Assembly: GCA_021781955.1 (NCBI GenBank)
Contig: JAJXVV010000007.1
Location: 1-44,743, forward strand
Source: a bacterium
Lineage (GTDB): Bacteria; Patescibacteriota; Minisyncoccia; Phycocordibacterales; UBA2100
Length of the DNA stretch: 44,743 nt
Direction: 5' to 3'
In this document: positions 1-44,743 of the stretch, piece by piece
How positions within the stretch are numbered: position 1 is the first letter of the stretch
Layout of the letters: the number at the start of each line of letters is the position of its first letter
Position numbers and translations under genes: made by a program
Notes under the pieces: generated by a model
Database searches by the model: none
What the model saw: the letters and a program-made list of their open reading frames with translations, nothing else
Told to the model about the DNA's origin: nothing

Positions 1-2727
1 GGAACAGGAAATATGGTCCTGTCTAATTCACCAACACTGACTGGTCTTACCGTGAACGGCACACTCAATCAATCCGGAGGTTTTGCCTACCTCGGCCAGT
101 ACAACACGACCGCGAACCCATTGAATAACGCAACTCCGGGTCTCGCCGTGAGTTGGAATGGTACCAACGGCGGCGGCGAAACTGATCTCTGGAACACTTA
201 CACTCCTGCGAGCACTGCTTTTACATTCAAACAACTTAAAACATCGGGTGCTGCACACTCCGACCTCATGACCATTCTTAGTAACGGAGATGTTGGTATC
301 GGTACGACGGGTCCGACCTCACCTCTCACCGTGAACGAGAACACCCCGGGCGGCATTATCGTGCAAGGCGTCTCTGGCGTGAACGGTGGCAACGCGGACT
401 TGCAGCTCTTCACCGCATCTCAGAACGGCGAGTGGGACATTTCTTCGTCGAATTCAGCGGGCGCCTTCACCTTCTGGGATTCCTTGTATGGAACTGGTCC
501 GTTCACTATCGAATCAAACACCCCCTCAAACACGCTCTACGTCAAATCAACAGGTGCCGTCGGTATTGGTACCAATAACCCCGCATACACGCTCGATGTT
601 GCTGGAGACGTGAATGTTTCTTCCGGACATTGCTTCCGGGTTGCAGGCGTGTGCATCGGCTACATAGTCAAACTTGCTGGAATCTACACCAGCACCACAA
701 CTGTCAGTAACGCTAAAGTTTCCTTCAGCGGATCGCCAGGCAGTGCGCCGAGCTTCTCTGGCAGCACGCTCACACTTCCAAGCAATACAGTCTCGATTGC
801 AAGCGAAGTGTGGGGCGGTGGCGGCAATACTTCTGCCAGCGGCGGCGGCGGTGGCGGCGGGTATTCATACAAACTCTACACAGCGCCGCTTGCCTCAACT
901 TATTACTACAATATAGGAGGGGCAGCTACTGCGTCTTCGTTTGGAACTGGCTCAGCAACTTCGACTGCCAATGGCGGCGGCGGCGGCTATCAGTATGCCG
1001 GCGGCGCGGGTGGCACGGCATCTGGCGGTGATATAAACCTCACAGGTTCTGCGGGCGGTACCGGATCTTATAACCAGACTGTAAGTTATGTTGTTTATAC
1101 CAATACTGGCGCTGGCGGTAATGCACCGCGTGGCGCTGGCGGTGGTGTTGGTCAATATGACTCTACGGGTTATGGCGGTGGCGGTGGTGGTGCTACCGCG
1201 GGCAGTTCAGGCGGCACAGGCGGCGCGGGGGGTATCGTAATAACCATATATGCGACCTCGTCTCCGACTGCCGCCGGCAACGACTACGCTGAAATGTTCC
1301 CGGTCAGCAATCCGATGATCAATGCTGGAGACATCGTGGCTGTTGATGCGGGGACACCTGTCTCGATGAAGCTCGCGCAAAAAGGCGATCGCGCACTTGC
1401 GGGTGTGATCTCCACGGCGCCAGGACAAACATTGGGAGACCAGGGTACCGTTGGTATGCGTCCTGTTGCACTTGCTGGCCGCGTACCTACCAAAGTCTCG
1501 CTCGAGAACGGCCCGATTGCGATTGGCGATAGAATCGCTGTTTCTTCAACACCCGGCGTGGGCATGAAGGCCGGGCCGTTCGATGATTCAGTGGGCATCG
1601 CGCTTGAGAGCTACGACGGCACACAGGCTTCGAGCACCATCACAGTATTTATCGATCTGCAGAAGGGAATTGATATCAACGCAATCGGCATGACGCTCTT
1701 GGGGAGCAATACAGCGCTCTCTGCCGTTCCGACGGCAACATCATCGAGCGCAACGTCAACGGCATCTGCATCATCGGGATCGTTCGACTTTGTAGGAGGC
1801 ATGATGAATGCGATTGCTTCGCGTATTGGGCTTGTCGTGGCATCATCGGCGTCGAGTTCCGCCACTTCAACCGCGGCAACTTCAACTGCGGCTACCTCAA
1901 CGGCTGTAACATCGGCCGTGGATGAATTCATGAACAGCATCTTCACGCAGATTATTGCGTGGATGAGCAATGCGAACAACGGAGTTGCTGACTTCTTTGC
2001 GAACCGCGTGCACGCGAAGCAGTTGTGCCTTGCGAAGGCGGACGGCACCGAGGTGTGCGTGACGGGCGATCAGCTTGCGGCGGCGATCGCGGCAGGCGCG
2101 GGCACCTCCACGACCGCAACATCGACGCAAGGACCGCTCATTTCGGTGAACGGCAACAACCCTGCGAGCGTGGCGATCGGTTCCGTGTATAACGACCTCG
2201 GCGCGACGATCACTGGTCCGCAGGCCGACCTCAATCTCGGCATCGACGCGACGGTCGACGGCGGCGCGACCACGACGGCAACCAAGGTCTCAGTCAACAC
2301 TGCGAAGGCAGGCACGCATACGATCCTCTACTTTGCGACCGATCAAAACGGCGTGACCGGATACGCGACGCGCTCGGTAGTGGTGTACGATCCGTCCGCG
2401 ACCACTACGAGTGCCACCACGACCACCACTACCACCACGCCTCCTGCCACCACGACGACCGCAACGCCAACCGCAACAACGACGGCGACCACATCGACCA
2501 CACAATCAACTTCGCCAGCCACAACAACGACCGCAACGTCAACGGCGACATCAGCCACGGCTCCTGTCGCCACGACGACCGCAACGACGACCAGCAGCAC
2601 GACTTCCACGAGCACTCCGGCAACTTCAACTTCTACGACCACAGCGACAACAACGAGCAGCACCTCAACTCCTACGACGACCACGAGCACCTCGACCGCC
2701 ACGACCACGAGCGGCACCATCATATAG
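1..2727 (+). CDS. Large tail-fibre-like surface protein, 5'-partial
   Basis: The frame is open to the first base, so the true start lies upstream and the ATG at 13 is internal. The N-terminal part carries phage-fibre-like repeats (SNSPTLTG, VGIGTTGPTSPLTV, VGIGTNNPAYTLDV), followed by a Gly-rich stretch at about residues 265-405. Next is an NDYAEMFPVSNP segment resembling the peptidase G2 intramolecular-chaperone domain of phage appendages, then an Ig-like/DUF5011-like module at about residues 710-795, and about 110 residues of almost pure Thr/Ser/Ala/Pro. The Thr-rich end could be a glycosylated or wall-spanning stalk. No C-terminal membrane segment or LPxTG is seen. It shares an LC...VCV...QLAA module with the gene at the window's right end, so the two are probably paralogues. 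A surface adhesin role is inference. Confidence 0.85.
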   Translation, partial: GTGNMVLSNSPTLTGLTVNGTLNQSGGFAYLGQYNTTANPLNNATPGLAVSWNGTNGGGETDLWNTYTPASTAFTFKQLKTSGAAHSDLMTILSNGDVGIGTTGPTSPLTVNENTPGGIIVQGVSGVNGGNADLQLFTASQNGEWDISSSNSAGAFTFWDSLYGTGPFTIESNTPSNTLYVKSTGAVGIGTNNPAYTLDVAGDVNVSSGHCFRVAGVCIGYIVKLAGIYTSTTTVSNAKVSFSGSPGSAPSFSGSTLTLPSNTVSIASEVWGGGGNTSASGGGGGGGYSYKLYTAPLASTYYYNIGGAATASSFGTGSATSTANGGGGGYQYAGGAGGTASGGDINLTGSAGGTGSYNQTVSYVVYTNTGAGGNAPRGAGGGVGQYDSTGYGGGGGGATAGSSGGTGGAGGIVITIYATSSPTAAGNDYAEMFPVSNPMINAGDIVAVDAGTPVSMKLAQKGDRALAGVISTAPGQTLGDQGTVGMRPVALAGRVPTKVSLENGPIAIGDRIAVSSTPGVGMKAGPFDDSVGIALESYDGTQASSTITVFIDLQKGIDINAIGMTLLGSNTALSAVPTATSSSATSTASASSGSFDFVGGMMNAIASRIGLVVASSASSSATSTAATSTAATSTAVTSAVDEFMNSIFTQIIAWMSNANNGVADFFANRVHAKQLCLAKADGTEVCVTGDQLAAAIAAGAGTSTTATSTQGPLISVNGNNPASVAIGSVYNDLGATITGPQADLNLGIDATVDGGATTTATKVSVNTAKAGTHTILYFATDQNGVTGYATRSVVVYDPSATTTSATTTTTTTTPPATTTTATPTATTTATTSTTQSTSPATTTTATSTATSATAPVATTTATTTSSTTSTSTPATSTSTTTATTTSSTSTPTTTTSTSTATTTSGTII

Positions 2728-2746
2728 ATGATAGGGTAGGAGACAT

Positions 2747-3988
2747 ATGAAAGAGCAATCCCGCAAACTACTTTCGATCATAGCGGCGACCGCGCTCGTC
2801 GTGAGTTCGTTCGGCATCTTCCCGCAGAGCGCGCATGCCGTTTCGTGCGGTTTCGGCACCGACAACGGCAGCGGCGTATGCGTCGGCTTTCTCACCTCCG
2901 GCACAAGCTGGACCGCCCCGAGCGATTGGAACCCTTCGAACAACACGATCGAAACGATCGGAGGCGGCGGTGGCGGCGGCGCGGGTACAACGAACAGCGC
3001 AAATGGCGCAGGAGGAGGAGCAGGAGGGGGAGGATACTCGAAGATATCGAACTTCAGTTTGGCGCCGGGTAGTTCCGTCGCCTACTCTGTTGGCGCTGGC
3101 GGTGGCGGCGGAGCATCTAGCGGAGCGGCAGGGAGCGCTGGCGGCGATAGTTATTTCTGCAACTCGACATCAAATTGTGCTTCTATCGCAGGCACGGCTG
3201 TCGTTGTTGGTGCAAAAGGCGGCACGGCCGGGTCTTCTCATACTGCCGGGATTGGCGGCGGGCAGAGTGGTGACACGGGGGGCGTTGGTACGACCCAAAA
3301 CTTGGGAGGGAATGGAGGCGGCGTAGCGTATACCAGCAGCTATTCACAATATTTTTTTGTTGCCGGCGGCGGCGGCGGCGGTGCCGGCCCCCTAGGGAGC
3401 GGTGCCAGCGGAGCTCCTTCCTGGGGAAATGCTGCCGCAACTGAGTCAGGTACTGGCGGCGGAGGAGGAAACGGAGGCGGAACAGCCGGCACAAATACGA
3501 GCAGTACTGCTTCATGCGCAGGGGGCAATGGTGGTAATAATGCTCAGGGGTCGGGCGGCGGTATCGGCGGCCTCTCTACATGCACAGGCTCCTCTGGTGG
3601 GAATGCAGGAAATGGCTCGAATGGCGGCGGCGGCGGCGGTGCCGGTGCCGGCTCTTACAGTATTGGAACAGCTGGCGCGGGCGGTACGGGAATTGAGTGG
3701 AATGCCTCGTATGGTTCAGGAGGTGGAGGCGGTGGCGGGGGAGGCTACGGTAGCGCGGGAAGCACTCCTGGGGGGGCGGGCGGTTCTTATGGCGGTGGCG
3801 GTGGCGGCGGCGGCTCCAGTAGTGTTGGTTTTAGTAGCGGCGGCAACGGAGCACAAGGTTTGATTGTGATTACATACACCCCAACCGTAGCCCCTCCCGC
3901 TCGGCACATCATTCTTTTCCAGGGGTATAAATTGAAGATTTTCTCGAATTATGGCTCGAAGCCGAGCATCATCATCTATCAACTTTAG
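2747..3988 (+). CDS. Secreted glycine-rich repeat protein
   Basis: This 413-aa protein begins with a clear Sec signal peptide (MKEQSRKLLSIIAATALVVS, likely cut after SAHA). About 300 residues of GGGGG/GGxG-rich low-complexity sequence follow, ending in GLIVITYTP. That layout is common to Gly-rich surface proteins and resembles the Gly-rich block of the preceding gene. The ATG is preceded by AGGAGA at good spacing, so this start uses a Shine-Dalgarno. The last 30 residues (from PPARHI) are Lys/Ile/Tyr-rich, unlike the rest, and overlap a TATAAA sequence. A frameshift near the 3' end is possible, for example at the G7 run around 3770. Function unknown; extracellular matrix or adhesion is a guess. 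Confidence 0.8.
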   Translation: MKEQSRKLLSIIAATALVVSSFGIFPQSAHAVSCGFGTDNGSGVCVGFLTSGTSWTAPSDWNPSNNTIETIGGGGGGGAGTTNSANGAGGGAGGGGYSKISNFSLAPGSSVAYSVGAGGGGGASSGAAGSAGGDSYFCNSTSNCASIAGTAVVVGAKGGTAGSSHTAGIGGGQSGDTGGVGTTQNLGGNGGGVAYTSSYSQYFFVAGGGGGGAGPLGSGASGAPSWGNAAATESGTGGGGGNGGGTAGTNTSSTASCAGGNGGNNAQGSGGGIGGLSTCTGSSGGNAGNGSNGGGGGGAGAGSYSIGTAGAGGTGIEWNASYGSGGGGGGGGGYGSAGSTPGGAGGSYGGGGGGGGSSSVGFSSGGNGAQGLIVITYTPTVAPPARHIILFQGYKLKIFSNYGSKPSIIIYQL

Positions 3989-3989
3989 T

Positions 3990-4595
3990 ATGCGGATGGA
4001 GAAGGGCGACCTATTTCTCTTGAGCGCGGTGGCGGTAGTAATCATCACGCTTGGCATAGGATTTTGGTTCATGAAGGGACGAGAAGCGCCGACGCCGCAA
4101 GCGACGCCAATCGCGACTTCAAATCCGCTTTTCGGTCTCCCAGGCGGTGATGCGGGGATAAAGGGTTCTGGCGCTTCGCCGGCGCCGCGCACGCCGCCGG
4201 CAGGTCAGCTCGAATATCACAACGTTCAGTACGGTTTCTCGCTCTTCTATCCGCAGAAACTCTCGGTAAAGCGATACGACGATCGTGGCGCGACCACACT
4301 TGTCTTTCAAAGCGTCGATCCGCCCGAAGGATTCCAGGTGTTCGTTGTTCCGTATAGCGGCACGACAGTGAGCGCGCAGCGCTTCGCGATGGACGAGCCT
4401 TCGGGCGAGCGGGTCAACCCGCGCTACGGCACGATCGACGGCGCCAACGTGGCCACCTTCTATAGTACGAGCCAGACACTTGGCGATACCTACGAAGTGT
4501 GGTTCATCCACGGCGGCTACCTCTACGAGGTGACGACCTTAAAACCGCTCGATACCTGGCTCCAGAGCATCATGCAGACGTGGCAGTTCATCTGA
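3990..4595 (+). CDS. Membrane-anchored protein with PsbP-like-looking domain
   Basis: The product has a short basic N-terminus, one transmembrane helix (LFLLSAVAVVIITLGIGFWF), a Pro/Ala/Thr linker and an extracytoplasmic domain of about 130 residues starting YGFSLFYP. That opening resembles PsbP-like domains found in many anchored bacterial proteins of unknown role; the similarity is by eye only. I chose ATG 3990, one base after the previous stop (TAG-T-ATG). An upstream in-frame ATG at 3951 would add 13 residues and overlap the previous gene, with TATAAA at 3926-3931 as a possible -10. Cotranscription with the Gly-rich gene is likely. Confidence 0.7.
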   Translation: MRMEKGDLFLLSAVAVVIITLGIGFWFMKGREAPTPQATPIATSNPLFGLPGGDAGIKGSGASPAPRTPPAGQLEYHNVQYGFSLFYPQKLSVKRYDDRGATTLVFQSVDPPEGFQVFVVPYSGTTVSAQRFAMDEPSGERVNPRYGTIDGANVATFYSTSQTLGDTYEVWFIHGGYLYEVTTLKPLDTWLQSIMQTWQFI

Positions 4596-4656
4596 CAAAA
4601 AGAATCCCGCGAGTCTTTTCATGGTTGTACACAGGAGAGGGGCGGGTCGGATGAGG

Positions 4657-4662
4657 TACACT
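4657..4662 (+). promoter_or_regulatory. -10 box of gapA (leaderless)
   Basis: TACACT ends 8 nt before the gapA ATG and no Shine-Dalgarno is present. Transcription would begin at or within 2 nt of the start codon. Confidence 0.6.
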
Positions 4663-4670
4663 AGGTGCAT

Positions 4671-5681
4671 ATGGCACGCATAGCGATAAATGGGTTCGGT
4701 AGAATCGGGCGAGGGTTTTACAGGGCGGCGCACGCCAGGGGCGATCTCGAGATCGTGGCGATCAACGATCTCACGACGCCTGAGAATCTGGCTTACTTAT
4801 TGAAATACGACACCGTCTACAAGCGCGCCCCGTTTTCCGTGGCGGCGAAGGGGAGCGCGCTCGTCATCGACGGGAAGGAGATTCCTATCCTTACGGAAAA
4901 GGACCCGGCCGCGCTGCCGTGGAAAGACCTTGCCGTTGATGTGGTCGTCGAATCGACGGGCTTTTTCACGAAATTCGAGGATGCGCACAAGCACGTGCAA
5001 GCGGGAGCGAAGCGGGTCGTTATCTCCGCGCCGGGGAAAGGCGATGAATCCGTCGGCGCGACCGTGCTCATGGGGCTCAACGAGGAGAAGATGGGCACCT
5101 GCGCGGTTACGTCCAACGCCTCATGCACCACCAACGCCGCTTCGCCCCTCATCGCGATCCTCGATGAAGCGATAGGCATCGAAAAGGCCATCCTCTCGAC
5201 GACGCATGCCTACACCGCGAGCCAGGCGATCGTCGATTCTCCGGCGAAGAAAGACATGAAGGAGGGTCGCGCGGGCGCGCAGAATATCGTGCCCACCTCG
5301 ACCGGCGCGGCGATCGCGGTCACCAAAGCTTATCCGGCGCTCGCGGGCAAGTTCGACGGCATCAGCTTGCGCGTGCCGGTACCCGCCGGCTCCATCGCGG
5401 ACGTCACGTTCATCGCGAAACGCCCGACCAGCAGGGAAGAGGTCAACGATCTCCTGAGAAAGGCGGCCGCCGATCCCCGCTGGGAGAACACGTTCGCCGC
5501 ATCCGATGACGAACTCGTCTCTTCGGACATCATCGGCGAGCCGTTCGGCGCCATTGCCGACCTCGGCATGACGCGCGTCGTCGACGGCACGCTCGTCAAG
5601 GTGCTCTCGTGGTATGACAACGAGGCTGGGTACGTGCACACCTTGGTCGAGCATGTCGCGGCGGCCGCCGCGAAGCTTTAG
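4671..5681 (+). CDS. gapA: Glyceraldehyde-3-phosphate dehydrogenase
   Basis: Interconverts glyceraldehyde-3-phosphate and 1,3-bisphosphoglycerate in central carbon metabolism in the cytoplasm. The 336-aa length is normal for the family. Visible motifs are the Rossmann INGFGRIGR, the catalytic-Cys segment SNASCTTNAASP, the substrate-site region TSTGAA, and the C-terminal SWYDNEAGYVHTLVEHV. The start is ATG 4671 rather than the GTG at 4665, because the -10 box places the transcript start at this ATG. It is followed 15 nt later by rpiB, so the two are probably one operon linking lower glycolysis to the pentose-phosphate branch. Confidence 0.97.
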   Translation: MARIAINGFGRIGRGFYRAAHARGDLEIVAINDLTTPENLAYLLKYDTVYKRAPFSVAAKGSALVIDGKEIPILTEKDPAALPWKDLAVDVVVESTGFFTKFEDAHKHVQAGAKRVVISAPGKGDESVGATVLMGLNEEKMGTCAVTSNASCTTNAASPLIAILDEAIGIEKAILSTTHAYTASQAIVDSPAKKDMKEGRAGAQNIVPTSTGAAIAVTKAYPALAGKFDGISLRVPVPAGSIADVTFIAKRPTSREEVNDLLRKAAADPRWENTFAASDDELVSSDIIGEPFGAIADLGMTRVVDGTLVKVLSWYDNEAGYVHTLVEHVAAAAAKL

Positions 5682-5696
5682 ACCGATGCGCTCGCT

Positions 5697-6185
5697 ATGA
5701 AGATCTATTTCGCGGCCGATCACGCCGGTTTCGAGCTTAAAGGCGCGCTCATCGAATTCGTTCGCGGGCTGGGGCATGAACCGGAAGATTGCGGGGCGTT
5801 TGCGCACGACAAGGACGATGATTATCCGGGATTCGTCGCCGCAGCATCGCGCGCCTTGGCGCGCGATGCTGCGGCGGCCCTGCCTTCGCGCGCGGTCGTC
5901 ATCGGCGGCTCCGGCCAGGGCGAAGCCATCGTCGCCAACCGCTTCAAAGGCGTACGTTGCGCGCTTTATTACGGCGCTCCGGGGCGTTCGCAAACCGACA
6001 TGAGCGGCAAAGAGCTCGACATTCTCGCCTCGACCCGCGAGCACAACGATGCCAACGCGCTCTCGCTCGGCGCACGCTTCGTCACGGAAGATGAGGCAAA
6101 GCAGGTACTCAAAAAATGGCTTGAAATAAGCTTTCCTGGCGAGGAGCGGCACGCACGCCGCATCCGCGCGATAGACGCTGCGTAA
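5697..6185 (+). CDS. rpiB: Ribose-5-phosphate isomerase B
   Basis: Interconverts ribose-5-phosphate and ribulose-5-phosphate in the non-oxidative pentose-phosphate pathway. The 162-aa product starts MKIYFAADHAGFELK, matching the family's DHAG phosphate-site motif, and has REHNDANALSLGAR near the C-terminus. The loop reads GGSGQGEAIVANRFKG and lacks the E. coli-type catalytic Cys. This resembles the mycobacterial GGSGNGE type, where a Glu is thought to act instead. The gene lies 15 nt after gapA and ends just before a long perfect hairpin. Confidence 0.93.
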   Translation: MKIYFAADHAGFELKGALIEFVRGLGHEPEDCGAFAHDKDDDYPGFVAAASRALARDAAAALPSRAVVIGGSGQGEAIVANRFKGVRCALYYGAPGRSQTDMSGKELDILASTREHNDANALSLGARFVTEDEAKQVLKKWLEISFPGEERHARRIRAIDAA

Positions 6186-6196
6186 GAGCTATCCAC

Positions 6197-6229
6197 AGCC
6201 CGCCGCCGCCCTTTGGGCGGCGGCGGGCT
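6197..6229 (+). terminator. 15-bp perfect GC hairpin without U-tract
   Basis: Arms AGCCCGCCGCCGCCC and GGGCGGCGGCGGGCT pair perfectly around TTT. No T-run follows; instead TACAAT (6229-6234), a possible -10 box, overlaps the last base. It probably ends the gapA-rpiB transcript or protects its 3' end. Confidence 0.55.
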
Positions 6230-6291
6230 ACAATACGCGTGTGGAATAAGACGTTCTTTCGCTATTTATTAATTTAGCAAGCGTAAAAAAT

Positions 6292-6726
6292 ATGAAGACT
6301 CTTAGCAAACAGCGCGGTTTCACCCTGATCGAACTCTTGGTGGTCATCGCCATCATCGGCCTCTTGGCCTCGATCATCTTGGCCTCGCTCAACAGTGCCC
6401 GCGCCAAAGGCCGCGATGCGCGCCGCATCGCCGACCTGAAAGACATGCAGACGGCGCTCGAGCTTTACTACAGCAGCAACAACAACGCGTATCCGACGAC
6501 CGCGGCTGGTCTCGCTGCGCTCGCGCCCACCTACATCGCAACGGTACCGACGGATCCGGGCAGCTTCTCGTACACGTACGCGGTAAGTACCACCAGCCAG
6601 CAGTATTGCATCGAGGCTCGCCTCGAAGGCTCGCTCCCGACCGGTGGCGTCTCGGCTTGCGCGAACGGCGTAGTTCCAGCCGCTCCGTCCGGTTCTGGCG
6701 GTGTCGTGGACGCCGTAGGTAACTAA
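6292..6726 (+). CDS. Type IV pilin-like protein 1
   Basis: A 144-aa prepilin with leader MKTLSKQRG, cleaved by prepilin peptidase before FTLIE, and a hydrophobic assembly helix (LLVVIAIIGLLASIILASL) with the conserved Glu5. The globular part contains the ALELYYSSNNNAYPTT and PTYIATVPTDP elements typical of CPR/Gram-positive pilins and two Cys residues. Pilin 2 follows 22 nt downstream, so they may be cotranscribed. The first ~130 bp are identical to pilin 2. The protein would be an extracellular pilus or pseudopilus subunit, with a likely role in host attachment or DNA uptake (inference). No assembly ATPase or peptidase gene is in the window. Confidence 0.9.
   Translation: MKTLSKQRGFTLIELLVVIAIIGLLASIILASLNSARAKGRDARRIADLKDMQTALELYYSSNNNAYPTTAAGLAALAPTYIATVPTDPGSFSYTYAVSTTSQQYCIEARLEGSLPTGGVSACANGVVPAAPSGSGGVVDAVGN
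6319..6446 (+). repeat. Pilin 5' cassette, copy 1
   Basis: This 128-bp block, from ttcaccctg to gaaagacat, is identical base for base with 6776-6903. Its core is also shared with 8160-8243 and 9539-9642. Confidence 0.9.
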
Positions 6727-6748
6727 AAAGAGCTTGCTGATACCACCT

Positions 6749-7192
6749 ATGCTTAACGCACGTAAAGATTCCGGCTTCACCCTGATCGAACTCTTGGTGG
6801 TCATCGCCATCATCGGCCTCTTGGCCTCGATCATCTTGGCCTCGCTCAACAGTGCCCGCGCCAAAGGCCGCGATGCGCGCCGCATCGCCGACCTGAAAGA
6901 CATACAAACGGCGCTTGAACTCGAATACAGCAGCGCCGGCAACGCGTACCCGGCTGCTGGCACGGCCGGCGCTCTTCCGCCCACGCTCGCGCCCACCTAC
7001 ATGGCGACGCTGCCGACGGATCCCGGCTCGAATTCGTACACGTACGCGATTTCCAGCGATGGTCAGCACTACTGCATGGAAGCTCGCCTCGAAGGCTCGC
7101 TCCCGACAGGCGCTGCTGCGGCGTGCTACAGCACGGTAACCGGGGTCGCCCCAGGCGGCAGCGGCGGCAGCGTGTACTTCGTCACGCAATAA
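6749..7192 (+). CDS. Type IV pilin-like protein 2
   Basis: A 147-aa prepilin with leader MLNARKDSG before FTLIELLVV. The assembly helix is identical to pilin 1, and the globular half is related but diverged (LAPTYMATLPTDPGSNSYTY, HYCMEARLEGSLPTG). I chose ATG 6749; the ORF track's TTG at 6734 would add five residues. No Shine-Dalgarno is seen. It probably forms a two-pilin unit with pilin 1. Confidence 0.9.
   Translation: MLNARKDSGFTLIELLVVIAIIGLLASIILASLNSARAKGRDARRIADLKDIQTALELEYSSAGNAYPAAGTAGALPPTLAPTYMATLPTDPGSNSYTYAISSDGQHYCMEARLEGSLPTGAAAACYSTVTGVAPGGSGGSVYFVTQ
6776..6903 (+). repeat. Pilin 5' cassette, copy 2
   Basis: This copy is identical over 128 bp to 6319-6446, including all wobble positions; divergence begins immediately after. 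Confidence 0.9.
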
Positions 7193-7302
7193 TCTGAGGT
7201 AATCCGCCGGCCTCGCGTGCTCAAGTACGAGCGCGGTCACGGATATCACGGCCGCAGGCGACGACTCCTACGTCGATCCGTAGGCGTCGACCGCTCGCAC
7301 AG

Positions 7303-7334
7303 CGCACCATCCCGCCGATCGGCGGGATGGTGCG
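7303..7334 (+). terminator. 32-nt perfect palindrome before rpe
   Basis: Arms CGCACCATCCCGCC and GGCGGGATGGTGCG flank GATC. There is no U-tract and the -10 box of the next gene starts 2 nt later. A second hairpin (7263-7288, arms GACTCCTACG/CGTAGGCGTC with one mismatch) lies just upstream. Together they fill the 157-nt gap after pilin 2; nothing else is visible there. Confidence 0.55.
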
Positions 7335-7335
7335 T

Positions 7336-7341
7336 TATACT
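7336..7341 (+). promoter_or_regulatory. -10 box of rpe-like gene (leaderless)
   Basis: TATACT ends 8 nt before ATG 7350, with no Shine-Dalgarno. Confidence 0.65.
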
Positions 7342-7349
7342 GTTTCGCG

Positions 7350-8054
7350 ATGCCCGAGATCATCCCTACCAACACCTGCCCGAAGGACCTCGCCGAGCTT
7401 GCCGAGCGCTCGCGCGCTTTTGCGGCATACGCGCCGCAGGTGCAGCTCGACGTGTGCGACGGCTCGTTCGTGCCGGCGATCTCGTGGCCATACGGGGCAG
7501 GGCAGTGGGACGAACTTGTGCGCATGACACAGGTAGGCGAGAAGCTTCCGCATGCCGAGGCCGTCCGCTATGAAGCGCACCTGATGATAGAGAGCCCGCG
7601 CGCATGCGGCGAGCTTTTGGCGCAGGTCGGCGTGCCGCGCATCATGGGACACTTTGAAGCGTCGGGTTCTATCGATAACGCTCGCGAGACGCTGCGTGCG
7701 TGGCGGGAGAGCGGCGCGCGCGAGGTCGGCCTCGCGCTCCTCATCGATACGCCGCTTGAGCGCGTTGAGCCTCTCATCGCGGAGCTCGACTGCGTGCTCC
7801 TCATGTCGATAGAGAAACTCGGCGCGCAGGGCGCCGCCTTCCAACCGCGCATCTATGAGCGAATCCGGCAACTCCACGCGGCGCACCCCTCGCTTACCGT
7901 TGCCATAGACGGCGGCGTCTCCGAGCAGAACATTGCCGAGCTCGCGCGCGCGGGCGCCTCGCGGTTCGGGGTCGGTTCCGCGATATCCAAAGCCGCCGAC
8001 CCGAAGAAAGCCTACGAGACGCTCTTCTCGCTCGCTATCCACACGCAGGATTGA
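7350..8054 (+). CDS. rpe: Ribulose-phosphate 3-epimerase family protein
   Basis: A 234-aa TIM-barrel protein of the RPE family, which interconverts ribulose-5-phosphate and xylulose-5-phosphate. Visible anchors are LDVCDGSFVP (family HxDVMDGHFVP), YEAHLMI (VHLMI), AIDGGVSEQNI (the second catalytic Asp and phosphate loop) and GASRFGVGSAI. The His of the usual HxDVMDG metal site is Gln here (QLDVCDG), while Asp, the His of AHLMI and the late Asp remain. Activity or metal use may therefore differ. Its position between rpiB and transketolase genes supports a pentose-phosphate role. Confidence 0.82.
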   Translation: MPEIIPTNTCPKDLAELAERSRAFAAYAPQVQLDVCDGSFVPAISWPYGAGQWDELVRMTQVGEKLPHAEAVRYEAHLMIESPRACGELLAQVGVPRIMGHFEASGSIDNARETLRAWRESGAREVGLALLIDTPLERVEPLIAELDCVLLMSIEKLGAQGAAFQPRIYERIRQLHAAHPSLTVAIDGGVSEQNIAELARAGASRFGVGSAISKAADPKKAYETLFSLAIHTQD

Positions 8055-8073
8055 GTCCGGGAGCGGACGATGC

Positions 8074-8079
8074 TACATT
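8074..8079 (+). promoter_or_regulatory. -10 box of pilin 3
   Basis: TACATT ends 8 nt before ATG 8088 and decides that start over the in-frame ATG at 8070. Confidence 0.5.
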
Positions 8080-8087
8080 TACGACAT

Positions 8088-8588
8088 ATGGGGGGGACAC
8101 GAACTTCGCGCGCGGCCAGCTCGCGTGCAGCCGGTTTTACGCTCATCGAATTGCTCGTCGTCATCGCCATCATCGGCCTCTTGGCCTCGATCATCTTGGC
8201 CTCGCTCAACAGTGCCCGCGCCAAAGGCCGCGATGCGCGCCGCTTGGCCGATCTCAAAGAGATCGCGAACGTTATGGCGTTGACAGACAACGGCGCGTCG
8301 CCCGTTACGCTCGTTGGCTGCACCGCCGCGGATTCGAACGTATCGAAATGCACGACCCCGAATCTTTCTGCCTACAAGGATCCCTCAGGTGCGACGGCCG
8401 CTTGCGGGACGAGCAATACGAGCTCGTGCGACTACGCGATTGGTTCTCAATCGTCCGTCATGGCGGGAAACCCCACAACGCAGAATTTCGAAGTCTGTGC
8501 CTATCTTGAGACGGCTTCAGGCCCGCTTACGTCGCCCGGTATGGTCAGCATTACCTCGAACGGCACGGTCGTGGCAGGTTGCAACTGA
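8088..8588 (+). CDS. Type IV pilin-like protein 3
   Basis: A 166-aa prepilin with a longer leader (MGGTRTSRAASSRAAG) before FTLIELLVV. The globular part differs from pilins 1, 2 and 4 and has several Cys (GCTAADSNVSKC, ACGTSNTSSC, FEVCAYLETASGP), suggesting disulphides. The start codon runs directly into seven G bases (8090-8096), so slippage there would shift the frame of the whole protein. A leaderless-type -10 box precedes it. Confidence 0.88.
   Translation: MGGTRTSRAASSRAAGFTLIELLVVIAIIGLLASIILASLNSARAKGRDARRLADLKEIANVMALTDNGASPVTLVGCTAADSNVSKCTTPNLSAYKDPSGATAACGTSNTSSCDYAIGSQSSVMAGNPTTQNFEVCAYLETASGPLTSPGMVSITSNGTVVAGCN
8090..8096 (+). repeat. G7 tract at pilin 3 start codon
   Basis: Seven consecutive G, including the G of the ATG, encode the start and two Gly. 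A one-base change would abolish the pilin reading frame from this ATG. Confidence 0.6.
8160..8243 (+). repeat. Pilin 5' cassette, copy 3
   Basis: An 84-bp block identical to the matching part of copies 1 and 2. Upstream codons for TLIELLV use different synonymous bases, marking a sharp left boundary. Confidence 0.85.
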
Positions 8589-8647
8589 TCGTCACCGCGA
8601 TCAGCCGGTCTCGCTCATTGGGTGCGCGCGCGTAAGACACATCTTGC

Positions 8648-8653
8648 TATACT
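8648..8653 (+). promoter_or_regulatory. -10 box of transketolase N subunit
   Basis: TATACT ends 6 nt before ATG 8660, a leaderless arrangement. Confidence 0.65.
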
Positions 8654-8659
8654 ACAGGT

Positions 8660-9514
8660 ATGCAGCCGCTGACCGATTCCGAAGCGAAGGATCTTGCGCT
8701 CAAGGCGAACGCGATCCGGCAGACCATCATCGAGATGCTGGTCGAAGCCGGGTCGGGCCACACGGCCGGCCCACTGGGCATGGCGGATATTTTCACCGCG
8801 CTCTATTTCCGCGTGCTCAAACACGACCCGAAGCGGCCCGACTGGCCGGAGCGCGACCGGCTCATTCTTTCGAATGGCCACATTGCGCCGGTGCGCTACG
8901 CGGCGATGGCGCACGCCGATTACTTTCCCGTCGAGGAGTGCCTCACGCTCCGCACGTTCGGATCGCGCTTGCAGGGGCACCCCGAGCGCGACATGCTCCC
9001 CGGCTTGGAAACGACCTCGGGGCCGCTCGGCTCCGGACTTTCGCAAGCGGCAGGCATGGCCTACGCGGCGCGCATGGATAGCAAGAAATTCCACGTCTAC
9101 TGCGCGATGTCCGACGGCGAGCACGACGAGGGCAACGCGTGGGAAGCGATCATGTTCGCCGGCGCGAAGCGGCTCGGCAACCTCACTGGTATCATGGATC
9201 GCAACAACATCCAGATCGACGGCGACACCGAAGACGTGATGCCGCTGGAGCCTTTGCGCGACAAGTACGAAGCGTTCGGCTGGCATGTCATCGAGACCGA
9301 CGGCCACGACATCCCGCGCTTCATCGCGGCATGTGAAGAGGCGAAAGCCATAGTCGAAAAGCCCGTGCTCATCCTCGCGCACACTATTCCGGGCAAGGGT
9401 ATCGCCTCGATCGAGCATGATTACCGCTGGCACGGCAAGCCGCCGTCGCGCGCGGAAGGCGACGCGTTCCTCGAGGAGCTGCGTTCCGAGCGCCGTCGGA
9501 TCGATGGGGTATAG
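8660..9514 (+). CDS. tktN: Transketolase, N-terminal (ThDP-binding) subunit
   Basis: A 284-aa product matching the first third of transketolase. It carries GSGHTAGPLGMADI and HTIPGKGI, and the ThDP/metal motif appears as SDGEHDEGNAW...MDRNN (usually GDG...N). With the C-terminal subunit (10845-11840) it transfers two-carbon units in the non-oxidative pentose-phosphate pathway. Split transketolases are common in archaea and some bacteria. Here the halves are separated by 1.3 kb carrying a pilin gene, a small membrane protein and a PPC-domain gene. The TAG stop overlaps the -10 box of pilin 4. Confidence 0.93.
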   Translation: MQPLTDSEAKDLALKANAIRQTIIEMLVEAGSGHTAGPLGMADIFTALYFRVLKHDPKRPDWPERDRLILSNGHIAPVRYAAMAHADYFPVEECLTLRTFGSRLQGHPERDMLPGLETTSGPLGSGLSQAAGMAYAARMDSKKFHVYCAMSDGEHDEGNAWEAIMFAGAKRLGNLTGIMDRNNIQIDGDTEDVMPLEPLRDKYEAFGWHVIETDGHDIPRFIAACEEAKAIVEKPVLILAHTIPGKGIASIEHDYRWHGKPPSRAEGDAFLEELRSERRRIDGV

Positions 9515-9515
9515 T
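9510..9515 (+). promoter_or_regulatory. -10 box of pilin 4, overlapping tktN stop
   Basis: TATAGT ends 8 nt before ATG 9524 and contains the TAG stop of the preceding gene. Confidence 0.6.
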
Positions 9516-9523
9516 GCTCTCAC

Positions 9524-9994
9524 ATGAGATCGCGCGGCTTCACCCTGATCGAACTCTTGGTGGTCATCGCCATCATCGGCCTCTTGGCCTCGATCATCTT
9601 GGCCTCGCTCAACAGTGCCCGCGCCAAAGGCCGCGATGCGCGTCGAGTTGCGGATCTCCACAGCATTCAAACCGCGCTTGAACTGTACTACAGCGACCAC
9701 AACGGGTACCCAAGTTCTTCCGGAAATTGGTGGAACAGCACGTCGGGAACAAGTTGGATAACGGGTCTTGTACCGACCTACATAGCAGCGGTACCTCAGG
9801 ATCCTGTCAACGTAGGCTCGCCCGAACAGTATTACTACTACAATTCCGACGGTACCAGTTACTGTATCCAGATATCGCAAGAAAGTTCATCCGCGCAGAC
9901 GAATCCTATGTATTGGGGGGTCTGGAGCGGCACGTACAAGCTCCGCACGGGGCAGGGCACACCGACCGCGCTGACATGGTGCCAGACGCATTAA
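9524..9994 (+). CDS. Type IV pilin-like protein 4
   Basis: A 156-aa prepilin with an unusually short leader (MRSRG) before FTLIELLVV. The helix and the following NSARAKGRDARR are identical to the other copies. The globular domain is Tyr/Trp/Ser-rich (GNWWNSTSGTSW, EQYYYYNSDGTSYC) and ends TALTWCQTH, with two Cys that could pair. It has its own leaderless-type promoter, so it can be expressed apart from pilins 1-3. Confidence 0.9.
   Translation: MRSRGFTLIELLVVIAIIGLLASIILASLNSARAKGRDARRVADLHSIQTALELYYSDHNGYPSSSGNWWNSTSGTSWITGLVPTYIAAVPQDPVNVGSPEQYYYYNSDGTSYCIQISQESSSAQTNPMYWGVWSGTYKLRTGQGTPTALTWCQTH
9539..9642 (+). repeat. Pilin 5' cassette, copy 4
   Basis: 104 bp identical to the start of copies 1 and 2, ending inside the codons for DARR. 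Confidence 0.88.
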
Positions 9995-10012
9995 GAATTA
10001 TCGTGGGCAGTG

Positions 10013-10018
10013 TACAAT
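10013..10018 (+). promoter_or_regulatory. -10 box of small membrane gene
   Basis: TACAAT ends 8 nt before ATG 10027. Confidence 0.6.
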
Positions 10019-10026
10019 GCCAGTGA

Positions 10027-10284
10027 ATGAGCGAGATCCACTTTCAAACCGATGAACCGAGTCACACGCATCGCGCGGCCGAATTAGCGCCGCGGATCGT
10101 CACGCTGCTCGTCCAAAAAGGAATCGTCTCTAATGAGCAGCAGGCGTACTACGTGCTCGCGGGACTCGCTGCGCTGTTTGCGGCCATCGCGCTGGCGGTG
10201 TGGCATATGTCGAGCGGCAGTATCAGTACCGTTGATACGTCGCGCTTGACTGCCCCTCCGCCTTCCGTCGGTCCAAGTCAATGA
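10027..10284 (+). CDS. Small single-pass membrane protein
   Basis: An 85-aa protein of unknown function. A polar N-terminal half (SEIHFQTDEPSHTHRAAELA) is followed by one hydrophobic helix (YYVLAGLAALFAAIALAVW) and a Pro/Ser-rich tail. The leaderless promoter supports it as a real gene. Nothing in its sequence ties it to the flanking pilin or transketolase genes. The 90 nt after it hold only a TATCAT-like sequence at about 10342 and no gene. Confidence 0.7.
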   Translation: MSEIHFQTDEPSHTHRAAELAPRIVTLLVQKGIVSNEQQAYYVLAGLAALFAAIALAVWHMSSGSISTVDTSRLTAPPPSVGPSQ

Positions 10285-10374
10285 TCGTATGAACGGAGGT
10301 AGTATGTTCGGTCCAAAATAGTTCATGAGGCGTTCAGGCTTGGTATCATAGACTGGTCACGAACAAGTACGAAC

Positions 10375-10800
10375 ATGCGCTCAGTCCAGATACACAACGG
10401 CCACTTCCTGACCCTCTCTCGCGGCGAGGAGGTCACGAGCTCGATACAGGAATTCTGCGAGAGTCAGAAAATGCACTGGGCGCTCATACAGGCGATCGGC
10501 GCGGTCGAGGACGTGGAAATAGGGTACTACGACGCGCCGAGCCGCGAGTACGTGTTCATACAAGACGACGGCCCGTTCGAGGTCGCGAGCCTCTCCGGCA
10601 ACGTCGCCGAGCTCGACGAAGAGCCCGTCGTCCACCTGCACGCGGTGCTTTCGCGGGCGGACCGGACGCTCGGATGCATCGGCGGCCACCTGCGTTCGGC
10701 GCGCGTGTCGCTCACGCTCGAAGTGTGCCTGTGGGAAGTGAGCCAGCCGCTCGTACGGGAGTTCGATGACGAGACTGGTCTCGACTTGATCGAGTTGTAG
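10375..10800 (+). CDS. PPC domain (DUF296) protein
   Basis: A 141-aa stand-alone PPC (plants and prokaryotes conserved) domain. The core resembles the family: GEEVTSSIQEFCESQKMHWALIQAIGAVEDVEIGYY, then PFEVASLSGNV, VVHLHAVLS and GGHL, whose His residues form a metal site in known structures. Bacterial members are trimers of unclear role; plant relatives bind DNA with an AT-hook that is absent here. It sits between the two transketolase halves, but a functional link is not shown. Confidence 0.85.
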   Translation: MRSVQIHNGHFLTLSRGEEVTSSIQEFCESQKMHWALIQAIGAVEDVEIGYYDAPSREYVFIQDDGPFEVASLSGNVAELDEEPVVHLHAVLSRADRTLGCIGGHLRSARVSLTLEVCLWEVSQPLVREFDDETGLDLIEL

Positions 10801-10827
10801 GACGCACCGCCGCGCAGATTTATACGG

Positions 10828-10833
10828 TACAAT
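10828..10833 (+). promoter_or_regulatory. -10 box of transketolase C subunit
   Basis: TACAAT ends 11 nt before ATG 10845, so the leader would be about 5 nt at most. Confidence 0.5.
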
Positions 10834-10844
10834 ACGGTATCGCT

Positions 10845-11840
10845 ATGCTTGATCCGGAACAAAAGCTCGCCGAGAACATTTTCGAGAACCCCGCGCTCGC
10901 CTCGACGCGCGAAGGCTTTGGCAAGGGCGTCGTCGAGGCGGGCCGCGCCGACGAGCGTATCGTCGTGCTCACCGCCGACCTCTCCGAATCGACGCAGGCG
11001 CACTTGTTCCAAAAAGAATTTCCCGGGCGCTTCGTGCAGATGGGCGTGGCCGAACAGAATCTCGCGGCCGTCGCTTCCGGCATGGCGGCCTACGGCAAGA
11101 TCCCGTTCATAACCTCGTACGCGGCGTTCAATCCGGGCCGCAACTGGGAGCAGGTGCGCACGACCATCGCGCTCAACAACGTGCCCGTCATCGTGTGCGG
11201 CATGCACGCGGGCGTGTCCGTCGGTCCCGACGGCGCGACGCACCAAATGCTCGAGGATGTCGCGCTCATGCGCGCCATTCCCAATATGACGGTCATTTCA
11301 GCGTGCGACGCCGAGGAGGGGAGGAAGGCGACGATCGCGGCGGCAAGCTTAGGCAAGCCGGTCTACCTGCGCTGGGGGCGCGACAAGACGCCGATCATGA
11401 CGACTGCGGATTCGCCGTTCGAACTCGGCAAAATGAACGTGCTCTGGAAGAATGATGCGCCTCACGCCGCGATATTCGCCACGGGGCCGCTCGTCCACAA
11501 CGCGCTCAAAGCCGCGCGCGATCTCGAGCAGGCGGGCACGCACGTGACGGTCGTCAACGTGCACACCATCAAGCCGCTCGACAGGGACACGCTCCTGCGC
11601 GAGGCGAGAAAGGCGGGCGCGGTCGTCTCCGTTGAGGAGCATCAGACGGCAGGAGGTTTGGGCGGCGCAATTGCCGAAGTGCTCGCGCAAGAGTCGCCGC
11701 TCCCGATGGAGTTCGTCGGCGTACATGATCGTTTCGGACAGAGCGGCACGCCGCAAGAGCTCGTCGAGCGCTACGGCATGGGCGTGCCGCACATTGTCGA
11801 GGCGGTAAAAAAGGTCGTCAGGAGAAAAGGTTCGGTTTAA
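10845..11840 (+). CDS. tktC: Transketolase, C-terminal subunit
   Basis: A 331-aa product covering the pyrimidine-binding and C-terminal transketolase domains. VVLTADLSES opens the domain and FVQMGVAEQNLAAVASGMA holds the catalytic Glu that activates ThDP. MHAGVSVGPDGATHQMLEDVALMRAIP and the VVSVEEHQTAGGLGGAI of the C-terminal domain are also clear. It must pair with tktN (8660-9514) to be active. Its TAA stop overlaps the TTTAAA -10-like box of the next small gene. Confidence 0.94.
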   Translation: MLDPEQKLAENIFENPALASTREGFGKGVVEAGRADERIVVLTADLSESTQAHLFQKEFPGRFVQMGVAEQNLAAVASGMAAYGKIPFITSYAAFNPGRNWEQVRTTIALNNVPVIVCGMHAGVSVGPDGATHQMLEDVALMRAIPNMTVISACDAEEGRKATIAAASLGKPVYLRWGRDKTPIMTTADSPFELGKMNVLWKNDAPHAAIFATGPLVHNALKAARDLEQAGTHVTVVNVHTIKPLDRDTLLREARKAGAVVSVEEHQTAGGLGGAIAEVLAQESPLPMEFVGVHDRFGQSGTPQELVERYGMGVPHIVEAVKKVVRRKGSV

Positions 11841-11849
11841 ATCGTTCGT

Positions 11850-12017
11850 ATGCTGCACGCAGATTTCTTCAAACAACGAGTGAATTTCCTCATCAGCGCG
11901 AGCTTCATCCTCGTTTTCGGTCTTTTCATGATGACGAGAATACTCGCCGCTGAGCAGCTCGCCGGTCCGCTCGTCGACGTCGCGACAGCAACACAGACTG
12001 CATTGGGGCAAAAGTAA
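11850..12017 (+). CDS. Small membrane protein, 55 aa (not in ORF track)
   Basis: The frame starting ATGCTGCACGCAGATTTC encodes 55 residues with a central hydrophobic helix (NFLISASFILVFGLFMM) and a short polar tail ending ALGQK. TTTAAA (11836-11841) ends 8 nt before the ATG, the same spacing as other genes here. A strong U-tailed terminator overlaps its TAA stop. Promoter, helix and terminator together support a real gene. Function unknown. Confidence 0.55.
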   Translation: MLHADFFKQRVNFLISASFILVFGLFMMTRILAAEQLAGPLVDVATATQTALGQK

Positions 12018-12046
12018 AAGCCCGTGCGCGATAGCGCCGGGCTTTT
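12016..12046 (+). terminator. Rho-independent terminator
   Basis: AAAAGCCCG pairs with CGGGCTTTT, with an inner GCGC/GCGC stem around GATA. The A/T flanks let it act in both directions, serving this gene and the minus-strand gene ending at 12065. Confidence 0.8.
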
Positions 12047-12064
12047 GGACGAGTGGCCGCACGG

Positions 12065-12226
12065 TCACCCAAAAACGTGAACAAGGGCTTTGAGGGGCCA
12101 GTTCACGATCGGGACATAGTCCCACTGCGAACCATTCGCGACCATGAGGAGGATCAGCATGTTATAGCCAACCCAGACCGACCCGATGATCGCCGCGCCC
12201 TTTGCCAAGAGCTTCAAGATACGCAT
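12065..12226 (-). CDS. Small membrane protein, 53 aa (not in ORF track)
   Basis: On the minus strand ATGCGTATCTTGAAGC opens a 53-aa frame: MRILKLLAKGAAIIGSVWVG, then a hydrophobic NMLILLMV segment and VPIVNWPLKALVHVFG. GGAG lies 7 nt before the ATG, and a near-consensus promoter lies about 70 nt upstream with a hairpin in the leader. It converges on the 55-aa gene across the shared terminator. Function unknown. Confidence 0.6.
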   Translation of the reverse strand: MRILKLLAKGAAIIGSVWVGYNMLILLMVANGSQWDYVPIVNWPLKALVHVFG

Positions 12227-12294
12227 CACACAACTCCACGAACTAAGTAGGGGAGTAGCTGCGCGAACAAATCGCGGCAGCTTTCCCGGATAGA

Positions 12295-12322
12295 ATTATA
12301 TCACACCAACATGTACTGTCAA
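12295..12322 (-). promoter_or_regulatory. Sigma-70-type promoter TTGACA-N16-TATAAT
   Basis: Read on the minus strand, TTGACA (12317-12322) and TATAAT (12295-12300) are 16 bp apart. The leader of about 60 nt contains a bulged hairpin (AGCTGC...GCAGCT type) and a GGAG before ATG 12226. Confidence 0.75.
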
Positions 12323-12340
12323 GTGCGGTAAAACCCCGCG

Positions 12341-13327
12341 TTACAGCTCCGTCGCTTGGAAGTCCGCGGGGCGCGCGGCGTAGAGAGCTTCGATCTCGTC
12401 GTGCGCGAGGAGTTTCGTCTGCGCGCCGATACCTTGCACCACAGACGCTGCGTTGATGAGGCCGCGCATGAGCGCCTCGTGCGGCGCAAGACCGAGCGCG
12501 ATGTACGAGACGGTCGTCGATGCGGTCGCGTCGCCGGCGCCGGTGCGCGAAACGGGCGGCGCGAGATCCGGGTACATCGGCAGGTGCCACGCCTTTCCGT
12601 CGGTGTCTAAAATGTTCGATCCGTTCGGACCGTCGGTCACGACGACGATCTTGGGGCCGAGCGCGCGAATACCCTCCATAAGCTCCTTCACGTCGGGCGC
12701 GGTCGTGCCAAGGATGGTCTGAGCTTCTTCCTTGTTGCAGAAAAATATCTCGGTCACCGCGTAAATATCCTTAAGCTCGGTTGCGCCGAGTTTTATCTGG
12801 AACGTGCCCGGCTGGAAGACGAGTTTGGTCTCTGGATGTGCGGCGCAGTATCGCGCGACCTCGTGGTGGAAGTCTTTGGCGCTCTCGGAAATGGACGAGA
12901 AGTAGAGGTAGCGCGGCGGCTCGGCGAAATCCGGCAAGCGATAGTCGTACGACTCGTGCTTGATGAGGATCGTGCGCTCGGGGCCGTACATGAGCACGTA
13001 GTGGTAATTGGTCTTCTTGCCTTTCTCGGTGGTCACGAATTCGTCGGCGACCCCTTGCGCGCGCAGGGTGTCGAGACAGTGCGCGCCGTTCTCGTCATCG
13101 CCGATCCAGGTGACGAATGCCGACGAAAGCCCGATGCGGCGCGCGGAAACGGCCGCGTTCGCGGCGTTGCCGACCGCTCGCACCTCGGTCATCTCCTCGT
13201 ACGGCACTTTATCGCCGAAGCGTACGCACAGCTCGCGTACGCCGTGGTCCACGAGTTCCTCGGCATCTTTCAATCTGATAAAAGCATCGGTCGTGATATC
13301 ACCGATCGCGACGAAGTCGTACTGCAT
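12341..13327 (-). CDS. PfkB-family carbohydrate/nucleoside kinase
   Basis: A 328-aa ribokinase-fold kinase. The N-terminal FVAIGDITTDAFIRL, the small-domain GNAANAAVSARRIG, the late VVVTDGPNGS and the signature SRTGAGDATAS (family DTxGAGD, with the catalytic Asp) are all present. Substrate cannot be read from sequence; ribose, fructose-type sugars or nucleosides are all possible. It is divergent from rplY, and its start at 13327 sits 6 nt after a TACAAT box on the minus strand. Confidence 0.88.
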   Translation of the reverse strand: MQYDFVAIGDITTDAFIRLKDAEELVDHGVRELCVRFGDKVPYEEMTEVRAVGNAANAAVSARRIGLSSAFVTWIGDDENGAHCLDTLRAQGVADEFVTTEKGKKTNYHYVLMYGPERTILIKHESYDYRLPDFAEPPRYLYFSSISESAKDFHHEVARYCAAHPETKLVFQPGTFQIKLGATELKDIYAVTEIFFCNKEEAQTILGTTAPDVKELMEGIRALGPKIVVVTDGPNGSNILDTDGKAWHLPMYPDLAPPVSRTGAGDATASTTVSYIALGLAPHEALMRGLINAASVVQGIGAQTKLLAHDEIEALYAARPADFQATEL

Positions 13328-13333
13328 GGATCC

Positions 13334-13339
13334 ATTGTA
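13334..13339 (-). promoter_or_regulatory. -10 box of PfkB kinase (leaderless)
   Basis: On the minus strand TACAAT is followed by 6 nt and ATG. Confidence 0.6.
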
Positions 13340-13388
13340 CTACACGTGCGGGCCTGGAGTTTCGTCTTGCCAAAGGTGGAGAAATCCG

Positions 13389-13394
13389 TATACT
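13389..13394 (+). promoter_or_regulatory. -10 box of rplY (leaderless)
   Basis: TATACT ends 7 nt before ATG 13402. Confidence 0.65.
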
Positions 13395-13401
13395 GCAGCC
13401 C

Positions 13402-14043
13402 ATGTTGACGCTTGAGGTCACGCCGCGCGGCAAGGAAGTTGCCGCGATGATCCGCGAGGGCGGGCTTGTTCCGGCTGTCTGTTACGGTCCCAAACAAGAG
13501 GCGACCTCTTTCTCGGCCGATGCGCGCAACCTCGAGCAAGTGTGGCGACAGGCAGGCGAAACGACCATCGTTGTGCTCAAGGGCCTCGGTGAAGACAAAG
13601 AAACGCTCATCCGCGACGTGCAGTTCCATCCGGTCTCCGGCGCCGTGCTGCACGCCGATTTTTACGTGCTTGAAAAAGGCAAGAAGATCCGTGTGAGCGT
13701 GCCGCTCCAGTACATCGGCCAGGCGCCGGCGGAGAAAGCGGGCGGCATTATCTCCAAAGCGGTGCACGAGATCGAGATCGAGGTCGCGCCGGCCGAGTTG
13801 CCGCATCACTTGGAGGCCGATCTCTCGAAGCTCGCGAATATCGGCTCGCACATCACCGTAGGCGACATCCCGCTGCCGCCTTCGGCGAGGCTCATCACCG
13901 ATGGCGAAGAGATCGTCGCGTCCGCGACCGCGTTCGTCGAAGAGAAAGAAACGACGGTCGCTTCCGAAACGGTCATTCTTACCGCAAAACAGGAAGTCCC
14001 GGCTGCTGGCGGAGGCGCCGCGCCCGTCGAAGAGAAGAAATAA
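13402..14043 (+). CDS. rplY: Ribosomal protein bL25 (CTC type)
   Basis: A 213-aa 5S-rRNA-binding protein of the large subunit. The N-terminal L25 domain starts MLTLEVTPRGKEVAAMIREGGLVPAVCYGP, and FHPVSGAVLHADFYVL marks its end. The C-terminal TL5/CTC domain (VPLQYIGQAPAEKAGGII, LPHHLEADLS, GSHITVGDIPLP) is present, followed by an acidic/Lys tail ending VEEKK. Length is normal for the CTC type. Confidence 0.95.
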   Translation: MLTLEVTPRGKEVAAMIREGGLVPAVCYGPKQEATSFSADARNLEQVWRQAGETTIVVLKGLGEDKETLIRDVQFHPVSGAVLHADFYVLEKGKKIRVSVPLQYIGQAPAEKAGGIISKAVHEIEIEVAPAELPHHLEADLSKLANIGSHITVGDIPLPPSARLITDGEEIVASATAFVEEKETTVASETVILTAKQEVPAAGGGAAPVEEKK

Positions 14044-14072
14044 CGCGTTCCCCTTTCCACGTTCGATCGAAC

Positions 14073-14099
14073 GAGCCGCGCGCGCAACGCGCGCGGCTC
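14073..14099 (+). terminator. 12-bp perfect GC hairpin after rplY
   Basis: GAGCCGCGCGCG and CGCGCGCGGCTC pair around CAA. No U-tract is present; the next -10 box (TATACT, 14104) begins 5 nt later. Confidence 0.55.
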
Positions 14100-14103
14100 T
14101 TGG

Positions 14104-14109
14104 TATACT
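14104..14109 (+). promoter_or_regulatory. -10 box of lytic transglycosylase gene
   Basis: TATACT lies 6 nt before TTG 14116 and 15 nt before ATG 14125, so it does not decide the start by itself. Confidence 0.55.
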
Positions 14110-14124
14110 GGAAGCTTGTCTCGT

Positions 14125-15405
14125 ATGCTCCAGGGAGTTTTGAGTATTACCATCGCAATCGCCGTTCTCGCTGCGCCGCTGGCGGCCTTTGCCGATACTG
14201 CCCAACAGAAAGCCGCGCTCCAGGCGCAGCTCGACGAGATCAATACGGAGATAGCGCAGAACCAGGCCCAGCTCGTAACGCAACAGAAACAACGCACCTC
14301 GTACGAGCGCGACGTCGCCATTCTCGACTCGAAGATCCAGCAGGCGCAATTACAGATAAAGCAGCGCAACCTCACAATATCGCAGATCGAGAGCGATATC
14401 GCGGATAAGCAAACCGGCATCGCGGCGCTCGATTCGCAGGTCGCGAAAGGGCAAGATTCGCTCGCGCAGATCCTGCGGCGCACGCAGCAGATCGACGGCC
14501 TTTCGTTCACCGAAGTCGCGCTCGCGGGCTCGTTCTCCGACCTTTTTAGCGAGATGAGCGATTTCGATGCGATACAGCGCGCGCTCGGCGATTCGTTCAC
14601 GCAGATGGCGGCGCAGCGTGCGGATCTCGCCGCGCGCGAAATCGCTCTCCAAGATCAGCAGCAAGAGGAGCAGAGCCTCTTGCAGGTGCAGGTACTGCAG
14701 CAGAACGCGCTCAAAGCGACCGAGCAGCAGAAGCAGGATTTAGTCAACGCCGCCAAAGGCCAAGAATCGATCTATCAGCAGATCATCGCGGACAAGCAGC
14801 AGACCGCCGCACAGATAAAAGCCGAGCTGTTCTCGCTCAACAACGCGAACCATACAACCTCGTTCGGCGACATGTACTCGTACGCGAAAGAAGCGAGCGC
14901 GGTGACGGGCGTCGCACCCGAGTTCATCCTCGCCATTCTCACGGAGGAGAGCGATCTCGGCCAGAACACCGGCTCGTGCACCTATGAGAGCGCGATGAGC
15001 CCGAGGCGCGACGTTCCGGATTACTTGCAGATCATGTCGCAGCTTGGGCTCGATCCGGATTCCGAGAAAGTGTCGTGCGCGCAAAGCTATGGCGCCTACG
15101 GCGGCGCCATGGGCCCGGCGCAGTTCATCCCCTCGACGTGGACGCTCTACCAAGACCGCATCGCACAGGCAACGGGGCAGAATCCGCCCAATCCTTGGGA
15201 CCCGCGCACGGCCACCTTCGCGACCGCGATCTACATGAGCGATCTCGGTGCCGACGCGGGCACGCTCGCTTCCGAGCGGCAGGCGGCATTGCGCTACCTC
15301 GCCGGCAGCCACTGGCAGAATCCCGCGTACGCGTTCTACTGGCAGAGCGTGCAAGGCTACATGCAGCAGTACCAGCAGAACATCAATGTTCTCAACGGAT
15401 CGTAA
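14125..15405 (+). CDS. Secreted coiled-coil lytic transglycosylase
   Basis: The protein has a signal peptide (LSITIAIAVLAAPLAAFA) and then about 220 residues of Gln/Ala/Leu-rich coiled coil like the PcsB/CwlO N-terminal region. A C-terminal SLT/MltB-like domain follows, with catalytic Glu in AILTEESDLGQNTGSC and the motif GAMGPAQFIPSTWTLY. It would cut glycan strands of peptidoglycan outside the membrane, and the coiled coil may gate it through an FtsEX-type partner (known for PcsB/CwlO, inferred here). The start may be TTG 14116, which adds MSR and gives the signal peptide a positive charge; ATG 14125 is the conservative choice. Confidence 0.87.
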   Translation: MLQGVLSITIAIAVLAAPLAAFADTAQQKAALQAQLDEINTEIAQNQAQLVTQQKQRTSYERDVAILDSKIQQAQLQIKQRNLTISQIESDIADKQTGIAALDSQVAKGQDSLAQILRRTQQIDGLSFTEVALAGSFSDLFSEMSDFDAIQRALGDSFTQMAAQRADLAAREIALQDQQQEEQSLLQVQVLQQNALKATEQQKQDLVNAAKGQESIYQQIIADKQQTAAQIKAELFSLNNANHTTSFGDMYSYAKEASAVTGVAPEFILAILTEESDLGQNTGSCTYESAMSPRRDVPDYLQIMSQLGLDPDSEKVSCAQSYGAYGGAMGPAQFIPSTWTLYQDRIAQATGQNPPNPWDPRTATFATAIYMSDLGADAGTLASERQAALRYLAGSHWQNPAYAFYWQSVQGYMQQYQQNINVLNGS

Positions 15406-15434
15406 AGCGGGTTGCGCGGAGCGCCACTTTTCTG

Positions 15435-15440
15435 TATAGT
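15435..15440 (+). promoter_or_regulatory. -10 box of rpmE (leaderless)
   Basis: TATAGT ends 8 nt before ATG 15449. Confidence 0.6.
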
Positions 15441-15448
15441 GCCGGGAC

Positions 15449-15718
15449 ATGAAAAAGGATATCCATCCGCAGGAATATCGGGAGGTCATCTTCGAGGACG
15501 TTACCTCGGGGAAGCGCTTTCTCATTGGCTCGACTATCGATACCGAAAAGACCGACAAGTGGGATGACGGGAAGGAATATCCGGTGGTGCAGGTGGAAAT
15601 TTCCTCCGCTTCGCACCCGTTCTACACCGGTATCTCCAAGACCATCGACACCGCCGGCCGCGTCGAGAAGTTCAACAAGAAGCGCGCGGCCGCGAAGAAG
15701 CCTTCCTCTAAAAAGTAA
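15449..15718 (+). CDS. rpmE: Ribosomal protein bL31, type B
   Basis: An 89-aa large-subunit protein. [44 protein letters not shown] and RVEKFNKKR match bL31. The zinc-binding Cys of the C+ form are absent, so this is the zinc-independent (type B) form. A Lys/Ala-rich tail is slightly longer than usual. Confidence 0.93.
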
Positions 15719-15728
15719 CGACCCTGAT

Positions 15729-15760
15729 GCGCCGCGCCCCGCTTTCGCGGGGCGCGGCGC
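15729..15760 (+). terminator. 14-bp perfect GC hairpin between rpmE and prfA
   Basis: GCGCCGCGCCCCGC and GCGGGGCGCGGCGC pair around TTTC, with no U-tract. It leaves only 12 nt before the prfA ATG. Confidence 0.55.
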
Positions 15761-15772
15761 TACGCGAGTGCT

Positions 15773-16756
15773 ATGGCCGACCTAGAACACATCGATCCGC
15801 TCGAATACGCAGACGACCACCGCGTCTCTTTCTTGGTGGCCGAGTGGCAGCGGCTGACACAAGCCGAGAAGGATGCGCAGGAGCTTGTCGAGCTCGATCC
15901 GTCGATGAAAGGGCTCGCGGAGAAGGAGCTCGAGGAGATAGAAGCGCAAAAGAATACCTTGCTTGAGCAAATGGAGAAGATAGTCGGCGCGCCAGGCGAG
16001 CGCGAATGGCCGAACGAGATCGTCCTCGAAGTGCGCTCCGGCGTCGGCGGCGAGGAAGCGTCGCTCTTCGCCGAGGAACTCGCGGCGATGTACCTGAAAT
16101 ACGCGGAGTCGCACGGCTGGAGCGTTCGCAAGCTCTCCGAAAGTCGCGCTGCGCTCGGCGGGTATAAGGAAGCGGATTTTGAGCTAAAGGGCGAGGGCGC
16201 GTATCGCACGCTGCGTTTCGAGACGGGCGTGCACCGCGTGCAGCGCGTCCCGGCGACCGAAAAGCAGGGGCGCATCCACACCTCGACCGCTTCGGTCGTC
16301 ATTCTTCCGATATACAAGCGCACGAAGATCGAGATCAATCCGGCCGATATCGAGATGGAGACCTCGCGCTCCGGCGGCGCGGGTGGGCAAAATGTGAACA
16401 AGGTGGAGACTGCGGTGCGTATCATTCACAAGCCGACCGGTATCGACGTGCGCTGCACCTCGGAGCGCTCGCAGGCGCAGAACAAGGAAAAGGCGCTCAA
16501 GCTTCTCGCGAGCCGTTTGCAGCAGATGCAAGACGAGGAGGAGGACCGCAAGCGCGCGGCGGATCGCAAACAGCAGGTGGGCACGGGCGACCGAAGCGAG
16601 AAAATCCGCACCTACAATTTCCCGCAAGACCGCGTGACCGACCACCGCATCAAGGAATCATGGTCCAATCTCCCCAAGATAATGAACGGCGAGATCGGCG
16701 ACCTCCTCGCCGCGCTCGACCGCGCAGAAGGCGGGGAAGTTGCGCAGGAAAGCTGA
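15773..16756 (+). CDS. prfA: Peptide chain release factor 1
   Basis: A 327-aa class I release factor. The GGQ motif that triggers peptidyl-tRNA hydrolysis is in [19 protein letters not shown]. The codon-reading tripeptide is PAT ([17 protein letters not shown]), which identifies RF1 (UAA/UAG) rather than RF2. It is shorter than the usual ~360 residues, mainly at the N-terminal domain. Genes in this window also end in TGA, so an RF2 should be encoded elsewhere. rpsB follows 20 nt downstream. Confidence 0.95.
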
Positions 16757-16762
16757 GTTTGC

Positions 16763-16768
16763 TAGTAT
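16763..16768 (+). promoter_or_regulatory. -10 box of rpsB (leaderless)
   Basis: TAGTAT ends 8 nt before ATG 16777 and selects that start over the in-frame upstream ATG at 16660. Confidence 0.5.
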
Positions 16769-16776
16769 CACGCCAC

Positions 16777-17487
16777 ATGTCCACCGATATCAAAGCGCTC
16801 TTCGACGCCGGGACGCACTTCGGCTATGGCCGCGCGCGGCGCCATCCGACCGCCGCGCCGTACCTCTTCGGTACCAAAGACCGCACCGACATCTTCGATC
16901 TCGAGGAGACGGGCCGCAAGCTCGAAGCCGCCGCCGCGTTTGTTTCTTCGGTTTCGGGGAGCGGCAAGCAGGTACTTTTCGTCTCCGGCAAGCAGGAAGC
17001 GCTCGTGATCGTGAAAGAGACGGCGGAACGCATCGGCGCGCCGTACGTCGCGGGCCGCTGGATCGGCGGGACCCTGACCAATTTCAAGAATATCCGCAAA
17101 CGCATCGAGCGTCTCCAGAAGCTCATGGCCGAACGCGATTCCGGCGAGCTTGAGAAGTACACAAAGAAGGAACGCCTGCTTATCGACCGCGAGATCGAGG
17201 AGCTCTTGGGCCGCTTCGGCGGGCTCGTGAACATGCCCGAGCTTCCGGCCGCGCTCTTCGTCGTCGATACGCGCCATGAGGCGACCGCCGTGCAGGAGGC
17301 GAACCAACTCAAGATACCGGTCGTCGGGCTCGCGAGTTCCGACTGCGATTTCTCGCTCGTGCGGTATCCCATCCCTGGCAATGACACCTCCGTGCGCAGC
17401 GTTTCGTTCGTCGCTAAAGAGATCGCCGACGCGTACCAGGCAGGCAAGAAGGTCGCCGTCGCGAAGCCGCAAGTTGCGGCAAAGTAG
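16777..17487 (+). CDS. rpsB: Ribosomal protein uS2
   Basis: A 236-aa small-subunit protein. The N-terminal LFDAGTHFGYGRARRHPTAAPYLFG, the central GRWIGGTLTNFKNI and PALLFVVDTRHE-like LPAALFVVDTRHEATAV segments are diagnostic, as is PVVGLASSDCDFSLVRYPIPGNDTS. The start is ATG 16777; the ORF-track extension upstream lies inside prfA. The rpsB-tsf order is the conserved bacterial arrangement. Confidence 0.96.
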   Translation: MSTDIKALFDAGTHFGYGRARRHPTAAPYLFGTKDRTDIFDLEETGRKLEAAAAFVSSVSGSGKQVLFVSGKQEALVIVKETAERIGAPYVAGRWIGGTLTNFKNIRKRIERLQKLMAERDSGELEKYTKKERLLIDREIEELLGRFGGLVNMPELPAALFVVDTRHEATAVQEANQLKIPVVGLASSDCDFSLVRYPIPGNDTSVRSVSFVAKEIADAYQAGKKVAVAKPQVAAK

Positions 17488-17540
17488 CGCGCAATACGCT
17501 CGTCGCACCTTCTACTACTTGCGCGTTTTCCTTTTTACCC

Positions 17541-17546
17541 GATACT
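17541..17546 (+). promoter_or_regulatory. -10 box of tsf (leaderless)
   Basis: GATACT ends 9 nt before ATG 17556. Confidence 0.5.
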
Positions 17547-17555
17547 TATCCCCGT

Positions 17556-18137
17556 ATGGCTACCACAGAAGAGATCAAGGCGCTCCGTGATCTGACGGGC
17601 GTGTCCGTTATGCAGTGCAAGAAAGCGCTCGAAGAGGCGGGCGGTGACATGGAGAAAGCGAAGATCATCCTGCGCAAACATAGTGCTGCGATCGCCACGA
17701 AGAAGGCGGATCGCGAGCTCGGCGCGGGCGTCGCGGCCGCGTATACGCACGCAGGCGGCTCGGTCGTCGGCGCGGTCGTACTCGCGTCCGAGACCGATTT
17801 CGTTTCAAAGAATGAGGAATTCGCGCGATTGGCGTACGACATTGCGATGCACGTAGCGGCGATGAACCCGCAGTTCGTGTCTCGCGACGACGTGAGAGAA
17901 TCCGACCTGAAAGCCGCGCGCGAGGTCTTTGCCAAGGAGGTCGAGAAAGTGCCCGAAGCGGCGCGTTCCAAGGCGCTCGAAGGCAAGGTGGACAGCTACC
18001 TGCGCGAGCGGGTGCTTCTGGAACAGCCGTTCGTGAAGCAGGGCGACCTCACCGTACGCCAGCTCATCGATGCGGCCGTACAGAAGTTCGGCGAGAAGAT
18101 CGCGATCGTCAAGATGGCGCGTCTCTCCGTGAAGTGA
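17556..18137 (+). CDS. tsf: Elongation factor Ts
   Basis: A 193-aa guanine-nucleotide exchange factor for EF-Tu. The UBA-like N-terminus ALRDLTGVSVMQCKKALEEAGGDMEKA and the core VVLASETDFVSKNEEF are intact, and LLEQPFVKQGDLTVRQLI marks the C-terminal region. It has the short one-core-subdomain form (as in Thermus and many CPR), well below the 280+ residues of E. coli EF-Ts. The TGA stop overlaps an alternative GTG start of the next gene. Confidence 0.95.
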   Translation: MATTEEIKALRDLTGVSVMQCKKALEEAGGDMEKAKIILRKHSAAIATKKADRELGAGVAAAYTHAGGSVVGAVVLASETDFVSKNEEFARLAYDIAMHVAAMNPQFVSRDDVRESDLKAAREVFAKEVEKVPEAARSKALEGKVDSYLRERVLLEQPFVKQGDLTVRQLIDAAVQKFGEKIAIVKMARLSVK

Positions 18138-18139
18138 CC

Positions 18140-18550
18140 ATGACACTTCTCGCTGCGGCTATATTCTCCCTGTCGCTCGTCGGCATCATCGCGCTCTTTG
18201 TGCTCAAGCAGCAGGAGCTGAAGCGCGGCGCCGTCTTTTTTCCGGACGCCCGCTTGCAGGCGGATAAGCGCGCGATGCGCCTGAAGGAACTCGCGCTCGC
18301 GGCGCGCAGCGATCTTTCCAAAGTGCCGCCGCTCATGGTGCGCACGGGCCGCACGCTCGTCCATGATGCGGCGCTCACCTCCGCGGGTATCGCGCGCGCT
18401 GCCGAGCGCGGTGCGTACCGCATTGCCGATCTCGTTTCCCACAAGCGCCACTTCGAGCGCCGCGAGACGCGCTCCGAGTTCCTCAAAAAGGTCGCGGAGC
18501 ATAAAAGCAGCGGGCTTGATACGGCGAGCGAAGACGGGCACAATACGTAA
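18140..18550 (+). CDS. Small membrane-anchored protein of unknown function
   Basis: A 136-aa protein with one N-terminal helix (LLAAAIFSLSLVGIIALFVL) and a basic, Arg/Lys/Ala-rich cytoplasmic helix-rich remainder (RLKELALAARSDLSKVPP, HFERRETRSEFLKKV). I used ATG 18140; GTG 18134 overlaps the tsf stop and adds two residues. It is probably translated from the tsf transcript. The distal 11 nt hold the -10 box of the tRNA gene. Not recognised. Confidence 0.65.
   Translation: MTLLAAAIFSLSLVGIIALFVLKQQELKRGAVFFPDARLQADKRAMRLKELALAARSDLSKVPPLMVRTGRTLVHDAALTSAGIARAAERGAYRIADLVSHKRHFERRETRSEFLKKVAEHKSSGLDTASEDGHNT
18539..18544 (+). promoter_or_regulatory. -10 box of tRNA-Thr
   Basis: CACAAT ends 8 nt before the first base of the mature tRNA, the same spacing used before start codons here. 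The primary transcript would have a 5' leader of only 0-2 nt. Confidence 0.4.
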
Positions 18551-18552
18551 GT

Positions 18553-18624
18553 GCCGCCTTAGCTCAGCGGTAGAGCAACTCTTTTGTAAAGAGAAGGTCC
18601 CCGGTCCGAATCCGGGAGGCGGCT
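18553..18624 (+). tRNA. tRNA-Thr (anticodon TGT)
   Basis: The cloverleaf folds fully: acceptor GCCGCCT/AGGCGGC, D stem GCTC/GAGC, anticodon loop TTTGTAA (TGT, reads ACA) with one A-A mismatch at 27-43, and T stem CCCGG/CCGGG. The discriminator is T and CCA is not encoded (CCG follows). The glycosyltransferase ATG lies only 9 nt after its end, so tRNA 3' processing could produce that mRNA's 5' end. Confidence 0.96.
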
Positions 18625-18633
18625 CCGAACATT

Positions 18634-20199
18634 ATGAACGACACGCATAACTCGCCGTACTGGTACCTGCACGTTGCTCGCGCGACCGACCTCACCGGCT
18701 GGGACGCGCGCGTGTACCGGGCGCTCGAAATGCTGCCCGGGGCGCTTTCGATCGGTACGCTCGTGCTGTTCGTCGGTCTTTCGTTTTGGCATCCGGCCGT
18801 TGCGGCGTTCCTCACCATAGCTTTTTCCATTTATTGGGTGTTCAAGACGTTCTATCTTTCGCTCCACTTGCGGCACAACTTCGTGCGTATGCGCCACCAC
18901 ATGGCGCTCGATTGGAACGAGCGCCTCGAGGGTATCCCGCACGACCACCTACTGCAGCTCGCCATGTTCCCGCTCTACCGGGAAAGTTACGAGGTGATAG
19001 CGGAAAGCATCGAGGGGTTGCTCGCCGCGAAGTGGGACTCGAAGCGGATCGCGCTCGTCGTTGCGACCGAGGCGCGCGGGGGAGCGGAGGATGCGGAAAA
19101 GGCGCGGCGCATCATTGAGCGGTACGGTCACCGCTTTTTCGCTGCCATCGCGACGACGCATCCCGCCGACCTCCCCGGCGATATTCCGGGAAAAGGATCG
19201 AACATGTCGTATGCGGCCGAAGAGGCGCGCGTGCGCATCCTCGATGCGCATCACGTCCCGTACGAGCAGGTGCTCGTCTCCGCGTTCGACGTCGACACGG
19301 TCGTCTACCCGCAGTATTTCGCGTGCCTCACCTGGCACTATCTCACTGCGGAGAACCCGCGCCGCGCTTCGTTCCAGCCGGTACCGCTCTATAACAACAA
19401 CATCTGGCATGCGTCGTTCGTCTCGCGCGTCATGGCCTACTCGAGCTCGTTCTGGCAGATGATCCAGCAGGAGCGGCCGGAAAAACTCTCGACCTTCTCC
19501 TCGCACGCGGTGCCGTTCGACGCGCTTCGCGCGATAGGATACTGGCAGCGCAACGTCGTCTCGGAAGATTCGCGCATATTCTGGAACCTCTTCATCCGAT
19601 TTGACGGCGATTACGAGGTGATACCGCTCGCGTACCCGGTCTCGATGGACGCCAACGCCGCGCCGAGCCTCTGGCGCACGGTGCGCAACATCTACCTGCA
19701 GCATCGCCGCTGGACCTACGGCGCGGAGAACATTCCGTACATGCTCTTCGCGTTCATGCATAATCCGCGCATTCCGCGCGGGAAGAAATTCCGTGCCGCC
19801 ACGGTGCAGATCGAAGGCTTTTGGTCGCTCGTGACGCACCCGCTCGTCCTCTTCTTCGTGGGTTGGCTGCCGCTTTTCATCGGCGGGGCGGACTTCAACG
19901 CGACCGTCCTCTCGTATAATTTGCCGGTCGTCGCGCGCATGTTCCTCACCTTCGCGATGCTCGGGCTCGTGCTCTCGGCTGCTCTCTGCATGTACCTGAT
20001 ACCGCCGCGCCCCGCCGACATACCGCGTTGGCGCAAACTCACGATGGTCCTGCAATGGGTATTGGTGCCCATCACGATGGTGGTGTTCAGTTCGATCCCG
20101 GGGCTCGAATCGCAGATCCGACTCCTGTTCGGCCGGTACCTCGGCTTTTGGGTGACGCCGAAGGATCGTGAGTTCCGTCGTGATACTGTTACCGCATGA
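18634..20199 (+). CDS. Membrane glycosyltransferase, family 2
   Basis: A 521-aa processive-type GT2 enzyme. Two N-terminal helices (LSIGTLVLFVGLSFW, AAFLTIAFSIYWVFKTF) precede a cytoplasmic GT-A domain with the GT2 fold start (IALVVATEARGG), a DxD motif (SAFDVDTVVYPQYF) and QxxRW in YLQHRRWTYGAEN. At least three C-terminal helices follow. It probably polymerises or transfers a surface polysaccharide across the membrane; donor and product are unknown. It overlaps the next gene by 4 nt (ATGA). Confidence 0.88.
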   Translation: MNDTHNSPYWYLHVARATDLTGWDARVYRALEMLPGALSIGTLVLFVGLSFWHPAVAAFLTIAFSIYWVFKTFYLSLHLRHNFVRMRHHMALDWNERLEGIPHDHLLQLAMFPLYRESYEVIAESIEGLLAAKWDSKRIALVVATEARGGAEDAEKARRIIERYGHRFFAAIATTHPADLPGDIPGKGSNMSYAAEEARVRILDAHHVPYEQVLVSAFDVDTVVYPQYFACLTWHYLTAENPRRASFQPVPLYNNNIWHASFVSRVMAYSSSFWQMIQQERPEKLSTFSSHAVPFDALRAIGYWQRNVVSEDSRIFWNLFIRFDGDYEVIPLAYPVSMDANAAPSLWRTVRNIYLQHRRWTYGAENIPYMLFAFMHNPRIPRGKKFRAATVQIEGFWSLVTHPLVLFFVGWLPLFIGGADFNATVLSYNLPVVARMFLTFAMLGLVLSAALCMYLIPPRPADIPRWRKLTMVLQWVLVPITMVVFSSIPGLESQIRLLFGRYLGFWVTPKDREFRRDTVTA

Positions 20200-21023
20200 A
20201 ACCGCTCTCGCCGCGCCGCCGACGCCTCTACCTCATCGCGCTCTTCGCGCTTTTCTGTGCGGTCGTACCGGCAGCGTTCCTCTACGCTGCGGGCTGGCGC
20301 TACAAACCAGGCTTCGGCATCGTGCGCACAGGCGGCATCTTCGTGAGCGTGCCGTACTCCGGCGCGACCATCTCCCTCGACGGCGCTGTCGTGGGCGAGA
20401 GCGGCTTTCTCAACCATCGGCTCTATTTGAGCGACTTGGCGCCATCGGCTTATACCGTGCGCGTCGAGGAGCAGGGGTACCGCACATGGGACAAAACGCT
20501 CATCGTGGAGCCTTCGCTCGTCACCGACGCACAGGCGCTCCTCATCCCCACGTCGACACCTGCGCTCAGACTGACGCTCTCACCAGCGGCGACCGGCACC
20601 GAGCAGATCTCGGCCGGTCAGCTCACCGGCATTCGCGCGACGTTCAACGAGTCGTTCGCGAGCTCGTCGGTCGATTCGCTCGTCGAGGGGAGTATGGCGG
20701 TCAGCGTTGAACACGGCGATGTGCTCGTACGCTGGCTTGGCACTTCGGAGCGTGAGCCGAGTGTCTTTTGCGGCCGGCCCTCGTACTGCGTCGATGCCAT
20801 ACCCGTCGAACGCTCACCCGAGACGGCGCTCTCAGCGGCGTTCTACGGCGGCGGCGTCGTCTACGCGACACGCGAAGGCGGCATATACTTCTCCGAGGTC
20901 GACATGCGGCCGAGCGTATCCTCGGCGGCGCTTTTCCCGCATGCGGGAGCGACATTCCGCATCGTGCAAGGACAGATCATCATCAAGTACAACGGTTCCT
21001 ACTACCACCTCACTGGCATCTAG
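20196..21023 (+). CDS. Membrane-anchored PEGA-domain protein
   Basis: A 275-aa protein with an N-terminal helix (LYLIALFALFCAVVPAAFLYA), then a PEGA-like domain (VSVPYSGATISLDGAVVGES, PSAYTVRVEEQGYRTWDKTL) and an extracytoplasmic domain of about 180 residues with no clear family. PEGA domains are usually surface-layer or wall-associated. The start overlaps the glycosyltransferase stop, so translation is probably coupled. A GATACT 8 nt upstream could also give an independent leaderless mRNA. Confidence 0.78.
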   Translation: MKPLSPRRRRLYLIALFALFCAVVPAAFLYAAGWRYKPGFGIVRTGGIFVSVPYSGATISLDGAVVGESGFLNHRLYLSDLAPSAYTVRVEEQGYRTWDKTLIVEPSLVTDAQALLIPTSTPALRLTLSPAATGTEQISAGQLTGIRATFNESFASSSVDSLVEGSMAVSVEHGDVLVRWLGTSEREPSVFCGRPSYCVDAIPVERSPETALSAAFYGGGVVYATREGGIYFSEVDMRPSVSSAALFPHAGATFRIVQGQIIIKYNGSYYHLTGI

Positions 21024-21036
21024 GACAGCGGCCGAG

Positions 21037-21042
21037 TACACT
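21037..21042 (+). promoter_or_regulatory. -10 box of pheS (leaderless)
   Basis: TACACT ends 8 nt before ATG 21051. Confidence 0.6.
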
Positions 21043-21050
21043 ACGTCGAT

Positions 21051-21782
21051 ATGGAACGCGGGCATATCCACCCCATCTCCTCGCTCATCCGTGAGGCCAA
21101 CGCCATTTTCTACGACATGGGTTTCGCGCTCGCCCAAGGGCCGCTCATCGAGGACGAATGGCACAACTTCGATGCGCTCAACGTGCCGAAGGACCATCCC
21201 GCACGCGACATGCAGGACACGTTCTACTTGAAAGGAGAGCCGGGCATGGTGTTGCGCACGCACACCTCGCCGGTGCAGATACGCTATATGGAAGCGCAAA
21301 TAAAAAAAGGCACGCAGCCGCCCTATCGCGTGATCGTGCCGGGCAAAGTGTTCCGCAACGAGGCGACCGACATGACGCACGAAGCGGAATTTTTCCAGAT
21401 AGAAGGCCTTGCGGTCGGCGAGGACATCACGCTTGCGCACCTCAAGGGTACGCTCGCCTCGTTCCTCGGGAAACTTTTCGTCGGCTCATCGGTCGAGATA
21501 CGGTTTCGCCCAAGTTTTTTTCCTTTTACTGAGCCGTCGGTTGAGGTGGATATGCGTCTGGTCGGCGAACACGTGCCGGGAAAGCTGCGCGGCAAATGGA
21601 TCGAGATGATGGGCGCTGGCATGGTGCATCCGCAAGTGCTCAAGAACGCAGGCGTCGACGCGACCAAGTATCAAGGCTTCGCCTTTGGCATGGGCCTTGA
21701 TCGCCTCGCCATCTTGCGCTGGGGCATCGACGATATCCGCCTCATGCACTCGGCCGATCTGCGGTTCGTGAGCCAGTTCTAG
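21051..21782 (+). CDS. pheS: Phenylalanyl-tRNA synthetase alpha subunit, short form
   Basis: A 243-aa class II catalytic core that charges tRNA-Phe with phenylalanine as part of an (alpha-beta)2 enzyme. It starts at HPISSLIREANAIFYDMGF and has motif 2 (YRVIVPGKVFRNEATDMTHEAEFFQIEG), the FRPSFFPFTEPSVEVD region and motif 3 (GFAFGMGLDRLAILRWGIDDIR). The N-terminal coiled-coil that contacts the tRNA in typical ~330-aa PheS is missing. pheT follows after 1 nt. Confidence 0.96.
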   Translation: MERGHIHPISSLIREANAIFYDMGFALAQGPLIEDEWHNFDALNVPKDHPARDMQDTFYLKGEPGMVLRTHTSPVQIRYMEAQIKKGTQPPYRVIVPGKVFRNEATDMTHEAEFFQIEGLAVGEDITLAHLKGTLASFLGKLFVGSSVEIRFRPSFFPFTEPSVEVDMRLVGEHVPGKLRGKWIEMMGAGMVHPQVLKNAGVDATKYQGFAFGMGLDRLAILRWGIDDIRLMHSADLRFVSQF

Positions 21783-21783
21783 T

Positions 21784-23622
21784 ATGAAGGTATCCTACAA
21801 CTGGCTCAATACGTTCTTCGACAAGAAATTGCCGAGCGCGGATGCGGTGGTGGAGGCGCTAACCTTCCACGTCTTTGAGGTCGACGGCGTCGAGCGGATC
21901 GATGACGACGTGGTGCTCGATGTGAAGGTCACCGCCAATCGCGGGCACGACTGCCTCTCGCATCGCGGCATCGCCAGAGAGCTCTCCGCCATACTCAAGC
22001 TTCCGATCGATCCGCAGCGCGACCCGTTTGCAAAGAAGCCGGACTTGTCGAAGCGCACCGGCAAAGTGAAAGTGAGTATCGAAGACCAGGAATCTTGCCG
22101 CCGTTTTACTGCGGCGTATTTGACCGGCGTGAAGGTCGGCCCGTCGCCGGAGTGGCTGAAGCAGTCGTTGGAAGCAATCGGGCAGCGCAGCATCAACAAC
22201 GTCGTGGACGCGACCAACTTCGTCATGTTCGACACGGGGCAGCCGCTCCATGCCTACGACGCGGGCAAACTTTCCAGAGGACGGTCCTCTGGAAATACAG
22301 AGGACCGTCCTCTGTATGCGATCGAGGTGCGGGCGGCGAGAGCAGGCGAGCGTATGATCGCGCTCGATGACAAGGAATATGCGCTCAAGCCGAGCGACCT
22401 GGTCGTCGCCGATGCGAATGCCGATACGGCCGTCGGCATTGCAGGCGTGAAAGGCGGCAAGCCGAGCGGCGTCGATGATCAGACGACCGATATCATCCTC
22501 GAATCGGCGAATTTCGACGGCGCGTCGGTGCGGCGCACCGCCGCGTCGCTCAAGCTGCGCACCGACGCCTCCGATCGGTTCCAGCAGGTCATCTCATCGG
22601 AGCTCGCGGCGTACGGCTTGCAGCAAGCCGTCGAGCTCATTCGCTCGCTCGCGGACGGAGAAGTCGAGGGGTTTGCCGACGAATATCCGTCGCCGTTCGC
22701 TACTGTCGCCATCACCGTCCCGATGCAAAAAGTGAACGCCGTGCTCGGCACGAAGCTTGCCGATGCGGACATCTCTGACGTGTTCACGCGGCTCGGTTTC
22801 TCGTTCAAGTACGGAGGAGGCGCATTCATCGTCGAAGCGCCGTCCGAGCGGCTTGATCTGACGATACCCGAAGACCTCATTGAGGAGGTCGGACGCATCG
22901 TCGGCTACGACGCGGTACTTGCGACGCCGCTCCTACCCCTTGACTCCGCTCGAGGTAAGCCAAAAGTGAACGCGGATTTCCTTGCGGCAGAGCAATTGCG
23001 CGAGGAGCTGATGGCGCGAGGATACTCGGAAATGTTCACGAGCGTCTTTGCGGAGAAAGGGGAGCGAGTCGTCGCCAATAAGGTCGACGGCGTGCGACCG
23101 TTCTTGCGCCGAAGTTTGTTGCCGGGACTGCAGGAGGCGCTCGAACGCAACGTGCGCACCAAGGCGATACTCGGCTTGCGGGAGGTGAAGCTCTTCGAGA
23201 TAGGCGCCGTCTGGCGCGATGGCCGGGAGCTCGTCGTCGTCGGTACGGTCGGCGAGAAAGAGGAGCCAGCGGAACGAGTCATCGATCCCGGCGCGGGCGA
23301 CGCCTACCCAAGTTTGCCCGTATCGAACACCAGGCAGTATCGATCGTTCTCCAAGTTCCCCTTCATCGTGCGCGACATCGCGATGTGGATACCAGAGGAT
23401 CCCAATGCTTTTTCCGAGGCGGTCTCCGTGTTCGCGGAACACAATCATGGGCTGCTCCAGCATGTGGACCTCTTTGATCAGTACCACAAAGACGGCCGCG
23501 CCTCGTACGCGTTCCATCTCGTGCTGCAGTCGTTTGAGAAAACGCTTACCGACGGGGAGGTGAATGCGATCATGGAGGAGATATACGCGGCGGTCAAAGC
23601 GAAGGGGTGGGAAGTGCGCTAG
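21784..23622 (+). CDS. pheT: Phenylalanyl-tRNA synthetase beta subunit, reduced
   Basis: A 612-aa subunit against the usual ~800. The N-terminal B1 region (MKVSYNWLNTFFDK...), B3/B4 editing region (LKPSDLVVADANADTAVGIAGVKGG, LKLRTDASDRF), B5 (RLGFSFKYGGGAFIVEAPSERLDL, IPEDLIEEVGRIVGYD) and C-terminal FDX-ACB (FSKFPFIVRDIAMWIPE, FHLVLQSFEKTLTDGEV) are present. The EMAP/tRNA-binding insertion seems absent. Residues 164-178 (SRGRSSGNTEDRPLY) are encoded exactly by a 45-nt double palindrome between DAGKL and AIEVRAARAGE, where the family normally runs on directly; this looks like an in-frame insertion. Confidence 0.95.
   Translation: MKVSYNWLNTFFDKKLPSADAVVEALTFHVFEVDGVERIDDDVVLDVKVTANRGHDCLSHRGIARELSAILKLPIDPQRDPFAKKPDLSKRTGKVKVSIEDQESCRRFTAAYLTGVKVGPSPEWLKQSLEAIGQRSINNVVDATNFVMFDTGQPLHAYDAGKLSRGRSSGNTEDRPLYAIEVRAARAGERMIALDDKEYALKPSDLVVADANADTAVGIAGVKGGKPSGVDDQTTDIILESANFDGASVRRTAASLKLRTDASDRFQQVISSELAAYGLQQAVELIRSLADGEVEGFADEYPSPFATVAITVPMQKVNAVLGTKLADADISDVFTRLGFSFKYGGGAFIVEAPSERLDLTIPEDLIEEVGRIVGYDAVLATPLLPLDSARGKPKVNADFLAAEQLREELMARGYSEMFTSVFAEKGERVVANKVDGVRPFLRRSLLPGLQEALERNVRTKAILGLREVKLFEIGAVWRDGRELVVVGTVGEKEEPAERVIDPGAGDAYPSLPVSNTRQYRSFSKFPFIVRDIAMWIPEDPNAFSEAVSVFAEHNHGLLQHVDLFDQYHKDGRASYAFHLVLQSFEKTLTDGEVNAIMEEIYAAVKAKGWEVR
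22273..22317 (+). repeat. In-frame palindromic element in pheT
   Basis: This 45-nt element is made of two perfect palindromes. The first has 10-bp arms TCCAGAGGAC/GTCCTCTGGA around G, and the second has 11-bp arms ATACAGAGGAC/GTCCTCTGTAT around C, separated by one A. The inner AGAGGAC-S-GTCCTCT units are also complementary to each other. The element begins and ends on codon boundaries. It shares the core AGGAC-S-GTCCT with the element in gyrB. Confidence 0.8.
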
Positions 23623-23699
23623 TCGCGGCGGTTCCGGTCGAGTACTGGGATCTCTCGCGGGTCATTTTTCCACCGCTGGCGGAACGAGCACTTTTTTGC

Positions 23700-23705
23700 T
23701 ATACT
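23700..23705 (+). promoter_or_regulatory. -10 box of gyrB
   Basis: TATACT ends 13 nt before ATG 23719; the leader would be about 6 nt without a Shine-Dalgarno. The rest of the 96-nt pheT-gyrB gap shows no gene or clear terminator. Confidence 0.55.
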
Positions 23706-23718
23706 CGGGACACGAAAT

Positions 23719-25827
23719 ATGGCTGAAAAACAGGCGAAAAAGGGCAAAGAAACCACCGCCGATAAGGCGGGTTCGTCGTACACGGCCAAAGACATCACGG
23801 TTCTCGAAGGTTTGGAGGCAGTGCGCCGCCGCCCGGGCATGTACATCGGTACCACTGGCTCGGCCGGCTTGCATCACCTCGTTTGGGAAGTTTTCGACAA
23901 TTCGCGCGACGAGGCGATGGGCGGCTTTTGCAACGACATCGAGATCGCGCTTCTGCCGAACAATCGCGTGCGCGTCGCAGACAACGGCCGCGGCATTCCG
24001 GTCGACGTTCACCCCAAAACGAGAGTCTCGACGCTTGAGACGGTCATGACGGTTCTGCATGCCGGCGGGAAGTTCGGCGGCCAAGGCTACAAAGTATCCG
24101 GCGGTCTGCACGGCGTCGGCGTCTCCGTCGTCAATGCGCTCTCCACGTGGGTGCGTGCCGAAGTGCATCGCGATGGCGGCCGGTTCGTCCAGGAGTACAA
24201 AAATGGCGGCAAACCGGTCGGCAAAGTCAAGAAAGTGTCGGCATCAAAAGCGAACGGCACGATCATTTCCTTCGAAGCCGACGCGAGCATTTTCCCCGAC
24301 CGCGCGTTCAACTGGGACACGATCGTCTCACACATGCGCCAGCAGGCATACCTCGTGCGCGGCCTCCGTATCTCGATGCTCGACCTACGGAACGTCGAGA
24401 GTGGGCCGAGGACGGTCCTTAAGGGGTCCCAAGGACCGTCCTCGGCATCCTTATTGGCCGGTCTCGACGAGGTGTTCTACGTGCGCGAACTCGGTCTCGA
24501 CGTGCCGTCCTTCACCTTCTACTTCGAGGGAGGATTGCGCAGCCTCATCGGTTTTCAAAATCACTACCTCGAACCGGTACACAAGAATATTTTCTATGTC
24601 GAGAAGGAGCAGGACGGCGTGCAGGTGGAGGTCGCGCTCCAATATGTCGACGACATATCCTCGCGCATCTCGGCATTTGCCAACAACATCTACAACAGCG
24701 AAGGCGGTACGCACGTGACCGGCTTCAAGACGGCGCTCACGCGCACGCTGAACGCTCTCGATAAGAATGGGAAAAACGGCGACTCCTTCACGGGCGATGA
24801 CGTGCTCGAAGGTCTCACGGCGGTCGTTTCCATCAAGATGCGCGAGGTGCAATTCGAAGGGCAAACGAAAGGCAAGCTCGGTTCCACCGAGGCGCAAGGC
24901 GCGACCGCGACCGTTTTCGGCGAGGCTTTCGCCGCGTTCCTGGAGGAACATCCGGACGACGCGCGCGCCATCATCGGCAAGGTCACGCTCGCGATGAAGG
25001 CGCGCAAGGCCGCCAAGGCCGCCAAAGAGTCCATCCTCCGCAAAGGCGCGCTCGACGGCATGACGCTTCCCGGCAAGCTCGCCGATTGTCAGACGAGGTC
25101 GGCCGAAGAAGCGGAGCTTTTCATCGTCGAGGGAGATTCGGCAGGCGGCACCGCCAAGATGGGCCGCGATCGGCGCATCCAAGCGATATTGCCCTTGCGC
25201 GGGAAGATCCTCAACATCGAACGCGCACGCCTCGACAAAATGCTCTCTTCGGAGCAGATAAAAAATCTTGTCGTCGCGCTCGGTACGGCGATCGGCGACA
25301 TTTTCGATATCGAGAAGCTGCGCTACCACAAGATAATCATCGCGACCGACGCCGACGTGGACGGCGCGCACATCCGCACGCTCCTCCTCACGCTCTTTTA
25401 TCGCCACTTCCGCCCCGTCATCGATCAGGGGTACCTCTACATCGCGCAGCCGCCGCTCTTCAAGGTGAAGAAAGGCAAGGAAGTGTTCTACGCATTCTCT
25501 GACGAAGAGCGCATCAAGCTCGCCGGCAAGGATATCGAGATCGAGAGCGAGGCCGCTGCCGACGAACAGGAAGAGGAGCAAGGGGAGACCGCCGTCGCCA
25601 AGAGAACGCCGAAGGTTTCGGTGCAGCGCTACAAGGGTTTGGGCGAGATGAATGCCGAGGAGCTGTGGGAGACGACCATGGACCCGGCGCGCCGCATCTT
25701 GAAGCGCGTCGCCATCGAGGACGCGCAGGAGGCCGACATCGTTTTCGACATGCTCATGGGCACCGATGTGCCCGCGCGCAAATCCTTCATCCAATCGCAC
25801 GCGAAAGAAGCGACGATCGACATTTAG
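23719..25827 (+). CDS. gyrB: DNA gyrase subunit B
   Basis: A 702-aa ATPase subunit that with GyrA introduces negative supercoils. The GHKL ATPase motifs LEAVRRRPGMYIG, DNSRDEAMGG, VADNGRGIPVDVH and KVSGGLHGVGVSVVNALS are intact. The Toprim EGDSAGGTAKMGRDRR...LPLRGKILN and DADVDGAHIRTLLLTL, and the C-terminal QRYKGLGEMNAEELWETTMDP, are also present. Residues 229-243 (GPRTVLKGSQGPSSA) lie within a 42-nt hairpin element related to the one in pheT, in the linker before the second ATPase subdomain (FTFYFEGGL). Confidence 0.96.
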   Translation: MAEKQAKKGKETTADKAGSSYTAKDITVLEGLEAVRRRPGMYIGTTGSAGLHHLVWEVFDNSRDEAMGGFCNDIEIALLPNNRVRVADNGRGIPVDVHPKTRVSTLETVMTVLHAGGKFGGQGYKVSGGLHGVGVSVVNALSTWVRAEVHRDGGRFVQEYKNGGKPVGKVKKVSASKANGTIISFEADASIFPDRAFNWDTIVSHMRQQAYLVRGLRISMLDLRNVESGPRTVLKGSQGPSSASLLAGLDEVFYVRELGLDVPSFTFYFEGGLRSLIGFQNHYLEPVHKNIFYVEKEQDGVQVEVALQYVDDISSRISAFANNIYNSEGGTHVTGFKTALTRTLNALDKNGKNGDSFTGDDVLEGLTAVVSIKMREVQFEGQTKGKLGSTEAQGATATVFGEAFAAFLEEHPDDARAIIGKVTLAMKARKAAKAAKESILRKGALDGMTLPGKLADCQTRSAEEAELFIVEGDSAGGTAKMGRDRRIQAILPLRGKILNIERARLDKMLSSEQIKNLVVALGTAIGDIFDIEKLRYHKIIIATDADVDGAHIRTLLLTLFYRHFRPVIDQGYLYIAQPPLFKVKKGKEVFYAFSDEERIKLAGKDIEIESEAAADEQEEEQGETAVAKRTPKVSVQRYKGLGEMNAEELWETTMDPARRILKRVAIEDAQEADIVFDMLMGTDVPARKSFIQSHAKEATIDI
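24405..24446 (+). repeat. In-frame palindromic element in gyrB
   Basis: Perfect 16-bp inverted arms GCCGAGGACGGTCCTT and AAGGACCGTCCTCGGC flank a 10-nt loop (AAGGGGTCCC). Each arm is itself palindromic (AGGAC-G-GTCCT, AGGAC-C-GTCCT). Its 42-nt length keeps the frame. It is read in a different frame from the pheT copy. Confidence 0.8.
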
Positions 25828-25903
25828 GTTATTCACTTGCCCGGCCTGCGCAAAGCGCGTCGAACGCTATCATGCCGGTATAACCGCTAATCGCGAATAC
25901 GTT

Positions 25904-26281
25904 ATGTTGGAAGGTCAACCGACACCAGATAAGAAGAAGGAGAACGTTGACGTAAGTCGGCGGCAACTGCTGGGCGCCGCTTTGTTCGGTGCGGGAGTTG
26001 TTGCCGGAGCGTTGGGCAAAGGGGAGCTCGATGCGCGGATGAAAGCGGAAGTTGAGCGCCGCGTTCAAGAGGAATTGGCGAAACGCGCGCACGTGCCCGG
26101 AGATTCGCTCGGAGACGGCTATTCGTCTCCGTCCGACAAGTCTGGCGAGCCGCACGGCCTCGAAGACACGACGCCGGCGCCGGAACCTGCCAAACCAACT
26201 CCGCCGCAGGAAACGCCGTCGCAGCCCTCAGAACAAACTCCGCCGATCGACGAACGGCGATACGGCCGAGACATTATCTAA
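25904..26281 (+). CDS. Small protein with Tat-like N-terminus and Pro-rich tail
   Basis: From ATG 25904 the 125-aa product has a polar stretch, then SRRQLLGAALFGAGVVAGAL. That is a twin-arginine motif followed by a weakly hydrophobic helix, as in Tat signals. A short charged helix (ELDARMKAEVERRVQEELAK) and a Pro/Thr/Glu-rich tail (PAPEPAKPTPPQETP) follow. No catalytic domain is visible. Whether the organism has TatC is not answerable here; a simple membrane anchor is the alternative. It converges on the next gene with a 16-nt gap. Confidence 0.6.
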   Translation: MLEGQPTPDKKKENVDVSRRQLLGAALFGAGVVAGALGKGELDARMKAEVERRVQEELAKRAHVPGDSLGDGYSSPSDKSGEPHGLEDTTPAPEPAKPTPPQETPSQPSEQTPPIDERRYGRDII

Positions 26282-26297
26282 CCCGACGTCCGTCACG

Positions 26298-27233
26298 TCA
26301 GTAGGACACGTACGGGTACGGTTGCGGATAGTATTGCGGGTAGTACTGCTGGTACGGCGGCTGCGGCGAGTACGGCATCGAGAGCGCCGCGCTCGCATAG
26401 TTGTTGGTCTGATCGACGTCGCGCGAGGCGTTGACGACGATGGAGATGGTGCCTGAGACGGCTTGCGTGAAGTGCAGCGTGTTGACGATGTGCGATCCGG
26501 GAGAAAGCGGTGATTGGTCGGGCGAGTAGTAAGTGTATGAACGCGAGACCGTCGGAAGGTAAACGGTGAAGCTGTAGCGGTCGGAAGCCCCGCTGCCGTT
26601 GTTGGCGATCTCAAAGACAAGCGTCGCGTTGCCGCTGCCGTCGCCGGTCGCCGAGATTATCCGCACGGCGAGATCGGGGCGGCCGCTCGAGACGACCTGC
26701 GCAGGCGCGCTCGCGGTCGCCACCGATGCCGGTGCGATCGGATTCGCACCGGGTTTGATCGCGATGGTCGCCGATCCCTGCGCGGAAGCGCCGCCGCTGC
26801 CGAACGCCGGCGTGAAGATGATGCTCAGCGGTTCATTGATCGTCGTCGTGCCGGCCAAAAGCGGCACGAGCGAGACCGAGTTGCCCGAGACGGTGAATGC
26901 GGCGCCGCACGGAATGTTGGCCTGCGTACTGCTCGCGCTGACCGCTCGGAATGACAGCGCCGCGCTGCACGGGTAAATAAGCCCATAGGTCCCTTGCGCC
27001 GAAGCGGGAGAACTCCAGGTCAGCGTGAACGGTTGTCCCGATACGGCGGACCCGGGAGCTTGTACCTCGAGAGGCGTTTGCGACGTCCCTGCCGGCGAGA
27101 AAAGGGAAGAGAGCCACGGCGAGGCGAGCGTCGAGAGGTGAATGAGGCCCCAAATGATGATGATAACGACGACGACGAAGCCCGCGATCGCGAGCGCGTT
27201 GGCCACCGGCCCAGGACGAGAGGCACTGTTCAT
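26298..27233 (-). CDS. Membrane-anchored protein with CARDB-like domain
   Basis: From ATG 27233 (MNSASRPGPVANALAIAGFV) the protein has one N-terminal helix (VVVVIIIIWGLIHL). An Ig-like stretch (GSAVSGQPFTLTWSSP) follows, then a CARDB-like beta domain (RPDLAVRIISATGDGSGNATLVFEIANNG...DVDQTNNYA) and a Tyr/Pro/Gln-rich tail (PPYQQYYPQYYPQPYPY). The upstream start in the ORF track (27302) overlaps the promoter and is rejected. CARDB domains mediate adhesion in surface proteins; here that is inference. It is divergent from the sortase gene. Confidence 0.75.
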   Translation of the reverse strand: MNSASRPGPVANALAIAGFVVVVIIIIWGLIHLSTLASPWLSSLFSPAGTSQTPLEVQAPGSAVSGQPFTLTWSSPASAQGTYGLIYPCSAALSFRAVSASSTQANIPCGAAFTVSGNSVSLVPLLAGTTTINEPLSIIFTPAFGSGGASAQGSATIAIKPGANPIAPASVATASAPAQVVSSGRPDLAVRIISATGDGSGNATLVFEIANNGSGASDRYSFTVYLPTVSRSYTYYSPDQSPLSPGSHIVNTLHFTQAVSGTISIVVNASRDVDQTNNYASAALSMPYSPQPPYQQYYPQYYPQPYPYVSY

Positions 27234-27250
27234 AGGTGAAAGGTGCCGGA

Positions 27251-27278
27251 ATGCTACTACATTCGTGAGATTTGTCAA
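27251..27278 (-). promoter_or_regulatory. Promoter TTGACA-N16-TAGCAT for the CARDB gene
   Basis: On the minus strand TTGACA (27273-27278) and TAGCAT (27251-27256) are 16 bp apart, placing transcription about 10 nt before ATG 27233. It is back to back with the sortase promoter. Confidence 0.65.
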
Positions 27279-27288
27279 GCTCTGTATA

Positions 27289-27317
27289 TTGACATGCGCC
27301 ATTTTATGATGTAAGAT
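27289..27317 (+). promoter_or_regulatory. Promoter TTGACA-N17-TAAGAT for sortase
   Basis: TTGACA (27289-27294) and TAAGAT (27312-27317) with 17-bp spacing end 13 nt before ATG 27331, giving a very short leader. Confidence 0.7.
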
Positions 27318-27330
27318 TGCGCCATCAAGT

Positions 27331-28005
27331 ATGGACCGCTTTACGACATATCCGGCGGCTCAAAGCAGACCCGAACGCGCTCCTGCGGGCGTCTTTCTCG
27401 CTGCGCTCATCGTCATCTTCGTGACCGGGCTCTCGGCTGCCGATTCGATCGGGTTCGTACCGTGCCAGCTCGACGGCTCGTGCGCGTCCCAGTCGGTCGC
27501 GCTCTCGCAGTTGCCGATGCTCGGCATATCGGGCACGACGACACCCGCAGCCGTGCCGCAAGGGATTGAGCCGACGCACATCGCGATACCGTCGGTCGGC
27601 ATCGATCTGCCGGTGCAGAACCCGACGACGCTCGACGTGAACGCGCTCGACAACTTGCTCAAACAGGGGCCCGCGCACTATGCGGATTCCGCCGACCTCG
27701 GACAGGACGGCAACGTCATCATATTCGCGCACTCGTCGCACCTGCCCATCGTGCATAACCAAATGTTCCGCGCGTTCAACAACATCCCGAACCTCACACA
27801 GGGCGACCTCATCACGCTCACCGGCTCCGACGGCAAGAAATATCTCTATTCGGTGGATTCGGTCGTGAAGGCCAACACGAAGGACGGCACGACCATCCCG
27901 CTCTCGCCATCGATCGGCAAGAAACTCACGCTCGTCACCTGCGACACGCTCACGGGCGTCTCCGCGCGCTTCATCCTCACCGCGACCTTCGTCGGCACCG
28001 AATGA
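27331..28005 (+). CDS. srt: Sortase (class D/E-like)
   Basis: A 224-aa membrane-anchored transpeptidase. One N-terminal helix (VFLAALIVIFVTGL) is followed by the sortase beta-barrel with IPSVGIDLPV. All three catalytic residues are visible: His in IIFAHSSHLP, Cys in LTLVTCDTLTG and Arg in SARFIL. The TLVTCDT motif is the family hallmark. It would cut LPxTG-like signals outside the membrane. The IPYTG protein at 32821-34242 is the only candidate substrate seen here. The next gene begins 4 nt after the stop, so they share an operon. Confidence 0.9.
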   Translation: MDRFTTYPAAQSRPERAPAGVFLAALIVIFVTGLSAADSIGFVPCQLDGSCASQSVALSQLPMLGISGTTTPAAVPQGIEPTHIAIPSVGIDLPVQNPTTLDVNALDNLLKQGPAHYADSADLGQDGNVIIFAHSSHLPIVHNQMFRAFNNIPNLTQGDLITLTGSDGKKYLYSVDSVVKANTKDGTTIPLSPSIGKKLTLVTCDTLTGVSARFILTATFVGTE

Positions 28006-28009
28006 GCCT

Positions 28010-28585
28010 ATGACCATTTTCGAGAACAGGACGGTATTCTTTTCCGCGCTCGTCGCGGCGGTCTTGTGCGCGTCGCTCGTCGACCCGGGGGCGCTCGTCG
28101 CGCGGGCCGACGGCTACGTAGTGACCGATGAGTATGTAACGGTCGATGAATACGCGGTCGCTGGCGCCTATCCGCAAGCGGTCGTCTATCCGTACGCAGG
28201 TTCACAACCGTATTTTGGCTCGATGCCCTACGCAGGTTCGGTCCCTGCACAGGTCGGGATACCCGCGCAAACCGCTCTGCCAGAGAGCGTCGCTTATCCT
28301 GTCAGCGTCGCTCGTCCGGTCCCTGTTGCCGCGCCCGTCAGCGTTGCGCACGCCGTGAACGTTGGCGTACCGTCTGGCTCGGGCGGCGGCGTGACCATCA
28401 CGCCGGTCACGGTCGCGCATGCGGTCTCCGTGGCGCAGCCGGTCAATGTTGCCCATGCGGTATCGCTCGCGCATCCGGTCTCTGTCGGCTCAAGCGTATC
28501 GCTCGGCACGGCAGCAGCATCCGGCCGCGCGGTCGCCGTCGGCTATGCGGCCGACGCGGGCGAGCCCGTGATCTTTGCGAAATAA
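28010..28585 (+). CDS. Secreted Val/Ala/Pro repeat protein
   Basis: A 191-aa protein with a signal peptide (VFFSALVAAVLCASLVDPGALVARA) and a Tyr-rich stretch (YVVTDEYVTVDEYAVAGAY). Imperfect pentad repeats follow with the themes VAHAV and VAxPV (VAHAVSVAQPVNVAHAVSL). There is no recognised domain and no sorting signal. Cotranscription with the sortase suggests a surface role. The regular alternation of small and beta-branched residues suggests an extended or beta-helical form (inference). Confidence 0.68.
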   Translation: MTIFENRTVFFSALVAAVLCASLVDPGALVARADGYVVTDEYVTVDEYAVAGAYPQAVVYPYAGSQPYFGSMPYAGSVPAQVGIPAQTALPESVAYPVSVARPVPVAAPVSVAHAVNVGVPSGSGGGVTITPVTVAHAVSVAQPVNVAHAVSLAHPVSVGSSVSLGTAAASGRAVAVGYAADAGEPVIFAK

Positions 28586-28626
28586 ATTCGTAAGCGTCCG
28601 ATAGTGTCCGCTCGCGGACATTGCCG

Positions 28627-28669
28627 GACTCTCACGAACCTGCCGTCGGCGGGATTCGAGATGAGAGTC
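28627..28669 (+). promoter_or_regulatory. Structured 5' leader of the CCCC/His-rich gene
   Basis: GACTCTC and GAGAGTC enclose further inverted pairs (CGAA/TTCG, CC-GCC/GGC-GG). Another hairpin, TGTCCG/CGGACA, lies just upstream. The strong AGGAGG-type site and ATG 28696 follow. Confidence 0.5.
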
Positions 28670-28695
28670 AATCGATTTTCCCTGAGGAGGGGAAG

Positions 28696-29328
28696 ATGAA
28701 AAAGATCTTTGGCAACTTTATCGTCGCATTCGTGCTGGCGATCGCGGCGCTCGTCGTCGCGGGACAAGTCCCCGCCTCGGCGCAAGTCGGCTGCAGCCCC
28801 TACGTGGGCGGAGCGTGCGGGTGGCGGGATACGCACCCGCCGGTCCCGTTCTACGGTCAGCGTCCGTATTACAACGGATTCGGCAGTGGGGCGTACATGG
28901 GCGGTGGCTATGGCGGCGGCTATGCCCCGTACGGCGGCGGTTATGCGCCGTACGGGGGCGGATACGGCTATGGCGGGCTCGGTCTCGGCGGCGGAGGGTT
29001 CAACAGCGGATCCTTCTACCAGCAGAGCGGCTCGAGTTATGCCTGGCATAGGCATGTCGAGCAACGCTTCGTGATCCATCAGTCCCAACCGCGCGTTGTC
29101 TATGCCGCGCCGCGATATCGCCACTATCGGCACGTCGCGCATCATCGGCATTGCTGCTGCTGCAACGTGGCCGTGAGGCACGTCGCCCCGACCTGCGGTT
29201 CGCCGCAAGCGGTCGATCAGCCGATGCAATCGTCGTATCCCCCGACGGTTATCAGGTCCTCGCCCATCACGCAGGATGAGTGGCATGGTCCCATCGGCGA
29301 CATGGTCTTTGTGTCGGACAAGAATTAA
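28696..29328 (+). CDS. Secreted Gly/Tyr/His-rich protein with Cys cluster
   Basis: The start is ATG 28696, directly after GAGGAGGGGAAG. The 210-aa product has a signal peptide (FIVAFVLAIAALVVAGQVPASA, cut after ASA) and a Gly-Tyr repeat block (GGGYGGGYAPYGGGYAPYGG). A His/Arg-rich segment with four consecutive Cys (YRHVAHHRHCCCCNVAVRHV) then leads to a soluble tail. The His/Cys cluster could bind a metal such as copper or zinc, or be disulphide-linked; this is inference. Unknown family. Confidence 0.75.
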   Translation: MKKIFGNFIVAFVLAIAALVVAGQVPASAQVGCSPYVGGACGWRDTHPPVPFYGQRPYYNGFGSGAYMGGGYGGGYAPYGGGYAPYGGGYGYGGLGLGGGGFNSGSFYQQSGSSYAWHRHVEQRFVIHQSQPRVVYAAPRYRHYRHVAHHRHCCCCNVAVRHVAPTCGSPQAVDQPMQSSYPPTVIRSSPITQDEWHGPIGDMVFVSDKN

Positions 29329-29348
29329 ATTGTTCGGCCGAGCAAAAC

Positions 29349-29389
29349 AGGCGCGCAGAGTCTTCGGACCCTGTGCGCCTCTCTTTTTT
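29349..29389 (+). terminator. Rho-independent terminator
   Basis: A 14-position stem, starting AGGCGC and closing GCGCCT with one A-C mismatch and a G-T pair, is capped by a TTCG tetraloop and followed by CTCTTTTTT. Confidence 0.9.
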
Positions 29390-29439
29390 GGCTTATCCAC
29401 AATCTTTCTTCATGTCCTTGCGCAATCCCTGCACTTTGC

Positions 29440-29445
29440 CACAAT
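29440..29445 (+). promoter_or_regulatory. -10 box of the 391-aa gene
   Basis: CACAAT ends 6 nt before ATG 29452. Confidence 0.45.
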
Positions 29446-29451
29446 ACCCCC

Positions 29452-30627
29452 ATGGGAATGGAGAACATGTATCGCATGCGCGCCGCGCACAAGGAGATGC
29501 AAGAAGAGGAGAAGACCGCGCACCCCGTTACGGAAGAAGCGATGGAGTTGGGGGAGTACGATCGTACGCTCGCAGAGATACTAGGCGACCGTGACGAGCA
29601 GGACAAGTTCCTCAATAAATTTTTGTGGGCGAAAGATCCGGATAAGGCGAAGGACATCGTTGACTCGCTCGCAGAGAATACTGTTTTGAGCCCTGAGCAG
29701 GACAAATTCCTCGAACAAGCGCGCGTCGAGTTCAATCTGCGCAGCGCGGAGATCGAACAAGTGCAAGAGATGCTCCCTGCCGAACTCGTCCATTTGAAGG
29801 ATATCGACCCGCGCATCGCGCAGGTCATCGGCAAGGTCGGCCCCGACGAAGCCGCCGAGGTGCTCGGCGCGGAGTTCGCTGATCTCGCACTTTCCGATCC
29901 GAAAGTGTTCAAGAAAATGGTGGGCCAGATGCGCCACCTGCGGGAGATACGCACGAGTAAGGAGGCCGCACAGCGAGAGGAGGACCTCACGCACATGCTT
30001 GCGGAGTTCGGCATAAAGGAGGAGGACTACTGGAACGCAACGCGCTCGAGCGCCGGTATGACGAGCGGCGTGACAGGCGAGACACGCGATCAATTGGGCA
30101 AGCTCGTATTCGACAACTACGGCTGGTTCAAGAAAACGCTCGATGTCATATCGAGCGGTCATTTTTCTGCGAACGCCACGCGAGACCTGGTCGCGAATTT
30201 CGAGGATCAGCAGCGTTTGCTCGCGGAATGCGACAAGCATATGAAGGTGGTCGGCAAAGTGCTGCAGGGTACGCTCACGCCGGAGGTGCGGCTCATGTTC
30301 CAAAAGGCGATGACCGAGGGCGGATTGGTCAAGGACAAGAAAGTCGAGAACAACGTGAAGACCATTCAAGACTATCGGCAGGTTAAGAACGCGTTCGAGC
30401 CAGCCGATATGCAGAAACGATGGGAGGAGTACAAGAGAGCGGAGTTAAAGCGGCGCAACATTACGGACATCACTAAACAACCTGTTGCTGCCGAGAACAT
30501 CAAGAACTCGTTCGCGCAGAAGGAGCTGGACCAGCAAAAGGGTTTTCGTGCGGGCGGAATATTGGCGGCGCTCATCGCGCTGCTTTTCGGCACGAAGGAT
30601 GACATTAAGAACACGTTGAAATTCTAA
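29452..30627 (+). CDS. Conserved-looking helical protein, unknown
   Basis: A 391-aa acidic, largely alpha-helical cytoplasmic protein with long Glu/Lys/Ala-rich helices (LVHLKDIDPRIAQVIGKVG, AAEVLGAEFADLALSDPK). Near the C-terminus is a short hydrophobic segment (FRAGGILAALIALLFG) that may dip into the membrane. I do not recognise a family. Its normal codon use and leaderless start support a real gene. A small helical gene follows 4 nt after its stop and is probably cotranslated. Confidence 0.7.
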   Translation: MGMENMYRMRAAHKEMQEEEKTAHPVTEEAMELGEYDRTLAEILGDRDEQDKFLNKFLWAKDPDKAKDIVDSLAENTVLSPEQDKFLEQARVEFNLRSAEIEQVQEMLPAELVHLKDIDPRIAQVIGKVGPDEAAEVLGAEFADLALSDPKVFKKMVGQMRHLREIRTSKEAAQREEDLTHMLAEFGIKEEDYWNATRSSAGMTSGVTGETRDQLGKLVFDNYGWFKKTLDVISSGHFSANATRDLVANFEDQQRLLAECDKHMKVVGKVLQGTLTPEVRLMFQKAMTEGGLVKDKKVENNVKTIQDYRQVKNAFEPADMQKRWEEYKRAELKRRNITDITKQPVAAENIKNSFAQKELDQQKGFRAGGILAALIALLFGTKDDIKNTLKF

Positions 30628-30631
30628 GCGT

Positions 30632-30898
30632 ATGACCAACGAAGAACTGCTCAAAGAGATGGAGACGGCATTCGAGACACAAGGCGAGAAGGGGCTTGAG
30701 GCTTACGTGATCGAACATTTCGCCGAGCTGCCGAAAGCGGTGCAGGGCAAAGCGCTCATGAGTTTCGCGCAAGACGCGCTCGATACAGAAGCGGGGGAGG
30801 CGGCGATAGGTGAAATACAAGAGCAGGGGATGCAAGCGCTCGAAATACTCCAGCACTTCAAGAACGAAGTATCACAAGCCGGCGCTACGCAAGCTTGA
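30632..30898 (+). CDS. Small acidic helical protein, unknown
   Basis: An 88-aa, Glu/Ala/Gln-rich helical protein (TNEELLKEMETAFETQGEKG, AGEAAIGEIQEQGMQALEIL) without a membrane segment. It begins 4 nt after the 391-aa gene and is probably a partner of it. Its TGA stop lies inside the -35 element of the next gene. Confidence 0.65.
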   Translation: MTNEELLKEMETAFETQGEKGLEAYVIEHFAELPKAVQGKALMSFAQDALDTEAGEAAIGEIQEQGMQALEILQHFKNEVSQAGATQA

Positions 30899-30922
30899 CA
30901 TCCGTGTATATCGAGATATAAT
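30895..30922 (+). promoter_or_regulatory. Promoter TTGACA-N16-TATAAT
   Basis: TTGACA (30895-30900) and TATAAT (30917-30922) lie about 60 nt before the ATG. The leader carries a GTCCG...CGGAT hairpin and then AGAGGAGG. Confidence 0.8.
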
Positions 30923-30983
30923 ATCGACAGTGCTCGTCCGGCAAGTCGGATGGGTTGGATTCACGCAACAAGAGGAGGCAGTC

Positions 30984-31517
30984 ATGCCGCTCGGCAACAT
31001 CAACTTGAATGAACCGAAAAGATCGGCTTGGCGACATGTGTGGGGCGAGAAGCCGGAGGACCACATGGTCCACATCGGCTATCTATCATCGATAGTGTTC
31101 GCGCTTCTCATGGTCGGCTCGCTCTGGGTTCGGCCGTTCCTGAACCTGCTGTTCTCGAGCGTGTCGCCCGACGAGGCGACGCGGCAGCTCGTCATTAGCT
31201 GCATGATCTTGGGCAGCGGGTGGGTCATCGCGTCTTTCTACAAGGACATACAGGCCGCCCAGGTGCTCGCGCGCCAGGTGACGAACGTCGCGCAGGACGA
31301 AGCCGATTTCTGGCTTTCGCTGCTGCCCGTCGTGGCGATGGTCGCTATTTTGGCGATGTGGGTCGTCGGACGCGTGCATGTCGGCGCGGCGGAATGGCTC
31401 GTGCTGTGGATGTTCACCAAGGAGGCGATAGCCGATCTGGTGTTCGAGTTCTGGACGTCGCGTCGGCTCACACTGCGTACGGTCGGCGTCGACCCGCTTG
31501 CCGGACGCACGGTATAA
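30984..31517 (+). CDS. Multi-pass membrane protein, unknown
   Basis: The start is ATG 30984, placed 5-6 nt after AGAGGAGG; the track start at 30810 lies in the previous gene. The 177-aa product has a polar N-terminus (PLGNINLNEPKRSAWRHVWG) and about four hydrophobic segments (IVFALLMVGSLWV, VISCMILGSGWVIASF, LLPVVAMVAILAMWVVG, WLVLWMFTKEAIADLV). It has no recognised family. It has its own near-consensus promoter and terminator, so it is a single-gene unit. Confidence 0.75.
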   Translation: MPLGNINLNEPKRSAWRHVWGEKPEDHMVHIGYLSSIVFALLMVGSLWVRPFLNLLFSSVSPDEATRQLVISCMILGSGWVIASFYKDIQAAQVLARQVTNVAQDEADFWLSLLPVVAMVAILAMWVVGRVHVGAAEWLVLWMFTKEAIADLVFEFWTSRRLTLRTVGVDPLAGRTV

Positions 31518-31539
31518 CGAGATCGTTCTCGCATAGTAT

Positions 31540-31573
31540 GGGCGGATTTATCAAGTAAATCCGCCCTCTTTTA
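31540..31573 (+). terminator. Rho-independent terminator
   Basis: GGGCGGATTTA pairs perfectly with TAAATCCGCCC around TCAAG, followed by TCTTTT. It ends 5 nt before the next -35 element. Confidence 0.9.
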
Positions 31574-31577
31574 ATGC

Positions 31578-31605
31578 TTGACATATCTTATCTATCTGCT
31601 ATAAT
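31578..31605 (+). promoter_or_regulatory. Promoter TTGACA-N16-TATAAT
   Basis: TTGACA (31578-31583) and TATAAT (31600-31605), with a leader of about 55 nt to ATG 31668. Confidence 0.8.
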
Positions 31606-31613
31606 ATCGGCAA

Positions 31614-31638
31614 CACAAAGGGAAAGGTTTTCTTTGTG
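31614..31638 (+). promoter_or_regulatory. 5'-terminal hairpin in leader
   Basis: CACAAAG and CTTTGTG form a 7-bp stem at the extreme 5' end of the predicted transcript. Such hairpins can protect mRNA from decay; that role is inferred here. Confidence 0.5.
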
Positions 31639-31667
31639 AGCACGTTGTAAATTCAGTGGAGGGTTCC

Positions 31668-32081
31668 ATGTCGAAGACCGTTTTGATCGTCGGCGGTATC
31701 GCCGCTCTCACTCTGGGCGCGTTCATCGTCTTCCAGCCGGGGTATGACGCCTCGACCGGCAAGGTGATGTACAATCCGCCGTCCGTGGCGTTCTCGGGCT
31801 TCGAAGCTCGTGCGCCACAACACGTGTATGTGCCGGTCCCGGCTGCGCAGCCTACTCCGGCACCAACCGCTGCCCTGGCACCGGCCGCGACTCCGCAGCC
31901 GCAGACCGGATCGTTGCTCGTCGTGACCGGAGGGCATCGCCCGGCCGACGAGTTCATTGCCGAGGCGAAGAAGCGCGGCATCGAATTCCAGCAAGGCCAG
32001 GCGACCGACAGCGACTGCTTCAAGGTGGTCGTGAACGGCCAGCCCAAGCTGCGCTGCCCGAACCGTTGGGTTCACCGCTGA
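31668..32081 (+). CDS. Small anchored or secreted protein with Pro/Ala linker
   Basis: ATG 31668 follows GGAGGG at proper distance; the GTG at 31656 overlaps that site and is rejected. The 137-aa product has an N-terminal helix (TVLIVGGIAALTLGAFIVF) and a Pro/Ala/Thr linker (PAAQPTPAPTAALAPAATPQ). The C-terminal domain of about 45 residues has two Cys (DSDCFKVVVNGQPKLRCPNRW), likely a disulphide. It is extracytoplasmic by topology. Unknown function. Confidence 0.72.
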   Translation: MSKTVLIVGGIAALTLGAFIVFQPGYDASTGKVMYNPPSVAFSGFEARAPQHVYVPVPAAQPTPAPTAALAPAATPQPQTGSLLVVTGGHRPADEFIAEAKKRGIEFQQGQATDSDCFKVVVNGQPKLRCPNRWVHR

Positions 32082-32088
32082 ACCTCCT

Positions 32089-32133
32089 GCGGGTCGGAGA
32101 GCATAGGATGATTCCTATGTCTCTCCGACCCGC
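32089..32133 (+). terminator. Long terminator hairpin
   Basis: GCGGGTCGGAGAG pairs with CTCTCCGACCCGC, with an inner ATAGG/CCTAT stem, followed by AAAATTTCTTT. The stem is strong, the U-tract imperfect. Confidence 0.75.
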
Positions 32134-32149
32134 AAAATTTCTTTCGTTA

Positions 32150-32178
32150 TTGCCTGAGTAGTCATCTGCGCGTAAGGT
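32150..32178 (+). promoter_or_regulatory. Weak promoter TTGCCT-N17-TAAGGT
   Basis: These hexamers lie about 60 nt before ATG 32240, in line with the long-leader class. The leader has a CATCC-GGTC-GGATG hairpin before AAGGAGG. Confidence 0.4.
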
Positions 32179-32239
32179 GACCAGCCAGGCTTTCACGAAC
32201 TCATCCGGTCGGATGGGGCCGAACAAAAAGGAGGAAGCC

Positions 32240-32689
32240 ATGTTGAAAAAGCTCTTTGGCAGCATCGGCTTTGCAATGCTCCTGCTCGCGTCGGTTCCGG
32301 CGTCCGCAGGGGAGCGTTGCGCGAACGCGCGTTGCGTTGCGGCGCATCGTCCACAGCAGGCGAGACCCGCCGTGCCGGACGAAGTGTGCATTCCGTTCAT
32401 CCAGCCCGAGCCAGGCGTGGTCGTGCTCACGATCAAGCTCGGCAACGGCGAGACCAGGCGGTACTCGCGTCCGAAGGGAAGGGGCGACTTTTACTGCATC
32501 GGGAGGCATTGGCTCACGCGTGAAGGCGCGACCAAGGTCGAGCTGTGCAATCAGTTCGTCGGGAATGCCGAATACTTCGGCGAAGACCTCGCGAAATTGG
32601 CGCGCAAGCCGAAGGATTCGCGCGTGCTGACCGCCTGCCTCTACGGCAAACAGAAATGCGGCCAGATGGGCTTCAAAATGATGCCCTGA
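32240..32689 (+). CDS. Small secreted Cys-rich protein
   Basis: ATG 32240 follows AAAAAGGAGGAAGCC. The 149-aa product has a signal peptide (MLKKLFGSIGFAMLLLASVP, cut after ASA) and a compact basic domain with eight Cys near ERCANARC, DEVCIPF, FYCIGRHW, VELCNQF, TACLYGKQKC. Disulphide-stabilised folding outside the cell is likely. Unknown family. The ORF-track start at 32177 would add residues from the leader and is rejected. Confidence 0.75.
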   Translation: MLKKLFGSIGFAMLLLASVPASAGERCANARCVAAHRPQQARPAVPDEVCIPFIQPEPGVVVLTIKLGNGETRRYSRPKGRGDFYCIGRHWLTREGATKVELCNQFVGNAEYFGEDLAKLARKPKDSRVLTACLYGKQKCGQMGFKMMP

Positions 32690-32700
32690 TCGTCGCAGCA

Positions 32701-32731
32701 GGTGCCGCCGGACATGAAAACCGGCGGCACC
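32701..32731 (+). terminator. 11-bp perfect hairpin
   Basis: GGTGCCGCCGG and CCGGCGGCACC pair around ACATGAAAA. The following ACAATCTCTT is only weakly U-rich; the next promoter begins 8 nt later. Confidence 0.6.
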
Positions 32732-32739
32732 ACAATCTC

Positions 32740-32767
32740 TTGACAATATAGAAATAGTAAGTATAAT
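32740..32767 (+). promoter_or_regulatory. Promoter TTGACA-N16-TATAAT
   Basis: TTGACA (32740-32745) and TATAAT (32762-32767). The leader of about 46 nt has GAGAAT/GAGAATTAC direct repeats and, unlike its neighbours, no Shine-Dalgarno before ATG 32821. Confidence 0.8.
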
Positions 32768-32820
32768 AGCTCTGTGAGAATGAGAATTACGAGAATTACT
32801 AACGGTAAGATAAAAATACT

Positions 32821-34242
32821 ATGAACCAGAAAATTGCTCAGGTTTTCAACGCCCAGACTCTCGGTGCTGGTGTTCTTGCCGTGCTTCTTGTGGGTTTCTC
32901 GCTCCCTGCGACCGCGTTCGCGCAATACAGCGGTGACGGAAGTTGTTGCGGTGATGCCGGCTACACCGACTATTCCTCTATCGATCCTAGTTATACGGAC
33001 TACTCTTACTCCAACCCCGGCTACACCGACTACTCATATTCCAACCCCGGCTACACTGACTACTCCTATTCGAGTCCCGGCTACACCGATTATTCTTACT
33101 CCAACCCCGGCTATACCGACTATTCGTCCTACAGCCCGAGTTACACCGACTACTCGACCCCGAGCACCGACATCTACGGCAATTCGACCTATGATTCGGG
33201 CGGCGTCGGATACTCGTACAACAACTACGGCGGCAACTACGGCGGTTCGTATTACATGCCCTCGTACTATGGTAGCGGGTATGGTTACATGCCTTCGTAC
33301 TACGGCGGTTACGGCTATTCGAACCCGGGCTACAGCTTCTCGGCGCCGTCGAGCTACTACACGCAGCCGGTCGCGTACTCGGCTCCGCAGCAGCAACAGC
33401 AACAGCAGCAGCAACAGCAGGCCTCGGCGCAGCCGATCAACATCGTCAACAATAACGTCAACACGAACACCAACACCAACACGAATACGCCGGCCACGAC
33501 GGTGACCCCGGTCATCTCGGGCTCGGTGCAGTACCCGGCCGTCTATACGCAGCCGACGTACTACCAGCCGACGTACTACCAGCAGCCGACCTACGTGAGC
33601 CCCGCGCCCACCTGCACCATCAATCTGAGCGGTTACAACGGCTACGGCTACGGCGCGTACGGCAACCAGCTCGCGACCCTGACCTGGAGCTCGAGCTACG
33701 GGACATCGGCGACCATTTACCCCAACATCGGCTCGGTAGCGGTCTCCGGTTCGCAGACGGTCTATCCCGTCAACGGCCAGTCCTACACAATGACGGTCTA
33801 TGGCCCCGGCGGCTCCAGCACCTGCGTCTCCGCGCCGTACTACGTTCAGCCGATCGTTTACAACAACCCGGCTCCGTCGGTCACGCTCAACCAGATCCCG
33901 TACACCGGCTTCGACTTCGGCTTCCTCGGCGACTCGCTCTACTGGCTCGCGCTCTTCGCCTTCGCGGCGGCCGGCGCCTACCTCATGGTCTACTACCGCG
34001 GCGGCGCGATGACGCTCGCGACCGCGATGGTGGCCCGTCGCACGGCGATGAAACCGGTCGCGGCACTCGAAAAGGCGGTCGCTGCGACGGCTCAGACCAT
34101 CGAAGAAAAAGTCGTCGAACCGGTCCGCACAACCCTCGAGCACCTACCGGTCCTTGAGCGCTACGCGACCCGTGACTCGATGACGGTCGTGCAGGCGAAG
34201 AAGGAGCACGAGATGCCGCGCATCGTCATCAACCGCTCCTGA
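32821..34242 (+). CDS. Tyr-rich repeat surface protein with internal IPYTG signal
   Basis: A 473-aa protein with a signal peptide (LGAGVLAVLLVGFSLPATAF). About six YTDYSYSNPG-type repeats, a Gly/Tyr block, a Gln11 run and Asn/Thr repeats (NTNTNTNTNT) follow. An Ig-like Cys-paired domain (CTINLSGYNGYGYG...STC) leads to IPYTG at residues 359-363, then a hydrophobic helix (LYWLALFAFAAAGAYLMVYY) and RGG. The IPYTG-helix-basic order is that of a sortase signal. However, about 75 residues of Ala/Glu-rich sequence follow the helix, which ordinary sorting signals lack. If cut by the sortase at 27331, the tail would stay in the membrane. Confidence 0.78.
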   Translation: MNQKIAQVFNAQTLGAGVLAVLLVGFSLPATAFAQYSGDGSCCGDAGYTDYSSIDPSYTDYSYSNPGYTDYSYSNPGYTDYSYSSPGYTDYSYSNPGYTDYSSYSPSYTDYSTPSTDIYGNSTYDSGGVGYSYNNYGGNYGGSYYMPSYYGSGYGYMPSYYGGYGYSNPGYSFSAPSSYYTQPVAYSAPQQQQQQQQQQQASAQPINIVNNNVNTNTNTNTNTPATTVTPVISGSVQYPAVYTQPTYYQPTYYQQPTYVSPAPTCTINLSGYNGYGYGAYGNQLATLTWSSSYGTSATIYPNIGSVAVSGSQTVYPVNGQSYTMTVYGPGGSSTCVSAPYYVQPIVYNNPAPSVTLNQIPYTGFDFGFLGDSLYWLALFAFAAAGAYLMVYYRGGAMTLATAMVARRTAMKPVAALEKAVAATAQTIEEKVVEPVRTTLEHLPVLERYATRDSMTVVQAKKEHEMPRIVINRS

Positions 34243-34274
34243 AGCCCGCCGCCCAAGGGCTCCAAGGTGAAAAC

Positions 34275-34309
34275 AAAAGCTCTCCCTTCGGGGAGAGCTT
34301 TTGTTTTTG
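34275..34309 (+). terminator. Bidirectional terminator
   Basis: AAAAGCTCTCCC and GGGAGAGCTTTT pair around TTCG, followed by GTTTTT. The A-rich left flank lets it also serve the convergent thrS gene. Confidence 0.88.
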
Positions 34310-34314
34310 GTGCG

Positions 34315-34341
34315 GTGCGGCCCGCCGGAGGCGGGCCGCAC
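34315..34341. terminator. 12-bp GC hairpin after thrS
   Basis: GTGCGGCCCGCC and GGCGGGCCGCAC pair around GGA, just beyond the thrS stop, with no U-tract in either direction. Confidence 0.5.
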
Positions 34342-34348
34342 CCGATGC

Positions 34349-36091
34349 TTACATCGCGCGCGTTCGTATCTCCTCCTGCAGCTTCGCGGTGAGCTCCGTA
34401 AGCGGCAGCGTGCCTACTTTGCCGGCGCGCCCTTCGAGGGTCGCGGTCTTGCCTGCGACCTCATCGTCGCCGAGGACGAGGAAGTAGGGGACTTTCATCG
34501 TTTTCACGCCGCGGATGCGCTTGCCGAGCGATTCGTCGGCTGAGAGTTCCGCTCGGATTCCTGAGCCAATGAGTTGCGCCAAGGTCTCCTGCGCGTACAC
34601 GGCGTGTTTTTCCGAGACGGGAAGCACGGCCACCTGTACCGGCGAGAGCCACAGCGGGAACGCTCCGCCCAGGTGCTCGATGAGAACGGCGCTGAAGCGC
34701 TCGATGGATCCCATGATGGCGCAGTGGATCATGACGACGCGCTCGCGCTCGCCTTTTTCGTTGATGCAGGAGAGGTCGAAGCGCTCCGGCTGGTTCATGT
34801 CGAGCTGGATGGTCGCCACCTGGTGCTCGCGGCCCATCGAGTCGGTCGCCATGAAGTCGAGCTTCGGGCCGTACATCGCCGCCTCGCCGGGTGCCTCGAA
34901 GAAATCGGCTTCGCGCTCTTCGGCGATGGAGCGCAGTGCGCTTTCAGCTGCTTGCCATATCTCGGGCGTGCCGAGGTACTTCTCGGGGGTCTTGGGATCG
35001 TGGAACGAGAGGCGGACGCGCAACGTGAAGCCGAAGGCGGCGTAGAACGTGTCGACGATATCCCAGATCTTGAAATACTCGTCCCGCACTTGGCTGTGCC
35101 GGCAGAAGACGTGCGAATCGTCCTGCGTGATGGAAAGCACGCGCGTGAGGCCGCCGAGCTCGCCGCTCTGTTCGTCGCGGTAGACCATGGTCGTCTCCGC
35201 GTAGCGCTGCGGCATTTCGCGGTATGAGTGCGGTTTGCGTGCGAATATCTGCGCGTGGTGCGGACAGTTCATCGGCTTCAGCGCGTATTCCTTGCCCTCG
35301 CGCGTGGAGATGCGAAACAGCTCGTCCGAGAACTTCGCCCAATGTCCCGAGGTCTCGTACAGATCTTTCTTGGTGATGTGCGGAATGGTGACGCGCTGGT
35401 AGCCGTGCTTCTCGCGCAGCTCCCACACGTAGCGGTCGAGCTCGGTGCGTACGATGGTGCCGCGCGGCGTCCAGAGCGGCAGGCCCGAGCCGACGAGTTC
35501 CGAGGTGAGGAAGAGGTCGAGCTCTTTGCCGAGCTTGCGGTGGTCGCGTTTCGCCGCCTCTTCGCGCTGGGCGAGGTAGGCGTCGAGCTCATCTTTGCGC
35601 TCGAACGCGAGGCCGTAGATGCGGGTGAGCATCTCATTTTTCTCATCGCCGCGCCAATAGGCGCCGGCGATGCGGTCGAGCTTGAAGGAATCCGGCGAGA
35701 TTTCTTTCGCCGGATGCTCCGCGTGGCCGCCGCGGCAGAGATCGGTGAAGCCGCCGCAGGCGTAGAGCGTGATGGCCGCACCCTCGCGCTCGAGCTCGTC
35801 GATGATCTCGATCTTATACGGGTTGTCCTTGAATACCGCGCGAGCCTTGTCGGCGGTCACCGTTTCGTGCGTGAACTCTTTCCACGCGGGCAGGAGCTGG
35901 CGCATTTTCTTCTCGATCTTGGCGAGATCGGCCTCTTTCACGTCGCTCGTATCGAAATCATAGTAGAAGCCGTTGTCGACGGCGGGGCCGATGGTCGGCT
36001 TGGCGGCGGGGTAGAGCTCCTTCATCGCGGCGGCCAAGAGGTGGGCAAGGGTGTGGCGGCGGTGTTCGAGCGCTGGAGCATCAGAAACCAT
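34349..36091 (-). CDS. thrS: Threonyl-tRNA synthetase lacking TGS domain
   Basis: A 580-aa class II enzyme charging tRNA-Thr. The N-terminal ~60-residue TGS domain is missing; the protein starts at the editing domain, whose zinc-like motifs HTLAHLLA and CRGGHAEHP are kept. Catalytic-core zinc ligands are present: Cys in MNCPHH, His in ITQDDSHVFC and His in VVMIHCAIMGSIERF. The C-terminal anticodon domain starts near PLWLSPVQVAVLPVSEKHA. TATGAT sits 8 nt before the ATG on the minus strand, so it is probably leaderless. Confidence 0.96.
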   Translation of the reverse strand: MVSDAPALEHRRHTLAHLLAAAMKELYPAAKPTIGPAVDNGFYYDFDTSDVKEADLAKIEKKMRQLLPAWKEFTHETVTADKARAVFKDNPYKIEIIDELEREGAAITLYACGGFTDLCRGGHAEHPAKEISPDSFKLDRIAGAYWRGDEKNEMLTRIYGLAFERKDELDAYLAQREEAAKRDHRKLGKELDLFLTSELVGSGLPLWTPRGTIVRTELDRYVWELREKHGYQRVTIPHITKKDLYETSGHWAKFSDELFRISTREGKEYALKPMNCPHHAQIFARKPHSYREMPQRYAETTMVYRDEQSGELGGLTRVLSITQDDSHVFCRHSQVRDEYFKIWDIVDTFYAAFGFTLRVRLSFHDPKTPEKYLGTPEIWQAAESALRSIAEEREADFFEAPGEAAMYGPKLDFMATDSMGREHQVATIQLDMNQPERFDLSCINEKGERERVVMIHCAIMGSIERFSAVLIEHLGGAFPLWLSPVQVAVLPVSEKHAVYAQETLAQLIGSGIRAELSADESLGKRIRGVKTMKVPYFLVLGDDEVAGKTATLEGRAGKVGTLPLTELTAKLQEEIRTRAM

Positions 36092-36099
36092 ATCGGGCC

Positions 36100-36105
36100 A
36101 TCATA
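36100..36105 (-). promoter_or_regulatory. -10 box of thrS (leaderless)
   Basis: On the minus strand TATGAT is followed by 8 nt and ATG 36091. Confidence 0.6.
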
Positions 36106-36125
36106 GCAGCTTGCGCGCGTGAGGC

Positions 36126-36157
36126 AAAAAGAAAACGGCGGGCTGTGTGCCCGCCGT
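36126..36157 (-). terminator. Rho-independent terminator of the 136-aa gene
   Basis: On the minus strand ACGGCGGGC and GCCCGCCGT pair around ACACA, followed by TTTCTTTTT. It separates the 136-aa gene from thrS. Confidence 0.88.
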
Positions 36158-36179
36158 CGAAAGAACGTGAACTGCCCGG

Positions 36180-36590
36180 TCAGCGATGCGCATGGTGCTC
36201 TTGTGCGTGTACCCGACGGCTGTTGACATGGTCGAGGATCCGCCGAAATGCCTTGGAAAGTTCCTGGAGGAAATCTCGGAGGTCGATCAGTGTTTGACGG
36301 TCGATGGGCTCGTCGTCTTTGACATGGTCGAGACAGTCCGCGAGGTCTACGAGAAGTGGGACTACAACACCCGCAGACCACCGCTCATGGTGAGGGTATG
36401 GTTTCCGAAGTGCTGCGTTGAACGCATTTGTCCATGCAGGGTCCCAGTTGTCGGCTTTGAGCGCGATCGTACGGAGTTTCCCCACCGCCGGGGTGATTTT
36501 TCTGGCATCCACAACGCGTGAATGCAATTTGTTTTCGACCTCATCAGCAGCGTTGCTGAAGACCTGGTCGTCAGAGAGGCGAGTCGCCAT
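36180..36590 (-). CDS. Helical protein of unknown function, 136 aa
   Basis: The product is soluble, mostly helical and charged (FSNAADEVENKLHSRVVDAR, LVDLADCLDHVKDDEPIDRQ) and ends in a His-rich tail (HAQEHHAHR). There is no signal peptide and no known motif. It has its own terminator and lies between dnaE and thrS on the same strand. Its base composition looks a little less GC-rich than its neighbours, which might mean later acquisition. Not recognised. Confidence 0.6.
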   Translation of the reverse strand: MATRLSDDQVFSNAADEVENKLHSRVVDARKITPAVGKLRTIALKADNWDPAWTNAFNAALRKPYPHHERWSAGVVVPLLVDLADCLDHVKDDEPIDRQTLIDLRDFLQELSKAFRRILDHVNSRRVHAQEHHAHR

Positions 36591-36664
36591 TCCCGGTAGC
36601 CTTTTTGTTAGGAGAACGATGCCGATTCCGGCGAAAGCATCCTAACACACCTGGGCTAGCTTGT

Positions 36665-39600
36665 CTACAACGGCTTCGCTTTCTCGACGACGAAGCTCGC
36701 TTCGCCGTTTCGTTCGGATATCCGGCCCTTGACCGCGATGAGCGCGCCCGGGACGAGCAGCCGCTCCAACTCTTTGAACGTGCGCGGGAATACGACAAGC
36801 TCGATCGTGTCGGTGTAATCCGTGAGCTTCAAAAAGGCCATGCGCTCGCCGTTTTTGGTCGTCGTCGCGCGAGCCTCGTCGATGTGTCCGGCGATGACGA
36901 TCTCGACGCCGCGCAGCGCTTCTTTGGCGTGCTTGATGGTCTTCTTCGGATCGTTGAACTTCTCGCGGTGTTTGTCGAGTGGATGGCCGGAGACGTAGAG
37001 ACCGAGCAGCTCCTTTTCCCACGTGAGCAAGGTGTCGAGCGGTACCGGAGCGGCTTGCCTCAGGGTCAATTCCGTGCGGTGCGATCCGAGCGAGCCGAAG
37101 AGCGAGCCTTGGTCCTGCGGGGTGTTCACGTGCTGCCGGTGGAAATCGAGCAGCGTGTCGAGGTTTTCGAGCAGCTCGCCGCGCGAGACGCCGAGGTCGT
37201 CGAAGGCGCCGCACTGTATCAATGACTCGAGCGATTTTTTGTTGAGGTTCTTGTCGGCGATGCGCGAGAGGAAGTCGGCGATGCCCTTGAAGCGGCCGCC
37301 GCCCTCGCGAGCCTCGATGATGGAATCCGCGACGCCCTCGCCGAAGTTCTTGATCGAATAGAGCCCGAAGCGGATGCGCTGGTCGTCGATCACGCTGAAG
37401 CGGCCGCGGCTTTCCTGTACCGACGGCGGCAGCACCGAGATGCCCATGCGCTTGCACTCGCTCACGACCTCAGCGACCTTTTCCACGTCGCCGGCGTCGG
37501 CGGTCAAGAGTGCCGCCAGGTAGTCGACCGGGAAGTTGGCTTTCATGTAGGCGGTCTTGTACGCGAGGTTGCCGTAGGAAGCGGCGTGCGCCTTGTTGAA
37601 CCCGTATGCGGCGAAGGTCTCGATCTGGTCCCAGAGCTTCTGCACGGCGTCTTTCTTCATGCCGCTGGCGAGGCAGCCTTTGGTGAAGTGGTCCTTCTGA
37701 GCCTTCATTTCCTCCGGAATCTTCTTGCCCATCGCCTTGCGGAACTTGTCGGCCTCGCCCCAGCTGTAGCCGGCGAGCTGCACCGCGATCAGCATGACGT
37801 CGTCTTGATAGATGAGGACGCCGTACGTCGGTTTCAGGATCGCCTCCATGCGCGGATCGAGGTAGCGCACGCGCGCCGGATTTCTTTTGCGTTCGATATA
37901 CTCGGGGATGAATGCCATCGGGCCGGGGCGGTAGAGCGCGACCATCGCGTTCAAGTCGTGGATGACGGTCGGGCGGAGCTCTTTGAGGTACGCGGTCATG
38001 CCGGAGCCGGCCATCTGGAAGACGCCGAGCGTTTCGCCGCGCGAGAGCATATCGTAGGTCTTCTTGTCGTTGAGCGGAATGCGGGCGAGATCGATATCGG
38101 TTCCGAGGCGCGTCTTCACGCGCGCGACCGCGTCGGCGAGCACCGAGAGGTTGGTGAGCCCGAGCATGTCGAATTTGAGCAGCCCGACCCCGCCGTATTC
38201 GTCGACGATCGAGTACATGTCGTACTGCGTGATGGTCTTGCCGCCCTTCGGATCGAGTTGGATGGGGGAGTAATCGGTCACCGAGGATGGCGCGATGACG
38301 ACGCCGGCCGCATGCACGCCGATGTGTCGCGCATTGCTCTCGATGCGCCGTGCGAGGTCGAGGACCTCGTGCGAGTCGGCATCGCGCTGGTAGATTTCGG
38401 CCAACTCCGGCGTCTCTTTGAGCGCGCTGTCGATCGTGACCGGAAAGCCTTGCTTCCCGAAGGGGATGAGCTTGGCGATGGTGTCGCCAACGCTGTAGGA
38501 GTGGCCGAGCGCGCGGGAGACGTCGCGCACGGCCGCGCGCGCGAGCATGGTGCCGAACGTACCGATCTGGATAACGTGGTCGCGGCCGTACTTCTGCCGC
38601 GCGTATTCGATGAGTTCGTCGCGGCGATCGTCGGCGATATCCATGTCGATATCCGGAGCCGAAGGGCGTTCCGGATTGAGGAATCGCTCGAACGGCATAT
38701 TGAACGCCAAGGGATCGACGGTCGTGATGCCGCAGAGGTAGGACACGAGCGAGCCTGCGGCCGAACCGCGCGTGTTGGTGAAGATGCCCGCCTCCTGCGC
38801 GTGATTCAGGAGATCGGCGACGATGAGGAAGTACGAGGCGTAGCCTTTCTTGGCGATGACGTCGAGTTCGTACTCCATGCGCGTACGCAGCTCGGGTGTG
38901 TCTTTGAGGCTGCGGGCAGCGATGCCGCGTTCGGAGAGCGTGCGCAGCTCGCCGTCGGCGGTCGTGCCGGGAGGGATAGGGAAGACGGGAAAGATGCCTT
39001 TGCCGAGCGTAAGCTCGAGGTCGCACATACGCGCGATGCGGTCGGCGTTGACGAGTGCTTCGGGAAGGTCGTCGAACGCCTCACGCATATCGGCTCGCGT
39101 TTTGAACGAGAAATCGCGGCTTTGATACTCGCCACCTTCCCGATTGAGAACGCCGCCAGTGCCGATCTTGTTCACGAGATCACACGCGAGGCCGTCCTCG
39201 CGTTGAAGGTAATAAATATCCTGTGCCGCGACGACCGGCACGCCGGAACGCTCAGAAAAAGAAGCGAGCCTGCGCATCTCTTCGCGGTGTCCGGCAATCT
39301 CAGGATGGTGGGTGATCTCGACGAACAGGTCGCTGTCGAAGAGTTTCGAGAACCACTCGAGCGACTGTGATGCGCGATCATGTTCCCCGTGCCGGAGCGC
39401 GTGCGCCACTTCGCTCCCGTGCGCAGGGAGTATCGCGACGAGGCCGTCGCGATACTGCTCGATGAGCTCATGATCGATGCGCGGCCTGTTGTTGTGCACG
39501 CCCTCAAGGCTCGAGCGCGAGACGAGCAGCATGAGATTGCGATAGCCGCGCTCGTTCTTGGCGAGCAGGATGAGCCGCGAGGAGACGTCGTCGGCCGGAG

Positions 39601-39841
39601 ACTCCTTGTCGTGCCGCGTGCGCGCCGCGACGAAGAAATCGACCCCGATGATGGGCTTCAATCCCTGTTTCTTGCACTCTTTGTAGAATTCGATAGAGCC
39701 GTACATGGTGCCGTTGTCCGTGAGCGCGAGCGAATGTTGCCCGTCCATCTTCGCCGCCTCGACGAGTTCGGGTATCCGGGGCAGCGCCTGCAGGAGCGAG
39801 TAGTGGGAATGAACGTGGAGGTGTACGAAATCGGCTCTCAT
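36665..39841 (-). CDS. dnaE: DNA polymerase III alpha subunit
   Basis: A 1058-aa replicative polymerase of the DnaE1 type. The N-terminal PHP domain begins FVHLHVHSHYSLLQALPRI. The palm carries the catalytic Asp pair in PSAPDIDMDIADDRRDELI, and HIGVHAAGVVIAP and PGPMAFIPEYIERK are typical core motifs. An HhH-containing region and a C-terminal OB fold (VEIVIAGHIDEARATTTKNG) close it. The start is ATG 39841, because TATACT lies 7 nt upstream; the ORF-track start (39928) overlaps rnhB. The PHP motif usually written TDHGNxxG reads TDNGTMYG, losing one metal-ligand His. Confidence 0.96.
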   Translation of the reverse strand: MRADFVHLHVHSHYSLLQALPRIPELVEAAKMDGQHSLALTDNGTMYGSIEFYKECKKQGLKPIIGVDFFVAARTRHDKESPADDVSSRLILLAKNERGYRNLMLLVSRSSLEGVHNNRPRIDHELIEQYRDGLVAILPAHGSEVAHALRHGEHDRASQSLEWFSKLFDSDLFVEITHHPEIAGHREEMRRLASFSERSGVPVVAAQDIYYLQREDGLACDLVNKIGTGGVLNREGGEYQSRDFSFKTRADMREAFDDLPEALVNADRIARMCDLELTLGKGIFPVFPIPPGTTADGELRTLSERGIAARSLKDTPELRTRMEYELDVIAKKGYASYFLIVADLLNHAQEAGIFTNTRGSAAGSLVSYLCGITTVDPLAFNMPFERFLNPERPSAPDIDMDIADDRRDELIEYARQKYGRDHVIQIGTFGTMLARAAVRDVSRALGHSYSVGDTIAKLIPFGKQGFPVTIDSALKETPELAEIYQRDADSHEVLDLARRIESNARHIGVHAAGVVIAPSSVTDYSPIQLDPKGGKTITQYDMYSIVDEYGGVGLLKFDMLGLTNLSVLADAVARVKTRLGTDIDLARIPLNDKKTYDMLSRGETLGVFQMAGSGMTAYLKELRPTVIHDLNAMVALYRPGPMAFIPEYIERKRNPARVRYLDPRMEAILKPTYGVLIYQDDVMLIAVQLAGYSWGEADKFRKAMGKKIPEEMKAQKDHFTKGCLASGMKKDAVQKLWDQIETFAAYGFNKAHAASYGNLAYKTAYMKANFPVDYLAALLTADAGDVEKVAEVVSECKRMGISVLPPSVQESRGRFSVIDDQRIRFGLYSIKNFGEGVADSIIEAREGGGRFKGIADFLSRIADKNLNKKSLESLIQCGAFDDLGVSRGELLENLDTLLDFHRQHVNTPQDQGSLFGSLGSHRTELTLRQAAPVPLDTLLTWEKELLGLYVSGHPLDKHREKFNDPKKTIKHAKEALRGVEIVIAGHIDEARATTTKNGERMAFLKLTDYTDTIELVVFPRTFKELERLLVPGALIAVKGRISERNGEASFVVEKAKPL

Positions 39842-39848
39842 TACGCCG

Positions 39849-39854
39849 AGTATA
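39849..39854 (-). promoter_or_regulatory. -10 box of dnaE (leaderless)
   Basis: On the minus strand TATACT is followed by 7 nt and ATG 39841. Confidence 0.65.
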
Positions 39855-39902
39855 TCATCGCGTGTTTTCAACAGCTCGCGCGCCGGTTGCTTGCGCGGTT
39901 GG

Positions 39903-39908
39903 TATACT
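39903..39908 (+). promoter_or_regulatory. -10 box of rnhB (leaderless GTG)
   Basis: TATACT ends 6 nt before GTG 39915. Divergent from dnaE, with 73 nt between start codons. Confidence 0.6.
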
Positions 39909-39914
39909 TGAAGC

Positions 39915-40529
39915 GTGAGATACCTCATTGGTATCGACGAGGCGGGGCGCGGCGCACTTGCGGGGCCGGTGTGCGTCGGAGCAGTGCTTTACCCGGAGGA
40001 TCTCGATTGGCGCGAGGGATTCTCCCTCGTATCGCGCCGCGAGCCCATTCTGCGCGATTCAAAGAAGCTTTCCGCGCAGCAGCGCGCCATCCTGTACGAG
40101 TACGTTACGCAGCACGGGCGGCTCCGGCACTCGTTCGCGCTCGTTGATGCCAAGGCCATCGATTCGATCGGCATCGTGAATGCCGCGCACGAGGCGGTCG
40201 CTATCGCACTTTCGCGTCTCGGCATCACGCCCTCGAAGGTCGAGGTATTGCTCGATGCCGGTTTGCGCGCGCCGGGCGTGTGGGAGCAGCGATCCATCAT
40301 CCGAGGCGATGAGACGATACCAGCCATCGCGTTCGCGTCCATCATCGCCAAGGTGACGCGCGATCGCCTCATGGAGGAGGTCGCGCTCATGTACACCGCG
40401 TACCGCTTTCAGGAGCACAAGGGCTATGGGACGCTCGCGCACCGCCGCGCCATCGCGCTCGAGGGACTCTGCGAGCTTCACCGGACGACCTTCTGCTCGC
40501 ATTTGCTTCATGCGGAAAAGTCGGTATAA
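39915..40529 (+). CDS. rnhB: Ribonuclease HII
   Basis: A 204-aa enzyme that removes ribonucleotides from RNA-DNA hybrids. The catalytic D-E pair is in LIGIDEAGRGALAGPVCVGAV, and RDSKKLSAQQR, VEVLLDAGL and AFASIIAKVTRDRLM hold the other acidic residues and the conserved Ser-Lys-Lys loop. YRFQEHKGYGTLAHRRAI is also typical. The GTG start gives MRYLIGIDEAGRG with the expected short N-terminus. Confidence 0.96.
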   Translation: MRYLIGIDEAGRGALAGPVCVGAVLYPEDLDWREGFSLVSRREPILRDSKKLSAQQRAILYEYVTQHGRLRHSFALVDAKAIDSIGIVNAAHEAVAIALSRLGITPSKVEVLLDAGLRAPGVWEQRSIIRGDETIPAIAFASIIAKVTRDRLMEEVALMYTAYRFQEHKGYGTLAHRRAIALEGLCELHRTTFCSHLLHAEKSV

Positions 40530-40530
40530 T
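40525..40530 (+). promoter_or_regulatory. -10 box of rpmF (leaderless)
   Basis: A consensus TATAAT ends 8 nt before ATG 40539 and contains the stop of rnhB. Confidence 0.7.
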
Positions 40531-40538
40531 CGCGATTC

Positions 40539-40811
40539 ATGGTAGTACGAATGCGCCGGAACCGTTCCCAGACCGCCAAGCGGCGCTCTCACCACGCGAT
40601 AGCGGGCGCGCGGCTTGTGAAGTGCGAATGCGGTACGCTTCACCTCCCGCACCGCGTGTGCCCCTCGTGCGGCAAGTACAAGGGCCGCGTCGTCGTCGAT
40701 GTCGTCGCGATCAAAGAGCGCGAGGCGCGACGCGCCAAGCGCAAAGAGCGCGAGATAGGCACCATCGCGGACACCGAGACGCGTTCGGATACCGAGAAAA
40801 CCTCCGCGTAG
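40539..40811 (+). CDS. rpmF: Ribosomal protein bL32
   Basis: A 90-aa large-subunit protein. RRNRSQTAKRRSHHAIAG matches the N-terminal helix of bL32, and CECGTLHLPHRVCPSCG provides four Cys for zinc. A charged C-terminal extension (KEREARRAKRKEREIG...) makes it longer than the usual ~60 residues. Confidence 0.95.
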   Translation: MVVRMRRNRSQTAKRRSHHAIAGARLVKCECGTLHLPHRVCPSCGKYKGRVVVDVVAIKEREARRAKRKEREIGTIADTETRSDTEKTSA

Positions 40812-40864
40812 AGTTGTCCCCTTTTTCCGCTTGGAACAAGCATTCGCTCTTTTTTCATTTCGTG

Positions 40865-40870
40865 TACAAT
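40865..40870 (+). promoter_or_regulatory. -10 box upstream of nusB-Nudix
   Basis: TACAAT lies 20 nt before ATG 40891, longer than for most genes here, and no Shine-Dalgarno is seen in the T-rich leader. Confidence 0.45.
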
Positions 40871-40890
40871 AACTTGACGTTCTTTTTTCT

Positions 40891-41805
40891 ATGGCCAACA
40901 GACATCTCGCGCGCTCCGTCGTTCTCCAAGTGCTCTTCGAGCGCGACGCTTTGAGCGGCGTCATGACGATCGAGGAAGCGATCTCGCGCCTCTCCGGCTA
41001 TGCTTCGGAGTTCGGCGCGCGCCAAAGCGACATGCCGTTCATGCAGGAGCTCCTCAAGACGACCATCGCGAAACAGAAAGAGATCGACGAGGTCATCGCC
41101 CGCGCGGCGCCCGAATGGCCGATCGAGAAGATCGCCGCCATCGATCGTAATATCCTGCGCCTCGGCCTCTCCGAACTCCTCTACGCGGATCGCACGCAGG
41201 TGCCGGCGAAAGTCGCTATCAACGAGGCGATCGAGCTTGCCAAGACGTTCGGCTCGGGCTCATCTAGTCGTTTCGTCAACGGCGTGCTCGGCGCCGTCTA
41301 CGTCGAGCTCGGCGAGCCGGGCAAGAACGAGGGCAGCATGCGCAAGAAAGAAGGCGTGAAGCCGGCGAAGATGCCGACCGAGCATCTCGCGGGCGCCGTC
41401 GTCTATGCGCGCTCGGACGGAGAAACGTACCTCGCCTTCGTGCACGACATCTTCGGGCACTGGACCATTTCGAAAGGCAAGATAGAAGAGAGCGAGGACA
41501 TGCGCGCGGGCGCCGTACGCAAGATCAAAGAGGAAATGGGTCTTGATACCACCATAATCGAGGAACTCGGGGTGAATGAATACACCGCCAACGATTCAAA
41601 GGTGGAGGGCGGCAAAAAGCGCAAGCGCGTCACCTATTTCCTCGCGGAATCGCCGTTCTCGGATATCAAGCTGGGTTCGACCGGCGGCTTGGACGATGCG
41701 CAGTGGTTCCCGATCACCGCAGTCGGCGATCTCAATTTCTACGACGATACGCTCAAGATCATTATTCCCGCGATCAACCGGCTCGCCCAGAAGGGGAAAC
41801 AGTAG
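40891..41805 (+). CDS. NusB-Nudix fusion protein
   Basis: 304 aa in two parts. Residues 1 to about 145 are a NusB fold (RHLARSVVLQVLFERDALSG, EWPIEKIAAIDRNILRLGLSEL, AINEAIELAKTFGSGSSSRFVNGVLGAV), which binds boxA RNA with NusE in antitermination. After a Lys-rich linker, residues ~165-300 are a Nudix domain (LAGAVVYARSDGETYLAFVHD, Nudix box GKIEESEDMRAGAVRKIKEE then MG). The box fits GX5EX7REUXEEXGU except that the first RE is RK. The EE pair for metal is kept. Substrate unknown. The fusion is one uninterrupted frame, with rnc 18 nt downstream. Confidence 0.9.
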   Translation: MANRHLARSVVLQVLFERDALSGVMTIEEAISRLSGYASEFGARQSDMPFMQELLKTTIAKQKEIDEVIARAAPEWPIEKIAAIDRNILRLGLSELLYADRTQVPAKVAINEAIELAKTFGSGSSSRFVNGVLGAVYVELGEPGKNEGSMRKKEGVKPAKMPTEHLAGAVVYARSDGETYLAFVHDIFGHWTISKGKIEESEDMRAGAVRKIKEEMGLDTTIIEELGVNEYTANDSKVEGGKKRKRVTYFLAESPFSDIKLGSTGGLDDAQWFPITAVGDLNFYDDTLKIIIPAINRLAQKGKQ

Positions 41806-41823
41806 CCTGACGCCGCGTTCGCC

Positions 41824-42513
41824 ATGCCAGATTTCTCGCGCTTCGAGCAACGGATAGGGCACCCGTTCAAGGATGCGAGTCTCATCGCGACCGCTTTCAC
41901 GCATCGTTCCTACCTCAACGAGAACCGTGAGGTCGGGCGCGAGCACAACGAGCGGCTGGAATTCCTGGGCGATGCGGTCCTTGAGCTCGCGGTCACCGAC
42001 TTCCTTTTCGCGAAATATCCGGAAAAGCCCGAGGGCGATCTCACCGCCTATCGCGCGGCGCTCGTCAACACGCAATCGATCTCGGCGGCGGCCGCAGGAC
42101 TCGGCATGAACGACTTCTTGCTCCTCTCTCGCGGCGAAGCGAAGGACACCGGCCGCGCGCGGCAGATCATCCTCGCGAACGCCTTCGAGGCGCTCATCGG
42201 CGCGCTCTACCTCGACTCGGGGTACAAGGTCGCCGAGAAGTTCATCGCCGAACAGCTCTTCCACAAGGCCGATGAGGTGGTCGAGAAGCGCCTCTGGCAG
42301 GACGCCAAGAGCCGCTTGCAGGAGCTCGCGCAAGAAAAGCTCAAGATAACGCCGACGTACGCGGTCACCGCCCAGACCGGCCCCGACCACGACCGCGTCT
42401 TCACCGTCGCCGCATACATAGGGCAGCGAAAGTTGGCCACGGGCGAAGGAAGAAGCAAGCAGGAGGCGGAGCAGCGGGCCGCCGAGAACGCACTCAACGC
42501 GAAAGCGTGGTAA
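41824..42513 (+). CDS. rnc: Ribonuclease III
   Basis: A 229-aa double-strand-specific endoribonuclease for rRNA and mRNA processing. The signature HNERLEFLGDAVLELAVTDF and the second catalytic Glu in ILANAFEALIGALYLD are intact. A C-terminal dsRNA-binding domain runs from DAKSRLQELAQEKLKITPTY to the end (GRSKQEAEQRAAENALNA). Length is typical. It probably shares a transcript with nusB-Nudix, linking rRNA antitermination and processing. Confidence 0.97.
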   Translation: MPDFSRFEQRIGHPFKDASLIATAFTHRSYLNENREVGREHNERLEFLGDAVLELAVTDFLFAKYPEKPEGDLTAYRAALVNTQSISAAAAGLGMNDFLLLSRGEAKDTGRARQIILANAFEALIGALYLDSGYKVAEKFIAEQLFHKADEVVEKRLWQDAKSRLQELAQEKLKITPTYAVTAQTGPDHDRVFTVAAYIGQRKLATGEGRSKQEAEQRAAENALNAKAW

Positions 42514-42519
42514 CGCATG

Positions 42520-42544
42520 GCGGCGCGGCCGAAGGCCGCGCCGC
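42520..42544 (+). terminator. 11-bp perfect GC hairpin after rnc
   Basis: GCGGCGCGGCC and GGCCGCGCCGC pair around GAA, 6 nt after the rnc stop, with no U-tract. Confidence 0.55.
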
Positions 42545-42635
42545 TCCCGTCTCCCGTGCCATGGTCACCCGCGCCATCTCCGCCGGTGGAGCGATTATCC
42601 ACATCTTTCGCCACGCCGCATCGCGGTGAGCACGC

Positions 42636-42647
42636 GGGGGGGGGGGG
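42636..42647 (+). repeat. G12 homopolymer abutting the -10 box
   Basis: Twelve consecutive G, the longest homopolymer in the window, end exactly where TATAAT begins. It forms most of the -35/-10 spacer, so length changes would alter promoter geometry. Confidence 0.85.
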
Positions 42648-42653
42648 TATAAT
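42648..42653 (+). promoter_or_regulatory. -10 box TATAAT of surface protein gene
   Basis: A consensus TATAAT ends 9 nt before ATG 42663 (leaderless spacing). No good -35 is seen at 16-17 bp (GTGAGC/GGTGAG). Confidence 0.75.
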
Positions 42654-42662
42654 ACCAACCAT

Positions 42663-44743
42663 ATGAAATGGGGCTTTCTCTCCGCGATCGTTGCGCTCAT
42701 TCTCTCGGCGCTCGGCATTCACGTCGGCGCTCCCGCGGCGCAAACCGCAGCCGCTGCTACCCCCCCCCTCTAGTGAAGTAGCGCAGGTGACCGCCCCGCC
42801 GCAAACAAGCTTCGATTCCGGTGCCGCAGCAAGAACCTCCTCGCCCCTAGCGTCCGTCGCCGCCATCCCACAATCCGCGCCCGCCACGATTTCGTTCCCG
42901 AAAGCCAAGCCGCAGCCGCTCGCCATCCAGGGGTCTCTCACCGTCTCGTCCCTCGACGGCAGCGTTCTGAACAACATAGCCGCGCTGCTCGCCAATATGG
43001 ACGCGTACCTTGCTTCGACGACTCCGCAGCGATCGGCAGCCGTCCCTCAGAGTGTCGCGGCAGGCGGCGCTCCCAACACGATCGCGGCCGCCAGCAACAT
43101 CGGCCAGCTCAGCAACGTGACGATCAACAACCCGACGATCACAGGATTGAGCGCGGGCGACATCCCCGACCTCTCCGGCAAATACCTCTCCCTTTCTGGT
43201 GGAGCCGTCACGGGCACGACGACGTTTGCGAAGGCGGTCGGCATCGGGACGACGGCGCCGAGCGAAATGCTTTCAGTTAATGGTGTTATTGGCGCAAGCG
43301 ATGCCTTCGGCGACGCGAACGGATTCAGCGGCTTCACATGGGGATCAGACCCAGGAATTCCATTGATCTCTATCGGCTGGCCGGGTTCAACGACAGACAC
43401 GAACTACATTAAATCTTCCGACGGTGATAACCATTCACTTGGAATTGGAGCTGCGACGACAGGATCGGGGAACATCCGCCTGCTGGCGGGACTTGGCAGC
43501 ATCATTTTCTACAACAACGCCGCTGAAACAATGCTGATCGACAGCGCCGGCAACGTCGGCATCGGCACCACCACCCCATGGGCGCGGCTCTCGCTCGACA
43601 CCTCGAATCTTGCTGCCGGCGTGCCGGAATTCACGATCGGCTCATCGACGCGGCAGGACTTCATCGTCACACAGGCGGGGAATGTGGGAGTTGGTACTTC
43701 GAGCCCGACTGCGCAATTCGTGATCGCAAAACCGGAAGGGAGTGTGATCGCGAGCAACGCATCCCAGCTAGTCGTAAGCCACACATCAAACGGGGCCGCG
43801 TACCCTTACGCAGGGATTGATCTTGTCCACTACGATTCAAATCTCTCGCAAAACCAAGGAGGCGCAGTTTTGAATTTCCTCAATGGCACGACGATAGAAG
43901 CGACCTTGCGTTTTGATTCCGGGATTGGCGTCGCAAATGGACTCGGCCTTATCAATGACACCAATAACGGCGTCATATACTTTTCAACGAACGAATCGAG
44001 CGATTCCTACAACACGCCGACCGTGCGCTTGCTCATAAACGCGAGTGGCAACGTCGGCATCGGGACGACGACGCCTGATACATTACTCACGGTCGGCAGC
44101 GCAACGCCCACCGGCGCGGTCGCCCACTTCGAAAACTCCACCGGCTCCTGCTACATCAACCCCACGACCACATCACTTTCCTGCTCATCCGACGCACGCC
44201 TCAAGACCAATGTGGTGCCGCTCACGAGCGCCGAGGGGCTCGCTGCGCTCTTGCAGCTCGATCCGATCACCTTCAACTGGAAGACCGAGAGCGCCACGAG
44301 CTCGCCGCACACCGGCTTCATCGCGCAAAGCGTGCAGACGATCTACCCCGACCTCATCTCGCAAGGCCCCGACGGTTACTACACGATGAACTACGCCGGC
44401 CTCACGCCGTACCTCGTAAAGGCCGTACAGCAGATCGCCACCATCAGCGATGCGTTCCAGCAAAACCTCATCGCATGGCTCGGCAATGCCGGAAACGGTA
44501 TCGACAACCTCTTCGCCAAGAATCTCTACGCGAGCAACGTCACGGCGCAAACCGCCAACTTCCAGACGATGGACGCCTCAACGACCAAGACGGACGAACT
44601 CTGCGTCGGCTCCGTCTGCGTCGATCAGCAGCAGCTCGCCGCCATGCTCGCCACGGCTGGCCAGCCTTCCGCGTCCCTCGTATCGCCCAACGCCCCAACC
44701 TCACCCAGCGCGACCTCGACGCCGCCGCAGCTCCAGGTCAACG
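42663..44743 (+). CDS. Tail-fibre-like surface protein, frame broken at C9, 3'-partial
   Basis: ATG 42663 encodes a signal peptide (MKWGFLSAIVALILSALGIH) but reaches TAG at 42771, right after nine C. From there the +1 frame is open to the window end with typical coding sequence. Eight C would join both frames seamlessly. The downstream frame has GIGTTAPSEMLSV/VGIGTTTPWARLSL fibre repeats and a peptidase S74-type chaperone start (SCSSDARLKTNVVPL, TGFIAQSVQTIYPDL). A C-terminal part with LCVGSVCVDQQQLAAML follows, as in the gene at position 1. The ORF track missed it. It is either phase-off or a homopolymer sequencing error. Confidence 0.8.
42760..42768 (+). repeat. C9 tract that breaks the frame
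   Basis: Nine C lie between the signal-peptide coding region and the mature part. A stop codon follows 2 nt after the tract in the upstream frame; loss of one C restores a single frame. Confidence 0.85.

Follow-up and report, generated by a model that had tools for sequence, protein, structure and literature searches.

Most of what is known about phase variation through homopolymeric tracts comes from pathogens and commensals exposed to immune systems or to phages. In Neisseria, the promoters of the surface-protein genes porA and opc carry a poly-G tract between the -35 and -10 elements, and proteins of the S74 (chaperone of endosialidase) type are best known from phage tail spikes. Among the closest described systems is sabA of Helicobacter pylori, which combines a poly-T tract in its promoter with a CT repeat in its coding sequence, and for which slippage has been demonstrated; in the published genome, the sabA allele is out of frame (PMC2715451). 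The contingency genes of Campylobacter and Neisseria contain long G/C tracts within their coding sequences and switch by changes of reading frame (PMC8355987, PMC5084427).

The window analyzed here, a stretch of 44,743 nucleotides, is a whole contig (C2) of a 741,301-base genome assembled in 12 contigs and 99.95% complete, whose source bacterium is tiny and probably host-dependent; its CPR affiliation is judged from genome size and gene content. The gene of interest lies on the forward strand at its right end, downstream of the ribonuclease III gene rnc (41824-42513, +), which was assigned by Pfam Ribonuclease_3/dsrm matches and genus synteny. A strong GC hairpin without a T run follows rnc (42519-42545, +; RNA fold -29.8 kcal/mol, z -2.2); by the T-run rule no terminator is present there, and the hairpin probably separates the rnc transcript from that of the S74 gene. 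A G12 tract (42636-42647, +), a candidate promoter-level switch in view of its recurrent placement in the genus and order, directly abuts a TATAAT -10 hexamer (42648-42653, +). This hexamer lies only 9 bp 5′ of the ATG at 42663, a spacing that implies a (nearly) leaderless mRNA. As assembled, the 5′ reading frame (42663-42773, +) encodes the signal peptide and runs into a dead end after 36 codons in all: its product, MKWGFLSAIVALILSALGIHVGAPAAQTAAAATPPL, ends in ...AAAATPPL before a TAG stop at 42771-42773. The predicted signal peptide, MKWGFLSAIVALILSALGIHVGAPAAQ (42663-42745, +; hydropathy 2.59 over 14 residues, cleavage site placed by eye), is followed by a C9 tract (42760-42768, +), 112 bp from the G12 tract and, from its frame states, a candidate translation-level switch. 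Beyond it, the body of a putative surface protein (42769-44743, +; coding score 108-110) runs for 658 codons without a stop up to the contig end, which cuts the gene so that its 3′ end is missing. This body contains NVGIGTTTP-type repeats and a Peptidase_S74/chaperone of endosialidase domain (SDARLKTN..., 44188-44355, +; PF13884, E=5.6e-16, 59 bits against a curated cut-off of 22). Eight or eleven C at 42760 would fuse the signal peptide with the body frame. Re-reading of the sequence bore out the tract coordinates, counts and frame arithmetic of the original prediction, including its claim that nine C throw the body out of frame and that removing one joins the two frames.

We interpret the locus, with high confidence, as a contingency gene that is phase-variable at two levels and whose product, secreted or surface-located, has an S74 chaperone domain. 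At the first level, G12 would gain or lose bases by slipped-strand mispairing and so alter the spacing of the -10 hexamer from upstream promoter contacts; the changed spacing would presumably set the level of transcription. At the second, length changes of C9 by slippage would decide whether the body is read in the frame of the signal peptide, thereby gating export. With nine C, the assembled copy is translationally OFF, and the tracts would be expected to slip within the population. Modulation of transcription by G12 is the weaker step of this proposal, because no good -35 element lies at the canonical distance in the G12 state: a strict sigma-70 promoter scan detected no canonical promoter at the locus and no recognizable -35 hexamer 16-18 bp from TATAAT, and the best -35 match in this state covers 3/6 positions, at 15 bp. 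One may speculate that a longer G tract would place TGAGCA at 17 bp.

As in known contingency genes, the tracts are longer than composition predicts, and in the coding tract, close to the 5′ end, loss of one unit would take the gene from a 36-codon frame to the open body. The locus shares with sabA the two-level logic of a long promoter tract and a long coding tract on the same gene, an arrangement found both here and in a related genome described below (L129). Unlike sabA, with its poly-T tract and CT repeat, it uses poly-G and poly-C, and the two proteins are unrelated; moreover, slippage was demonstrated for sabA and is a prediction here. It resembles porA and opc in having poly-G at the promoter of a surface protein, but differs from them in that the G tract abuts the -10 hexamer with no clear -35, in its predicted nearly leaderless mRNA, and in its phylum. 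With the Campylobacter and Neisseria contingency genes it shares a long coding tract, here of C, in a frame-switching layout. PF13884 and the SDARLK motif after a repeat-rich body are as in other S74 proteins; unlike the phage tail spikes, however, this is a cellular exported protein with a predicted signal peptide. The original prediction regarded two levels in one gene as unusual, a view that has to be tempered since sabA has both (PMC2715451) and the two-level architecture itself is therefore already known. What stands is the lineage, as the openly accessible papers searched contained no description of homopolymer phase variation for Patescibacteria/CPR. If the proposal holds for ultra-small episymbionts, it would offer a testable mechanism for changing host attachment or evading phages, and switching could be followed through tract lengths counted in metagenome reads that already exist.

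Both tracts exceed expectation: under a dinucleotide model of the window, 0.0016 runs of at least G12 and 0.03 runs of at least C9 are expected per 45 kb. Pattern searches of the whole genome returned 14 G/C runs of at least 7, comprising ten of 7, none of 8, and then single runs of 9 and 10 and two of 12. The run lengths are bimodal: the long runs form a population of their own, not a geometric tail. Only four tracts of at least 9 occur in the 741 kb: the G12 and C9 of the window, a G10 on contig C6 (19462-19471) and a C12 on contig C10. The G10 tract interrupts a second gene of the exported type (L013:2797-4909), whose product has a hydrophobic N-terminus and a Fib_succ_major domain and whose frame would open on loss of one G; an S74-like paralogue lies directly downstream of this gene.

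The most serious alternative, although we consider it unlikely, is that the frame break is an assembly or sequencing artefact and that the true tract is C8 or C11, with the gene ON. Homopolymers of at least 9 are the hardest to call, and all three coding tracts of the genome (C9, G10 and C12) are out of frame as assembled, a state that would also fit consensus errors and that has a chance probability of ~0.3. Nonetheless, the last 127 bp of the contig (44617-44743, +) are 100% identical by blastn to the paralogue on C6, an exact contig-end repeat of the kind left by assembly on a k=127 short-read graph. The break at 44743 is probably due to such an assembler, which makes a long-read homopolymer error unlikely, indels being rarer than in long-read assemblies. 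The shorter G7/C7 runs within genes of this genome also lie in intact frames, and assemblies independent of this one show the same layout again. Even with C9 miscalled, a tract of at least 8 and the G12 promoter tract remain; a one-C miscount would change the state (ON, not OFF) and not the architecture. As a separate observation, the exact repeat falls within two S74-type genes, those of the window and of C6, and gene conversion between the paralogues is possible.

Relatives carry comparable promoter tracts. In a sample of 52 genomes of the genus, from which the neighborhoods of G/C tracts of at least 9 were fetched, a TAnnnT hexamer lies within 0-4 bp 3′ of 22/87 tracts of at least G9, compared with 100/1897 runs of G4-8 taken from the same neighborhoods (25% versus 5%, p=3e-9). 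Tracts located inside a promoter scoring at least 8/12 matches show a similar excess (12/87 versus 14/1897, p=1e-10). That long G tracts are merely more intergenic does not account for this, as both enrichments survive restriction to sequence outside called genes (-10 hexamer, p=8e-4; promoter, p=3e-5). Clear examples within the genus read TTGACA-N10-G9-TATAAT (L122) and TTGACA-N6-G9-C-TATTCT (L121). Across the order, at least eight G followed by 0-3 bases and TATAAT were found in 15/397 genomes, with tract lengths of G8-11, whereas the reversed-pattern control occurred in 2. These sites lie mostly 5′ of exported or membrane proteins: of the 17 promoters that could be read, the window's among them, 12 stand before a gene whose product has a hydrophobic N-terminus, against a background of 29% (p=5e-4). 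The distance from TATAAT to ATG is 6-10 bp at four of these loci (L231, L232, L241 and L256), much as in the window. Since related genomes carry similar runs in like places, the tract layout is very unlikely to be an accident.

Two further observations concern these sites. One genome of the order (G428) has at least five poly-G/TATAAT sites. At the two that could be read, L231 and L256 (TTGCCA-N8-G10-C-TATAAT-N7-ATG), the gene that follows encodes an exported protein; the two proteins are paralogous, and one of them ends after 39 codons. In two genomes (L081 and L120), a G9 poly-G promoter is followed by a conserved stretch, TAGCATnGGTTTAGGCnGCG...TACGGTAGTGGGnTTGnCCCACATGCC, with no called gene. 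An Rfam search of the loci with promoter tracts returned a tRNA only, and this stretch matches no RNA family; it is possibly a novel small RNA.

Coding tracts recur as well. The key parallel is the S74 gene L129 (genome G047): one G9 precedes its ATG, and another, 13 bp past the ATG and 43 bp from the first, lies in frame in the signal-peptide region. By its sequence, it is a second example of a promoter-side and a coding tract on one S74 gene. Other genes with N-terminal tracts are in frame (L128, Fib_succ_major; L097, NVGIGTTTP-type) or out of frame (L061, an ice-binding-like gene with G10; L126, whose weak FGE-sulfatase-like match falls just below its cut-off). Such mixed states are expected of contingency genes if each species is represented by a single genome. 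The original prediction had pointed to other genomes of the lineage as a check, and there both tract types recur, with one gene, L129, carrying both. The window gene itself has no full-length orthologue among the 52 genus genomes, nor at the rnc site, so that the genus supplies no like-for-like tract comparison; a search of the named genome collection returned one weak relative. Where the region can be read, rnc is followed in relatives by genes other than this S74 gene, in several of them directly by smc. The exact flank has no match in viral contigs.

The insertion of the gene where several relatives have smc right after rnc, together with its broken assembled frame, could suggest a pseudogene, its frame lost for good in an incidental poly-C. 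We judge this highly improbable. The body stays open for its 658 codons without a second lesion and its S74 domain is intact. Paralogues are under purifying selection, with dN below dS (e.g. 0.49/1.37), a rough estimate as dS is near saturation. An independent promoter tract lies on the same gene, and the same tract types are in frame in relatives. Equally improbable is a fixed transcriptional-slippage or ribosomal-frameshift site without a heritable switch: C9 could permit RNA polymerase or the ribosome to slip and yield a constant full-length fraction, but this leaves unexplained the separate promoter tract as well as the range of tract lengths and frame states in relatives, among which several are exactly in frame.

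The phase-variation reading of the locus, which the original prediction had advanced, is thus supported by tract excess, tract placement, the intact body and the recurrence of both tract types in relatives, and further by the lack of MutS. This protein (PF00488) is missing from 52/52 genus genomes, while the same search was positive in 11/14 controls. Its absence removes one brake on tract slippage, and is permissive rather than proof. The genus-wide absence contrasts with a review that credits CPR bacteria with mismatch repair genes (PMC10221324).

The remaining long tract of the genome, the C12 on contig C10 (71051-71062), lies within the avd gene of a diversity-generating retroelement (DGR). 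The element was confirmed by bAvd and RVT_1 matches and by a TR/VR pair of 123 bp in which all 20 mismatches are at TR adenines; it is complete (VR, TR, bAvd and RT) at L014:4097-6087, about 70096-72086 of the contig. Tracts of C7-C14 are present in 19 avd genes of the genus (loci including L014 and L202-L225), about 24-37 nt after the start codon, and five are in frame. A C tract is lacking in most of the other avd-like genes that were identified. In its position, the avd tract overlaps the 5′ region of a divergent RT gene. This arrangement suggests that the tract is possibly a slippage switch on the DGR itself, in which case slippage would turn the mutator on or off alongside the surface proteins. 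For the broader proposal, that in this CPR lineage a genome-wide poly-G/C contingency system switches exported surface proteins, through promoter and frame, as well as DGRs, we consider the case evenly balanced. A link between DGRs and slipped-strand mispairing was not found in the openly accessible papers searched; it would bring together in a single lineage two otherwise separate diversification mechanisms, with slippage acting as a switch on the mutator as well. A poly-G tract at the promoter level also stands before an RT gene in another family of the order (L227, genome G111), where the ATG of a DGR-type reverse transcriptase follows G11-TAATATAAT at a distance of 10 bp.
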